From: a virus
DNA: 51,487 bases
Direction: 5' to 3' (one strand)
IMG/VR virus record: IMGVR_UViG_3300042914_000565
Span: 1 to 51,487 of that record
In this document: positions 1-51,487 of the stretch, piece by piece
Numbering within the stretch: the stretch's first letter is position 1
Layout: every line of letters begins with the position of its first letter
Notes under the pieces: generated by a model
What the model was told of the DNA's origin: nothing
Databases searched by the model: none
Seen by the model: only the letters and a program-made list of their open reading frames with translations
Made by a program: the position numbers and the translations under genes

Positions 1-1
1 G

Positions 2-37
2 GCTAAAGACGGCAGTGACTTAAAACTCTTTAATTAA
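2..37 (+). CDS. C-terminal end of an upstream gene (partial)
   Basis: The first bases can be read as the last 11 codons of a gene starting before the window (ending ...DLKLFN, stop TAA at 35-37). The other + frames close almost at once, and all genes downstream are on this strand. Too short to identify; it could also be non-coding spacer. Confidence 0.25.
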   Translation, partial: AKDGSDLKLFN

Positions 38-106
38 CAAAAAATCGCTAAGGGGATAAATGGGTCTTTTTAAGATTCAAGTTAACAAACTCAAAATCAA
101 CAAATT

Positions 107-208
107 ATGGATATTATCTTAATGTTTTTAGCATGTACTGCAGCAACAATAACTACCATTATTAAAATTAATCAGTATTATACTGATAAGTTTAAGAATA
201 ATAAGTAA
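107..208 (+). CDS. Small single-pass membrane protein (33 aa)
   Basis: A 33-residue reading frame starting MDIILMFLACTAATITTII. Residues 1-20 are hydrophobic enough for one membrane segment, followed by a polar, lysine-rich tail (YYTDKFKNNK). This fits a tiny inner-membrane protein with a cytoplasmic tail. The start ATG at 107 follows the A-rich stretch CAAAATCAACAAATT, the usual start context in this genome. The stop TAA (206-208) forms the first bases of the promoter-like box before the next gene. No family is recognised. Its nearness to a lysis cassette allows a holin-related role, but nothing in the sequence shows this. A shorter frame at 60-122 overlaps it and is less convincing. Confidence 0.4.
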   Translation: MDIILMFLACTAATITTIIKINQYYTDKFKNNK

Positions 209-213
209 CTTTG
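206..213 (+). promoter_or_regulatory. Bacteroidota-type -7 promoter box before the 218 gene
   Basis: TAACTTTG matches the Bacteroidota -7 consensus TAnnTTTG exactly. Four bases separate it from the ATG at 218, so a transcript would have almost no leader. No good -33 TTTG box lies 18-20 nt upstream, so this is a candidate only. Confidence 0.4.
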
Positions 214-217
214 TGTC

Positions 218-451
218 ATGCCTACAATTCTCTATACTGGAATTTTAGTTAATAAGGATAAGGTTCTTAATACTGAAGATAACTATACTCCTCAAGTTCA
301 AGTAACTGATCGGACAGTTCAAGTCTTTAATGAACAAGAAGACCTTATTATGGAATTTACCTACGAAGAACTACGGGGGATTATGGGTGTAATAGCTGCT
401 GAGCAAGAAAAAGAACATTTCTTTATCAGAGCTAAAATTAAAGAAAATTAA
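218..451 (+). CDS. Hypothetical protein, 77 aa
   Basis: A 77-residue acidic protein starting MPTILYTGILVNKDKV, with alternating hydrophobic and polar residues suggesting a small beta-rich fold and a helical C-terminus (EELRGIMGVIAAEQEKEHFF). No signal peptide, membrane segment or known motif is visible. It is preceded by an exact TAnnTTTG box four bases from the ATG, and followed after 12 A/T-rich bases by the next gene, so it may head a small transcription unit. I do not recognise the family. Coding is supported by the regulatory context and unbroken length, not by homology. Confidence 0.7.
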   Translation: MPTILYTGILVNKDKVLNTEDNYTPQVQVTDRTVQVFNEQEDLIMEFTYEELRGIMGVIAAEQEKEHFFIRAKIKEN

Positions 452-463
452 AATTAAATTAAA

Positions 464-949
464 ATGGCAAATATTAATAGAAAAAATTACAATGCTACTG
501 GTAAAACAGGTTTTGAAAATAGTCCTGCTAAAGTGTGGCACGTTAACGAATTAGTTGGAACTACAATTGGATATAAATCTATTGCAGGTTTTATTAATTT
601 TTTAGCAAATAATACTGAAACTATAACAGTAGTTTCTAACGATACTGGATATCCAGATGCAAATGTTACTATAACAAAAATAATGTCGAGTAGAAGTAGA
701 TTGCTTTTAACTTTTAACTTACCAGGTAATGAATATAGATATACTTCTTGCATAGGAAATTTAAATATGCCAGATAGTAATAATACATTTATAGATAAAA
801 TAAGCATAAGTAAAGATATATCTAGTACTGTTGAAGTAGTTACGTTTTTTATAAATGTTATTAGAGTAGATGCAACTACAGTCAGTAATATAGCATATTC
901 AGGAGCTGTACCTCAAGTTATATATTTTGAATTTAAAGTATTTATCTAA
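464..949 (+). CDS. Hypothetical virion-type protein, 161 aa
   Basis: A 161-residue protein with N-terminus MANINRKNYNATGKTGF followed by a region rich in beta-strand, Thr, Val and Asn (for example ETITVVSNDTGYPDANVTIT and VVTFFINVIRV). The composition resembles short fibre, decoration or head-fibre proteins of phages of Bacteroidota, but I cannot assign a family. The start follows an A/T-rich leader (AAATTAAATTAAA). Its stop codon overlaps the ATG of a very short frame at 949 whose product begins with a similar sequence (MARITKDNYN), suggesting a decayed tandem copy. An antisense open frame across the same bases looks like a shadow. Confidence 0.7.
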   Translation: MANINRKNYNATGKTGFENSPAKVWHVNELVGTTIGYKSIAGFINFLANNTETITVVSNDTGYPDANVTITKIMSSRSRLLLTFNLPGNEYRYTSCIGNLNMPDSNNTFIDKISISKDISSTVEVVTFFINVIRVDATTVSNIAYSGAVPQVIYFEFKVFI

Positions 950-981
950 TGGCAAGAATAACTAAAGATAATTATAACTAA
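949..981 (+). pseudogene. Possible stub of a duplicated copy of the 464 gene
   Basis: A ten-codon frame, MARITKDNYN then TAA, starts on the stop of the preceding gene (TAATG). Six of its ten residues (M, A, I, N, Y, N) are identical to and aligned with the preceding gene's start MANINRKNYN. No continuation exists in any frame before 1010. It may be the remnant of a deleted tandem paralogue, or a chance short frame. Confidence 0.3.
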
Positions 982-1009
982 TTAAAATCTAAAGATTTAA
1001 ATACTAGCT

Positions 1010-1558
1010 ATGAAACAATACACAATAGAAGAACTTAAAAATGAGTTCAAAAAACTTAACTACGAATTTCCTAATCACTTACATCTTGTAGGTATTAGAT
1101 CTAACGCTAACAAACCTAATGAGTTTGATGACCTTATCGCAGTTATAAATAATAACGAAATTAGTTGGTATACCTGCACTACTAATCCTGGGACTCATTG
1201 GTTGTTAAACTTACTCAATCCAAAAGGTGCAGCTCTTCTTAAACCTGGGCAATATCTTAATACATGGCAACTAGGTCTTCATCAGGGTAAGTATCAAGCT
1301 CTTACACAATGTAAAAATGTTACTGTGTTTAGAGATGGAGATAAAGATAATATTGCTGAAGAAACTAAAGTAACTCAAACTGGTATGTTTGGAATTAACA
1401 TTCACAGAGCAAACGAAAAGTTAATATCTAAATTAATTGACAAATGGTCTGCAGGATGTCAAGTTCTTAATAACCCTCAGCAGTTCAATGAGTTACTTAC
1501 TAAATGTAAGCAGTCAGGACTTAAAACATTTACTTATACTTTACTAAATGAATTTTAA
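1010..1558 (+). CDS. Endolysin candidate with L,D-transpeptidase-like (YkuD-type) motif
   Basis: A 182-residue soluble protein without signal peptide. Residues 132-150 hold an H-R pair followed 14 residues later by S-A-G-C-Q, resembling the H...SxGC catalytic signature of YkuD-type L,D-transpeptidases, with Cys150 as the likely nucleophile and His132 as its partner. The usual Arg after the Cys is replaced by Gln. Similar domains occur in phage peptidoglycan-acting enzymes. The next gene overlaps by one base (TAATG) and encodes a small holin-like membrane protein, followed by spanin-like genes, which supports a lysis role. A cytoplasmic enzyme released through holin lesions fits. The exact bond cut (or made) is not shown by sequence. 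The start ATG follows an A/T-rich stretch. Confidence 0.65.
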   Translation: MKQYTIEELKNEFKKLNYEFPNHLHLVGIRSNANKPNEFDDLIAVINNNEISWYTCTTNPGTHWLLNLLNPKGAALLKPGQYLNTWQLGLHQGKYQALTQCKNVTVFRDGDKDNIAEETKVTQTGMFGINIHRANEKLISKLIDKWSAGCQVLNNPQQFNELLTKCKQSGLKTFTYTLLNEF

Positions 1559-1743
1559 TGGAACAATCTCTTATTGAAAGATTAATAGATTTTGGTGCTT
1601 TAGGTATAATGACTATAGCTATGGGTTACATACTATACCAATACTGGAAGAAAGATAAAGAAGAAAAAGAAAGATTAATTAAAAGACTAGAAGATTGTAA
1701 CGATACAATAAAAAGTTATAAAAATGAAAAAAATGCTGACTAG
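1558..1743 (+). CDS. Small holin-like membrane protein (BhlA/UviB-like layout)
   Basis: A 61-residue protein with a short N-terminal head (MEQSLIERLIDF), one hydrophobic segment at about residues 12-29 (GALGIMTIAMGYILYQYW), then a strongly charged, helical tail rich in K and E. This layout matches the BhlA/UviB type of phage holins: one N-terminal membrane segment and a charged cytoplasmic coil. It starts on the stop of the putative endolysin (TAATG) and overlaps the next membrane gene by 20 bases, so the three are probably translated together. Role inferred: membrane permeabilisation that releases the endolysin. Another small membrane function cannot be excluded. It stops with TAG, one of the few TAG stops in the window. 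Confidence 0.6.
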   Translation: MEQSLIERLIDFGALGIMTIAMGYILYQYWKKDKEEKERLIKRLEDCNDTIKSYKNEKNAD

Positions 1744-1951
1744 TATATTCTCAGCAGATGGGAATCTTTCTTTTAAACGAGTAGGATCAGCATTGACTCT
1801 ACTTGTTCTATTTGCATTAGCTTTTATTAGTACTTTAACGGAATCTAAAACTCCTGATTATATCTACGACTGGTTAGTCATTATAGTACTTACAGGATTT
1901 GGAGGTACAGCAGCTGAAAACATTATCAAAGCTAAACAACCACAGCAATGA
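1724..1951 (+). CDS. Two-segment membrane protein, second holin or antiholin candidate
   Basis: A 75-residue protein with two hydrophobic segments, about residues 19-37 (RVGSALTLLVLFALAFISTL) and 47-61 (YDWLVIIVLTGFGG), separated by a short polar loop. The N-terminus MKKMLTSIFSADGNLSFKR resembles phage holin-like proteins that begin with a short amphipathic stretch and an S-x-D-G-N-x-S-x-K-R motif. It overlaps the preceding holin-like gene by 20 bases and the next gene by 4 (ATGA). Within a lysis cassette, two small membrane proteins in a row often act as holin and antiholin. Which is which cannot be read from the sequence. Confidence 0.6.
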   Translation: MKKMLTSIFSADGNLSFKRVGSALTLLVLFALAFISTLTESKTPDYIYDWLVIIVLTGFGGTAAENIIKAKQPQQ

Positions 1952-2304
1952 ACGACAAATACGAAAAACTTATTGCATTAGTTTTAATGGGGATAGTAAC
2001 TGTCGTTACTATATTAATACTCTTTCAAACTACAGAACCAGAACTTCCAGTTACTAACGAACAAGATAATACTAAATTAGAGTTAGAAATAGAAAATCAA
2101 AAACTTAAATTTTTAATTGACTCTTTAGCACTAGTAGATAGTATCCATCTTATTCAATTAAAAGAAAAACAAATCCTTATTAAAACTAAAAAAGATGAAG
2201 TCGTTAAAGCTATTTATTTTATTCCTAATGCTGATACTAAGTATAAAGACAGTCTCTGGACAGTGTATACTCAGGACACCATCGGGAGAGGTTATACTAA
2301 ATAA
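1948..2304 (+). CDS. Inner-membrane coiled-coil protein, i-spanin (Rz-like) candidate
   Basis: A 118-residue protein with a short N-terminal tail, one membrane segment at about residues 8-26 (LIALVLMGIVTVVTILILF), then a charged helical region (about 40-90) with heptad-like spacing of Leu and Ile. This type II layout, with the coil in the periplasm, is that of inner-membrane spanins such as lambda Rz. The following gene begins inside its last 110 bases in another frame and encodes a secreted coiled-coil protein, the same nested arrangement as Rz/Rz1. Spanins fuse inner and outer membranes at the last step of lysis in Gram-negative hosts. Assignment is by layout and context, since spanins share little sequence. 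Confidence 0.6.
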   Translation: MNDKYEKLIALVLMGIVTVVTILILFQTTEPELPVTNEQDNTKLELEIENQKLKFLIDSLALVDSIHLIQLKEKQILIKTKKDEVVKAIYFIPNADTKYKDSLWTVYTQDTIGRGYTK

Positions 2305-2620
2305 ATCTCAAGAAGATAAAATTCTTCAGTTGCTTAAAGAAAAAGAAATCTTATATTTGGTAATTGAAGATAAAGATCTTCAGATTAATTATTTAAATAA
2401 TAAACAGATGGAAAGTTTCAGACTAACTCAAGCATTAATGGAGAGTAATGAAAGACTTCAAGAGAAGACTTTATCTCTATCTAAAAAAGTAGATTCTCAA
2501 AACCAAGAGATCGGACAGTTGAAAAAAGATTTAGATATTAAAACACATCGACTTAGAGCTTTCCAAATTGCTACAGCAGTTACTTCTACAATTATTCTTG
2601 TAAAAGTATTTCTTATGTAA
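2195..2620 (+). CDS. Secreted coiled-coil protein nested in the Rz-like gene, o-spanin-like partner
   Basis: A 141-residue protein. Residues 1-22 form a signal peptide (MKSLKLFILFLMLILSIKTV), followed by Cys24, a long helical coiled-coil region (about 45-115), and a C-terminal hydrophobic segment (about 125-141). Its first 37 codons lie inside the preceding gene in the +1 frame, so the signal peptide is wholly encoded in the overlap, as for Rz1 in Rz. The Cys is at a nearly, not exactly, correct place for a lipobox (V-S-G-Q-C), so lipidation is uncertain. With its C-terminal membrane anchor it may instead work as a unimolecular-type spanin. It ends the lysis cassette; a promoter follows at once. 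Confidence 0.55.
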   Translation: MKSLKLFILFLMLILSIKTVSGQCILRTPSGEVILNKSQEDKILQLLKEKEILYLVIEDKDLQINYLNNKQMESFRLTQALMESNERLQEKTLSLSKKVDSQNQEIGQLKKDLDIKTHRLRAFQIATAVTSTIILVKVFLM

Positions 2621-2638
2621 AAGATTTAATTATATTTG
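2609..2638 (+). promoter_or_regulatory. Promoter for the GroES-like gene
   Basis: TTTC (2609-2612), an 18-base spacer, then TATATTTG (2631-2638). The downstream element matches the Bacteroidota -7 box TAnnTTTG exactly and the upstream element is one base from the -33 box TTTG. The ATG follows 19 bases later, so transcripts would have a short leader of roughly 12-15 nt. Confidence 0.6.
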
Positions 2639-2667
2639 CATTCAAATACCTAACACAATGAATGCAA
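2636..2667 (+). other. Inverted repeat spanning the GroES-like start codon
   Basis: TTGCATTC (2636-2643) and GAATGCAA (2660-2667) form a perfect 8-bp inverted repeat with a 16-base loop. The right arm starts within the ATG of the 2658 gene. The left arm overlaps the end of the -7 box, so only read-through RNA would contain the full hairpin. It may be an operator, a translation switch, or chance. Confidence 0.35.
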
Positions 2668-2963
2668 TTAATTTTAATCCTACCCGTGATTGGGTAGTTG
2701 TTCCAGATCCATCCGTTAAAGAAACAGAAAGCGGAATCGTATTATCAGAAGGAGCTGCTATGGCAGCAAAGAAACCTACATCTACTATTGTAGCATGTGG
2801 TCCACAATGTACTCAAGTTAAAGTTGGGGATGAAATCTTAGTTCATCCGACAGCTGAAGGATTTTTCTTTGAAGTTGATGGAAAGAAATACGCAGCTATT
2901 AATGAGTTTATGGTACTTGGTGTAATCCCAACTAATAAAATTCAAGGTCCAACTAATCTATAA
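2658..2963 (+). CDS. GroES-like co-chaperonin (10 kDa type)
   Basis: A 101-residue protein with the GroES pattern: N-terminal strand PTRDWVVVPDP; a mobile loop at about residues 19-40 carrying the GIVL tip (Ile27-Val28-Leu29) that binds GroEL; V-A-C-G-P; the VKVGDEILV strand (54-62); a roof-like region; and a C-terminal AINEFMVLGVI strand. Length is that of bacterial GroES (about 95-100). GroES caps the GroEL chamber; phages such as T4 (gp31) encode their own to fold capsid proteins with host GroEL. Here no GroEL is encoded in view, so the host's is presumably used. It has its own promoter and precedes the packaging genes. Family assignment is strong; folding of the capsid protein is inference. 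Confidence 0.85.
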   Translation: MNAINFNPTRDWVVVPDPSVKETESGIVLSEGAAMAAKKPTSTIVACGPQCTQVKVGDEILVHPTAEGFFFEVDGKKYAAINEFMVLGVIPTNKIQGPTNL

Positions 2964-2968
2964 ATTTT

Positions 2969-3229
2969 ATGGATGGCACAGTAACAATTTCGTTGAAAGA
3001 TTACGATGAGTTACGCAATCAAGAACTCTTCGTAAAAGATACAAAGCAAGCCTTAGTCAAGTCTGCTAAAGAGTTAGAAGTATTCTTATCTTTTCTATGT
3101 ACCAGGGAAAACATCTCTGAGTACATAGAAGAGTTTAACAATCACGCTAAAACTTGTAGAATTAGACTAATAGATGGGCGAGCTAAAATTGAATTAATAA
3201 ATTTCTCAAATGAAACCGATCAAGATTAA
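2969..3229 (+). CDS. Hypothetical protein, 86 aa
   Basis: An 86-residue acidic protein starting MDGTVTISLKDYDELRNQE. The I-S-L-x-D-Y-D-x-L stretch is a common start of small phage proteins with an N-terminal beta strand followed by helices. A helical middle region (ALVKSAKELEVFLSFLC) is followed by a short beta-like C-terminus. No catalytic or metal motif is visible. It follows the GroES-like gene by five bases, so both probably share a transcript, and it overlaps the next gene by 20 bases. Function unknown. Confidence 0.75.
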   Translation: MDGTVTISLKDYDELRNQELFVKDTKQALVKSAKELEVFLSFLCTRENISEYIEEFNNHAKTCRIRLIDGRAKIELINFSNETDQD

Positions 3230-3527
3230 AGCACAAACTACATTTAAGTATTTGTCTTTCTTTAATGGGCTATTTAAGCTTACAGAAAATGAACTTAAAG
3301 TCCTTGCAGCTCTTATAGATAATACTACAGAAGTAAATTTATGCTCTGCAGCAAATAAAAAGAAAATTGCTGAGCTACTAGAAATTAAAGATCACAATAC
3401 TTTAAACAACTATGTCAAAAGATTAAAGGATAAGAAAGCTATTCTAAAAGATAAAGCTAACTATAAACTTAATCCTATGCTAGTAAAACAAAACAGAATA
3501 ATAGCAGTTATTGCTGATGAGGTATGA
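3210..3527 (+). CDS. Winged-helix DNA-binding protein candidate, 105 aa
   Basis: A 105-residue basic protein. Residues about 23-85 read like a winged helix: LTENELKVLAALID (helix 1), KKKIAELLEIKDHNTLNNYVKRLKDKKAI (helix-turn-helix with a recognition helix around NTLNNYVKRLKDK), then two strands ending in KLNPML. Similar small winged-helix proteins appear in phages as transcription or replication accessory factors. It overlaps the neighbours on both sides (20 and 11 bases), which suggests translational coupling with a group of small DNA- or metal-binding proteins just before the terminase. Target and role cannot be told. Confidence 0.65.
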   Translation: MKPIKIKAQTTFKYLSFFNGLFKLTENELKVLAALIDNTTEVNLCSAANKKKIAELLEIKDHNTLNNYVKRLKDKKAILKDKANYKLNPMLVKQNRIIAVIADEV

Positions 3528-3663
3528 TAACAAAGTAATTTGGATGTTTGATAAAGCACCATTTTACATTGCAACTATACAAAATTCCAAAGGTAAATTA
3601 ATCGCAATAGAAATAGAAGAACATGAGCAACAAGATCAAACCGAGCACACTACAGATGATTAA
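3517..3663 (+). CDS. Small protein in overlap, 48 aa
   Basis: A 48-residue frame starting MRYDNKVIWMFDKAPFYIAT and ending in an acidic tail (EIEEHEQQDQTEHTTDD). It fills the gap between its neighbours: the ATG lies within the last codons of the previous gene (11-base overlap) and the end overlaps the next gene by 41 bases. The composition, with a hydrophobic core then a charged end, looks like a real beta-hairpin protein rather than noise. The tight overlap pattern is the same as elsewhere in this genome. No family recognised. Confidence 0.55.
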   Translation: MRYDNKVIWMFDKAPFYIATIQNSKGKLIAIEIEEHEQQDQTEHTTDD

Positions 3664-3913
3664 AAATTACACGATAGATACGTGGGATTATATTGCAGAA
3701 GGTTGTCCACCAACACCAGTTGCAGAATACAAACAACGCATAGAAATTTGCAATGATTGTCCATCTATTACAGATACATTTAAGTGTTCAGAATGTGGAT
3801 GTCCAATGCTTAAAAAAGCTAAAAGACAAACTGCAAAATGTCCACTTAATAAATGGCCTAAAACTGTAATAGGATCTGAAGGTAAAAAGATTAATATTAC
3901 CAGAGGTAAATGA
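3623..3913 (+). CDS. Zinc-ribbon protein, 96 aa
   Basis: A 96-residue basic protein with a cysteine cluster at about residues 43-74: C-N-D-C, nine residues, C-S-E-C-G-C, then a later C-P-L-N-K-W. Pairs of CxxC so spaced form a zinc ribbon. The same pattern (CxxC...KCxxCGC...CPLxKW) is common in small proteins of many tailed phages, whose function is unknown. It overlaps the preceding small gene by 41 bases and the next (HU/IHF-like) by 4 bases (ATGA). A nucleic-acid-binding role is likely but not proven. Confidence 0.7.
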   Translation: MSNKIKPSTLQMIKNYTIDTWDYIAEGCPPTPVAEYKQRIEICNDCPSITDTFKCSECGCPMLKKAKRQTAKCPLNKWPKTVIGSEGKKINITRGK

Positions 3914-4149
3914 GTACAAAAAAAGAAAAGAAAATAATCATTCAATTAGCTACTAAACATAACCTGTCTTTGCATGCTATAGAAGATGTAGTATTTCATC
4001 AGTTTAAGTTTGTTGCTGAAATGATGAAACAACCTGATTTTCAAATGATTAGACTACCTTATTTTGGAAAATTTCATGCAAAAAAAGGGCGCATAGCTCA
4101 TCTAAATGAAAAAACTAGGCGTAAATTAGAAAAACAAAAATCTATATGA
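3910..4149 (+). CDS. HU/IHF-like DNA-binding protein
   Basis: A 79-residue very basic protein. The N-terminal part (about 1-35) is helical (KEKKIIIQLATKHNLSLHAIEDVVFHQFKFVAEMM). It is followed by the strand-turn motif IRLPYFGKFHAKKGR, which matches the core of HU/IHF-type proteins (I-x-L-x-x-F-G-x-F) just before the DNA-binding arms. The arm region is replaced by a short basic tail (LNEKTRRKLEKQK), so the protein is a shortened form. An IHF-like gene near the terminase is a conserved trait of crAss-like phages. It probably bends DNA during packaging or transcription. It overlaps both neighbours by ATGA. Confidence 0.75.
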   Translation: MSTKKEKKIIIQLATKHNLSLHAIEDVVFHQFKFVAEMMKQPDFQMIRLPYFGKFHAKKGRIAHLNEKTRRKLEKQKSI

Positions 4150-4643
4150 AAGATTTACTTACGATAAGCGAAAACGTAGTTCTCCCATCTCCATATGCAT
4201 TGCTAATTCCAGAGTTTAGTAAGTTAACTAAAACAGAATTAGCGTTTTTGTACCATTTTGTGGACCACAGATCTAGTTATGCTACATACGAAGAAAATGA
4301 AAGACAGGAAATTCTTATTAAAGATTTTAATGTTACTATAACCCCAAAACTTCAAGCAGGAATGGTTAAGTATAAAGAGTTATCTGAAACTCACGCTACT
4401 AAACTACTTAAAGCTGCACGTATTTCAGTAACTAAACTAGAAAAATATTTTGCAACTATTGACCTAACAGAAATGGATGAAAATGGACGATTGATTTACC
4501 AGGCAAAAGACTTGGTTGCTAACTTATCTAAAATGGGGGATGTAGTTGAAGGACTCGATAAATTAGAGGAGTTGGTTAAAAGACAAGCAGAGAAAGATAA
4601 TCCAAATCGTGGAGGAGTTGTAACAAATAAGTATAGCGAATAA
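4146..4643 (+). CDS. Probable terminase small subunit or conserved pre-TerL protein
   Basis: A 165-residue, mostly helical protein. It contains LTKTELAFLYHFVDHRSSYATYEENERQEIL, a stretch with aromatic and acidic spacing, and a C-terminal coiled-coil helix (VVEGLDKLEELVKRQAEKDN). It sits directly before TerL and shares a base with it (TAATG), the usual place of the small terminase, which recognises the packaging site. No clear helix-turn-helix can be seen at the N-terminus, so this assignment is by position and size only. It may instead be a crAss-like conserved virion protein. Confidence 0.5.
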   Translation: MKDLLTISENVVLPSPYALLIPEFSKLTKTELAFLYHFVDHRSSYATYEENERQEILIKDFNVTITPKLQAGMVKYKELSETHATKLLKAARISVTKLEKYFATIDLTEMDENGRLIYQAKDLVANLSKMGDVVEGLDKLEELVKRQAEKDNPNRGGVVTNKYSE

Positions 4644-6610
4644 TGACATTTATAGATACTCACCTATTCTCACCAGCATCAACTAATTACCTAACCAAAG
4701 GGCACTACACTGATGAAATAAAAAACTCTAAAAGATACTATGAGTTTTGGGATGAGGAAAAACACAGATGTTTGTACGGATACGAGGTAAATGGAGTCCA
4801 CATTACAGGGTTCCATTACTTTTATCTCAACTATTGTGTTATAGATAGAGTAGTAGATGTAGTAGATCCAGTAACTGGAGAAGAATACTCACAACGTGAG
4901 AGAACTTTCCCTGCATTTTATGATGGGGATTACGATTACTTTCAAGCAATAGAAAAAGCTAGGAAAACTAACAAGCATATTGTAGTACTTAAGGCTAGAC
5001 GTAAAGGTTATTCGTACAAAGCCGCAGCTATGCTAGCAAGAAACTACTACCATTTACGTAATTCTAAAAACTTTGTATTTGCATCAGATAAACAGTACTT
5101 AATTGGTGATGGTATCATGTCTAAAACATGGGATATCTTATCATTTATTGATGACAATACAGCTTGGACTCAACCTAGGATTAAAGATACAGATATGCAC
5201 AAGCAATCTGGGTACAAAAAGAACGTAAATGGTGCAGATGTAACGCTAGGTTTTAAATCTCAAATACTAGCAGTGAGTTTAAAAGATGATCCAGACAAAG
5301 TTCGTGGTAAAGCAGGTGAGTTAATCTTCTTTGAAGAAGCAGGATCCTTTACAGGTCTACTAAAAGCATGGGAAGTAGCTATGCCAACTATGAAACAAGG
5401 GTCTAAAACACTTGGAACTATGGTGGCGTTTGGTACTGGTGGAGAAGAAGGACCTGGATTTGAAGGTTTAGAAGAGTTATTTTATCATCCTGAAGCTTAT
5501 GATTGTCTTGCATTTGAAAATGAGTGGGATTCTGGAGCTATGGGTACTAACTGTGGATTCTTTCACCCTATTTACAAAAACTTAGATGGGTTTATTGACA
5601 AAGATGGGAATAGTGATACCAATACAGCTATAGAATTTGAACTTGAGCAGAGAGAAAAGAAGAAAAAAGGTAATGATGCTAAATCATTTGACCAATATGT
5701 AGCTGAACATGCTTTTACTCCACAAGAAGCTACTCTTCAAGTTACTGGAAATACCTTTGACGTTACATCACTCAAAGAACAGTACAATCGAGTGATAGCA
5801 AACAACTTAGATGCTATCGGAGTAGCAGGAGAGTTGTATTATAACTCTGAAGGGAAGATAGATTTCCGTGGTAACACTCCATTTAAACCAATTACTAAGT
5901 TCCCACATAGGAAAGATGATGATGTAACAGGTGCAGTAGTAGTGTATGAGCCTCCATTTAAGACAGACCAAGAGCAACTTACCCCAAAAAATATGTACAT
6001 AATTGGGCATGACCCTTATGCACAAGCTGGAACCTCTGGATCTTTGGGAGCAGCATACGTTATTAAAGTTCCTAATAACATGTCTAAGCCAGATGACTTA
6101 ATTGTAGCATCATATGTAGGAAGACCGCAGACTCAAGATGAATACAATAGAAATCTGTTTATGTTAGCAGAATACTATAACGCTAAAATAGGATTTGAGA
6201 ATGACCGAGGTGAAGTCATACCTTATGCTAAACGATTTAGAAAGCTACATCTTCTTCAAGAAGAGTTTGAGATGTTAGATAAACGAGATTTACGGAGTAA
6301 AACAGTTAAGAGGCAATATGGAATGCACATGACTGAGCAACGTAAGAACCAAGGAGAACTTTACATTAGAGACTGGCTTATTGATAGCAGAGGTGCTGAC
6401 GAAGAAGGAAACTTTACCCTTAACTTACATAAGATTTATGACCCAGCTTTATTGCAAGAGTTAATTAAATTTAATCGTAAAGGTAACTTTGACCGTGGTA
6501 TGGCATTAATGATAGCAATGTATCATATGCGAGAATTATACAACAAAGAAGTTTACATTCAAATTAACGATAACTCTAGTAATGACTGGTTCGATAAAAT
6601 ATACAAATAA
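4643..6610 (+). CDS. terL: Terminase large subunit (TerL), packaging ATPase and nuclease
   Basis: A 655-residue protein. The N-terminal ATPase has a divergent Walker A at residues 117-126 (KARRKGYSYK) and a Walker B with catalytic acid at 227-232 (LIFFEE), followed by a likely coupling motif near GTMVAFGTGGEEG. The C-terminal RNase H-like nuclease shows the first acidic site in IIGHDPY (Asp457) and a second in GFENDRG (Glu519/Asp521). It pumps DNA into the prohead through the portal and cuts the concatemer. Length and motifs match phage TerL proteins, and the following gene is the portal. It is the first long gene of the head block. Confidence 0.95.
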   Translation: MTFIDTHLFSPASTNYLTKGHYTDEIKNSKRYYEFWDEEKHRCLYGYEVNGVHITGFHYFYLNYCVIDRVVDVVDPVTGEEYSQRERTFPAFYDGDYDYFQAIEKARKTNKHIVVLKARRKGYSYKAAAMLARNYYHLRNSKNFVFASDKQYLIGDGIMSKTWDILSFIDDNTAWTQPRIKDTDMHKQSGYKKNVNGADVTLGFKSQILAVSLKDDPDKVRGKAGELIFFEEAGSFTGLLKAWEVAMPTMKQGSKTLGTMVAFGTGGEEGPGFEGLEELFYHPEAYDCLAFENEWDSGAMGTNCGFFHPIYKNLDGFIDKDGNSDTNTAIEFELEQREKKKKGNDAKSFDQYVAEHAFTPQEATLQVTGNTFDVTSLKEQYNRVIANNLDAIGVAGELYYNSEGKIDFRGNTPFKPITKFPHRKDDDVTGAVVVYEPPFKTDQEQLTPKNMYIIGHDPYAQAGTSGSLGAAYVIKVPNNMSKPDDLIVASYVGRPQTQDEYNRNLFMLAEYYNAKIGFENDRGEVIPYAKRFRKLHLLQEEFEMLDKRDLRSKTVKRQYGMHMTEQRKNQGELYIRDWLIDSRGADEEGNFTLNLHKIYDPALLQELIKFNRKGNFDRGMALMIAMYHMRELYNKEVYIQINDNSSNDWFDKIYK

Positions 6611-6624
6611 CCAAATAAATTACT

Positions 6625-6662
6625 TAATTTTGTATCTTTACTAAGAATTTAATTTAATTTTG
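6625..6662 (+). promoter_or_regulatory. Promoter-like double TAATTTTG before the portal gene
   Basis: TAATTTTG occurs twice, at 6625-6632 and 6655-6662, both exact matches to TAnnTTTG. The TTTG of the first could act as a -33 box for the second (22-base spacer, longer than usual). The second lies six bases before the portal ATG at 6669. This is one of the few intergenic gaps in the block. Confidence 0.45.
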
Positions 6663-6668
6663 TAATTA

Positions 6669-8879
6669 ATGTACGGACAAGCTCATATACCTAAACAAAG
6701 AGTTCCACTATCTCAAAAAGATGAGAAATGGAAAAAAGATTGTGTTGACGCATTTATTAACTTGTCAAAGTTTGGAATTAGTGAGCGTCGTGCGTACTTG
6801 CGATCTTTGTATGACTACTATAATGGAGTAATAGATGAAGAAGATTATAATTATGTACTTAAGCCTTACGGTAAAACTAGAAAGAATTTCCCGACTAAGC
6901 TTAGAAACTACCCAATCATTAAACCCATTATTGATTTACTTCTTGGAGAGAAATCTAAGCGTCCTTTAGAGTATTCAGTTACTGTACAGAATCCTGATGC
7001 TATAAGTCAGAAAGAAGAGCAGTTACAAAACCTACTTCTTAATAATATCCGTACACAATTCTTAAATGAATTGATTAAACAAGGACAAGTAGAAGGAGAG
7101 CAACAAGAGGTTCCGCTTCCTAAGCAAGTTCAAGAAGAATTCAATCGTTCTTACGTAGATTCACGTGCAATTAGAGGACAACATTCTTTGAATTATATTA
7201 TGAGTCAACAAGAGATTTATGATAAGTTTCAAAAGCAATGGTTTCACTTTTTGGTTGCAGGGGAGTGTTACTCTCACAAAGGAGTTAGACGTAACGAACC
7301 ATTTTACGAAGTTATTAATCCACTAGATGTTGACTTTGATAAAGACCCAGATATCGACTTTGTAGAAGATGGAGATTGGGCAATCATTAGAAAGTTCTCA
7401 CATGCTTCAACTATCATTGATGCTTATGGAGAGTTTTTATCTGATGAACAAATCCTAGAATTAGAATCTCCTACTCACACATCTGCAGAAGCCTATCTTT
7501 TGTATAGAGCAGAAGCAAGCGGTGCTGATGATAATATTTACCGTAACAGATTAATTGAAATCGTTACAGTTTACTGGAAATCAAGAAAAAGAATTGGTTT
7601 CCTAAGTTACATAGATCCCAATACGGGAACTCAAGAACTAAAAGAAGTTGATGAAACTTTCAAACTCACTAAAGAGATGAAAGAACAAATGCAAGCTTCT
7701 TTAGAATGGGAATGGGTTAACGAAGTATGGGAAGGAATTAGAATTGATAGAAGATTTTATATTAAGATGAATCCATTAGCTATTCAAAGAACTAGCATGG
7801 ATAATCCTTCTATTTGTAAGTTGCCAATTAATGGAAGAAAATACTCTGATATTAATTCGCAACCTATCTCTTTAGTTAGTCTTGGAATACCTTACCAACT
7901 CAACTACAATATTTACAAATACAGAATGGAATTAGCAATAGCCAGGTCAAAAGACATTATTGCTCAATTCGATATTAACATGATCCCTAAGAATTGGGAT
8001 ATGGATAAGTTCATGTACTTTGTAGAGGGTACAGGTATTGCTTGGGTGGATTATAACAAAGAGGGAATACAACTTTCTCCGCAACACCAATCTGTGTTGG
8101 ATATGTCAATTAAGACAATCTCACAATACCTTACCCTCTTAGAATCAATCATGGTTGAATGGGAGAAGTTAAGTGGTGTTAATAGACAACGTCAAGGTTC
8201 TATGGGAACCTATGAGGGGAAAGGAACATCTCAACAAGCCATTGTACAATCTTCACATATTACTGAAGATTTATTTAGAAAGTTCTCAAACTTTGAACAA
8301 CGTGAGTTGCAAGGTTTAATTGACTATTCTAAAATTGCTTGGATTAGCGGAAAAAAAGGAATGTTTGTAATGCCAGATAATACTTTAGCAGAATTAGATA
8401 TTGAAGGTATTGGACATTTAGAAACTGAATACGGAATCTTTGTATCTGATGGAGGTAAAGACGTAGAGAAATTGCAAGCAATTAGAGGATTTGCACAAGC
8501 TGCAGTTCAGAATGGTCTTCCAATGTCAGCTGCTATCTCTATCTTTGAAAGCGATAGTTTCCCACAAATTAAAGATAAGATTCGTCAAGCTGAAAAGGCT
8601 CAAGAAGAACTTAATAAAGCTCAACAGGAAGCACAGACTCAACAGCAACAACAGCAAATGCAAATTCAACAACAACAGATGGAACTTAATAATATTGATA
8701 AAGAAAAAGAACGTCAGTTGCAAATTGAACTTGCTCTTATCAGTGCTGAAGGAGATGATAAAAAGAATTCAGCTAGTTTAGAGAAAATGATGAAAGACTT
8801 TGAGATTAAGCAAAAACAACTTGAACTTAAAGAACAAGAAATTAATAATAAGTTAGCACAAAATAATACAGCAGAATAA
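6669..8879 (+). CDS. Portal protein
   Basis: A 736-residue protein directly after TerL, of the size expected for crAss-like portals. The N-terminal third is mixed alpha/beta (GISERRAYLRSLYDYYNGVIDEEDYNYVLKP is typical of the start). The middle includes the long stem-type helix region and a conserved-looking stretch SGVNRQRQGSMGTYEG (about 512-527). The C-terminus (about 640-736) is a glutamine-rich coiled coil, corresponding to the barrel region. Twelve copies form the ring at the capsid vertex through which DNA enters and leaves and on which the tail ring proteins dock. The gene overlaps the next by one base (TAATG). The assignment rests on position, length and these features together. Confidence 0.88.
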   Translation: MYGQAHIPKQRVPLSQKDEKWKKDCVDAFINLSKFGISERRAYLRSLYDYYNGVIDEEDYNYVLKPYGKTRKNFPTKLRNYPIIKPIIDLLLGEKSKRPLEYSVTVQNPDAISQKEEQLQNLLLNNIRTQFLNELIKQGQVEGEQQEVPLPKQVQEEFNRSYVDSRAIRGQHSLNYIMSQQEIYDKFQKQWFHFLVAGECYSHKGVRRNEPFYEVINPLDVDFDKDPDIDFVEDGDWAIIRKFSHASTIIDAYGEFLSDEQILELESPTHTSAEAYLLYRAEASGADDNIYRNRLIEIVTVYWKSRKRIGFLSYIDPNTGTQELKEVDETFKLTKEMKEQMQASLEWEWVNEVWEGIRIDRRFYIKMNPLAIQRTSMDNPSICKLPINGRKYSDINSQPISLVSLGIPYQLNYNIYKYRMELAIARSKDIIAQFDINMIPKNWDMDKFMYFVEGTGIAWVDYNKEGIQLSPQHQSVLDMSIKTISQYLTLLESIMVEWEKLSGVNRQRQGSMGTYEGKGTSQQAIVQSSHITEDLFRKFSNFEQRELQGLIDYSKIAWISGKKGMFVMPDNTLAELDIEGIGHLETEYGIFVSDGGKDVEKLQAIRGFAQAAVQNGLPMSAAISIFESDSFPQIKDKIRQAEKAQEELNKAQQEAQTQQQQQQMQIQQQQMELNNIDKEKERQLQIELALISAEGDDKKNSASLEKMMKDFEIKQKQLELKEQEINNKLAQNNTAE

Positions 8880-9370
8880 TGGCTAAGAAAGACTTAATGT
8901 CAAAATATCTTACTCCTCTAGATAGTTTAGAGAAGAACGGAACAGAAGTAATTAAAGACTTAGAAGCAGGATTTAGAGGTTCTGGAAGATTAGATACTTT
9001 AGTAGCTGAGTTAGCTTTAAGTATGCTAGAAGTTGCTAATAAAGTTCATCTTTTACATTGGGGAATGACTGGTCAAGGTTCTTATGCTGCACATCAAACT
9101 CTTGGTGACTTATATGACAGTTTACGAGGTAGAGCAGATGAAGTTGTAGAAAACTACCAAGGTATTGCAGAGACATTACTTACATTTATGGACTTTAATG
9201 TTAGTCCAAAATTTAAGGATGTAACTAACTGTTTAACTGCACTAGATACTTTAAAGAATAAAGTAGATGATCTTCAAAAAGAAAGTAAGTTTTCTGAATT
9301 CAATAACTTACTAGATGAGATTAAAGCAGACATTAATAAAGCAAAATATAAGTTGACTTTTTTGAAATAA
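8879..9370 (+). CDS. Dps/ferritin-like four-helix protein (DUF5856-type)
   Basis: A 163-residue helical protein. Residues about 46-100 (LALSMLEVANKVHLLHWGMTGQGSYAAHQTLGDLYDSL, split across two helices, then RADEVVENYQG) follow the pattern of Dps-like proteins: H-x-x-H-W in helix A, a later H, and D-E-x-x-E in helix B, the ligands used for metal binding in that fold. Phage proteins of the DUF5856 type show the same pattern and often lie near the portal gene. It may be a small head or connector component; iron binding or DNA protection is possible, since all ligand-type residues seem present. It starts on the portal stop codon. Confidence 0.65.
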   Translation: MAKKDLMSKYLTPLDSLEKNGTEVIKDLEAGFRGSGRLDTLVAELALSMLEVANKVHLLHWGMTGQGSYAAHQTLGDLYDSLRGRADEVVENYQGIAETLLTFMDFNVSPKFKDVTNCLTALDTLKNKVDDLQKESKFSEFNNLLDEIKADINKAKYKLTFLK

Positions 9371-9376
9371 AAGTAA

Positions 9377-11743
9377 ATGGATAATGCGACTAGAAGACAA
9401 TTGCTCGAACAAGCAAAACAAGTTGGATATACAGGAAGCATATTAGATGTATTCCAAAATCCACAAGTTCTAGATCAATTTGCTCAAGAGCAACAATCTC
9501 AACAACAAACACAAGTTCAGCAGCCTCAGCAGCAAATGCAAGTTGAGATGCCGACTCCTCCTGCTACAACTCCTAACTATAGAGTAGAACAACCTAGACA
9601 ATCTGAAGCTAAACCTTTAGTAATGTCTAACACTGAAGTTCCTATTCAGATTAGAAGAAATGGTGGGATAAAGTTTGACAATGGTGGGCCTAAAGATAAA
9701 GGTTGGAGAGAATATAAAACACCAACAGGTGAAAGTTTATATTTAGATCCTAGATTTAAAGATCAAAGATATTATGTAAATGAAAAAGGAGATCATATAA
9801 CTCCTAATCAAAACATGTCTTTATATGATGTTAATGAAAAAATATGGGAATCAGGAACATCATTACCTACTCTTAATATATCTCCTAGATATAAATATGA
9901 GCAACGTCCAGGTGCATTAGGCGCAATGGAAACTATTAGAGTTGATTTAGATAATAACTCTCAGCAAACAATATCTCCTGATGTAATGGCTACTAAAAGA
10001 GAGATGGATAGTTTTGCTAACTCTTTTAATCCTGCAGGTTTAGCTGTACAAGGTGTAAGTAATATGGCGCAAGGTAATATTGTAGAAGGCGCATTACAAA
10101 CTGCACTTAGTATTCCTGTTGTAGGGCAAGCTGTAGGTAAAGTAATTGGTGCTCCTTTTAAATTTATAGGTAATAAGTTAGCATCAACTTATGGTCCAGC
10201 GCTATCTGAAGTTGGTAGATTAGCAACTACAAAAACACCTTTAAGAAATGCTTATAATATTTTACCAAAAAGTACTAAACAACTACCTGGTTCTGGTAAT
10301 GTTAATGATGTAGTTAAGTTAGAATCTGAAATTTTAAAACCTAGATTTAACTTACAAAGAAGTTCATCTAAACCAAAAGATACTATGTTTAATAAAACAG
10401 AAGACCTTTCAGATGAAACATTTAACATAACAAAAACATTTAAGGGTAGGAGCGAAGAAGCTAAAACAATTCCAAGAAGTATAGATATAACAGGTAAATC
10501 TGGAAATTGGCAACTTAATAAAAACAATAATGGTACTTTTTCTTTTAGTGCTACTATGACTAATCCTGTTGAATCTGGTAGGGCTATGTTAAAGATGGAT
10601 AAGTTAATGCCTCCAAAACCTACCATACTAGAAGAAAAAAGTTATAGTCTTGACTCTTGGTTAAACCATGCAAAGTTAAAAAATAGACCTCATTGGTCTG
10701 GAGAATTTAATGGTTATATTCCTTTAAATCATAGTGCTGTACATAATAAAAGTTTGGCAAAATTTGTACCTGAAGCTACTATTGACTATAGTGTCTTTAA
10801 AAACCAAGTTGATGCAGAAGAAGCTTTACAAATAGTAAATAATTTAATTAAAAAACAAGGAGTTGCTCAAGAAGCTAAAATTTTAAAAACAGGAGATGCA
10901 TATCAAATTCAAATCCCTAATTTTAAATTAACTAGAGATTATAAAACTGGAGGAGTAATGTATAATTATGGAGGTATAACTGATCCTCCTTCTAAAACTT
11001 CAAACCCACAAATGCCTATAATTCAACAGCCTGCAGTATCTACAGCAATAGTTCCTACAGGAGCAGAATTATTTGCAAGAGATACTTCTTTACAATTAGC
11101 TGAAAAATTAAATACTTTACCAGAAGAACAACCTACAAAAGAATATTATCCTACAGATTCTTACATAAAACAATTAAGACTTCAAGAAAATGCAGGAAAA
11201 ACTGGGTATAAACAAGATAAATTTTATCCATATAATTCTGTAGAAGGAGGAACACCTACTATTGCTTATGGCCATAAACTTACAAAAGAAGAAGTAGCTA
11301 AAAAAATGTATCAAAATGGGCTTACCGAAGAAGAAGCTACTGCTTTATTAAAAAAAGATTTAGAAAGCCATGTTAATACAGCTCGTAGAACTTATAATAA
11401 AAAATATGGAGAAAATGCATTTAATTCTGTACCAGAAGATATGCAAAATTTATTAGTAGATTATTCTTATACAGGAACTGGTGTTAATGTTTTTCCTAAT
11501 TTTCATAATGCTATTTATAATTACAGTGTTGCAGATACTCCTGAAAAAAAATTACAAGCTCAGCAAGAGTTAATGAAAAATTATAAAAGGCATGTAAACG
11601 GAAAAGAATTATCTAGCAGAAATACATTTACAGAAAACATACTTAAAACTCTTCCAATTAAAAAATATGGAGGTAAAAAATGCTACACTTGTAACCAATC
11701 AAAATTACAAGTGCTATATAATAAAAGAAATTATAAAAAATAA
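9377..11743 (+). CDS. Multidomain virion protein with C-terminal T4-type muramidase
   Basis: A 788-residue protein. Residues 1-70 are Gln-rich and disordered. The middle (about 210-270) has Ala/Gly-rich helices (GNIVEGALQTALSIPVVGQAVG). Residues about 598-750 resemble phage lysozymes of family GH24: RLQENAG with Glu604 as the likely acid, TIAYGH with Thr628, and TEEEATALLKKDLE. The Asp of the usual E-D-T triad is not obvious; the place holds YNSVEGG. A domain like this in a head-gene context suggests a virion-carried enzyme that opens peptidoglycan during DNA entry, distinct from the 1010 endolysin. GG motifs (NGGIKF, YNYGG, KKYGG) recur at about 95, 531 and 764. The C-terminus has a CxxC (769-772). 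Confidence 0.7.
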   Translation: MDNATRRQLLEQAKQVGYTGSILDVFQNPQVLDQFAQEQQSQQQTQVQQPQQQMQVEMPTPPATTPNYRVEQPRQSEAKPLVMSNTEVPIQIRRNGGIKFDNGGPKDKGWREYKTPTGESLYLDPRFKDQRYYVNEKGDHITPNQNMSLYDVNEKIWESGTSLPTLNISPRYKYEQRPGALGAMETIRVDLDNNSQQTISPDVMATKREMDSFANSFNPAGLAVQGVSNMAQGNIVEGALQTALSIPVVGQAVGKVIGAPFKFIGNKLASTYGPALSEVGRLATTKTPLRNAYNILPKSTKQLPGSGNVNDVVKLESEILKPRFNLQRSSSKPKDTMFNKTEDLSDETFNITKTFKGRSEEAKTIPRSIDITGKSGNWQLNKNNNGTFSFSATMTNPVESGRAMLKMDKLMPPKPTILEEKSYSLDSWLNHAKLKNRPHWSGEFNGYIPLNHSAVHNKSLAKFVPEATIDYSVFKNQVDAEEALQIVNNLIKKQGVAQEAKILKTGDAYQIQIPNFKLTRDYKTGGVMYNYGGITDPPSKTSNPQMPIIQQPAVSTAIVPTGAELFARDTSLQLAEKLNTLPEEQPTKEYYPTDSYIKQLRLQENAGKTGYKQDKFYPYNSVEGGTPTIAYGHKLTKEEVAKKMYQNGLTEEEATALLKKDLESHVNTARRTYNKKYGENAFNSVPEDMQNLLVDYSYTGTGVNVFPNFHNAIYNYSVADTPEKKLQAQQELMKNYKRHVNGKELSSRNTFTENILKTLPIKKYGGKKCYTCNQSKLQVLYNKRNYKK

Positions 11744-11751
11744 TTACATAG

Positions 11752-11781
11752 TTTCTAATTAAAACCCTTAATATATCTTTG
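11752..11781 (+). promoter_or_regulatory. Promoter for the scaffold and capsid genes
   Basis: TTTC (11752-11755), an 18-base spacer and TATCTTTG (11774-11781). Spacing and -33 sequence are identical to the promoter before the GroES-like gene. The box ends four bases before the ATG at 11786, so RNA would be leaderless or nearly so. Confidence 0.6.
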
Positions 11782-11785
11782 TGAT

Positions 11786-12913
11786 ATGAGTAAACCAACA
11801 CTAAAATTTGAAGACATTTCTCTAGACGATGTTCTAGGGGATGGAATCGAACCAACTGGCGCAGACGAAGGCGTGAAAGGCGGTTCAGATCTAAAACTTG
11901 ATGAGAATCGAGATTTAGATAAAGATGACAAGAAACCAGTTAACGACCCATTAGATGACGAAGATGATACAGAAGATAATGAAGATAATAACAATGCTTC
12001 TGATGATGATTCTAATGATGACGATAATACTGATGATAACAGTGATAATGGCGGTAATGATAATGACAGTATTATCTCTTCTATTGCTAAATCACTTGGT
12101 TATGATGTGGAAAAAGAATATGCAGAAACCGAAGAAGGTTTAGCAGAATTCACTAAAGATATTGCACAAAATATTGCTGAAGAACAACTTGAAGGATTGT
12201 TTAAACAATTCCCAATGGTTCAAAAGCATTTAGATTTTGTAATGGCTGGTGGAGATCCTGAGAGATTCTTTGAAGCTTATAACCCAAGAACAAGTTTTGA
12301 ACACATGGAAATTGAGCAAGACGATAGTCGTACTCAAAAGTATATGATTAGTGAATTTTTGAGATCTAAAGGTCATGATGATGAGTTTATCAAAGACATG
12401 ATTAACGATTACGAAGATTCTGGTAAGTTGTATGATCGTGCTAAAGTTGCTCAGCGTAACCTTGCTACTATTCAAAAGCAAGAACGTGATGGAATGGTAC
12501 GTCAACAACAAGAAGCACAACAACGTGCTGCTGAAGAAAACGAAAGATTTTGGGAGGGAGTAGCAAACACAATTCAAGAAGGAAAAGAGTTTGCTGGTAT
12601 CCGTATTCCAGATCGTGAAAAAGCTAAATTCTTTGATTACATTTCTGAACCAGTTAATGATAACGGTCAGACTCGTAGAGATGTTGATTATTCTAAAGCT
12701 AACATAGAAGCTAAGTTGGCATTAGACTATTTGATGTACAAAGGATTTAACTTAAAAGATATTATTGATGTAAAAGCAAAGACTGCTAGCGCTTCTAGTT
12801 TAAGAGAAAGAGTTAAACAAAATGAAGAGCGAGTTAAGTCAATGCAGACTAACGATAGAAAAGGAAAGAAATTTGATGCAGATAATCTGGATCTAAAAGC
12901 ATTGTTTGGGTAA
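11786..12913 (+). CDS. Acidic, helical scaffolding-like protein
   Basis: A 375-residue protein just before the capsid gene. Residues about 45-95 are an almost pure Asp/Asn/Glu run with Ser and Gly, certainly disordered. The rest is helical and highly charged, with a Gln/Glu-rich coiled coil (about 205-255: ERDGMVRQQQEAQQRAAEE) and a basic C-terminus (ERVKSMQTNDRKGKKFD), as in scaffolding proteins whose basic helix binds the capsid protein. Phage scaffolds lie directly upstream of the major capsid gene, as here, and direct prohead assembly before leaving or being degraded. No protease domain is visible. A promoter box stands four bases before its ATG. Confidence 0.7.
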   Translation: MSKPTLKFEDISLDDVLGDGIEPTGADEGVKGGSDLKLDENRDLDKDDKKPVNDPLDDEDDTEDNEDNNNASDDDSNDDDNTDDNSDNGGNDNDSIISSIAKSLGYDVEKEYAETEEGLAEFTKDIAQNIAEEQLEGLFKQFPMVQKHLDFVMAGGDPERFFEAYNPRTSFEHMEIEQDDSRTQKYMISEFLRSKGHDDEFIKDMINDYEDSGKLYDRAKVAQRNLATIQKQERDGMVRQQQEAQQRAAEENERFWEGVANTIQEGKEFAGIRIPDREKAKFFDYISEPVNDNGQTRRDVDYSKANIEAKLALDYLMYKGFNLKDIIDVKAKTASASSLRERVKQNEERVKSMQTNDRKGKKFDADNLDLKALFG

Positions 12914-12951
12914 CCAGACAATATAACAATTAACTTTAAAAAAATATAATT

Positions 12952-14373
12952 ATGGCTCTAATGCAAGTTCTTAAAACGTACTATAATGATGCGCAAATGA
13001 CCGACACTAACTCGTTGGTTAACGCACTTATGGAGCGTCCAGAGGAGATCTCTCCTATCATTACTCACTTGGCTGGTCGTGAGGAAAAGAAATTTCCATT
13101 GTCTTTCTTGACTGAAGGTGTTGGAAACACTCGTTCAATTGATCGCTACGAATATGAATACCGTGTTAAAACTCACGAAATCAATGTTCGTCCAGTTGTT
13201 GTAGGTCCAGCTGTTGATTCAGGTGCAGGTGGTTCTCCTTTTACTTTGACTTTCCCTGACAAATGGTTTATTTTTCCTTACACTTTGGTATCTCAATCTG
13301 GTGTTCTTGCTCGTATTATGAGTGAGCCTATCCAAGATGGTGCTGGTTGGAAATATACTTTGCGTTTGGTATCTCCTGATACTTCTTCAGTTCCTGCAGC
13401 TGATGTAACTGCTGGTGCTTTGTGGGGTATGTTGTATGCTAATGTAGGAATTGACTTCTCTCGTGGTAATGCATCTAACTGGACTGCTCCTGGTTTGGTT
13501 CGTTCTAAAATTGGTACAGTACGTAAATCTTACCATTTCTCTGGAAATGCTAAAGATTATGTTGCTCAATTCGAGTTGCCTTTGAAAGAAGGAAGCAAAA
13601 CTAAATTGTGGATGGATTACGAAGAGTACCGTCACATGTTGAAGTTTAAAGAAGAGTGTGAAATGTACTATTGGTATGGTCAAAAAACTCATGATGAAAA
13701 TGGTGTTAGCACTATGTTGGATGAGAATGGTCAACCTGTAGTTTCTGGTCCTGGTTTGCTAGAGCAAATTATTAACAAAGACACTTATTCTAACTTGACT
13801 CAATCTAAGATTGAAGAAGTTATTGGTGATTTGTTTTATGGTATGACTGACGCTACTGATAAGCAAGTTACTTTGTATACTGGTATCGGTGGTGCTCGTG
13901 AATTTGACCGTGCTTTGAAAACTTATTATTCTTCTAACTCTTATTTGCAAACCACTCAACCAACTTTCATTACTGGTTCTGGTCGTAACTTGGGTATTAC
14001 TGGTTACTTCACTAGTTATGAGCACGTTGATGGTCATAGAGTTAACGTAGTTAAATCTCCTTTGTTTGATCACGGTCCTGTTGCTCAAGCTTCTAAAAAG
14101 CACCCAGTTTCTGGTTTGCCTTTGGAATCTTATCGCATGGTGTTTGTTGACCAATCTACTTATGATGGTGAAAATAACTTGCAAATGGTTAACAAGAAAG
14201 GTCGTGAATTGTTGCGTTGGTGCGTAGCAGGTTCTGTAGTTCCAAAAGGATTTACTGAAACTGATACTCGTGCTAGTGATATTGATGGTGCTTCCGTGCA
14301 TATGTTGAAGACTGCTGGTATCTTGCTTCGTCGTTTCGACACTAGCTTGGATCTTCAGTGTACTGCTGTGTAA
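12952..14373 (+). CDS. Major capsid protein (HK97-type, crAss-like)
   Basis: A 473-residue protein between the scaffold-like gene and a strong terminator. Its size and features fit crAss-like major capsid proteins: a helical N-terminal arm (LMQVLKTYYNDAQMTDTNSLVNALMERPEE), an E-loop-type region (RYEYEYRVKTHEINVRP), and long alpha/beta P- and A-domain segments. Codon use differs sharply from all neighbours: leucine is encoded almost only by TTG, with no TTA in the gene, arginine by CGT and glycine by GGT, and GC content is visibly higher. This is typical of the most highly expressed protein. The leader TTAACTTTAAAAAAATATAATT is A-rich, which favours translation in Bacteroidota. Confidence 0.9.
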   Translation: MALMQVLKTYYNDAQMTDTNSLVNALMERPEEISPIITHLAGREEKKFPLSFLTEGVGNTRSIDRYEYEYRVKTHEINVRPVVVGPAVDSGAGGSPFTLTFPDKWFIFPYTLVSQSGVLARIMSEPIQDGAGWKYTLRLVSPDTSSVPAADVTAGALWGMLYANVGIDFSRGNASNWTAPGLVRSKIGTVRKSYHFSGNAKDYVAQFELPLKEGSKTKLWMDYEEYRHMLKFKEECEMYYWYGQKTHDENGVSTMLDENGQPVVSGPGLLEQIINKDTYSNLTQSKIEEVIGDLFYGMTDATDKQVTLYTGIGGAREFDRALKTYYSSNSYLQTTQPTFITGSGRNLGITGYFTSYEHVDGHRVNVVKSPLFDHGPVAQASKKHPVSGLPLESYRMVFVDQSTYDGENNLQMVNKKGRELLRWCVAGSVVPKGFTETDTRASDIDGASVHMLKTAGILLRRFDTSLDLQCTAV

Positions 14374-14399
14374 GTTGTGTTAGGTTTAAGGTAAGGATA

Positions 14400-14429
14400 G
14401 GGGGAGGAAACTCCTCTCCCTTTCTTTTT
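14400..14429 (+). terminator. Rho-independent terminator after the capsid gene
   Basis: A 9-bp stem, GGGGGAGGA (14400-14408) with TCCTCTCCC (14412-14420), holding one G-T wobble, closes a 3-base loop and is followed by TTTCTTTTT. It is the strongest terminator in the window, and isolates capsid mRNA from the downstream genes. Confidence 0.85.
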
Positions 14430-14444
14430 AAAATATAAAAACAT

Positions 14445-14467
14445 CCCTAGTTATTCTTTGCCTAGGG
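14445..14467 (+). other. Inverted repeat in the post-capsid spacer
   Basis: CCCTAG (14445-14450) and CTAGGG (14462-14467) form a 6-bp inverted repeat with an 11-base loop that contains a TTCTTTG sequence. It lies between the terminator and the next ATG (14497). It could be an operator or an RNA hairpin at the 5' end of the next transcript; weak evidence. Confidence 0.3.
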
Positions 14468-14496
14468 CTATAATTAAAATAAAAAGAACAAAAAAC

Positions 14497-15300
14497 ATGA
14501 GAACAATTATTATTAGAAGGAAAGAGGTTTTGAACCATCTTCCTAAAGAAATCAGAGCAGGAGCTAAAGTTAAAATTGGTTCCTTATTTGTAAACAGACT
14601 TCCACTCAAAGGAGTAGAAGGTAAAGAAGAAGAAAAATTATTAAAAGAGTTGATTGATGTTCCTCCAACACACAATGACTGGCCTGCTAAAACAAAAGAC
14701 TTTTGGTCTAGTTTAAGTATCACAGTTCCATTTGAAGGTATTGAATTAAACATTGAAACAGACAAAGATGGTACTCCCGTTAATGCTATTGATTATATCA
14801 AGTATAAATGGGCAATTAAACATCGTCACGTTGCAATGTCAGAGGATGAAATGAAATCAACTCCCGACAAACGGTTTTACATCTACGATCCTCAAAAAGA
14901 CTTACTTAAGAAGAACAATAAAATTCAACTTAAGAAAGATGCGGATAAAGAGTTTATTAAATTGACAGGAGAATTTGAAAAAATGCGTACATTATTACGT
15001 GTATTGTCTAAAGGTAATCCTGATAATTTGACTGACATGGAAGTTGAAATTCAACTTTATGATGTTAAAGATTCTAATCCAGAACGCTTCTTGAAGTATT
15101 GTTTAGATGACAGTTTAGAGTTACGTTCTGAAATTGAACAAATGATTGAGTATTCAGTTCTTCGTCGTATTGGTAATCAAATTATTTACCAAGATGCTAC
15201 ATTAGGAGAAAACATGACTGACACTATCATTTACTTTAAGAATAAGAAAAACTCTGGAGCTGTAAACGCAATGCGTGCACAACTAAAAGAAGTTAAATAA
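14497..15300 (+). CDS. Conserved-looking protein after the capsid gene, 267 aa
   Basis: A 267-residue protein with N-terminus MRTIIIRRKEVLNHLPKEIR. The middle contains YIKYKWAIKHRHVAMSEDE, a stretch likely to be conserved, and the C-terminal half is charged and helical (EKMRTLLRVLSKGNPDNL, RSEIEQMIEYSVL). No enzyme motif is seen. Its place between capsid and connector genes suggests a virion or assembly protein of the crAss-like core. A frame extension upstream to a TTG at 14458 would run through the inverted repeat and is less likely than this ATG, which follows an A-rich leader. The stop overlaps the next ATG (TAATG). Confidence 0.75.
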   Translation: MRTIIIRRKEVLNHLPKEIRAGAKVKIGSLFVNRLPLKGVEGKEEEKLLKELIDVPPTHNDWPAKTKDFWSSLSITVPFEGIELNIETDKDGTPVNAIDYIKYKWAIKHRHVAMSEDEMKSTPDKRFYIYDPQKDLLKKNNKIQLKKDADKEFIKLTGEFEKMRTLLRVLSKGNPDNLTDMEVEIQLYDVKDSNPERFLKYCLDDSLELRSEIEQMIEYSVLRRIGNQIIYQDATLGENMTDTIIYFKNKKNSGAVNAMRAQLKEVK

Positions 15301-16454
15301 TGACTGTAAATGAAATGCATATAGCTGTTAACCTGGGGGTGCAAAAACTTGCATCTTTCCAGGTTGACAACTTATTACCTGAAGAAATAGATCACGAGTT
15401 AAATCTATCACAACTTAGGTTTGTTAAACAACGATTTAATGCAAGATCTAATCGACAAGGTAAGGGATTTGAACAATCTCAAAAAAGAATTGATGATCTT
15501 AAAGCTTTAATTGTAGAGCATCAAGACTTTACTAAATATTATGGGGAAGTTTATACTTCTAAATATTCTCCTATTTATGTGGATAGATATACTCTACCAT
15601 TAGATTATCTATTTCTCATATCTGTAAGAGCAGAAACTAAATATTCTTGTACTATTCCTCCAGAACAAAGAGAGGTAATTACAAATTATAAGTACACTAA
15701 ACTTGGACTTAACCCTCCAGTTAAAGGTTATTTATTAAAAGACGTTTATGTATTTAAAAGTTCTAATGCTACTTGGACAAAGATTAACACAGAAGATTTA
15801 AATACACTTAATCAAGTATTAGATTCTAATAATTATATTGAAGATATTCATCCAGTATTAGCTTTACCTGAGCAAAATTCTACAGGTTTAACTAATCATA
15901 TATCTCCTAATGTAGATTCTAATCATATCTATTTGCAGTTTAAATTTAATATTGGATTAGATGTTATTTCAGACAATACTGCACCTGAATACAATCAATG
16001 TATGTATGCAGTTTGGTATAGCCCTTTAGACCCAACTCAAACAGCCTTAGTGTATTATAACACTTTTTACAGTTTAAGTACAACATCTAGAGATTTTAAA
16101 ACAAATTCTGAAATTCCATTGTATAATAGAATTTGTTATTGTACATTTGCTCAGCATGACGATATTTATGCTTTATTAGATGACCCATTTAATAAAACAG
16201 ATTACGACTTGCCGTTCTACAACATAGAAGAAAGTTATTTGGATATATATACCACAAATATGTTTATTGCTAAAAAAGCAATAATTAAGTATTTAAGGAA
16301 ACCAATTGCTATCTCTTACAGCCTTGGAGTTGGATGTGAATTACCATTTCACACACACGATGAGATTGTAGAGATGACAATTAAAAGCATACTAGAGGGA
16401 TTAGAATCCCAACGGTATAACACGCAATCAATGGAAACATTTGAAAGCGAATAA
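15300..16454 (+). CDS. Virion protein, possible connector/ring component, 384 aa
   Basis: A 384-residue protein starting on the stop of the previous gene. The N-terminus (MTVNEMHIAVNLGVQKLASFQVDNLLPEEIDHELNL, then SQLRFVKQRF) is a helical bundle start seen in phage neck or ring proteins: a M-H-I helix, a short loop, then E-x-x-x-x-L-N-x-x-Q-x-x-F-V. The rest is beta-rich with many Tyr and Asn residues. Position in the head-to-tail block supports a connector or adaptor role. The precise ring cannot be told. A 36-base spacer without terminator follows. Confidence 0.55.
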   Translation: MTVNEMHIAVNLGVQKLASFQVDNLLPEEIDHELNLSQLRFVKQRFNARSNRQGKGFEQSQKRIDDLKALIVEHQDFTKYYGEVYTSKYSPIYVDRYTLPLDYLFLISVRAETKYSCTIPPEQREVITNYKYTKLGLNPPVKGYLLKDVYVFKSSNATWTKINTEDLNTLNQVLDSNNYIEDIHPVLALPEQNSTGLTNHISPNVDSNHIYLQFKFNIGLDVISDNTAPEYNQCMYAVWYSPLDPTQTALVYYNTFYSLSTTSRDFKTNSEIPLYNRICYCTFAQHDDIYALLDDPFNKTDYDLPFYNIEESYLDIYTTNMFIAKKAIIKYLRKPIAISYSLGVGCELPFHTHDEIVEMTIKSILEGLESQRYNTQSMETFESE

Positions 16455-16490
16455 ATAAACATAATGTTAAACGCCTAAAAAATTAAAAAA

Positions 16491-17564
16491 ATGGCACCTT
16501 CAAATTTAAACCAAGTATTTGTAGTTAACAACGTAACAATGTTAACTGGATCTACTTTTGCTACATCTGCTGCTACAGCAAATGCTTCTAAATTAGGAAT
16601 CTGGGATTTAGATACTAGCGCTTTTATTGCTACAGATATTACTGCTAAAAAACGCATTCAATTTGTACAAAGTACTGTAGGAGCAGGTTTGCTTGCATCA
16701 CCTATTATTGATGTTGCAGATATTGTACGTATTAATTACAATGAATACGATTCTGTTGCTGTCAATCCTTCTGTAAGACCTCAAGTACGTAAAGCAGTTA
16801 TTGATGCAAGCGGAGCTGCAGCTAACGCTACTTCAGGTTCTGATCCTATTATGATGCGTATTGCTATTCGTACTGCTCCTACTGCTTATGAGTATTTTGC
16901 AAACAATGCAAATCCTAATGCAGATTTGAGTTTTACAGGTTCAGGAACAGCTTATGCTTTTCCTTTGCTAGGTAATTTCTCTGCAGGTCGTATGATCTTT
17001 AACATTGAAGTTCCTGAGTCAGTTCACAGTCCTAATAATACTTATACTGAAACTGCTTTGATTACTGCTTTGTATAATGGTATTCAAAACAATCCTACTT
17101 TAAAAGCTATCTTTGCTGCTACTGATAGCGGAGCTAGTGGTCTTGAATTGGTTGCTCGTCATTACGGAGTTATGTTTGATGTAACTTTAAGTCAAAATGG
17201 AGTAACTCAAGGAACTGTTACTATGAGTATGGTAAATTCTGCTTCAGCTTCTAACTACATTTTGGCAATTTCTGATGAGAAAAAACAACGTGCTCGTTAT
17301 GGTAATTTTAACCGTATGTACTTCCCTGTAACTCAAGTTGACTATGCTCAACCTACTTACAAGTATGATGTATTGGAAATTACTTACAAACATGGACATC
17401 CAGCAGATACTGGTATTGCTCGTGCAGGTGAATTAAACACACTTAAAATTTACTTTGGTAGTTCTTCAACTGCTCTTGCTGCTGCTGCTGATTTTGTTGC
17501 TGCATTTAGTATTGCTATTGGTACTAACGAAGAGCAAATTACTGATATTGCTTTGCAATCATAA
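16491..17564 (+). CDS. Abundant virion protein (auxiliary capsid or tube-like candidate), 357 aa
   Basis: A 357-residue Ala-, Thr- and Ser-rich protein without cysteine, beginning MAPSNLNQVFVVNNVTML. It has many short beta strands and a C-terminal segment YKYDVLEITYKHGHPADTG followed by hydrophobic Ala-rich helices. Codon use leans to GCT, CGT and GGT as in the capsid gene, though TTA leucine is present, suggesting high expression. The leader AAAAAATTAAAAAA before ATG is extremely A-rich. A strong terminator follows immediately, so it ends a transcription unit. It could be an auxiliary capsid or head-surface protein of crAss-like phages; a tail-tube-like fold is the alternative. No family motif is recognised. 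Confidence 0.6.
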   Translation: MAPSNLNQVFVVNNVTMLTGSTFATSAATANASKLGIWDLDTSAFIATDITAKKRIQFVQSTVGAGLLASPIIDVADIVRINYNEYDSVAVNPSVRPQVRKAVIDASGAAANATSGSDPIMMRIAIRTAPTAYEYFANNANPNADLSFTGSGTAYAFPLLGNFSAGRMIFNIEVPESVHSPNNTYTETALITALYNGIQNNPTLKAIFAATDSGASGLELVARHYGVMFDVTLSQNGVTQGTVTMSMVNSASASNYILAISDEKKQRARYGNFNRMYFPVTQVDYAQPTYKYDVLEITYKHGHPADTGIARAGELNTLKIYFGSSSTALAAAADFVAAFSIAIGTNEEQITDIALQS

Positions 17565-17581
17565 TCTTAATTAATTAAAAT

Positions 17582-17612
17582 AAAGACCTCACAAAAGTGG
17601 GGTCTTTATTTA
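17582..17612 (+). terminator. Rho-independent terminator after the 357-aa virion gene
   Basis: An 11-bp stem with one T-G wobble: AAAGACCTCAC (17582-17592) pairs with GTGGGGTCTTT (17597-17607) around an AAAA loop, followed by ATTTA. It closes the head-gene unit. A promoter box for the next unit starts directly after it. Confidence 0.85.
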
Positions 17613-17620
17613 TATCTTTG
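17613..17620 (+). promoter_or_regulatory. Promoter box for the fibre module
   Basis: TATCTTTG matches TAnnTTTG exactly and lies directly downstream of the terminator. The ATG at 17638 follows 17 bases later, giving a leader of about 10 A/T-rich bases. No clear -33 box is visible because the terminator stem occupies that place. Confidence 0.55.
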
Positions 17621-17637
17621 TAAATAAATAAAATATA

Positions 17638-18228
17638 ATGCCAACATCAGCTACATTACTAAACTTAAGTCCTAACTGTAAAAATGCAGATTTTTATTTA
17701 TCTGGAGGAGCAATGGTTCCTAATAATGGAGGAACAGTTTATATCAATGTTTATTTAACAGATACAACTACAGGACTTGGAACTAAAATTTATGAAGGAG
17801 ATCCTGATGTAGATACAAATGAAGATAATACTATTAATTTTAATGTTAATTCTTTAACTGATAGTACTAATCAATTATATGATGCAGGAGATGCGGAATT
17901 AGATGCTATTATAGAAAGCATTACTAGTTTTAATGGTTTATTTAGTTTTGAATTTATAAGTAATATTGATGAAGATATTTACACAGCTTCTACATATACT
18001 TTAGGAACTTGTGCAATTGATTGTTGTATGGCTAATTTGCTAAGTACAGTAATTAACTGCAATTGTGAAGGTGGTGATTGCCACGATGTTATTAGAAAAA
18101 TAGAAAAAATATTAATCTTAATTAGATGCGCAGTTGTTGATGCAGCTAATGGAGATATTGCCGCAGCGCAAGAGAAATATAATAAAGCTGCAGAACTTTG
18201 TGATTCAACTTGTGATTGTAATTGCTAA
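17638..18228 (+). CDS. Cys-rich virion/tail protein, 196 aa
   Basis: A 196-residue protein. The N-terminal about 120 residues are beta-rich with Thr, Asp and Asn (KIYEGDPDVDTNEDNTINFN). The C-terminal 70 residues carry 12 cysteines: CAIDCC, CNCEGGDC, one in the helix KILILIRCAVVDAANG, and the end CDSTCDCNC. Between the cysteine clusters lies a helical hairpin (VIRKIEKILILIR, DIAAAQEKYNKAAE). Such clusters may bind metal or crosslink the protein. It opens the fibre module with its own promoter box and shares its stop with the next ATG (TAATG). It may be an adaptor between tail and fibre. No family recognised. Confidence 0.65.
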   Translation: MPTSATLLNLSPNCKNADFYLSGGAMVPNNGGTVYINVYLTDTTTGLGTKIYEGDPDVDTNEDNTINFNVNSLTDSTNQLYDAGDAELDAIIESITSFNGLFSFEFISNIDEDIYTASTYTLGTCAIDCCMANLLSTVINCNCEGGDCHDVIRKIEKILILIRCAVVDAANGDIAAAQEKYNKAAELCDSTCDCNC

Positions 18229-19445
18229 TGGGACAAATACCAAGTACATTATACGGAACTCCTTTTGAAGATTACGTTAGTGCTAAATACGATTGTATTG
18301 GTAGTAGCGGAGACTCTTACTATGATAAATTAGTAGGAGGAGTAGAATGCAACCCAGTTGAGTTATCTAAAACAGTAATAATTCAGTATCTTTTATCTAA
18401 ATATGATCCTATTACAGAGGAAGGTTTAGATTGTATATATAATCAACGTCCATTTGTTGGAGTTGATGATCCTGATTATAATGCAGAAGATCAAACAAAT
18501 GACTCTAATTATCTGCAGTTATTTACAGGATTTTTAAATACGCTTTGTAACAAGCAAACAACAATTTCAAAAATAACAATTAAAACTATCCCTATGGGAA
18601 TTAATCCGTTTACATTAGCATCAGATGGAACTGTAGAATACAGTACAAATGGCACAACTTATAGTACAGATCCTTTAGAAATTACAGGAGGTGAAACTGT
18701 ATATCTTAGAGCTGCAGGTTCTGATTGTTTAGAATGTGGTAAATCTGCTTATGATATTGCAGTTGATGAAGGTTTTGTAGGAACTGAAGCAGCATGGTTA
18801 GCAACATTAGAAGGGCCAACAGGTCCTGCTGGTCCTGCTGGAACTAATGCTAATATTGCAGGATTAACTTGGAAAGGAACATGGTCTGCAACTCCTACAC
18901 CTGCTTATGCAGTTAATGATGCAATTCAATACAATGGAACTTCTTACGTTAAAATAGGAACTGGTGGAAATGCAAGTTTACCTCCTGATAATGTTGCTAA
19001 TTTAAATATTAGTTGGGAAGTTTTAGCTTTAGCTGGTATGATAGGTGCTACTGGTACTGCAGGCGCAAATGGAACTGATGGTGCTACAGGAGTTAATGCA
19101 ATTAGAGCAATAACTGCAACTAGTTATACAATGTTATCTTCTGGAGCAACTCCAGGCGTAACTCCAGGAACTGATAAAGGAGTATTAGTTACTATGAATA
19201 ATACTGCTGCAAATACATTTACAATTCCAGTAGATTTAAGTCAAACTTATTATGAACTTAAATTTCAAACTTCAGTAATGCAATTAGGAACTGGACAAAC
19301 TCAAATAGTTGCAGCATCAGGAGTTCAATTACGTAGTGCTAATAATATGAGGTATTTAAGAACTCAATATAGTGCTTGTACTATTATCCGAGTTGCACAA
19401 AATGAATATTATATGTTTGGAGATTTAACTAACGTAACTTACTAA
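18228..19445 (+). CDS. Tail fibre protein with collagen-like repeats, 405 aa
   Basis: A 405-residue protein. Residues about 1-190 contain a Cys-bearing N-terminal region (VGGVECNPVE, LNTLCNK) that may dock to the tail. Two collagen-like Gly-X-Y stretches follow: GPTGPAGPAG (about 201-210) and GATGTAGANGTDGATG (about 272-287). Between them is a YAVNDAIQYNGTSYVKI segment, a carbohydrate-binding-like motif frequent in phage fibres and chitinases. The C-terminus is beta-rich (TFTIPVDLSQTYYELKF). Collagen-like stretches form trimeric shafts in phage fibres. I chose the ATG at 18228 because it overlaps the previous stop (TAATG); a TTG at 18222 is unlikely. Confidence 0.75.
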   Translation: MGQIPSTLYGTPFEDYVSAKYDCIGSSGDSYYDKLVGGVECNPVELSKTVIIQYLLSKYDPITEEGLDCIYNQRPFVGVDDPDYNAEDQTNDSNYLQLFTGFLNTLCNKQTTISKITIKTIPMGINPFTLASDGTVEYSTNGTTYSTDPLEITGGETVYLRAAGSDCLECGKSAYDIAVDEGFVGTEAAWLATLEGPTGPAGPAGTNANIAGLTWKGTWSATPTPAYAVNDAIQYNGTSYVKIGTGGNASLPPDNVANLNISWEVLALAGMIGATGTAGANGTDGATGVNAIRAITATSYTMLSSGATPGVTPGTDKGVLVTMNNTAANTFTIPVDLSQTYYELKFQTSVMQLGTGQTQIVAASGVQLRSANNMRYLRTQYSACTIIRVAQNEYYMFGDLTNVTY

Positions 19446-19451
19446 ATAATT

Positions 19452-21107
19452 ATGTTAACATTAGGAGCAGCACAAGCCTCTACTTGGGGATATAGTGTAA
19501 ACGGATTAATACCTCCTGGACTAGCAGGAGGAGGAAATAATCTTCCATCTTTTACTAAATTTACTTTAGGACCTGATGGTAATTTATATGCTATATCTTC
19601 TAATGGAGGTAGTTTTGCCCCTGTAATTAATGGAGTTGCACAACCTAATGTTATTTTAAAAGTAATTCCTGGAACATCAAATACAGGAACTACTAATTAT
19701 TCAGAAGCAACATTTGAATATATTTTACCAGATTCTGGATTTGCTCAAAATCAATCAGGATTTGCAAAACCTCTTTGGAATGGACGTACTGGTGTAGCTG
19801 CAGAAATAACTTTTAATACTGGAGTATTAGCTTCTAATGGTTTAATATATTGGCCTCCATTAGGATCAGATAGATTTGTTATATTTAATCCAGCAAATGG
19901 ATTATGGAAACTATCTAATATTCATCCAGATAGTGTAGATTCTACAACAAGTATTAGAATAAAAATATATGGATGTGTTGTTGGAGATGATAATAAAATT
20001 TATGTAATACCTGCTTTAAACAATAAACTTTATAGAATTGTACCAAGTACTAATGCTTCAGCAGATACTTGGGAGCAAGGATTTTATACAACTACTACTC
20101 CTACAGGATTATTTAATACAGATATGTCGTATTATGATAATACTGGAGCATTACAAAGTAATGATACAAGTATTACAGCTGTTGGAGCAGGAACAATAAC
20201 AAGAGCTTACTCTGCTAGTACAAATAGTGGAAGAGAAGTTTTTGGTACTATGGCAGATGCTATATATCATCCAAGTGGTAGGATTTATTTAATTCCCAGT
20301 GCTGGAAGAGGTAGAATATTTTATATTAACACAGGAACAGATTGGAATACAAACAAACAAGTTGTTTCAGAACCAGGATTAACTATTGCTACTGCTTCAG
20401 GAGTAAATAAATTACCTTACTTTGCATATGCATTTTTAGAAAAACCTAGAGATACTCAACATAATCTTTCTACTTTAAAAATATATTTAATGCCTGATTG
20501 TCCAAGTAGATTCAATCAATCTACAACAGCATTATATGCTACTGAAAATTATGAAATGATGTATATTAATCCTACAACTAATACTTTGCATGAAATTCCT
20601 ATGAATTTTGTTTATAATACTAGTAGCAATCAGTATCAAGTAGGAAAAAGAATTTCATTACCTAATGGATTAAATATTACAGTAAATTTATCAGCAGCAA
20701 ACGCTTTTCAAGGAGGAGCGGTATTAACTGGAATAGATGTACCTTCTTCAGATACAGATGGAGCATATACTATTAAACGGACTGCAGCAAGATTTGATAA
20801 TATACCAATTAATGGAATTACTGCAAATCAAAGCGTAGGATTACTACATAGTTCAGAACCTGGCCAAGTTAATACAGCAGGAGGAGGAAGTAATTTACCA
20901 TATCCACACCATAGCAAATTTATAACTAATACAGGAGGAGCTATTTCAAATGGTGGATTTGTAGAAGTAATTAGTGTTAAAGAATACGGTCCTGGTATTA
21001 CTAATTTTAATTTTGTAGATAGAGATAAAGGAATGTACCAACTTCCTGCATCTATTGGAGGTATAGGTTCTACTTTATACAATTCAAATTTCAATAAACC
21101 TAAATAA
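19452..21107 (+). CDS. Repeat-rich tail protein, beta-propeller-like, 551 aa
   Basis: A 551-residue Gly/Asn/Thr-rich protein. Blade-like motifs recur: GPDGNLYAISSN (about 39-50), NGLIYWPPLGSDRFVIFNP (about 122-140), VGDDNKIYVIPALNNKLYRIVP (about 177-198), HPSGRIYLIPSAGRGRIFYIN (about 275-295) and LKIYLMPDC. A D/S-G-x-[IL]-Y-x-[IL]-P core followed by a second aromatic strand is typical of propeller repeats. Its place among fibre genes suggests a receptor-binding or glycan-binding protein on the tail. No signal peptide is convincing despite an Ala-rich start (MLTLGAAQASTWGYS). It follows the collagen-like fibre by six bases. Confidence 0.65.
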   Translation: MLTLGAAQASTWGYSVNGLIPPGLAGGGNNLPSFTKFTLGPDGNLYAISSNGGSFAPVINGVAQPNVILKVIPGTSNTGTTNYSEATFEYILPDSGFAQNQSGFAKPLWNGRTGVAAEITFNTGVLASNGLIYWPPLGSDRFVIFNPANGLWKLSNIHPDSVDSTTSIRIKIYGCVVGDDNKIYVIPALNNKLYRIVPSTNASADTWEQGFYTTTTPTGLFNTDMSYYDNTGALQSNDTSITAVGAGTITRAYSASTNSGREVFGTMADAIYHPSGRIYLIPSAGRGRIFYINTGTDWNTNKQVVSEPGLTIATASGVNKLPYFAYAFLEKPRDTQHNLSTLKIYLMPDCPSRFNQSTTALYATENYEMMYINPTTNTLHEIPMNFVYNTSSNQYQVGKRISLPNGLNITVNLSAANAFQGGAVLTGIDVPSSDTDGAYTIKRTAARFDNIPINGITANQSVGLLHSSEPGQVNTAGGGSNLPYPHHSKFITNTGGAISNGGFVEVISVKEYGPGITNFNFVDRDKGMYQLPASIGGIGSTLYNSNFNKPK

Positions 21108-21117
21108 CACAATTTAT

Positions 21118-21525
21118 ATGCAAATCACAACGACGAATCAAATTCTTTTGAATTTGTACAAAGCTCTACAAGACAGTAGAGAATGCAAAGGATTAGACTT
21201 TGCCAAAGCAGTTATTTCTAACTCAGAAGTAATTAAAGATCATCTTCAATATATAGAAGACATGACTGTTCCTTCTGAAGAATTCATTAAGATTTCAATA
21301 GAAGCTAAAAAGTACATTGACTCTGAAGATATGGAAAGCCTTCAAAAAATGGAAGCAAAAGAAGAAAATGTTGCTATCATTGCAGAACGCAAAGAACAAC
21401 TAGCTAAAGTAAATGAAGAACTTCAAAAAAAAGCAACTTTAGAATTAGCAATTATTAAAGAAGAAAATCTACCAAAAGATATCTCAGTTGCTAACTATGA
21501 AGTAATGAAAGTGATTATTAAATAA
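21118..21525 (+). CDS. Hypothetical helical protein in the fibre module, 135 aa
   Basis: A 135-residue acidic, all-helical protein starting MQITTTNQILLNLYKALQD. A long coiled-coil run from about 60 to 110 (EEFIKISIEAKKYIDSEDMESLQKMEAKEEN, then AERKEQLAKVNEELQKK) is visible. It is unlike the Thr/Asn-rich fibres around it. It could be a fibre assembly chaperone or an adaptor, judged only from its place and helical nature. Its stop overlaps the next ATG (TAATG). No family recognised. Confidence 0.7.
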   Translation: MQITTTNQILLNLYKALQDSRECKGLDFAKAVISNSEVIKDHLQYIEDMTVPSEEFIKISIEAKKYIDSEDMESLQKMEAKEENVAIIAERKEQLAKVNEELQKKATLELAIIKEENLPKDISVANYEVMKVIIK

Positions 21526-21944
21526 TGTACGGGACTAAGTCTGAAATATTACTTAATAAAATATTAAAGAATGTGGGGTTAATTAATACAACCCCATATT
21601 CATTTAATGCAGAATCTAATCCGTATTCAACTAAAACGGAAAGGATACTCTATTTAATTGAATTACATACTAGAGGATTAGGTACTTTAATTGATGACCT
21701 TAGATTAAATAAAGAATTTTATTTTGACTTTCAAACCACAGATTATATTACCTTTACAGTACCGTTTACCTGCACATTAAAAGAGATTGTTAAAAGTGAT
21801 ACTAATGCTGTTGTTACCATTGTTAAACTTAATGGTACACCAGTAAATATTAACAACGAAATAGATGCTTACACTCAAATCAGAATAACTTCTGATATAG
21901 TTACGCACTTAACACTTAAAGTACGATTAAATGATTATATCTGA
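21525..21944 (+). CDS. Hypothetical tail-module protein, 139 aa
   Basis: A 139-residue protein with a helical N-terminal half (TKSEILLNKILKNVGLINTTPY and TERILYLIELHTRGLGTLIDDL) and a beta-rich C-terminal half (DYITFTVPFTCTLKEIV, VVTIVKLNGTPVNI, IRITSDIVTHLTLKVRL) that looks like a small beta sandwich. Such proteins in tail modules may be short fibres or baseplate-like attachments. It starts on the previous stop and overlaps the next gene by 14 bases, so the group is cotranslated. No family recognised. Confidence 0.65.
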   Translation: MYGTKSEILLNKILKNVGLINTTPYSFNAESNPYSTKTERILYLIELHTRGLGTLIDDLRLNKEFYFDFQTTDYITFTVPFTCTLKEIVKSDTNAVVTIVKLNGTPVNINNEIDAYTQIRITSDIVTHLTLKVRLNDYI

Positions 21945-23247
21945 TGGTAAAAAAATAAAAGTTTATAACGGAACTGCCACTACTATTAGTTCCGATAGAA
22001 TTGTTATTGTAAAAGGTAAGAAAGCTATTCTAGCTTCTTATACTGATAATGATTGTAAAGTTTACCCATTAGGGTATACATTAGGGAATATATCTCCAGG
22101 ACAATATGGTGAAGTAGTTTTAGAAGGATCAATTTTAAATGTTAATACTACAAGTACAGGACCTGTAAATAGTATTTTATATTTAAATACTAATGGGCAT
22201 ATAACCATAACTAAACCTGCTATTCCTATAATCATTGGTACTATTTCTAAAGATGACCTTATTACAGGAGAAATTTATTTTAAAGTTTATAGTCCTTCTG
22301 TTGCTGCATGGGGAGATTTAGTTGGAGATCTTACAGATCAAACAGATCTTCAGAATGCGTTAGATGATAAGTTTGATAATCCTACAGGAGATGATACTCA
22401 ATATATTAAAGGAGATGGTACGTTAGGCACTTTACCTACTGGAGGAGGAATACCTAAAGGTACAGCTGCAGGAACAGATACTTATACTACTACTATTGCA
22501 GGAGCAGCTTATGTTGATGGTAATGCTTATCTTATTAGATTTACTAATGGTAATACAACTACATCAACTCTTAATATTAATAGTTTAGGTGCAGTTACTC
22601 TTTATAGAAACAATGATGGGCCTATAGTACCAGGAGATATATTAGCTGGAGCAGAAATGCTTTGTGTATATAACTCAACAACACCGAGTTTTCAGTGTAT
22701 AGGTACATCTCCTAATACACTTCTTAGTTATGTAACTAATGATGATACAGTAACTATTAATAAAGGTCAACCTGTATATGCATCAGGTGGTGTTGGAGAT
22801 AGATTAAAAGTAAAACTTGCATATAATTCAACTGATGCTACATCTGCTCAAACTATAGGTTTAGTATTCTCTACATCTATAGCAGCTAATCAAAAAGGTA
22901 TTATTATAATGCAAGGTCTTTTAACAGGACTAAGTACACTTTCAACTTCAACTTGGGCAGATGGTGACGCAGTATATCTTGGGGCTACAGCAGGATCTAA
23001 AACACCTACTAAACCTCATGCCCCTAATCATTTAGTATATTTAGGTTTTGTCACTACAGCTAGTAATGGCAATGCAGGTAGACTTTATGTACGTGTTCAG
23101 AATGGATATGAGATGGATGAACTCCACGATGTTGCTGCTCAAAATCCTAATAATGGTGATACTTTACAATATAATACAAGTAATAACTTATGGGAAACTA
23201 AACCTATTCCAGTAGGAATGAATTGGATGGGAGCATTTCCAGGATAA
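21931..23247 (+). CDS. Tail fibre/appendage protein, 438 aa
   Basis: A 438-residue protein with a chain of beta-rich fibre modules. Residues about 1-120 form an N-terminal attachment region. WGDLVGDLTDQTDLQNALDD (about 129-148) is the helix-turn motif widely seen before the trimeric shaft in phage fibres. YIKGDGTLGTLPTGGG and a TTSTLNINSLG segment follow. The C-terminal part (about 265-410: KGQPVYASGG, GLVFSTSIAANQKGIIIMQG, ADGDAVYLGATAG, HLVYLGFV) is a module frequent in phage fibres and structural proteins. Probably a trimeric appendage that contacts the host surface. The start overlaps the preceding gene. Confidence 0.75.
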   Translation: MIISDGKKIKVYNGTATTISSDRIVIVKGKKAILASYTDNDCKVYPLGYTLGNISPGQYGEVVLEGSILNVNTTSTGPVNSILYLNTNGHITITKPAIPIIIGTISKDDLITGEIYFKVYSPSVAAWGDLVGDLTDQTDLQNALDDKFDNPTGDDTQYIKGDGTLGTLPTGGGIPKGTAAGTDTYTTTIAGAAYVDGNAYLIRFTNGNTTTSTLNINSLGAVTLYRNNDGPIVPGDILAGAEMLCVYNSTTPSFQCIGTSPNTLLSYVTNDDTVTINKGQPVYASGGVGDRLKVKLAYNSTDATSAQTIGLVFSTSIAANQKGIIIMQGLLTGLSTLSTSTWADGDAVYLGATAGSKTPTKPHAPNHLVYLGFVTTASNGNAGRLYVRVQNGYEMDELHDVAAQNPNNGDTLQYNTSNNLWETKPIPVGMNWMGAFPG

Positions 23248-23259
23248 AAATATAAAATT

Positions 23260-23688
23260 ATGGCAAAGAATACTACAGGTTACTTTTTAGCAGACCAAAC
23301 ATATACACAAAGTTCATTAACTGATGGTACATTAACAACTATAGCAACTGGCGCAACTAATGATTCTTGGATATATGACATTGTAATTATTACAACAAGT
23401 GCAACAGCAGTACTTGGAACATTGTATATTAATGTAGGAGGTTCTGACTTTCCTATAAAAAAAATATTAGCACCAGCTCCTATTCAAGCTGGTCAAGGTA
23501 CAACAACTGCAAATCCATATAGGTTACTTCAATCTGCTGATGGTGGACAAGTTACATATAGGTTTTTAGATAGAGATCAGAATTATTATATACCTTTGAA
23601 AGCCACTAATACTTTAAAGTTTCAAATTGATAGTGGTTTATCAACAGGAACAGCAGTTAATATTTTAGTATTTCAAAGAGATTTTTAA
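23260..23688 (+). CDS. Small virion/fibre protein, 142 aa
   Basis: A 142-residue Thr-rich beta protein starting MAKNTTGYFLADQTYTQSS. It reads as a compact beta sandwich (SWIYDIVIITTSATAVLGTLY, QVTYRFLDRDQNYYIPLKA, NILVFQRDF), a form common among small tail or head decoration proteins. The ATG follows a 12-base A/T-rich leader. Its stop overlaps the next ATG (TAATG), which ties it to the duplicated-domain tail protein downstream, perhaps as its adaptor. No family is recognised. Confidence 0.65.
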   Translation: MAKNTTGYFLADQTYTQSSLTDGTLTTIATGATNDSWIYDIVIITTSATAVLGTLYINVGGSDFPIKKILAPAPIQAGQGTTTANPYRLLQSADGGQVTYRFLDRDQNYYIPLKATNTLKFQIDSGLSTGTAVNILVFQRDF

Positions 23689-25259
23689 TGTTACATTCAG
23701 CACCTGATAGAAGACTTCCAACTATTACTATTTCTCAAAGAGGAACTAGTGGTAATAATTCATCTGAAGCCGCAACTTTTTTGATTACAGCTGGTATCAC
23801 AGATTATACACAAACTACAGCAATAAACTATTTAGTAGATAGTCTTAAAGATGCAGGGTTATGGACTAAAATGAAAGTGATATATCCTTTTGTAGGAGGT
23901 ACTACTCAAGCGCATCAGTTAAATCTCAAAAATCCTACAACAAATCTTATAACTTTTAGTAATATAACTCATAGTTCCGCAGGTATATCTGCAACTAATA
24001 TTGCATCAGTAGGTTCAGCTGTGTCAGCATATTCAAGTGTAAATGACTCTACTACAGATACTAGTTTTGGTTGTTATGGTACAACAATTTACTCGTCTCC
24101 TAATAATATTTTTTTAGGAGACGGTAGTGCTGGTACTGCAAATAGTATGGGAGTTGCAACAGCAGGTAACAATGTTGTGTATTATAGAGCAATGGGAAAT
24201 TTAATTGGAGCTACTAATAACGGGTATGTTAGTGGATTTTTAGGAGGAGATGGATTTAAAATGGTATCTATACTTGGAACTACTGCAAGAATAAGTACCA
24301 ATCAAATTGAAGCCGCACCTGCTACATCAGGTAGTACAAAAGGAAATTTAGGATGGAGATTATTTACTAATGCTGCAAATACAACATCTAATACTTTTTC
24401 ATTCTTTTTTGTAGGCAATGGATTAACAAGTGCTGAAATGCTAACACTACATAATATTGTAGGTACGTACCAAGGTATATTAGGAAGAAGTTTATATACA
24501 TTTAATGTTAGCTTACATCCGTGGACTAATAGGTTTGTTTCATTAACAACCCTTACAGACGCAACTCAAATAACAGCACTTAATCAATTAATTAATAGTC
24601 TAGATAATAACGGGTGGCTTAATACAAGTATTTTATATGTATATCCGTTTTTAGGAGGAGACCTAACTAAATATGCATTTGCTATTGATGGATCAGCAGG
24701 TACAATAGGTTCTAATACATACAACACTTTAGGATTAGATCCAAATGCTGTAGCTAATGCAGGAATAAATACAGCAGTTCTTACTTCTGTACTAGGAGCT
24801 TCAGGAGGATGTATAGGATTTTATTGCAATGAAGATACTAATATTACTGCTTTTGATATTATAAGCGCAAGTTCTACATCACAAAGTCACATTGGAATTG
24901 CTATTAGAAATACTAGTAATCAAATACAGGTTTTAATGTATGGTGGAGGAACTCTTACTACTGTAGGAACTAATACAAACGCTATAGGATCTTATCATTT
25001 ACAAATACCTGCTGGATACGGAGCTTCTATTAGCAGTACTTTATATAAAAATGGAGTTGCTTATGGAACTACGGTACCTCATGGTACTACAGTAGGATCT
25101 GGTACTGCTCAACGTGTACCAGGATCATTTACAAATGCAGCGGGAGCATCAAGAAGGTTTGCAATTTCTTATATAGGAGTTGGATCTTTTACTGCAGGAC
25201 AAATTGCTACACTAAATACTATTATTCAAAATTTTGTAACAGCACTAGGAAGACAATGA
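23688..25259 (+). CDS. Tail protein with two tandem copies of one domain, 523 aa
   Basis: A 523-residue protein made of two similar halves. The first (about 28-270) has INYLVDSLKDAGLWTKMKVIYPFVGG and ends in FFFVGNGLTSAEMLTLHNIV...LGR. The second (about 287-523) has LNQLINSLDNNGWLNTSILYVYPFLGG and ends in YIGVGSFTAGQIATLNTIIQ...LGR. Each half is a beta-rich domain like a lectin fold (glycan-binding type) between a leading and a closing helix. Such proteins in phage tails probably bind surface glycans. The two copies have diverged widely, so the duplication is old. It overlaps the next gene by ATGA. Confidence 0.75.
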   Translation: MLHSAPDRRLPTITISQRGTSGNNSSEAATFLITAGITDYTQTTAINYLVDSLKDAGLWTKMKVIYPFVGGTTQAHQLNLKNPTTNLITFSNITHSSAGISATNIASVGSAVSAYSSVNDSTTDTSFGCYGTTIYSSPNNIFLGDGSAGTANSMGVATAGNNVVYYRAMGNLIGATNNGYVSGFLGGDGFKMVSILGTTARISTNQIEAAPATSGSTKGNLGWRLFTNAANTTSNTFSFFFVGNGLTSAEMLTLHNIVGTYQGILGRSLYTFNVSLHPWTNRFVSLTTLTDATQITALNQLINSLDNNGWLNTSILYVYPFLGGDLTKYAFAIDGSAGTIGSNTYNTLGLDPNAVANAGINTAVLTSVLGASGGCIGFYCNEDTNITAFDIISASSTSQSHIGIAIRNTSNQIQVLMYGGGTLTTVGTNTNAIGSYHLQIPAGYGASISSTLYKNGVAYGTTVPHGTTVGSGTAQRVPGSFTNAAGASRRFAISYIGVGSFTAGQIATLNTIIQNFVTALGRQ

Positions 25260-25477
25260 GAATAGCATATTTAACCGCACAAGAAGCTGAACTTGGATTA
25301 AGCAGAGAATGTACTATTAATTTATTTTTAATTGTAATTCAAGACGATATTACAGGAGAGTATTATTCTACAGAAGAATCTATCAGTTACATTACAGATC
25401 CTGAGATGATAGATTTTAAATTTAAACCTTTAGTAGATCTTCCACAACACGAATATTACAAATTTAAACTAATATGA
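25256..25477 (+). CDS. Hypothetical small protein, 73 aa
   Basis: A 73-residue acidic protein (MRIAYLTAQEAELGLSREC...) with alternating beta strands (INLFLIVIQDDITGEYYST) and no obvious motif. It overlaps the preceding tail gene and the following phosphoesterase by 4 bases each (ATGA), so all three are likely made together. The size and coupling suggest a tail accessory protein, but nothing more can be supported. Confidence 0.65.
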   Translation: MRIAYLTAQEAELGLSRECTINLFLIVIQDDITGEYYSTEESISYITDPEMIDFKFKPLVDLPQHEYYKFKLI

Positions 25478-26637
25478 AATTTGAAGAAGTAGTACAATAC
25501 TGTTTAGCTAACCCATCGTATTTTAAGCGTTCTAAAGCAGAATTAGCTAGAGTACTTAATATAGAAGTTAGCCTAGCTGAAAAAGCTAGAAAACAAGCAC
25601 GTCGTATACTTCTTAAAAACAATATTAAACACTACAATTCTAGAAAAGTAAAAAATCGTAAGTTAGACGAAGCAACAAAAGAAGATTATAAAAAATTTTT
25701 AGAAGCACATGGAATTAATCAAAACCAAGTTAAATCAGTTAAATACTGGCAAAACATGGGAGGTGATTTTAGATTCTCTGTAGTTACTAATGAACAAATT
25801 AAACCTGATGAACTTAAAGAAGACTTCTTAAAGTTTGTAGAAGAATACAGCCCAATTGTTGAAAAACCTGTACGATTAGCACAAAAGAATCCTGTAGTAT
25901 TAGAAATGTCAATTCCTGATATTCACTACGGAAAATTAACAGACACAACCTTAGAAGAATTTGAACAACTTTATTTAGATACGGTAGCAGAACTTTTAGA
26001 AAAAGCTGGAGGATTAGAAATTAAACAAATCCTACTACCTATCGGTAACGATGGTCTTAACTCTGATAACTTAAACTACACAACTACTGCTGGCACACCA
26101 CAACATGATTCTATTCATTGGATGAGAAGCTTTCAAGGGTATTGGAAACTTCTCGTTAAAGCTATTGATTACTTAAAATTAACTGCTCCAGTAAATGTAG
26201 TAGTTGTTCAAGGTAATCATGATTATGAAAGAATGTATTATGTGGGAGAAGTATTATCTGCTTGGTACAAAAATGATCAAAATGTTTCAGTAGATAATAA
26301 GCAAAATTCACGAAAATACGTTAACTTTGGAGTTAATTTAATTATGTATACACACGGTAACAACGAGAAAGCTGCAGACATGCCATTGATTATGGCAACT
26401 GAAGAGCCTTTGTTGTTTGCTAATGCAAAGTTTAGAGAAGTGCATTGCGGTCATTTACATAAAGAAATGGTTAACGAATATAGAGGAATTAAAGTAAGAT
26501 TTATTCCATCTATTTGTCCTGCTGATTTATGGCACAAGAAAATGGGTTATGAAGCTCAACGTGCAGCACAGGCTTATATATGGAGTTATAAAAATGGATA
26601 CGAAGGACACTTACAATGTAGTATATTAAATAGTTAA
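25474..26637 (+). CDS. Calcineurin-type metallophosphoesterase
   Basis: A 387-residue protein. All metal-binding motifs of the calcineurin-like family are present: D-I-H (149-151), G-N-D (191-193), G-N-H-D (247-250), H in THGNN (294) and G-H-L-H (326-329). Two metal ions would sit between these to cleave phosphoesters; relatives include Mre11/SbcD nucleases and phage phosphatases. Residues about 1-65 form a helical basic region (LARVLNIEVSLAEKARKQARRILLKNN) resembling a helix-turn-helix, which suggests DNA as the substrate. No Mre11-type C-terminal domain can be seen and no SbcC partner is encoded here. Its place in a tail-gene block is unusual. Substrate unknown. Confidence 0.85.
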   Translation: MKFEEVVQYCLANPSYFKRSKAELARVLNIEVSLAEKARKQARRILLKNNIKHYNSRKVKNRKLDEATKEDYKKFLEAHGINQNQVKSVKYWQNMGGDFRFSVVTNEQIKPDELKEDFLKFVEEYSPIVEKPVRLAQKNPVVLEMSIPDIHYGKLTDTTLEEFEQLYLDTVAELLEKAGGLEIKQILLPIGNDGLNSDNLNYTTTAGTPQHDSIHWMRSFQGYWKLLVKAIDYLKLTAPVNVVVVQGNHDYERMYYVGEVLSAWYKNDQNVSVDNKQNSRKYVNFGVNLIMYTHGNNEKAADMPLIMATEEPLLFANAKFREVHCGHLHKEMVNEYRGIKVRFIPSICPADLWHKKMGYEAQRAAQAYIWSYKNGYEGHLQCSILNS

Positions 26638-26639
26638 TC

Positions 26640-27341
26640 ATGACTTTAGACGAAATCGCATACAATATCAGAAACTTATACCGTGGTGGTAGAACAAACC
26701 AGGACGATCCTATAAGTTTATCTCAACTTAAATTTAACATCAAGTACTATCGTGCTATGTTTATCCGACGAGATTATGCTCGTAACGGATTAGTAACCAG
26801 ACACTTAGAACAAGATTTAAGATGTATTAAACTAGAACCTATTGATGCAAGTAAGTGTTGCAACTTAGAACTTAAATGCCCTGTTTATAGATCTGAGCGC
26901 CAAATCCCTAGAACAGTTAGATTTAACTTTGAAGAAGCAATTACATTTGTAGGAGATGTTACTGGACATGGTCGTATACAATTAGTTAGACCTTATGAAG
27001 TTAACTTCTTGACTTATGACAAATATACGTCAAGAGTTAAGAAAGCATTTATGCTAGAAGATTATTTGTACATTGTTAACCCCGAAGGTATGGATACTGT
27101 CAATCTTCGTGGTATCTTTGAAGACCCAGAAGAAATTGGAAAGTTTTTAGATTGTAACGGAACTCCTTGTTATGATGGAACTCAAATATTTCCTATGCCT
27201 ATGGATATGGTACAAGGAATTGTATCAGGGATTGCAGGAGGAGAATTAAGATTATTAGCTGGAAGTGTTAGTGATTCAGAACTTGATAGAGGATCTGATG
27301 GGTCAGGACAATCAGCAGCACCTAGAGAAACTAAAGAATAA
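26640..27341 (+). CDS. Ring/connector-type virion protein, 233 aa
   Basis: A 233-residue protein. The start MTLDEIAYNIRNLYRGGRTNQDDPISLSQLKFNIKYYRAMFIRRD has the pattern of crAss-like tail-barrel ring proteins: an N-terminal helix, GG, D-D-x-I-S, Q-x-x-F-x-I-x-x-Y-R-A, R-R-D. It continues as a beta-rich body with a cysteine pair (ASKCCNLELKC) and ends in a disordered Ser/Gly/Glu tail. Ring proteins stack between portal and muzzle. The downstream genes encode the gp4-like ring and the muzzle-type protein, which supports this place in the tail. Which ring it is cannot be decided by sight. Confidence 0.6.
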   Translation: MTLDEIAYNIRNLYRGGRTNQDDPISLSQLKFNIKYYRAMFIRRDYARNGLVTRHLEQDLRCIKLEPIDASKCCNLELKCPVYRSERQIPRTVRFNFEEAITFVGDVTGHGRIQLVRPYEVNFLTYDKYTSRVKKAFMLEDYLYIVNPEGMDTVNLRGIFEDPEEIGKFLDCNGTPCYDGTQIFPMPMDMVQGIVSGIAGGELRLLAGSVSDSELDRGSDGSGQSAAPRETKE

Positions 27342-27351
27342 AAAATTAAAA

Positions 27352-27621
27352 ATGGCATCACCAGCTTGGCAAAGAAAAGAAGGTAAAAATCCTAAAGGCG
27401 GACTTAACGCTAAAGGACGTGCAAGTTATAAAGCTTCACATCCTGGTTCTCATTTAGGAGCCCCACAACCAAAAGGAGGTTCAAGAAGAAACTCATTTTG
27501 TAATAGAATGTGTGGTATGAAAGCTAAACTTACGTCAGCTAAAACAGCAAGAGATCCAAATTCAAGAATTAATAAATCTTTGAGAATATGGAAATGCGGT
27601 AGTTGCTCTAATTGGAATTAA
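27352..27621 (+). CDS. Small basic phage protein (DUF6321-like), 89 aa
   Basis: An 89-residue, strongly basic protein. PAWQRKEGKNPKGGLNAKGRASY, a middle GAPQPKGGSRRNSFCNRMCGM, and the C-terminal WKCGSCSNWN form a pattern I know from small proteins of many T4-like and Bacteroidota phages (E-G-K-N-P-x-G-G-L-N-x-K-G-R; P-Q-P-x-G-G-x-R-x-x-S-F-C-x-R-M). The cysteines (FCNRMC, CGSC) may bind metal. Function unknown. I use the ATG at 27352, preceded by AAAAATTAAAA; a longer frame from 27265 overlaps the previous gene and reads poorly. Confidence 0.7.
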   Translation: MASPAWQRKEGKNPKGGLNAKGRASYKASHPGSHLGAPQPKGGSRRNSFCNRMCGMKAKLTSAKTARDPNSRINKSLRIWKCGSCSNWN

Positions 27622-27624
27622 ATC

Positions 27625-27852
27625 ATGGAACGAATTATACATCAGATTAAAGAACACGCAATGAATATTGAATGGGCAACAATTAATTTAGCTTGGATTA
27701 CATGGACATGGGCCATGTTTTCTAGTGTAATTACTTGGAGTCTAGGAGTCATAGGTGCTATTACACTTATTTGGTTTAACGTAGAGAGAGCGTTAACTGC
27801 TAGGAAAGAAAGACAACTTTTAAAATCTAAAGAGAATGAAAAAGCTAATTAA
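27625..27852 (+). CDS. Small membrane protein, 75 aa
   Basis: A 75-residue protein with a hydrophobic, Trp-rich region at about residues 17-54 (ATINLAWITWTWAMFSSVITWSLGVIGAITLIWF) that could form one or two membrane segments. A basic, polar C-terminal tail (RALTARKERQLLKSKENEKAN) follows. It is far from the lysis cassette, so it is less likely a holin; a role in the ejection apparatus or at the membrane during assembly is possible. It overlaps the next gene by 17 bases. A second ATG at 27661 could be the true start. Confidence 0.6.
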   Translation: MERIIHQIKEHAMNIEWATINLAWITWTWAMFSSVITWSLGVIGAITLIWFNVERALTARKERQLLKSKENEKAN

Positions 27853-28351
27853 AAGAGCTGACGGTTCTAAATCTCCTAGAGGTCTTTGGGATAACATCCG
27901 TGCCAATAAAGGTTCTGGAAAGAAGCCTACTAAAGAAATGCTAAAGCAAGAAGCTAAAATTAAAAAAGAAGAAAATATGAAAATGGAATACAAAAAAGGC
28001 GGAAAAAAGAATTCTGCTAAAACAGAAAAGAAATCTTTTATGGAAGATTCTAAAGAGATTAAATTCGGAGCACCTGGTGTTAATTTTTCTATGAAAGAAA
28101 AAGAAGGAGGAGAAGATGATGAAAAAATGATGGGTGGAAAAATGATGTACAAGAAAGGTGGTAAAAAAACTATGGAGCCAGGTGGTGGTGGTCGCTTTGC
28201 TAAGATGGTTAGCAAGATGAAGAAAGAAGGTAAATCAGAAGATTCTGCTAAAGCAATTGCTGCATCTGTTGGTCGTAAGAAATATGGTAAATCCAAGTTT
28301 CAAGAAATGGCTGCTGCAGGTAAAAAGAAAATGGGTGGTAAGAAATGCTAA
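27836..28351 (+). CDS. Lys/Gly-rich basic protein, 171 aa
   Basis: A 171-residue extremely basic protein (many KK pairs) starting MKKLIKRADGSKSPRGLWDN. It has GG motifs in MEYKKGGKKN (about 44-53), MMYKKGGKKT (about 101-110) and the C-terminal KKKMGGKKC. Residues about 115-165 (GGRFAKMVSKMKKEGKSEDSA, then KAIAASVGRKKYGKSKF) form a conserved-looking helical module also seen in many phage proteins. Such basic proteins may bind DNA or the inner face of the virion. It may be a small cargo protein, since GG motifs also occur in the 1411-residue protein. No family function is known. Confidence 0.65.
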   Translation: MKKLIKRADGSKSPRGLWDNIRANKGSGKKPTKEMLKQEAKIKKEENMKMEYKKGGKKNSAKTEKKSFMEDSKEIKFGAPGVNFSMKEKEGGEDDEKMMGGKMMYKKGGKKTMEPGGGGRFAKMVSKMKKEGKSEDSAKAIAASVGRKKYGKSKFQEMAAAGKKKMGGKKC

Positions 28352-28848
28352 TGCAAAGTAAGACTTTAAAAGACGCCTATAAACATTATAAAGCTCAAAC
28401 AGAACATCCAGTTTCTCAAGAGCTTTATGAAGATATTTGTAAAGAGTTTAATATTAAACTATTTGATTTAATATTAACTGGTTACGAGTTTGATATGGGA
28501 TCTAATATGGGGACAATTTCAATTGCTCGTATAGAAAGATCTCCTACTACTTTAACAGTAGACTGGAATGAAACAAAGAAGTATAAGCAAGAACTGATTG
28601 AGCAGGGAGTTAAACTTTACGATAGTGCAACAGGAGAGGGAGAGAAGTACCATATTTATTACACTGATAAGTTTTACTGTAAGTATCACTGGACTAAAAG
28701 CAAGTGTAAAGTAAAAAATAAAATGGCATATAGGTTTGATGCTACTAGAGGTAAAAAAGGTAATAAAGAAAAACTAATTAGTCTGCTAAAAACAGATGAT
28801 ATTGCATACTTAAGATTTAAAAAACATGATTTACAGATTAACAAGTAG
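28351..28848 (+). CDS. Conserved-looking hypothetical protein, 165 aa
   Basis: A 165-residue basic protein (MQSKTLKDAYKHYKAQTEHPVS...). The N-terminal half is helical with LYEDICKEFNIKLFDLIL, the middle beta-rich (MGTISIARIERSPTTLTVDW), and the C-terminal part has YYTDKFYCKYHWTKSKCK with two Cys and a His that could bind metal, then a helical end. The layout suggests a small nucleic-acid-binding or assembly protein of phage. I chose the ATG at 28351, which overlaps the previous stop (TAATG), the commonest junction here; the ATG at 28345 is the alternative (two residues longer). It ends in TAG. Confidence 0.65.
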   Translation: MQSKTLKDAYKHYKAQTEHPVSQELYEDICKEFNIKLFDLILTGYEFDMGSNMGTISIARIERSPTTLTVDWNETKKYKQELIEQGVKLYDSATGEGEKYHIYYTDKFYCKYHWTKSKCKVKNKMAYRFDATRGKKGNKEKLISLLKTDDIAYLRFKKHDLQINK

Positions 28849-29722
28849 TAAAGCCATCGTTAGAAAGATCATGCGTGATCTAAAGCCCCCTGGGGACAAC
28901 TGGATTGACGATTCTATTGAGTGGATTGGTGAGGCTTTAGAGCACATCGGAGCTACCCCACAATTAGTGCAGAAAGGAAAGGTACTTAATGTAGTAGATT
29001 ACAAGGTACTTTTACCGTCTGATTTATACTACATTAATCAAGTTGCAATTAACAATGTAATTAGTCCTACAATAACTAATGAACTTACAGAGTTAGTTAA
29101 CCAACTTGCTACTCTTAATGCTCAAGTTGTATCTGACCCTAATGATAAGATTGCTTATAACTACCAATTACGTGAAATTAACGCACGTATTGGAGTATTG
29201 GAAAACATATATTTATCTGCAGACAATACTTTAAGTCCATTACAATATGGAACATCTACATTTCCTGCAGGAATTCACTGTGATAACTGTGTAAATCAAT
29301 TCATCAAATGTAAAGAAACTTACATTGTAGATGGTGGATATATTAAGACTTCATTTAAAGAAGGTCCTATCTGCTTAAGTTATACTGCATTTCCATTAGA
29401 TGAAGATTGTTATCCTATGGTACCAGATGACATTAGCTATAGAGAAGCTATGTTCTGGTATGTATATAAGCAAATGGTTTTAGGGGGATATACTCCTTCT
29501 ATGAATGGGATTGATTACAATTTTGCTGACCAAAAGTGGAGATACTATTGTACTCAAGCTAGAAATGCTGCTAACTACCCAAGTATTGACAAGTATGAAT
29601 CATTCTTGAATCAATGGGTTAGATTAGTTCCAAACATTAATAGGCATTCTACAGGGTTTGAGAACTTAAATACAAGAGAGAATTTAGATAGAGGTAGATA
29701 TAACAATTACGGAACACTATGA
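28826..29722 (+). CDS. P22 gp4-like ring protein 1 (head-tail adaptor)
   Basis: A 298-residue protein directly before the giant stabilisation protein, the place of the crAss-like ring protein that is related to P22 gp4 tail accessory factor. The N-terminus (SSKAIVRKIMRDLKPPGDNWIDDSIEWIGEALEHIGA) is a helical bundle as in gp4-like adaptors, followed by a beta region (VVDYKVLLPSDLYYINQVAI) and a helical insert (about 88-125). CDNCVNQFIKC may bind metal. Residues 195-240 (YREAMFWYVYKQMVLGG) form another helix. Adaptors of this kind sit beneath the portal and link it to the tail. It overlaps the genes on both sides. Confidence 0.7.
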   Translation: MIYRLTSSKAIVRKIMRDLKPPGDNWIDDSIEWIGEALEHIGATPQLVQKGKVLNVVDYKVLLPSDLYYINQVAINNVISPTITNELTELVNQLATLNAQVVSDPNDKIAYNYQLREINARIGVLENIYLSADNTLSPLQYGTSTFPAGIHCDNCVNQFIKCKETYIVDGGYIKTSFKEGPICLSYTAFPLDEDCYPMVPDDISYREAMFWYVYKQMVLGGYTPSMNGIDYNFADQKWRYYCTQARNAANYPSIDKYESFLNQWVRLVPNINRHSTGFENLNTRENLDRGRYNNYGTL

Positions 29723-32700
29723 AGTTTTTAAAAGGATTATATAAAGATTCAGGAATACTAGATCAACCACAAAGCACTCACAGAGATGCTTTAAATATGG
29801 TTATGAATTTAGATAAAGGTTCTATCTCTACTGAGTATGGTAATACTGTATCTCAAGCTAGCCAAAAGATAGCTGCCTCTATTCCAAAAATATTAGGAGA
29901 GGATAGAAAAATTAATGGTTCTATTTTATTACCAGATAATAAGTTCCTATTATTCTATTCAACTTTATATAAGACTGGAGACTTCTCAAGTTCATATATT
30001 TATCTATTTGACCCAGAAGGAGATTTGATGACATTGTTATTTGCTACTTCTGATAATCCAAATGATGAATATTATGATATTGTTACAGGACATTTAAACT
30101 TTAGTCCTGAATATCCTATTACTGGGGAAGCTAGAGTAGCTGCTAATGGAGATGTTATTGTTTACTTTACTGATAACTATAAGAATGTAAAAGTAGACGC
30201 TCCTACTAGTATTGAATATATTGATGAATATAATCCTCCTCGTACATTTAATATTACTAGACAATTAACTAACCTTAAAAATGGTGCAACTCCTAATTGT
30301 TTATATGTTAAATTGCCTGGAGCTAAAAATACATTTACTGGTAAACATATAGATTATTTAAATCTATTTCTTACTACTAAAAAGATTCCTCAAGTTAAAG
30401 AACATAAACTTATTAAAGGAGGAATTCTTGAAACTGGTGCTTACTATCTATGTTTAGCCTACGCTACAGAAGATTATACTGAAACTAACGTATACACTGT
30501 AAGTCAACCTGTTTATATCCCTAAAGGTAATTACTTAGATAATGGAGTTACCCCAGCAGTTCCTTTTGAACATATGACTGGTGCTCCAGCAAATACTCAA
30601 ACTTCATTTGCTATTCAATGGACTTATTCATGGAGAAGTGATATAGTTGGATCATTAGATAATCTACCTTATGATGAAAATTATCCTTATATTGTTCCAT
30701 ACATTATTAAAGTATCAGGAACTGCAAGAACTGCATTTAAACTTCCATTAGTTCCTACTGAAATTTTAGGACAAGTTACTTTTACTGGAAATGAAAATTA
30801 TGCAATTAGTTCTGTAGAAAATATTGTACTAGATAAAGCTACTTACTTAAGTGCTAAAACTATTACTCAATTAGATAATAAACTTTATCTTGGTAATTTA
30901 ACTGCTCGTAAAGATATTGGATTCCAAAGATTTGCAGCTAACATTAAAACTGTTCCTGTAATTAAGAAAATGCAACGATTTGACAATCGTGTATTTGATG
31001 CTCTTAATATGAATTACGGGTATACTCAAATTACTAAAAGAGATTCTAATAATGGAACTTACGTACAAGAGTTTCAAGATTACAAATTCATTTCTACTTA
31101 TTACAATAAATACCAATTAACGTCAATATACGACGGAGATACAAATTTTTGGACACAAGACGAAGATGAATCTTCAATATATTATCCAGCTACTGAAACT
31201 AATAGAATGGGTGGATACAAAAATCAATATGCTGCATCTTATTTAAAATCATATCGTAGAGGAGAAGTATATGCTTTATATATTTCATTTGTACTTAATG
31301 ATGGTACTGAAACTTATGCTTATCATATTCCTGGAAGACCTCAAGATTCATTAGTTACTTGGTATTTTAATACAGGTAATGAATCTGAAATGACAGAAGC
31401 TGGAGACTATATTAGTCCTTATGGTGCTTATTTTTCAATAGATGAAGATGATAATGGAACTACAAGATCTTCTTCTATTCAAAATCTTGACTTAAGAGAT
31501 AGATTAGGAGATTATCACTACAATAAAGTTTACGATACAAGTAAAGAAGTAATCCCTAATCGTGTACGAACTGATGATGAGTATTCAATGGGATATTGGA
31601 GAAACGAAAATGAAACATATCCTGATACTCCTGACTTTAGATTATTTGATGTTACAAGTACTGGGGAGTCAGAAGAAGCAGCAGAAAATTTATATAATAT
31701 TGAATCTAGGTATGTAAGACATCACAAGTTTCCATCTAATTTAAATAAAGATTTTGCATTTATTGATTTAGATAGAGATAGTCTTTATAGAATTAAAATT
31801 CCTGCAAGTCCAAGTGCTACAGTTAGTGGGCATGTAGAACAAAGTTTATTAGTTAACCTTAGAACTGCTACAACAGGATGGGATGATCAACCTAACCAAT
31901 CTGCTTTCTTTTATGAAACAATTAATATTTTAGGATTTCAACTTAGAAATATTAAAATCCCTAAATTTATTCTTAAGCAAGTACAAGGATTTAAAGTATA
32001 CTATGCTAAAAGAACTTTAGAAAATAAAACAATTTTAGGACAATCATTAGTACACCAATCATTCTTTAGAGCACATGGTTTCTTTTCTACTACTAGATTA
32101 AATCTAAGCAATAAAAAACTTGGACCATTTTATCGTTACTGGAGTTTTTACGGTAATATCCCTGATGTAAGATCTACTGATATAAATGCATATATTAAGT
32201 ATGATACTTATTATACTGGTAAGTTTACATTTGAAGATGACAATAGTATTACTTCAGGATCTAATGATATTTATTATGGAAGTCCTATTGTAAAGTTTCA
32301 TGACTTTACAATGCTTAGAAAGAAAATTAATATAGGAATTGCTGATTACATAAGTATTCAATCTATGATTACTATGCATCAATTCCAAGGGATGTTTAGA
32401 AATGCAGTTAAAGATCCTACTGTAACAGTTAATAATTCAAATGGAAATCCTAATATTGATTATTTACAAGCATATAAATTCTTTTTAACTGGCCAAAATG
32501 AAAATGAAGAGTTTAGTTGGGTACATGCAGATTTAGGAAATTTAACTTCAAAATATGCAAGAGCAAATAATGACGGTACATTTCAAGAATTTGTAGAAAA
32601 TAGAGGACCTGCAAACTTTAAAACACATGTAATGATAGGAGCTAGATATAACTCTTATTGTCAAACTTCTTTTAATAATTATGAAAATTCTACAGGAATA

Positions 32701-35700
32701 TTTACTAACCCATTTAATCCAAGAGCTTTAGCTAATGTATTTGCAATTAGTAATAATGGAGCTACTTATATTAATGGTTTAAGCTATTTAAAAGTTACAG
32801 ATGTTGATTCTTTTCATGGTGCTCAGTATCTTGATAACTACGCAGGAGAATCTGCTATGGTTTTGTCTATTAAAAGCGGATTACCTAGTTTACTTGGATA
32901 CAATATTAATCCTGAAGAAGATGCAGTTCCTAGATACGATTTTAGTTCTGCTGAGGGAAGTATATTAGCTGCTAAAAATCCTACAGAAATTACTGATCCT
33001 ACTTATCCTACTGAACAAAGAGGAAAGGCTAACATATTTTTAGCTAATCTTAATAGTTATAAAACTGATGTATTTAATCCATTTGATAATCAACAATTAG
33101 TCTGGACTGGATACTACCACCCATTTCAAATTACTGAATCTAGTTTAGAAACAGGAGCAATTGGAGGATTATTAAACTGTATTGAAACAACTAATTATGA
33201 ATTAATTACAGATATACAAGCTAATATTACTACTCAAACAATTGCTGGATCTGTAATTCTTACTTATGATACAAATGGAACATATGTAGATCCTATTGAA
33301 TTTGAATGTACAGATGAAAATGGAGATTCATTAGTTCCAGGAACTACATATAATTACACTGTAATTTTAGAAGCTCCAGTTACAAATGCAATTTCAGATG
33401 CAGCATTAAGTTTAGGTGGAGGCACTCCTGTACTTTTAGACACTAATACAACATATTTTACTGGAACTATAGTTTGTGGTACAGATGACCCTGCATATTT
33501 ATCATTTAATTTAAATGATGATGGTTATAAATTTACAGTTAAAATTATTCTTACTTTAGATGCTCCTGAATGTATTACTACTTATGATTCATCTTATTTA
33601 GAAACTGCTTTTCAAAATACAGATAATTACGAAACAATCTTGCCTGATTATAGTAATAATAATAATTACTACGGAGGATTTAATTCAGGATGGATATTTG
33701 GAGGAGATACATTTATAGCTAGATATGGATATCGCACTACTAGTATGGATTTCCCTAACTATTATTTAGTGCAAAATCAATATATGCAAATTTCTGGATT
33801 AGGAATTCCAAGTATACAAAATATAAGTCCTGGATTTGGAAGTCAACTTTCTCTTCCAGAAAATATGACTTTAACATTTTCAGGAGTATCTCTTCCTTCG
33901 TCTTCTGGTCCAGATGTATATTTAGGAGCTGTTGCTTTTATGAATATGCGTGTTGCTAGAACTTATGGAACAGATGCATGGCCTATATCTGCTGGTGACT
34001 CTGTATTTACAAATTTAGTATACTTACAACTTGGAGCTTCTGTAGGAATTAATGCATCACCAAATGGAATGTATGCATTAAGAAATTTTCAAGAAAAAAT
34101 GTTTGTAGAAGGAAATTCTACATTGTATTCAATTTTTGTAGAATCTGATGATAACTTAAACTTTAGACATTGTGGAGACGTAGTTAAAGGAGTTGGTAAA
34201 TCTAATAGTTTATTCTTTGATAGTTTTAATGCTGCAGAAATTCTATTTAGATCTCCATTAATTGACTTAACTAAGCAAGACAATCTTTTATATGAAGATC
34301 ACTATTCTGCATTACAGGATATTAAAACTACTATTCCATTCCCAAAGAAAGGAGAAATTGAAACAGCATTCCCTTCTCGTGTAATTAGATCTAATGTACA
34401 AGATGGAAGAATTGATGATAACTATAGAAACTTCTTAGCTCTACAGTATAAAGACTTTTCTCAAAATAAAGGTGCTATTACTAACCTAGTAGCATTAAAT
34501 GGTCTTTTGTTTATTCATACTGAAAAATCTTTATACAAAACAACTGGTAAACAAAACCTTCAATTAGGAGATAGCACAGAAGCATACATTGGTTCAGGAG
34601 ATATTTTTGCTCAAGAACCTATGGAGCTTGTAACAGCTGCTGAAGGACATGGAGGAAGTTTTAATAAGCACTCTTCAATCATTAGTAAATATGGATACGC
34701 TTACGTGTCTAGAAAAGAAAAGAAAGTATTCTTGTTAACTGATAAGTTAACTGAGATTAGTCAACAAGGTATGGAGAATTGGTTTAGACTTAATATTCCA
34801 TACACTTTAGAAACTGTAAGTGAAGTTAATCCTTACCCAATTAATTTAGATACTATTCCTTATCTTAATCTAGATGCTCCTACAGGTTCATTTGGATTTA
34901 TAAGCACTTACGATCCATTGTTTAAGAGATTTATTATTAGTAAACGTGAACTAGTTTATTCTGATAGACTTAAAACTTTGCTTAAAGATTACTTTATTCC
35001 TAATGGTATTGACTTTAATTTTGATCCTGGAGATTGTTTAGAAACTGAATACAATACAGTTAATAACGATACTATTCCTCAAGGTACAGGAGTTGGAATT
35101 ATTAATGGATCTGCTTTGCTTACTAAACCTTATTTAGCTCCTACTTTTGCAGGTATATGGTATGATCCTAATTTAGGAGGATTTATATTTAATTCAGCAT
35201 TAGTAGAAGAGTTTGCTACATTAGGGATTGAAAACTGGTCATTACATTCTACGCCAATTACTCTTCAAACTACTGGGGAATCTTCAATAGACTGTATAAC
35301 AGCTACTTACTATTTAATAAATATTTCTAATGACAATTATTGGTTTAAAGAAAATGGTTGGACTATATCTTATTATCCAGATAATCAATCTTGGATTAGT
35401 CGTCACAGCTATGTCTCTCCTTGGTATTTCTATAACTCTGAATATTTCTTTAGTTTTAACTCATTTATTAACAGTACTACTCCTGACACATTTAAAATTT
35501 GGAAACACAACTCCACTAATGGTGCTCAATTTTATAATGTTAATCATAATTATGAGTTTGAATTTATTGTAAATGATTCTCCAGATATAACTAAAGTGCT
35601 GTCTTCTGTAAACTTTATTGCAGATGTATATACTAAAGACGAGACAGGAGCAACTGCTTTAGAGCAATCTGTGACAATGCTAAAAGATAAGTTTAGTACT

Positions 35701-36102
35701 TATAATATTGAACTTCCTTTTAAACAGTTCTATGTTTACAATACTTATCAAAATTCTGGATTAGTAAACTTTGAATATCTTAACAACATTAGAAAAGTAG
35801 AAGGTTCTTGGATGTTTAATGACTTTAGAGATTTAGTTAGATACTCTAAAAGTAGTAGACTATCTGATAATCAATACAATATCTCTGGAGGATTTAACTC
35901 AAATGTACAAACTCCAGAAGAGCAATTAATGTTTACAGATGAAGGAGTAATTAATTCTTTAATCTTAGATACAACTAAACCTTGGTATGAACAAAAGAAA
36001 TTTATATCTAAGTTTTTTGGTGTGAGATTAATTGGACAAGGTAATAATAATTTAGTAAATTTGTATTCAGCTAACGCTACATTACGTAAATCTTCAAGAT
36101 AA
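29719..36102 (+). CDS. Giant tail stabilisation (muzzle-type) protein, 2127 aa
   Basis: A 2127-residue protein. The start (KFLKGLYKDSGILDQPQSTHRDALNMVMN followed by GSISTEYGN) is the hallmark of crAss-like tail stabilisation proteins (K-D-x(5)-Q-P-x-x-T-x-R-x-A-L-N; E-x-G-N). The body is long, beta-rich, full of Tyr, Asn and Asp, with GCT/ACT-type fibre-like inserts (about 1120-1450) that include Ser/Thr-rich beta modules. Near the end, stretches such as KYGYAYVSRKEKKVFLLT resemble beta-propeller blades. In crAss001 the related protein forms the tail muzzle that closes the barrel. The gene starts by ATGA overlap with the ring-protein gene and shares its stop with the next ATG. Family assignment is firm; domain limits are approximate. 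Confidence 0.85.
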   Translation: MKFLKGLYKDSGILDQPQSTHRDALNMVMNLDKGSISTEYGNTVSQASQKIAASIPKILGEDRKINGSILLPDNKFLLFYSTLYKTGDFSSSYIYLFDPEGDLMTLLFATSDNPNDEYYDIVTGHLNFSPEYPITGEARVAANGDVIVYFTDNYKNVKVDAPTSIEYIDEYNPPRTFNITRQLTNLKNGATPNCLYVKLPGAKNTFTGKHIDYLNLFLTTKKIPQVKEHKLIKGGILETGAYYLCLAYATEDYTETNVYTVSQPVYIPKGNYLDNGVTPAVPFEHMTGAPANTQTSFAIQWTYSWRSDIVGSLDNLPYDENYPYIVPYIIKVSGTARTAFKLPLVPTEILGQVTFTGNENYAISSVENIVLDKATYLSAKTITQLDNKLYLGNLTARKDIGFQRFAANIKTVPVIKKMQRFDNRVFDALNMNYGYTQITKRDSNNGTYVQEFQDYKFISTYYNKYQLTSIYDGDTNFWTQDEDESSIYYPATETNRMGGYKNQYAASYLKSYRRGEVYALYISFVLNDGTETYAYHIPGRPQDSLVTWYFNTGNESEMTEAGDYISPYGAYFSIDEDDNGTTRSSSIQNLDLRDRLGDYHYNKVYDTSKEVIPNRVRTDDEYSMGYWRNENETYPDTPDFRLFDVTSTGESEEAAENLYNIESRYVRHHKFPSNLNKDFAFIDLDRDSLYRIKIPASPSATVSGHVEQSLLVNLRTATTGWDDQPNQSAFFYETINILGFQLRNIKIPKFILKQVQGFKVYYAKRTLENKTILGQSLVHQSFFRAHGFFSTTRLNLSNKKLGPFYRYWSFYGNIPDVRSTDINAYIKYDTYYTGKFTFEDDNSITSGSNDIYYGSPIVKFHDFTMLRKKINIGIADYISIQSMITMHQFQGMFRNAVKDPTVTVNNSNGNPNIDYLQAYKFFLTGQNENEEFSWVHADLGNLTSKYARANNDGTFQEFVENRGPANFKTHVMIGARYNSYCQTSFNNYENSTGIFTNPFNPRALANVFAISNNGATYINGLSYLKVTDVDSFHGAQYLDNYAGESAMVLSIKSGLPSLLGYNINPEEDAVPRYDFSSAEGSILAAKNPTEITDPTYPTEQRGKANIFLANLNSYKTDVFNPFDNQQLVWTGYYHPFQITESSLETGAIGGLLNCIETTNYELITDIQANITTQTIAGSVILTYDTNGTYVDPIEFECTDENGDSLVPGTTYNYTVILEAPVTNAISDAALSLGGGTPVLLDTNTTYFTGTIVCGTDDPAYLSFNLNDDGYKFTVKIILTLDAPECITTYDSSYLETAFQNTDNYETILPDYSNNNNYYGGFNSGWIFGGDTFIARYGYRTTSMDFPNYYLVQNQYMQISGLGIPSIQNISPGFGSQLSLPENMTLTFSGVSLPSSSGPDVYLGAVAFMNMRVARTYGTDAWPISAGDSVFTNLVYLQLGASVGINASPNGMYALRNFQEKMFVEGNSTLYSIFVESDDNLNFRHCGDVVKGVGKSNSLFFDSFNAAEILFRSPLIDLTKQDNLLYEDHYSALQDIKTTIPFPKKGEIETAFPSRVIRSNVQDGRIDDNYRNFLALQYKDFSQNKGAITNLVALNGLLFIHTEKSLYKTTGKQNLQLGDSTEAYIGSGDIFAQEPMELVTAAEGHGGSFNKHSSIISKYGYAYVSRKEKKVFLLTDKLTEISQQGMENWFRLNIPYTLETVSEVNPYPINLDTIPYLNLDAPTGSFGFISTYDPLFKRFIISKRELVYSDRLKTLLKDYFIPNGIDFNFDPGDCLETEYNTVNNDTIPQGTGVGIINGSALLTKPYLAPTFAGIWYDPNLGGFIFNSALVEEFATLGIENWSLHSTPITLQTTGESSIDCITATYYLINISNDNYWFKENGWTISYYPDNQSWISRHSYVSPWYFYNSEYFFSFNSFINSTTPDTFKIWKHNSTNGAQFYNVNHNYEFEFIVNDSPDITKVLSSVNFIADVYTKDETGATALEQSVTMLKDKFSTYNIELPFKQFYVYNTYQNSGLVNFEYLNNIRKVEGSWMFNDFRDLVRYSKSSRLSDNQYNISGGFNSNVQTPEEQLMFTDEGVINSLILDTTKPWYEQKKFISKFFGVRLIGQGNNNLVNLYSANATLRKSSR

Positions 36103-39100
36103 TGGCTAAACCTAAAAAATATATATCCTCTAAACTAAAAGTTAAACGCAAATTTTTATTAGGAGGAGATCCTGGACAGGAACTTTATTTAAATAATAAT
36201 GTTACTTATCAAGCTGCAGATGCTCCGACTGCTATGCTTCAAAATCAATTTGATGCTAATGAGCAACTTAAAGCTAAACAGAATACTGCCATCTTTGGTA
36301 ATCAATTGGCTAGACAGATGGATTATCTTCAAGATTTAAATGCTAATGTTGAAAAAAGAAAAAAAGCAGAAGAGACTGCTAGACAGCAGCAAGCTGAAGC
36401 TGATAAACAAGCTGTTAATCAACAAGTTATACAAACTGCAGGTAAAGTTGGAAAACAATTAAGTAAAGATTATAAAGCAGGTAATATTTCTACTCTTAAT
36501 ACTAATAAGTTAGGAGATTCTGCAAACATGTTTAGTAATGCTAATATTGCTGGAGGAGCGCCTTTAAGTCCTACAATGGGAACTACTACAACAAGTTTAA
36601 GTACATATTCTCATCCTTTTATTACATCTAATGCTCCTTTAACTTCTGCTAATGTAATGCCTAGTGCTCCTTCAGCAGTTAATCAATTTATGCCTCAAGG
36701 TTTAAATCAAGGTACATATTTAACTGGACAAGGAGCAGATACTGCAGTTAAAACAGGAAGTGCCTTTGGACAAAATGCTGCAGCTATAGGTAAAAGTCTT
36801 GGAAAATCAGCATTAATAGCTGCTCCACAAATTGTAGGACAAGTTGCATCTAATCAGTTAAATAAAGCTGATGATAGACAAATGAAACGTGAAAAACGTA
36901 GTCAGTATTATGATGATACTGATTACTCTAGAAAAGAATTTAATGCACAATTACTTAAATCAACTGGTAAAGGTGCTACTATTGGAGGAACAATTGGAAG
37001 TATGATTCCAATTCCAGGAGTAGGAACGGGTGTAGGTATGGCTATAGGAGCTGGTGTAGGAGCAATTGCAGGAGCAGGAAAAGCTTTACATGAACGTCGT
37101 AAAACTACAGGTAAAAACTGGTTTGGAGAATCTAATGTTTATGATGAAAATCTAGATCCTACAGTAATTGAAAAGCGTAATAGAGAAGCACAGTTAAAAG
37201 CAATGACAGATACTGCTACCGCTATGGATAATGCTAGAATGGGTAGTATGTTACAAACTGATCTTAATACTGGATTTAATCTAAAGTCTACTTCTGGTCA
37301 AATGGCTAAGTATGGTGGTAAAATTGAATACTTAAAAGGTGGAGTAGCTAAGTCATTAGGTAGAGGCGCTAAAGAATATGTAGGTAAAAAACATGAACAA
37401 GGTGGAATTGATCTTCCTGGTAACATTGAAGTTGAAGGAGGAGAAACAGAACAAAATAATTACATTTTCTCTGCTACATTAAAATTACCTACAGGTCTTA
37501 CTTATGCTCAAGCTCATAAAAACCTACTTAAGTCTGGAGCATCTTCTGAAGAAATTAAACAACTTGCTTTATCTCAAGAAGCAGCAGCAGGTAGAAATCC
37601 TAATGAAATTAAAACTATGAAGTTTGCTAAATATGGTGGTCCTTTAGAGTATAAAAGAGGAGGAAAGAAAAAACGTGATAAAAATGCTGAAGAACCTAAT
37701 TATTTTACAAGTGGACAGTTTGCTAAAGATCAAATGTCAAAAGGGCCTGAATCAATTAGTCAGGGAAGAACAAAAGAATATTGGCAAAATTTAGAAGAAG
37801 AATGTCTTTTAAATCCTAATGCAGAAGGTTGTACAAAATTTGATGATCCAGATGAATCTGTAAATTTAGCTGGAAAATTAGCTGCTAAACGTAATGCAAT
37901 GAATAAAAGTATTGCATTAGGAGAAGAAGTACCTACTGATTTTATAGAAAAAGATTTTACACCTAAAAATATAAATTCATATCCTGACTATAAAGATATT
38001 ATGAAACCTTATGATTATATTCAGGAAACAGCACTAAATCCTTATGTAAGAAAACAAATTTTAAAGAAAGTATTAGATGATCCTTCTTTTTACGACTATA
38101 AAACCAACGGTTATGAAGATCTTGAAAATCTTCCTACAGATAAACTTGTAGCATTTGCAAACGAAAAAGGAATAGAATATTCACAAGATATTTATAATCT
38201 GTCTAATAAAGATTTACTTCCTAATTTAACTCAAGAAGAATTTGAATTTTATAGAGGACAGAGAAATAGTCCTGATATGCAATCTTATGTAACAGATGAA
38301 AGATTAACTCAAAAAAAGCAAAATACTAGACGTAATGCAGAATTGTGGCAAGATACTGCTACAGGAGAATATATTTATAGAGCACCTGATGGAACAGAAA
38401 TAGCAAGATCTACGGATCAAAATCAAGCTGGTGTTAATAGAGATCTTTATTTTGAAAATTTAAAAAAACAATCTGTAAAAGTTTCTTCTAGTAACCCTCC
38501 TGCTAAACAATATAATGCTATTGGCGTAAATCCTCCTGCAAATAATACAGTAACAGAAGATAATAAAATGCAAGGTGCAGATTTGCCTGAAGTATCAATT
38601 ACTGGTGAAAGACCTAAAGTAAATACTGAAGTTGCAAATACTAATACTCAAAATAATCCTCCTGCTAATACTACAAATACTACTCAAAATCCACCTGTTA
38701 ATACTACTGAAACTCAAACTAATACTACTCAAACTCAAACTACTAATAATCCTCCAGTTAATAATAATCCTTCTGGAACAGTAACTTATACTACTTCTGA
38801 TAAAGAAGTTCCTAAACCTACATCTACTCCTTCTCCTACTGATAACAAACCTAGGTTCTTTATGGGAGCTACTAGGATTGTAGATGAAAATGGTAATGTT
38901 AAAATTCTTACTGATAAACCTTTAACGGGACATGGTAGTATGGCTGGTTCTAGATTAGGAACACCTACTATTGAAGGATTAGCAGATGTAAGATATAACT
39001 CTTATGATGCCGCTGCTAATCTTAAAAAAGATGAAGATTATAAAAATAAAGTAGGAGGTGCTGCTTTAAGTTTTTCAGATGCTGTTAATGATAGAGAAAC

Positions 39101-40337
39101 AATTGCAGGAACTGATTGGGGTAAAAGATGGGGATATAAACCAGGTATGAGTGCTGGAGAAGCTCAAGCTGCACATGATGCATTTGCTTCTGAAATGCGT
39201 ACTAAGTTTGATAAATCTCCTGATGAAATGTTAGGTTATTATCAGTACTTAATAGATTCTGGAAAAGTAGATCCTAAAACAGGAAAAAGAGATTATACTG
39301 GAGAAGATTCTTTTGGAGATGATGCAAGAGCTATTTATGAAAATCTTAAATCTAAAGGATACATTGATGCTGATGGTAAAATTAAATCTACAGCTTTATC
39401 ATATTTAAAAGAACAAGCTACTGATGAATTTGTAGGTCCTATCCATAATGCAGCAGGTGCGTATACTTTAAAAGATAAACCAACTACTAATAAAATTGTT
39501 GAAGATACTCCACCACCTGTTGGTCCTCCTGAAACTCCTAAAAAAACATTAGAAGAATTACCGCCTCCTCCTAAATATATTCCAACTAAGTCTACTAACA
39601 ATATTGGATTATTACAAACTATTCCTGCAGCTTATGCAGCATTTAATCCAATCAATGTTAAACCTATTGCTCCTTCATTAGCTGCTGGATATGTAACTCC
39701 TGGAGCAGTTGGAAGAACTAATATTGGTAGAATATCTTTAAATACATACCGTGGTGAAAATCAAGGTAACTTATCTGCTATGAATCAAGCATTGCAAAAT
39801 ATGTCTGGTCCAGGTGCAGTTGCTGGTATGTTAGCTGCTAAAACAAAAGCTGACCAACAAAGTTTAGCTATTGCAAATGCTGAACAAAATCAAAATACTG
39901 CATTAGCTGCTAAAGAAGCAGATTTAAATGCAGGTATTTCTAAATTTAATGTTGGAAATGCAATGCAAGCTCAAACTACTAATGCAGGAATTGCTCAACA
40001 AAATGCAGCTAGAATGCAACAAGCTATGCAATTTAATACTCAACTTAAGTATGCTAAAGATGTTGAAAATAGAGAACAGATGCTAGGAGCATTAGATAGA
40101 GGAACTGCTGCTATTGTACAAAACAATTTAGCTAATAGACAATTAGATGCTACTGAAAGATTAGCTGGAGTGTATGATGCATATTCTGCATATAATAGAT
40201 ATTTAGGTGCTACTCAAGCTCAAAATAATGCTGCTAAAAAAGAAGAAGATAAAACTAATCAAGTAGCTAAATTTGGTGGTGTTAAAAAATATGTTTCTAG
40301 ATTAGGAGACTTAAAAAACGTAAAATATAAAGTATAA
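36102..40337 (+). CDS. Large cargo-type virion protein with repeated AK[YF]GG motif, 1411 aa
   Basis: A 1411-residue protein. Residues 60-100 are coiled coil. About 285-330 is a glycine-zipper hydrophobic region (GGTIGSMIPIPGVGTGVGMA), of the kind found in ejected phage proteins that enter membranes. A nine-residue motif occurs three times: AKYGGKIEY (402-410), AKYGGPLEY (509-517) and AKFGGVKKY (1389-1397). The first two flank a module with KHEQGGIDL...EVEGGE...FSATL. Residues about 845-890 are an Asn/Thr/Pro linker. The C-terminal third is Ala/Gln-rich and helical. In crAss-like phages the genes after the muzzle encode cargo proteins stored in head and tail and injected with DNA; this fits by place, size and composition. 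Confidence 0.65.
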   Translation: MAKPKKYISSKLKVKRKFLLGGDPGQELYLNNNVTYQAADAPTAMLQNQFDANEQLKAKQNTAIFGNQLARQMDYLQDLNANVEKRKKAEETARQQQAEADKQAVNQQVIQTAGKVGKQLSKDYKAGNISTLNTNKLGDSANMFSNANIAGGAPLSPTMGTTTTSLSTYSHPFITSNAPLTSANVMPSAPSAVNQFMPQGLNQGTYLTGQGADTAVKTGSAFGQNAAAIGKSLGKSALIAAPQIVGQVASNQLNKADDRQMKREKRSQYYDDTDYSRKEFNAQLLKSTGKGATIGGTIGSMIPIPGVGTGVGMAIGAGVGAIAGAGKALHERRKTTGKNWFGESNVYDENLDPTVIEKRNREAQLKAMTDTATAMDNARMGSMLQTDLNTGFNLKSTSGQMAKYGGKIEYLKGGVAKSLGRGAKEYVGKKHEQGGIDLPGNIEVEGGETEQNNYIFSATLKLPTGLTYAQAHKNLLKSGASSEEIKQLALSQEAAAGRNPNEIKTMKFAKYGGPLEYKRGGKKKRDKNAEEPNYFTSGQFAKDQMSKGPESISQGRTKEYWQNLEEECLLNPNAEGCTKFDDPDESVNLAGKLAAKRNAMNKSIALGEEVPTDFIEKDFTPKNINSYPDYKDIMKPYDYIQETALNPYVRKQILKKVLDDPSFYDYKTNGYEDLENLPTDKLVAFANEKGIEYSQDIYNLSNKDLLPNLTQEEFEFYRGQRNSPDMQSYVTDERLTQKKQNTRRNAELWQDTATGEYIYRAPDGTEIARSTDQNQAGVNRDLYFENLKKQSVKVSSSNPPAKQYNAIGVNPPANNTVTEDNKMQGADLPEVSITGERPKVNTEVANTNTQNNPPANTTNTTQNPPVNTTETQTNTTQTQTTNNPPVNNNPSGTVTYTTSDKEVPKPTSTPSPTDNKPRFFMGATRIVDENGNVKILTDKPLTGHGSMAGSRLGTPTIEGLADVRYNSYDAAANLKKDEDYKNKVGGAALSFSDAVNDRETIAGTDWGKRWGYKPGMSAGEAQAAHDAFASEMRTKFDKSPDEMLGYYQYLIDSGKVDPKTGKRDYTGEDSFGDDARAIYENLKSKGYIDADGKIKSTALSYLKEQATDEFVGPIHNAAGAYTLKDKPTTNKIVEDTPPPVGPPETPKKTLEELPPPPKYIPTKSTNNIGLLQTIPAAYAAFNPINVKPIAPSLAAGYVTPGAVGRTNIGRISLNTYRGENQGNLSAMNQALQNMSGPGAVAGMLAAKTKADQQSLAIANAEQNQNTALAAKEADLNAGISKFNVGNAMQAQTTNAGIAQQNAARMQQAMQFNTQLKYAKDVENREQMLGALDRGTAAIVQNNLANRQLDATERLAGVYDAYSAYNRYLGATQAQNNAAKKEEDKTNQVAKFGGVKKYVSRLGDLKNVKYKV
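38637..38772 (+). repeat. Asn/Thr/Pro/Gln low-complexity coding repeat
   Basis: In-frame degenerate repeats built from AAT ACT ACT CAA and AAT CCT CCT/CCA units encode NTTQNPPVNTT-type sequence (about residues 846-890 of the 1411-residue protein). It is a flexible linker between the GG-motif half and the Ala/Gln-rich half, and a likely site of length variation between relatives. Confidence 0.7.
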
Positions 40338-40340
40338 GAG

Positions 40341-42638
40341 ATGGCTTATAAATTTGATCCTGTAATTAATACATATGTAGATCCTAAATCCGTAGAGATC
40401 TCTAAAACTTTAAATGAAAGATTTGCACAAAACTTTGCAGTAAATGATGCATTAAATACAGCAATACGTGATATGCAATTTGCTCCTTTTGAAAATGATT
40501 CTGCATTAGCTAAACAAGCAAGAGAAGAAGCTGATGCTAAACTTAAACAAATTGCAGAAAGAGGAGATTACGAAAACATGACATTTCCATTACATACTCT
40601 TGCAAAAGAAACTGGAAATAGACTTAAACCTTTAGCAGACAATTATTCTCGATATGCTAATACTTTAACTGATCTTAATAAAAGAATGCAAGAAGGTAAA
40701 GTAAATGCTGAGCAATATGATCTTTATAAAAGTTATATGACTAGAGGTTATAAAGGTCTTGAAATGGATGAGATGGGTAGAGTTAAACAAGGTACTGAGT
40801 TTTCAGCTCCTATGTTGTATAATGACCCTAAAGTAATGGATAGAATTACTGAAAGATTAAAAATTATTCATAGTAAAAAAACTGGTAGTGAAACATCTGG
40901 ATATCAAAGAGATGCTGAAGGAAACTTGTTAGCTATTACTCAAGGTGGAACTTTAGAAAAAGTTGATCCAGCAGATGTGCAAACAGCAGTAGATGCAGTA
41001 ATGCAAGAGTCTGATGTTAAGATGTACTTTGATCAAATGGGTACAATGAAAGCTACTAAGTACAGTGATGCTATGGGAGGACCTCAAGCTTTGATTGCAA
41101 CTCAAACTACTAATTTACAAAATCAAATAAGTAAATTAAATGATCTTATGAATTCTGGACAATACTCTGGAAGTCAAAAAAGACAAATGGCAGAAAGTGT
41201 TAAAGGTTTACAGAATGAACTTACTAATATTCAAGGACTTAAAACTCCTGAAGAACAATTAGCTTACGCTAAAAAATCATTTGTAGAAGAATATCAACGT
41301 CCTATCTATGAGTATGCTAATCTTAAAGCTGGAGTATACGAACAAACTTCTAAGTACTCAGTAAAAAATATTACTGCAGAAGAAAGAGAAAAGAAACAAA
41401 TTGAGTGGGATATTAACCATCCTGGAATAGATGAAGTTGGAGAAATTAATGCTACACAATGGGGAGGAAAAGATGTTAATGAAAAATTGACAAATATTGC
41501 AGAAACTCAAAAACAAATTTATGATCTTGAACAAACATTGTCTACAGGAAAAGAAAAGGGACAGCCATTAAGTGCAGAGGTATTAAGAGATAGAAAACAA
41601 GAATTAGAAACTCTTAAACAAGATAGAAGTAATTTAGAAACTCAAATTAAAGAAGCAGCTAGAAAATCTATTAGTTATTCTGAATTACAAAAACAAGATC
41701 CTACTTTAATAGCTGCTTTATCAGAATATCTTGAAACTAAAGATGTTGGTACTATTTACTTAAAAATGCAACAAATATTTGATAACACTGGAGATCAAGA
41801 TTACTTAAATTTTGAAGACTATTTTACTTATTATTCAGATGTAAGTGCAGGAGTATATAGTTTAAGGGAGCATCTTAATAAATTTTATTCAAAAGAAATA
41901 GAACAAAATGCGTTTGCTAATGCAATGGCAGATGTTCCTACTTTTGGAAGTGATTACAAACAACAAACTGTAGATGTTAATTACACATTTAGAAATAAGT
42001 TTCAAGATAAAATAGATAAAGGGTTAACTGAAGTTAAAATAACTCCAGTATGGACTGTTAATCAAGTTCCAGGACTTAACCCTACAGATACTAGATCTTT
42101 TACTACTGCATTTGATAAAATTTTCCTTAACCAACCTTTACGAGCTGATAAAGTTTATAAAGATTCTAATGGTGAAGAAATTACAAATATTGAAGGTGCT
42201 AGTATTACATCTTATGGAATGCCTAAACTTGGTACTAATTTAATGAAATTTAATATAGTTCAAGGAGATGATAAAACTCCTAAAGTTGTTTATATGGATA
42301 TGAATCAAATTACATCTCCAGAACTTAAAAAGATTTATAATAGTAATTCATTTAGATTAGCTTCTAGAATGGCAGATATGGGTAATATTAGTTCTTATAA
42401 TATTAAATTAAATACTATTAATCCTGAAACTGGAGATTACGCAGAACCACTTAATTTAAAGTTTAATGATACTAGAGGTAATGGTAAACCAATAGTAACT
42501 ATAGCTGATAAGAATGGAAATCCTTTGCCTGCTACATGGTTTTCAAATAATGGATTACCTAATATGACTAAAGGTTTAGATCCTAATTCAGAATTATTTA
42601 AGAAGTTTGTAGAATTGCCAGTATTTCAAGTAAATTAA
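40341..42638 (+). CDS. Helical cargo/internal virion protein candidate, 765 aa
   Basis: A 765-residue helical, charged protein with extended coiled coils (about 55-130, 250-305, 385-440) and no membrane segment. The start MAYKFDPVINTYVDPKSVEI leads to FAQNFAVNDALNTAIRDMQFAPFENDSALAKQARE. The C-terminal third is more beta-like (PVWTVNQVPGLNPTDTRSF). It is separated by three bases from the 1411-residue gene. Its place between two giant genes and its low-cysteine, helical composition fit the cargo proteins that leave the virion at ejection. No enzyme motif is visible. Confidence 0.65.
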   Translation: MAYKFDPVINTYVDPKSVEISKTLNERFAQNFAVNDALNTAIRDMQFAPFENDSALAKQAREEADAKLKQIAERGDYENMTFPLHTLAKETGNRLKPLADNYSRYANTLTDLNKRMQEGKVNAEQYDLYKSYMTRGYKGLEMDEMGRVKQGTEFSAPMLYNDPKVMDRITERLKIIHSKKTGSETSGYQRDAEGNLLAITQGGTLEKVDPADVQTAVDAVMQESDVKMYFDQMGTMKATKYSDAMGGPQALIATQTTNLQNQISKLNDLMNSGQYSGSQKRQMAESVKGLQNELTNIQGLKTPEEQLAYAKKSFVEEYQRPIYEYANLKAGVYEQTSKYSVKNITAEEREKKQIEWDINHPGIDEVGEINATQWGGKDVNEKLTNIAETQKQIYDLEQTLSTGKEKGQPLSAEVLRDRKQELETLKQDRSNLETQIKEAARKSISYSELQKQDPTLIAALSEYLETKDVGTIYLKMQQIFDNTGDQDYLNFEDYFTYYSDVSAGVYSLREHLNKFYSKEIEQNAFANAMADVPTFGSDYKQQTVDVNYTFRNKFQDKIDKGLTEVKITPVWTVNQVPGLNPTDTRSFTTAFDKIFLNQPLRADKVYKDSNGEEITNIEGASITSYGMPKLGTNLMKFNIVQGDDKTPKVVYMDMNQITSPELKKIYNSNSFRLASRMADMGNISSYNIKLNTINPETGDYAEPLNLKFNDTRGNGKPIVTIADKNGNPLPATWFSNNGLPNMTKGLDPNSELFKKFVELPVFQVN

Positions 42639-42639
42639 T

Positions 42640-42647
42640 TAAATTTG
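42640..42647 (+). promoter_or_regulatory. Promoter-like box before the 2088-aa gene
   Basis: TAAATTTG matches TAnnTTTG exactly and ends four bases before the ATG at 42652, the same spacing as at 218 and 11786. No matching -33 box lies 17-20 nt upstream, so its activity is uncertain. Confidence 0.4.
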
Positions 42648-42651
42648 TAAC

Positions 42652-45600
42652 ATGGCAGATCAATTAGATCCTATAACAGGGTTACCAACTAATGTAATTC
42701 AACAAGCTGTTAAATTTCCAGAAGCAAAAGGAGGAGTTGATGAAATAACTGGATTACCAGTTAATGTAATTCAAAAAGCATTAAAAGCTCCTCAACCTAA
42801 GTCTGACGTAGGTATAGGATTTGCTGGATCTATATCTAGAAACTTAAGCAATGTTTACACTGATCCTTTAAGTAATTATAAAGATTATGATGTAAACACT
42901 AATGTTTTTGCTAAAGACTGGAATGAACAAAGAGCTATTAACCAACCTTGGTATGAACAATTTGGATTTGGTATAGCTAAAGCTGTTACTACTGTAGGTA
43001 CTTCTATTGTAGATGGAACTGTTGGTGTTGCTAATGGTATAGGATCTATGTTATTTGATAAAGATCATTCTTTTGCAGATAACACTGTAGGTAACTCTAT
43101 GGATGCTGTTAACGAACAAATGCGTGAATGGCTTCCTAACTACTACACTAAAGAAGAACAAGAATCCATATTAAGTTCTATGGCAAATCCTGGAAACTTT
43201 ATTGGAGATAAAGTAGCTGGAGGTGCCGCTTACACTGTAGGTATGTTAGCTACTATGTATCTTACAGGAGGTATGGGAGTAGCAGGTGGAGCATTAGCTG
43301 GAACTAGAGCAGCAGCATCTGCTATTAGAACTGGAGCAAATGTATCTAAGTTAGCTGCTAACTATAGAGTAGTTAAAGCATTACAAGCAGGTGCCGATAT
43401 ATCTAAAATTGTAGGAAGTGCTGCTAATGTTCAAAGACTTGCTAATGGAGCTAAAGCTTTAGACGTAGCAGTTACTATGGGATTAGCTGAAGCTTCTGTA
43501 GAAGCCAGAGAAACTAAAAAACAGTTTATTGAAGAAAGAACTGCAGAATGGGAAGCAAATAATCCTGGTCAAGAAATGCCTGAAGACATGCGAGCAGGTA
43601 TTGAAGAATCTGCTTTAGCTGCAATGAATACTAACTTCTTAGCTAACATGGCAGTATTAACTGCAACCAATGCTTTTACATTTGGTAACATGGCATTTAA
43701 AGCAGCTAGAGGTACTCAAATTGTAGATGATGCTGCAGAAGCTGCATATAGAGTTACTAGAAATGCTGGGGATGACGCAGTAAGATATGCTGAAAGTTTA
43801 TCTAATAATAAATTAGTTCGTGGAATTCAAAAAGGAAACAGACTATTTGGTAAAGGATTATCTATAGCAGGATTTGAAGCTGGACAAGAAGGTTTTCAGT
43901 TTGCTAGTAATATTGCTATGCAAGATTATTATGGAAAAAAATTCAATAATAATATTGAAGGTGGATTTGGAGATATGATGTCTTCATTATTAAAAGGAGC
44001 AACAGAAACTCTTACATCTAAAGATGGATTAGAGAGTATGCTTATTGGTGCTATTATCGGTGGAGGTACAGCTGCTATTCAAAATAGAGGAGTATCTGGT
44101 AAAATGGCTAAGAATACTGCAGAAGGTTTAAAGATAATGAACAGTGGAGTTTTCCAAAATATAATGGAAAACTTTGAACAGACAGAAAGAAATATTGCAT
44201 TAGCTGCTACTATATCAAATAAAGAAAATAGTCCAGTAGAAAGAGAAAATGCTCGTAGACAATTGATTCATAGTTACATGCGTAAGTATGATAAGATGGG
44301 AGCTTTGGATTATGCTAATGAAGAATTAGATGACCTTGCAGCATTAGATGAAGTAGACTTTAAAAAGAGAATGGGTTATGATGAAAGTGTTCCTCTAGCT
44401 CAACAAACTGATGGAAAGAATCAACAGGAAGTTATTCAAGATATTAAAGATTCTGCTAAAAAGACTTTCCAATTAGAAAAAGATATTAATACAATTGCTC
44501 CGTTAAGAGCGCCTCAAGGACTCTTTGCAGCAATGCAATCTGATGAGGATAAGCAAAACTTTATACTACAACAAAAAGTAGATAGAGAATATAGACAACT
44601 ATTATTCCAATCTGCATTAAAAAGTGAAGTAGCTACTGAGCATGCTAATACAGCATATAATACTTTAACAGCAATTAACCCAGAATTTGCTAAATTAGAT
44701 AAAAATAAATTATTCTATTCTATAGGATTAGGAGAAGTAACTTTAGACGCTCAAGGAGAAGTTCAAATTAATGCTCAACCTACTGCTACAATTGAATTAG
44801 ATGCAGCTGGTAAAAGAGATCAAAAGTTTCAAGAGCAACTTGATATGTCTAGAGAAGCATTTAGAAATCTATCTGCTCCTTCACAAGCTAAATTTATCTC
44901 AGCAATGACTGTTTTAGAAACTGCTTTAGCCAATAAAACTGCAGCTGATGTTGCATTTAATGAGCTTAGAAAAAATCCAGATAAACGACAGTTTTATGTA
45001 GAAGCTCAAAGACTTCTTAGACAACAAAACAAACAAGAAATTGCTAACGATTCTGCAAGACAAGCTATTGATTCAGCTCTTACTCCAGAAGAATTAGAGT
45101 CTGGAGTTCCTGCTAATGCATCTCCTGAGTTAATCATTGAAGCTAAAAGAAAATATAAAGAACTTCAAAAGCAAGTTAGGAAAGCTCAAAAAGAGTTTAC
45201 TCCAATGACATATAATGAGTTATCTCAATTAGATGCAGATGCAATAGAACCTACAGATCCTATAAGAGCTCAAGCATTACGTAATGAAATGCAAGAAAGA
45301 GAACTTAGAAGAAAGTTAGATGAGCATAATGAAGCTAGAGTAGCAATTGCTCCTTATATGGCTGCACAAGACAATGCAGATACTCTTGATGTTAATTTTA
45401 AAGAAGAAGCTCAAGAAGCATTTATACAAGAGTTAGCTACAATTACTAGTGATATTGCTGTAATAGATTCTAATGGAAGACAGTTTGTAATTCAAGGAAG
45501 AGTTTATGAAGTTAGACAAAATCCATTAGACTCTTTAGAGTTTGATGAAACTTTTAATCTTACTGGAGTAACATTAACTGATGTTAAAACTGGTAGAGAA

Positions 45601-48600
45601 AAAAGATTTAATATTAGTATTGACTTTTCTAATCAAGAAGAAGCTGTACAAGGTAATGCAAAATCTGCAGAAGAACTTATCCCAGAAGCAATTGCTCATA
45701 GTATTCTTATGAATGCTGCAGCAATTGATGAGGTAAATGATACAGTAGATTCTGCATTAAGTGCTTCAGAAGATACTAGAGTTACTATATTAAGTGAAGC
45801 ATTAGATGCTATAGAAAAAGAGAAAGCAAAGAAAACTAATAATGATCTTGAGGATTCTGAGAAATCTATAGGTACGTTAAAAACAGAAAGACGTAAACTA
45901 AAGATGATCAATAATAAGCTTTTGTCTATGCTAGATGCATTAGATAAAGCAAAAAATTCAGAAAGATTATCTCAAAATGAGTTTGAAGCTATTGATAAGA
46001 TTAGAGATATTTTAGATACACTTACAGCTCTTAATGAAGTAATAGATGCTAAGAGTGAAGTAATTAAATCTAAACAATTAGGAGGAGATGTTACAGAACC
46101 TGATTTCTCTACTAATGAAGAACAAGATAATGTTCTTATCGAAGAAGAAAAAGAAGCAATTGCTACTTTAACTAATCAGTTAAATACATTTGCTGAAGCT
46201 CAACAAGCTAATCAAGATATTTTAGAAGCTGCTGCTAACAATCCAGGTTATCTTGGGTTTACTGAAACTGACTTGGCAAACATGCGAATGGAGGCAGGTA
46301 GATTAAAAACTCAAGTTAATGAGTTACGTGCTAAAATTGAAAGTCACAGAGAAAATATTAATATAATAAAACAACTACAAGATGAAGTTAGAATTGCAGA
46401 ACTACAACAAGCTGGTGAAGCTGCCCTCGGAAGTGGCGTACCAACTCAAGGGGAAGTCACTCAAGGAGAGAATACCTCTATTGATACAGGAACTCCGCAA
46501 CAGGGGCTTGATCAAAGTGAGGAGATAAGACAAGAAGAAGAGCGTAGAAAGAAAGAAGCAGAAGCAGAAGAGTTAGCTAAAATTAAAACTGCTACTGATG
46601 CTACTGAACTTAAACCAGAACCTTCTCCAGTTACACCTACTACTGCTACACCAGTAACTGCTGCTCCTACTACTACAGTAGTTGCTAGCAATACTTTAAA
46701 TTTACCATTAGCTCAACTTGAAGTACAAAAACCAGATGTAACTTCTTCTCAAATACTTGTAGGAGAAGATGGTGAAATACTATCAGGTAACAATGTAACT
46801 CAGATTGATGCTAACAATAATGTTATTGTAATATTCTCTGAAAACATTAGTGATCCTAATAACACAGTTAAGATTGGAGATACAGTTGAATTTGTAGTAG
46901 ATGAGAATACTAAATGGTGGCAAGAGAATAAAGATAAATATCCTGCAGATGAGCACTGGATGCATGTTCCAATATTTGTAAAACATAATGGAGTTAACGT
47001 TGCATTACTTGCATCAGCTAAGGATAAAAATCAGACAGATAGAAAACTTATTTTTGCTAATAAGAATAATGCTCCTACTGCTACTATTAAAGGTAAACTT
47101 ATCAGTGATAGTAATATATCTAATGCTAGAACAGAGACTGGAGAAAAAGTATTCTATGATCCTACTACTCTAATAAGTCAAGGAGGAATTGGAATTGTTA
47201 CTACTAAAGGAGTTACACCATTCTTTGGTGAATTTACAGAAGAGCAATTAGTTGCTATCTCTCAAATACAAGCTGATAATCTACTTAAAGGTCAGGTTAT
47301 TATTATTGGAAAAGATCCTATGGGTAATCCTAAAGCATTTGTTGCATCTACTAAATCAATGGATGAGTATGGATTAACTGCAGTATTAAATTCTATTAAA
47401 GAAGGAGCATTTGAAAATGTATCTCAAATCATAGGTACTAATACAATCTTAGATGAATTTATATCTGCAGATCAAGAATCTTATGATGATATTAAAAACA
47501 ATAAGATTAAAGATATCCTTTACTTAGAAGTATTAGGATCTGGAGAATTGTTATTTACATTCTATTCTGAATCTGCTAAAAGTCTTATTAGAATATCAGC
47601 TTCTAATATTCAGAATGCATTAAACTCTGAGAATGATTCTAATGTTGAATTTAGTTTTGTAGAATTTAAACCATCTGAAAAAGAAGGAGTAGAAGGATAC
47701 GACATTGTTATATCTGAAAGAAAAGATCATAAGTCATTTAAAAAAGTAATTTTAGATGAGTTTAAACAATCTGCTCTTAAAAAGAAATATCAAGTAAGTA
47801 AAGATCTTTTAACTGAGAATGCTCCATATACAAGTAAACTTACTGGTATTGAGTATAATAGCTATACAGAATACTTAGCATCTTCTCAAGAGTTCTCTGA
47901 ACCAAGAGCAGAAGGATTAGGACATAACTCTATCTTATCTACAGATATTGCATTAAGTGCAAGTCAATCAGCATTTAATAATATTGGATTAGAGTTTGGT
48001 AATTTAAAGATTCAGAATGAAGAAGTTCCTACTCAAACTCAAGTAGAAAGAAACGCTATTAAAATAGAAACACCTACAGCAGAAACTCCAACTACAGATG
48101 TCGATGTAGCATCAACTCCTACAGATGATTTGTTTGCAGAGTTTGGTATGGAAGAAGAACAACAACCTGCTATTCCATCTAATAGTCAAACTATTGAACA
48201 CAATGGAAATACATATATTGTAACTATTGAAAATGGAAATGGAATCATTAAAAATGCTAAAGGAAATATAATTAGTGGTCAAAGTCCTATAGGAACTGCA
48301 GTACTTAATAAAGTCAATTGGGATTTATTAGAAGAACAACCAGCACCAGCAACTCCTGTTTCTGATAAAAAAGCTGAAATACAAAAAAAGCAAGAAGAAT
48401 CAAATAATGCTAATGAGTTATCACAAAATAATATTATTAACGAAATAATAAATGAAATAGGTTCTTTAAGTGGCGAGCAAAGTGATGTTAGAACTGAAGC
48501 ATCAAGAAAAATTTTAAATGCTTATAGAAAAATATATGGTGTTCCTCCTTATACAGGAAGTATGAGTGATGCTAAAGCTTATGCTGACGCATTTAATGAA

Positions 48601-48918
48601 GCTAGTTCTTATTATGCTTCTGAAGTAAGAAAAAGATTAATTAGATTAGAAGCAGCTTCTGAATTTGTAATAGACTTAGCAAAAAAAGTTAAAGGGGCTA
48701 CTTTAGAACAAAAAGCAACTCCAGCTCAACAACCTGAAGCTAAACCTAGTTTTGAGCAAAGTGTACTATCAGGTGCTAGACAGTCTACTATACCTCCTGA
48801 ACAACAAAGAAAATTAGAAGCAGAGATGGCCGCAGAACAAGGAAATAACACTAACTTTACGGATCTAATGAAAGAGTTGGAAAATAGAGGGAAAGATGTA
48901 AATAATCAATGTAAATAA
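42652..48918 (+). CDS. Giant internal virion (ejection) protein, 2088 aa
   Basis: A 2088-residue protein. The start holds a tandem repeat: DPITGLPTNVIQQAVK (about 5-20) and DEITGLPVNVIQKALK (about 30-45). Residues about 175-215 have hydrophobic Gly/Ala-rich helices (GGAAYTVGMLATMYLTGGMG), with others near 325-345, 400-425 and 455-475 (GLESMLIGAIIGGGTAAI), which suggest membrane insertion. The motif GFEAGQEGFQFAS (about 403-415) recalls large phage internal proteins. Long coiled coils follow (500-860, 1040-1300), then Pro/Thr/Glu-rich linkers and beta-rich regions (1350-1700). This architecture fits a protein ejected with the DNA to build a channel or accompany the virion polymerase. Enzyme motifs are not evident. 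Confidence 0.65.
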   Translation: MADQLDPITGLPTNVIQQAVKFPEAKGGVDEITGLPVNVIQKALKAPQPKSDVGIGFAGSISRNLSNVYTDPLSNYKDYDVNTNVFAKDWNEQRAINQPWYEQFGFGIAKAVTTVGTSIVDGTVGVANGIGSMLFDKDHSFADNTVGNSMDAVNEQMREWLPNYYTKEEQESILSSMANPGNFIGDKVAGGAAYTVGMLATMYLTGGMGVAGGALAGTRAAASAIRTGANVSKLAANYRVVKALQAGADISKIVGSAANVQRLANGAKALDVAVTMGLAEASVEARETKKQFIEERTAEWEANNPGQEMPEDMRAGIEESALAAMNTNFLANMAVLTATNAFTFGNMAFKAARGTQIVDDAAEAAYRVTRNAGDDAVRYAESLSNNKLVRGIQKGNRLFGKGLSIAGFEAGQEGFQFASNIAMQDYYGKKFNNNIEGGFGDMMSSLLKGATETLTSKDGLESMLIGAIIGGGTAAIQNRGVSGKMAKNTAEGLKIMNSGVFQNIMENFEQTERNIALAATISNKENSPVERENARRQLIHSYMRKYDKMGALDYANEELDDLAALDEVDFKKRMGYDESVPLAQQTDGKNQQEVIQDIKDSAKKTFQLEKDINTIAPLRAPQGLFAAMQSDEDKQNFILQQKVDREYRQLLFQSALKSEVATEHANTAYNTLTAINPEFAKLDKNKLFYSIGLGEVTLDAQGEVQINAQPTATIELDAAGKRDQKFQEQLDMSREAFRNLSAPSQAKFISAMTVLETALANKTAADVAFNELRKNPDKRQFYVEAQRLLRQQNKQEIANDSARQAIDSALTPEELESGVPANASPELIIEAKRKYKELQKQVRKAQKEFTPMTYNELSQLDADAIEPTDPIRAQALRNEMQERELRRKLDEHNEARVAIAPYMAAQDNADTLDVNFKEEAQEAFIQELATITSDIAVIDSNGRQFVIQGRVYEVRQNPLDSLEFDETFNLTGVTLTDVKTGREKRFNISIDFSNQEEAVQGNAKSAEELIPEAIAHSILMNAAAIDEVNDTVDSALSASEDTRVTILSEALDAIEKEKAKKTNNDLEDSEKSIGTLKTERRKLKMINNKLLSMLDALDKAKNSERLSQNEFEAIDKIRDILDTLTALNEVIDAKSEVIKSKQLGGDVTEPDFSTNEEQDNVLIEEEKEAIATLTNQLNTFAEAQQANQDILEAAANNPGYLGFTETDLANMRMEAGRLKTQVNELRAKIESHRENINIIKQLQDEVRIAELQQAGEAALGSGVPTQGEVTQGENTSIDTGTPQQGLDQSEEIRQEEERRKKEAEAEELAKIKTATDATELKPEPSPVTPTTATPVTAAPTTTVVASNTLNLPLAQLEVQKPDVTSSQILVGEDGEILSGNNVTQIDANNNVIVIFSENISDPNNTVKIGDTVEFVVDENTKWWQENKDKYPADEHWMHVPIFVKHNGVNVALLASAKDKNQTDRKLIFANKNNAPTATIKGKLISDSNISNARTETGEKVFYDPTTLISQGGIGIVTTKGVTPFFGEFTEEQLVAISQIQADNLLKGQVIIIGKDPMGNPKAFVASTKSMDEYGLTAVLNSIKEGAFENVSQIIGTNTILDEFISADQESYDDIKNNKIKDILYLEVLGSGELLFTFYSESAKSLIRISASNIQNALNSENDSNVEFSFVEFKPSEKEGVEGYDIVISERKDHKSFKKVILDEFKQSALKKKYQVSKDLLTENAPYTSKLTGIEYNSYTEYLASSQEFSEPRAEGLGHNSILSTDIALSASQSAFNNIGLEFGNLKIQNEEVPTQTQVERNAIKIETPTAETPTTDVDVASTPTDDLFAEFGMEEEQQPAIPSNSQTIEHNGNTYIVTIENGNGIIKNAKGNIISGQSPIGTAVLNKVNWDLLEEQPAPATPVSDKKAEIQKKQEESNNANELSQNNIINEIINEIGSLSGEQSDVRTEASRKILNAYRKIYGVPPYTGSMSDAKAYADAFNEASSYYASEVRKRLIRLEAASEFVIDLAKKVKGATLEQKATPAQQPEAKPSFEQSVLSGARQSTIPPEQQRKLEAEMAAEQGNNTNFTDLMKELENRGKDVNNQCK

Positions 48919-48923
48919 TAAAT

Positions 48924-51487
48924 ATGGCAATTACCTGTCCTAATACAAATTCACAAGATTGGAAAGATTTAGTTAAGATTCATGGAGAAAGTTTAGCAGC
49001 TTATCTATGGGATAGATACAAAGGATTTGTTCCATCTGAACTTTATACTACTACTCTTCCTGAAGTTTTTAATAATAAAAATATTCTTTACAGACAAGGA
49101 GAAGTAGGAGATAAAGAATTTGTAGACATTAGAAATACTTTATACTCTGTATTTATTAATAGTATGTACAATAGTGCAGACTTTAATGCTGGTAGTTCTT
49201 TAGGTATAGGTAATAACAAAGGAGAGATAGCTAATGGTTATGCTACTAAAATGTATAAGTCTACATCTGGACAACCTATTGCTGATGAGAAAGTATTTCA
49301 AGCATTACAGTTAGAGAATGCATATGATACTGCTGTAAGATTAAATAATGCAGAAGAAGCTAATAAAGCTAAACAAGCATTGTTTGCTTTCCTTAAAGGT
49401 AATAACATGACTTTTGCATTATCTACTCCAGAGTTAGTTAAAATTAGAAATACTTACAAAAACATTTATCTTAATTGGAATACTAAAGTAGATGACCTAG
49501 GTAACATTACTTCAATTGGATGGAGAGATATCTTAGTAGATAAGTTAGCAGAAGCTGGATATAAAATTAACGCTACTCCAGAATCTACAGAGATAGAAGA
49601 TGCTACAGATATAGAGGAAATGCAGCCAGATGATTTTAAGTTAGAAACTTTAGAATCTTCTGAAGAAAAGATTTACAGCAAACAAAGTGTAGAGAATAAT
49701 CCCGCTAAAAAATTAACTCAAGCAGTTAAAGAGTTATTGGCTACAGTACCATCTGGTGAACAGAACTGGTTAGGTCAATCTACATTTTTAGAAAGGGATG
49801 AAGTATATAAAGCGTTATTGAATATCTGGGTAGGTAAACAATCCTTTGCAGATATGAAGGCGGCTTTAGAAGCTTTTGCTGTGTACAAACCTGCATATAC
49901 AAATGTATTAAATTTCATTAATACTCTTGATGGACAAAAACAAGCAATGCTTTATTCTGCATTTGCTTTGAACTATAACAAGTTCTTATTATTCAAAAAA
50001 GAAACTACTAACGCTGGTACTACAGTATCTATCATTAATCCAAATCTTAAAACAATATCAAAGTCGTTTACAGGTAAATGGAGAGGACAATCTGTAGAAC
50101 AAGATATTCCTAATGAACGTGCTCTTTATAAAATGAATGCACAAGGTCAGATGGAAGTTAAGCCTGGTAAAATAGCAGAGATTACTCGTATTACAGATAA
50201 GATTGATAAGTTTTTAAAAGACAGAACTAACTCTGATACACTAGTACAAGAGTCTGGTGTAAATGAAATGGTAAGAGAGCTAAGTAACTTACTATGGGAG
50301 ATGTCAATTAACTTAGGAGATAACATTCGTATTGAAGATACTTATGCTAATCTTCAAAAGTATATTAATACTGGAGATAATATCTTAAGTGGTAAGAAAT
50401 ATATTAAAGCTAATGGCCGTCTATTGTTTTTAGATCTTTACAACAAGGCTAAAGCAATGGCTACTAGTGTAAGTAATACAAACAAAACTATTGATATATA
50501 TAAGAATAACAGAGGAGACATTGAGTATATCGCTCGTATCCTCCCTTATTTTATTAATCAAGTAGGAGATACATTTATTAGTGGATCAGGTAAATCAATC
50601 TATCCTGCTAACCAAGAAACTCAGATGGACCAAATTGTAAATACAATTAAAGGTTTAGGAAACAAATCTGAAATGATGGAGATGTATTTAGGAGATGCTT
50701 TTATTTCTGGATATGGAAACCCAGAACTAATGAGTTATTTGTTTCGTCACTTTGGTAATCAAGATTTCTTATCATCTTTTAATGTAGAAACTTTGGACAC
50801 TGTAAAGGATGATAAAAGAATTGATGCTCAAGATTATGAAGATTTCTCAAAGTTAGATTCTGTTGCTACTCGTATTAATGCTTTCCTTAACGGAGGTAAT
50901 AAAAAGTTCTTTAGAACTTCAATGACTCTAGGATCTAGAGGTACAATGAAGATGACAGTAGTTCCTCGTATTGGTAATACTGGTCTTTATGGAATAGATA
51001 CAACTGTTGCTAAAGAAATTAAAAAGCAAATTATTCAAGACTTTATTAGGATTAATGAATCTACTAAGTTTATCAATAAAGTTATTGCTGATAATGCTAA
51101 TGTTCCTATGGAAGAAAGAGATTACTCTATGCTTCTTGAAGGAACAGATTATAGATTAGAAGAAGATCAACAACCTACAAATCAAAATATAGCAGACGCT
51201 ATTAAAAATAGAACAGGTAGAGAGTTTGATCCTGCATTTATGCAGTTTGCTATGTTAGATGAAAACGGAAATCAAATTGTTACTGATGAACAACTTACTG
51301 ATGCTACTGTAAAAGAAAAGAATATTTCTGAATTCATAGAAGATTATATTAAAAATCCAATGTCTTTAACTCCTGAAATCAAAGCAATGATTGATGAGAG
51401 ATTAGAGTCAATGACTAAAGATATTTTAAAGTACTTTGAGGTTAAAGCTAACGAGTTGTATAGTACTTTAAGTAAAAATGGAAAGTT
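48924..51487 (+). CDS. Giant virion protein, N-terminal 854 residues; virion RNA polymerase candidate (partial)
   Basis: An open frame from ATG at 48924 to the end of the window (854 codons and two bases), without a stop. It begins MAITCPNTNSQDWKDLVKI, then HGESLAAYLWDRYKG, a start I associate with very large phage proteins. The body is helical and mixed, with IDIYKNNRGDIEYIARILPY and FLNGGNKKFFRTSMTLGSRG around residues 525-680. In crAss-like phages the last giant gene of this block encodes the virion-packaged RNA polymerase with a DFDGD-type catalytic motif; that motif is not in the visible part, so the call rests on position and size. It follows the 2088-residue gene by five bases. Confidence 0.55.
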   Translation, partial: MAITCPNTNSQDWKDLVKIHGESLAAYLWDRYKGFVPSELYTTTLPEVFNNKNILYRQGEVGDKEFVDIRNTLYSVFINSMYNSADFNAGSSLGIGNNKGEIANGYATKMYKSTSGQPIADEKVFQALQLENAYDTAVRLNNAEEANKAKQALFAFLKGNNMTFALSTPELVKIRNTYKNIYLNWNTKVDDLGNITSIGWRDILVDKLAEAGYKINATPESTEIEDATDIEEMQPDDFKLETLESSEEKIYSKQSVENNPAKKLTQAVKELLATVPSGEQNWLGQSTFLERDEVYKALLNIWVGKQSFADMKAALEAFAVYKPAYTNVLNFINTLDGQKQAMLYSAFALNYNKFLLFKKETTNAGTTVSIINPNLKTISKSFTGKWRGQSVEQDIPNERALYKMNAQGQMEVKPGKIAEITRITDKIDKFLKDRTNSDTLVQESGVNEMVRELSNLLWEMSINLGDNIRIEDTYANLQKYINTGDNILSGKKYIKANGRLLFLDLYNKAKAMATSVSNTNKTIDIYKNNRGDIEYIARILPYFINQVGDTFISGSGKSIYPANQETQMDQIVNTIKGLGNKSEMMEMYLGDAFISGYGNPELMSYLFRHFGNQDFLSSFNVETLDTVKDDKRIDAQDYEDFSKLDSVATRINAFLNGGNKKFFRTSMTLGSRGTMKMTVVPRIGNTGLYGIDTTVAKEIKKQIIQDFIRINESTKFINKVIADNANVPMEERDYSMLLEGTDYRLEEDQQPTNQNIADAIKNRTGREFDPAFMQFAMLDENGNQIVTDEQLTDATVKEKNISEFIEDYIKNPMSLTPEIKAMIDERLESMTKDILKYFEVKANELYSTLSKNGK

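Follow-up and report, generated by a model that had tools for sequence, protein, structure and literature searches.

A GG motif in predicted head-packaged phage proteins: a candidate loading tag

Crassviruses are the most abundant gut phages, and to our knowledge only parts of one crassvirus cargo protein have been resolved in the virion. The window analyzed here, the entire 51,487 nucleotides of IMG/VR record IMGVR_UViG_3300042914_000565, encodes a predicted cargo protein of the C1 type in which a nine-residue motif recurs, with related GG motifs in two other proteins. The question raised by this locus is whether these copies are more than coincidence and, if so, whether they sort proteins into the virion, mark sites of cleavage, or do something else.

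Motif copies in the C1-type protein

All of the motif copies listed in the initial annotation are present where it placed them: AKYGGKIEY (residues 402-410), AKYGGPLEY (509-517) and AKFGGVKKY (1389-1397 of 1411) in C1; KKYGGKKCY (762-770), NGGIKF and YNYGG in the 788-residue protein; and MEYKKGGKK, MMYKKGGKK and KMGGKK in the 171-residue basic protein. Its description of C1 as otherwise non-repetitive was mistaken, as an NPPANTT/NTT stretch lies at about residues 810-890. With this low-complexity stretch excluded from the shuffling and 9-mer scoring, the three C1 copies form the top-scoring pair and the top-scoring triple, and none of 200 local shuffles matches either score. AK[YF]GG occurs three times in C1, against 0.006 expected from composition, and nowhere outside C1 in the six frames of the window. 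The triple is beyond chance.

The nine-mer belongs to a broader element, GG after a basic or aromatic residue, which is often doubled (GG-x-[KE]Y-xx-GG)—as in C1 copies 1 and 2, GGKIEYLKGG and GGPLEYKRGG—and has a C-terminal form consisting of K-x-GG plus a basic tail. A fourth, N-terminal C1 copy, KRKFLLGG (residues 15-22), had been overlooked; [KR][YFL]x0-3GG is found within the first 45 residues in 17 of 41 non-redundant C1 proteins, and the last 45 residues hold GG with basic or Tyr residues in 31 of the 36 that are naturally ended. Coordinates of all features are given in Table 1.

Residues 402-499 of C1 share homology with the domain of crAss001 gp45 that is bound to the portal (hhalign probability 94.8%, E 5e-8) and score 16.6 bits against Pfam PF25725 (crAss_CARG1), below the cut-off of 27; no other aligned C1 member matches this family. 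The gene adjoins those for tail ring proteins (CrAss_Ring_1, E 9.4e-58; CrAss_Ring_2, E 2e-30), a large structural protein, and C2-like and gp47-like proteins, and thus occupies the place of gp45, with ring and stabilization-type proteins before it and C2 and gp47-type genes after it. Like the other tagged proteins, C1 is a predicted component of this phage's virion. Whole-protein searches in IMG/VR and among GenBank phages gave no matches, and C1 relatives were found via synteny and the domain profile. Searched against PDB sequences, C1 and the profile of its domain returned chance matches only; an AlphaFold2 model of residues 379-543 has a mean pLDDT of 55, with both motif copies in low-confidence flanks, and found no matches in the PDB using Foldseek, so that it is not used here as evidence on structure.

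Table 1. Features of the window carrying, or proposed to interact with, the GG element.
Feature	Residues	Position	Strand	Basis or remark
Payload-slot protein ('muramidase'), 788 aa		9377..11743	+	constant ends, variable middle, upstream of scaffold gene
Constant N-terminal carrier part	1-95	9377..9661	+	
Left payload junction NGGIKFDNGG	95-104	9659..9688	+	
Internal doubled copy TGGVMYNYGG	524-533	10946..10975	+	
Phage_lysozyme domain within payload	618-683	11228..11425	+	Pfam PF00959, 25.5 bits vs cut-off 22.3
Slot C-terminal tag KKYGGKKCYTCNQSKLQVLYNKRNYKK	762-788	11660..11740	+	conserved while payloads differ
Scaffold-like acidic protein, proposed docking partner		11786..12913	+	directly upstream of MCP
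Acidic run of scaffold-like protein, net charge -20	53-92	11942..12061	+	
Small basic protein with GG motifs, 171 aa		27836..28351	+	
Doubled copy GGKMMYKKGG	100-109	28133..28162	+	
C-terminal tag KKMGGKKC	164-171	28325..28348	+	
C1-type cargo protein (predicted), motif-bearing, 1411 aa		36102..40337	+	gene order; central-domain profile match to crAss001 gp45
N-terminal copy KRKFLLGG	15-22	36144..36167	+	
Copy 1, doubled, AKYGGKIEYLKGG	402-414	37305..37343	+	upstream edge of portal-docking-type domain
CARG1-like domain	402-499	37305..37598	+	hhalign; sub-threshold Pfam PF25725
Copy 2, doubled, AKYGGPLEYKRGG	509-521	37626..37664	+	downstream edge of portal-docking-type domain
Copy 3 and basic C-terminal tail, AKFGGVKKYVSRLGDLKNVKYKV	1389-1411	40266..40334	+	

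Distribution across protein families and relatives

Among 18 related contigs, on which the motif patterns were partly picked, three families (C1, small basic and 'muramidase') show about 10-fold enrichment of the motif: the core pattern is observed 37 times against 3.8 expected, and the doubled form 34 times against 1.7. A further 750 proteins from these phages are at chance level, 7 against 7.4 and 4 against 2.4, and two of these four doubled matches are in further cargo-like proteins. The enrichment was replicated with fixed patterns in 29 additional C1 proteins (tag form 54 vs 6.7 expected, doubled form 28 vs 1.0), and not in 83 neighbor proteins (4 vs 7.2 and 0 vs 1.3). In other contigs the C-terminal tag pattern is present in 32 of 50 slot ('muramidase') proteins and outside these only in one of four basic and three of 43 scaffold proteins, with none in the remainder of the 51 groups, although here, as above, the relatives counted for the slot, basic and C1 proteins are kin and the counts are not independent events. 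On all three sets of counts, a random occurrence in non-virion proteins is rejected.

The motif is also present at equivalent places in relatives and extends to gut crassviruses, with tags varying in detail from family to family, though the C1 tag is absent in some Crassvirales (phi14:2, cr10_1 and cr118_1) and the more distant FpV4 is without a tag; none of the phi14:2 proteins annotated as detected by mass spectrometry is tagged. Neither C2 nor the RNAP-type gp47-like cargo, both counted above among the other proteins, carries the motif; head loading therefore does not require it, and the idea of a universal cargo signal is rejected. The suggestion that virion cargo bears a sorting tag, or a site for binding a common partner, thus stands as to restriction and conservation, but for a narrower set of proteins than was supposed.

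The tagged ends also share a charge pattern. Ranked by net charge of the last 25 residues, the C1, basic and slot families are 1-3 of 59, at +6.9 to +7.4 compared with a mean of 0.03, and several relatives of the basic protein end in GKK[KR]MGGKKC. An acidic run is present in all scaffold members with a complete N-terminus. Untagged Crassvirales also have acidic scaffolds, so scaffold acidity alone does not predict the tag, and a role for it as sole determinant is unsupported.

The slot protein and its exchangeable payload

Judged by its sequence, the 'muramidase' gene turns out to encode a swappable payload between a constant N-terminus and a constant GG/basic C-terminus. Slot proteins range from 114 to 1048 residues, 59 of 63 having a GG and basic end, and their payloads, from 0 to about 900 residues, fall into at least eight dissimilar groups. 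Few payload functions were recognized with PHROGs and Pfam—lysozyme, glucosaminidase and L,D-transpeptidase only. The N-terminal part is 57-100% identical among close relatives, with homology ending at the GG junction; more generally, slot homology breaks at or near a GG motif, and the close relative L006 is an empty form in which both ends are joined at one GG. The scaffold gene is usually the one directly downstream.

Payloads have been exchanged between phages with 98-100% identical terminases while the tagged end is unchanged, and it is this swapping of the middle under a constant end that resembles a loading tag for phage cargo. Pooled dN and dS for the slot C-terminal tag are 0.060 and 0.22 (dN/dS about 0.27), indicating that it is under purifying selection.

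A candidate loading tag, its alternatives, and known systems

We interpret the element, with moderate confidence, as a C-terminal capsid-loading tag that probably docks to the acidic scaffold, and its internal copies as joints or anchors of modules. This short linear element, [KRA]-x-[Y/F/L/M/C]-GG with basic and aromatic residues after it, is common to proteins for which packing into the head ahead of infection is predicted. Placed at the C-terminus with a strongly basic tail, it would load unrelated bodies—the portal-docked C1 cargo, the small basic protein, and an exchangeable payload, for instance a cell-wall hydrolase—into the procapsid as it assembles, most probably by docking to the acidic N-terminal region of the scaffold, whose gene lies beside the slot gene. 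The internal doubled copies, at the borders of putative folded modules around the C1 portal-docking domain and at both payload ends, may act as flexible anchors or joints. More tentatively, the whole could be a modular delivery system, in which the scaffold-adjacent gene provides a constant carrier with GG/basic tag and an exchangeable payload, the same tag class loads a portal-docked channel protein and the small basic protein, and cargo evolves by payload exchange at GG joints. If the tag predicts cargo, packaged proteins could be listed from sequence alone and rapidly exchanged injected enzymes pinpointed.

An unlikely alternative is that GG is a processing site at which a virion or head-maturation protease trims the basic ends or releases the payload and the portal-docking domain. 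The layout is propeptide-like, with copies close to the N- and C-termini and at either border of the payload; two large HExxH (zincin-type) protein families are encoded downstream in these genomes; and T4 cuts off its targeting peptides (PMC9026906). However, the portal-bound ordered segment of crAss001 gp45 begins at A425, with which A-F-G-G itself opens (PMC10172136), so that this copy appears uncut and joined to its domain, and residues past the GG are conserved inside each family. Moreover, the crassvirus atlas text makes no mention of cleavage or proteolysis, and no prohead (gp21-type) protease was recognized in a Pfam scan of 14 window proteins.

Similarly improbable is that the basic GG tails are binding or condensing tails of ejection proteins, contacting packaged DNA or the envelope, and not loading signals. 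Their strong positive charge and K/R-Y-GG composition, the abundance of the motif in the small basic protein, and a tagged set that fits proteins acting at ejection (channel, cell-wall enzymes) are all compatible with this, but charge alone does not account for the conservation of GG and the aromatic residue, or for a near-identical tag on different payloads. We consider it very unlikely that the GG-coding stretches are simply recombination joints or neutral flexible linkers, positioned by module shuffling and not by peptide function. The payload breakpoints and the single GG of L006 would be explained, and the left and right junctions of L005 have a short TGGAGGTAAA stretch in common, but a search for direct DNA repeats of at least 12 nt at these junctions found none, the GG codons differ by family (GGTGGT in C1, GGAGGT in the slot), no module follows the tags at the extreme C-terminus, and the basic and aromatic context is conserved with dN below dS.

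The loading-tag reading has partial parallels in known systems. Slot proteins resemble MuF fusions and polyvalent proteins, which are phage-packaged with exchangeable effector domains (PMC5512222), in their exchangeable domains, packaging being only predicted here; they differ in that the carrier has two constant ends around the payload, and Pfam scans of 30 slot-locus proteins found no MuF domain. In T4, the different proteins IPI-IPIII and Alt are targeted by a common CTS, which is believed to enable phages to vary the proteins that they load and is removed by proteolysis (PMC9026906). The GG element is likewise one short sequence common to otherwise different proteins, for which packaging is predicted, but the CTS is N-terminal and cut by gp21 after [LI]xE, whereas the GG-basic element is mainly C-terminal, its constant tag being no T4-type N-terminal propeptide of 10-19 residues. 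The P22 scaffold has a negatively charged N-loop that aids incorporation of the ejection protein gp16 (PMC12005531), and the scaffold here also has a negatively charged N-terminal part; the two are likened by charge and not by sequence, and no common tag sequence is reported for P22 (PMC12005531). We found no such GG motif described in the consulted passages of the crassvirus atlas paper. The closest relationship is with crAss001 cargo protein 1 (gp45): the window C1 is longer (1411 vs 842 residues), has a different C-terminal tail and falls below the Pfam cut-off, but the two have homologous central domains and the same gene place, and A[YF]GG copies flank the crAss001 gp45 domain too.

The motif in the C1-type cargo protein

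The window is a 51-kb virus record that belongs to a crAss-like phage, as judged from related contigs and from the crass ring proteins it encodes. The three nine-residue copies that the initial annotation reported in the C1-type cargo protein (C1; copies 1, 2 and 3 at residues 402-410, 509-517 and 1389-1397), as well as all of the related strings elsewhere, are correctly placed. AK[YF]GG occurs three times in the 1,411 residues of C1, with 0.006 expected from composition, and no match was found outside C1 in six frames of the window. With an NPPANTT low-complexity stretch excluded, the copies are the top-scoring 9-mer triple of C1, and their score was reached by none of 200 local shuffles.

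The C1 gene follows ring and stabilization-type genes and precedes C2- and gp47-like genes. In profile comparison residues 402-499 resemble a domain of crAss001 gp45 (cargo protein 1; hhalign probability 94.8%, E 5e-8), which is resolved on the portal wing (PMC10172136); Pfam PF25725 matches C1 under cut-off only. The crAss001 counterpart of copy 1 in the alignment is NAFGG, at the point (A425) where the portal-bound segment becomes ordered, and copy 2 lies just past the domain, where crAss001 has FAYGG. The C1-position proteins of DAC15 (SAYGGPLFDEGG and AEGGYLYEDGG) and cr127_1 (AKYGGRFPIRY and AKYGGRCK) also contain such strings. A glycine-zipper-like segment of C1 is a possible membrane-inserting part.

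C1 was detected in 19 of 22 related records, with the motif repeated at both domain borders and the C-terminus. Internal copies are often doubled (GG-x0-3-[KRE][YF]-xx-GG) and the C-terminal copy is K[FLM]GGxRxY[TV]SRLG[ED]L in many relatives; read across these sequences, the motif extends beyond nine residues. Of 41 non-redundant C1 proteins, 17 also have a copy near the N-terminus, and 31 of 36 have the C-terminal form.

Distribution of the C-terminal form

When 801 ORFs of 18 contigs were clustered (simple longest-ORF calls, some proteins clipped at contig ends), a GG-plus-basic C-terminus was common to members of three families: C1, the small basic protein (GKK[KR]MGGKKC) and the slot protein, or 'muramidase'. 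The core pattern occurs 37 times in these families (3.8 expected) and 7 times in 750 others (7.4 expected), which is the level of chance. A further 29 C1 proteins, fetched afterwards and scanned with patterns settled in advance, contain 54 tag matches where 6.7 are expected, counts that are not independent events since several proteins are near-identical and all are related; 83 neighbour proteins contain 4 (7.2 expected).

Among gut Crassvirales, C1-position proteins end in RCGGKKKIA (crAss002), RCGGHRR (Carjivirus), RCGGKRRK (ctbg_1), CGGGKKVRKRKR (cr110_1), RKGGK (cr53_1) and a KGGKVRTKKKK tail (crAss001); of those inspected, cr10_1, cr118_1, cr272_1, cr127_1, cr8_1, DAC15, FpV4 and phi14:2 have no tag-like end. 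An 859-residue protein adjoining the slot gene of one relative (L220), with an unrelated body, carries ARYGGYKYENGG internally and FKKGGLKSKVSSKFAKLKL terminally, and is probably a fourth tagged protein. The literature searched, which leaves out most subscription papers, contains no prior account of a crassvirus tag of this kind.

Features of the window and of related contigs (L handles)
Feature	Location	Strand	Observation
Dps/ferritin-like protein	window 8879-9370		DUF5856; PHROG 858; gene follows portal and precedes the slot gene
Slot protein	window 9377-11743	+	788 aa
Scaffold-like protein	window 11786-12913	+	acidic
DUF6321 protein	window 27265-27621		upstream of basic GG protein; resembles the C-termini of several families in PHROGs (up to 928 aa)
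Small basic protein	window 27836-28351	+	171 aa
C1	window 36102-40337	+	1411 aa
Glycine-zipper-like segment	window 36960-37079		C1 residues 287-326; PF13488 under cut-off
Truncated last ORF	window 48924-51487		~2480-aa family (L212, L215, L219, L253)
Protein adjoining slot gene	L220:12713-15292	-	859 aa
Carjivirus and cr110_1 small proteins	L235:12835-13629; L307:29516-30322		264-268 aa; several CGG copies near basic residues, one C-terminal; glycine-rich hydrophobic stretch

In complete relatives of the truncated last ORF an HExxH is conserved at about residue 100. Another HExxH occurs in a second family, of ~1500 aa; both families are possible zincin proteases.

Constant ends of the slot protein

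The slot gene has a portal or Dps-like gene on one side and usually a scaffold-like gene on the other. The Dps/ferritin-like gene, in the same position in many relatives, is an odd neighbour for head genes. The 63 slot proteins range from 114 to 1048 residues, with a constant N-terminus (MDN[AS]TRR...) and C-terminal tag around a variable middle. At least eight payload groups are mutually without blastp similarity, the biggest being built by single linkage and possibly mosaic. Recognised payloads are lysozyme (window), glucosaminidase (L065) and L,D-transpeptidase (L066); most have no recognised type. Near the N-terminus, residues ~43-144 in L242, L226, L141, L126 and L123 resemble DUF192 (PF02643), some over cut-off.

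Between the window and three relatives with 98-100% terminase identity (L005, L006, L069), slot homology ends near the first GG, ~95 residues in, and restarts a few residues or less from the last; L069 shares a short extra stretch, and in L006 both ends are fused directly (PIQIRKTGGKKCYTC). Most, not all, of 124 C-terminal-only alignments begin within 10 residues of a GG. In eight close relatives the tag has dN 0.060 and dS 0.22. Two tag versions scanned against the whole IMG/VR collection matched in 13 and 25 stretches. In each of the ten inspected in addition, the match is C-terminal in a slot-type protein and a scaffold gene starts ~47 bases further.

Proposed capsid loading and its alternatives

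From gene place and domain content, we infer that the slot and small basic proteins are packaged in the virion. Most likely, the C-terminal GG/basic form would serve as a tag for capsid loading, and the internal copies as anchors or joints where modules meet. A serious rival is that GG is a protease site; A425-F-G-G is ordered in crAss001, which counts against cutting at that copy. Equally serious is the proposal that the basic tails bind DNA or membrane.

Net charge over the C-terminal 25 residues is +6.9 to +7.4 in the three tagged families, the top three values among 59 families (mean 0.03). For the loading tag, a partner is suggested by the scaffold-like protein beside the slot: all members complete at the N-terminus contain an acidic run, with a net charge of -18 to -29 over 40 residues. 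In P22 the scaffold's negatively charged N-loop helps incorporation of the ejection protein gp16 (PMC12005531), and together these observations suggest that basic tags may dock on the scaffold. A simple charge rule is disfavoured because untagged Crassvirales likewise have acidic scaffolds.

The T4 capsid targeting sequence is a common short sequence on head proteins that differ (PMC9026906). We propose a similar action for the crass tag but reject its membership of that class, because it is C-terminal and its cleavage is no more than possible.
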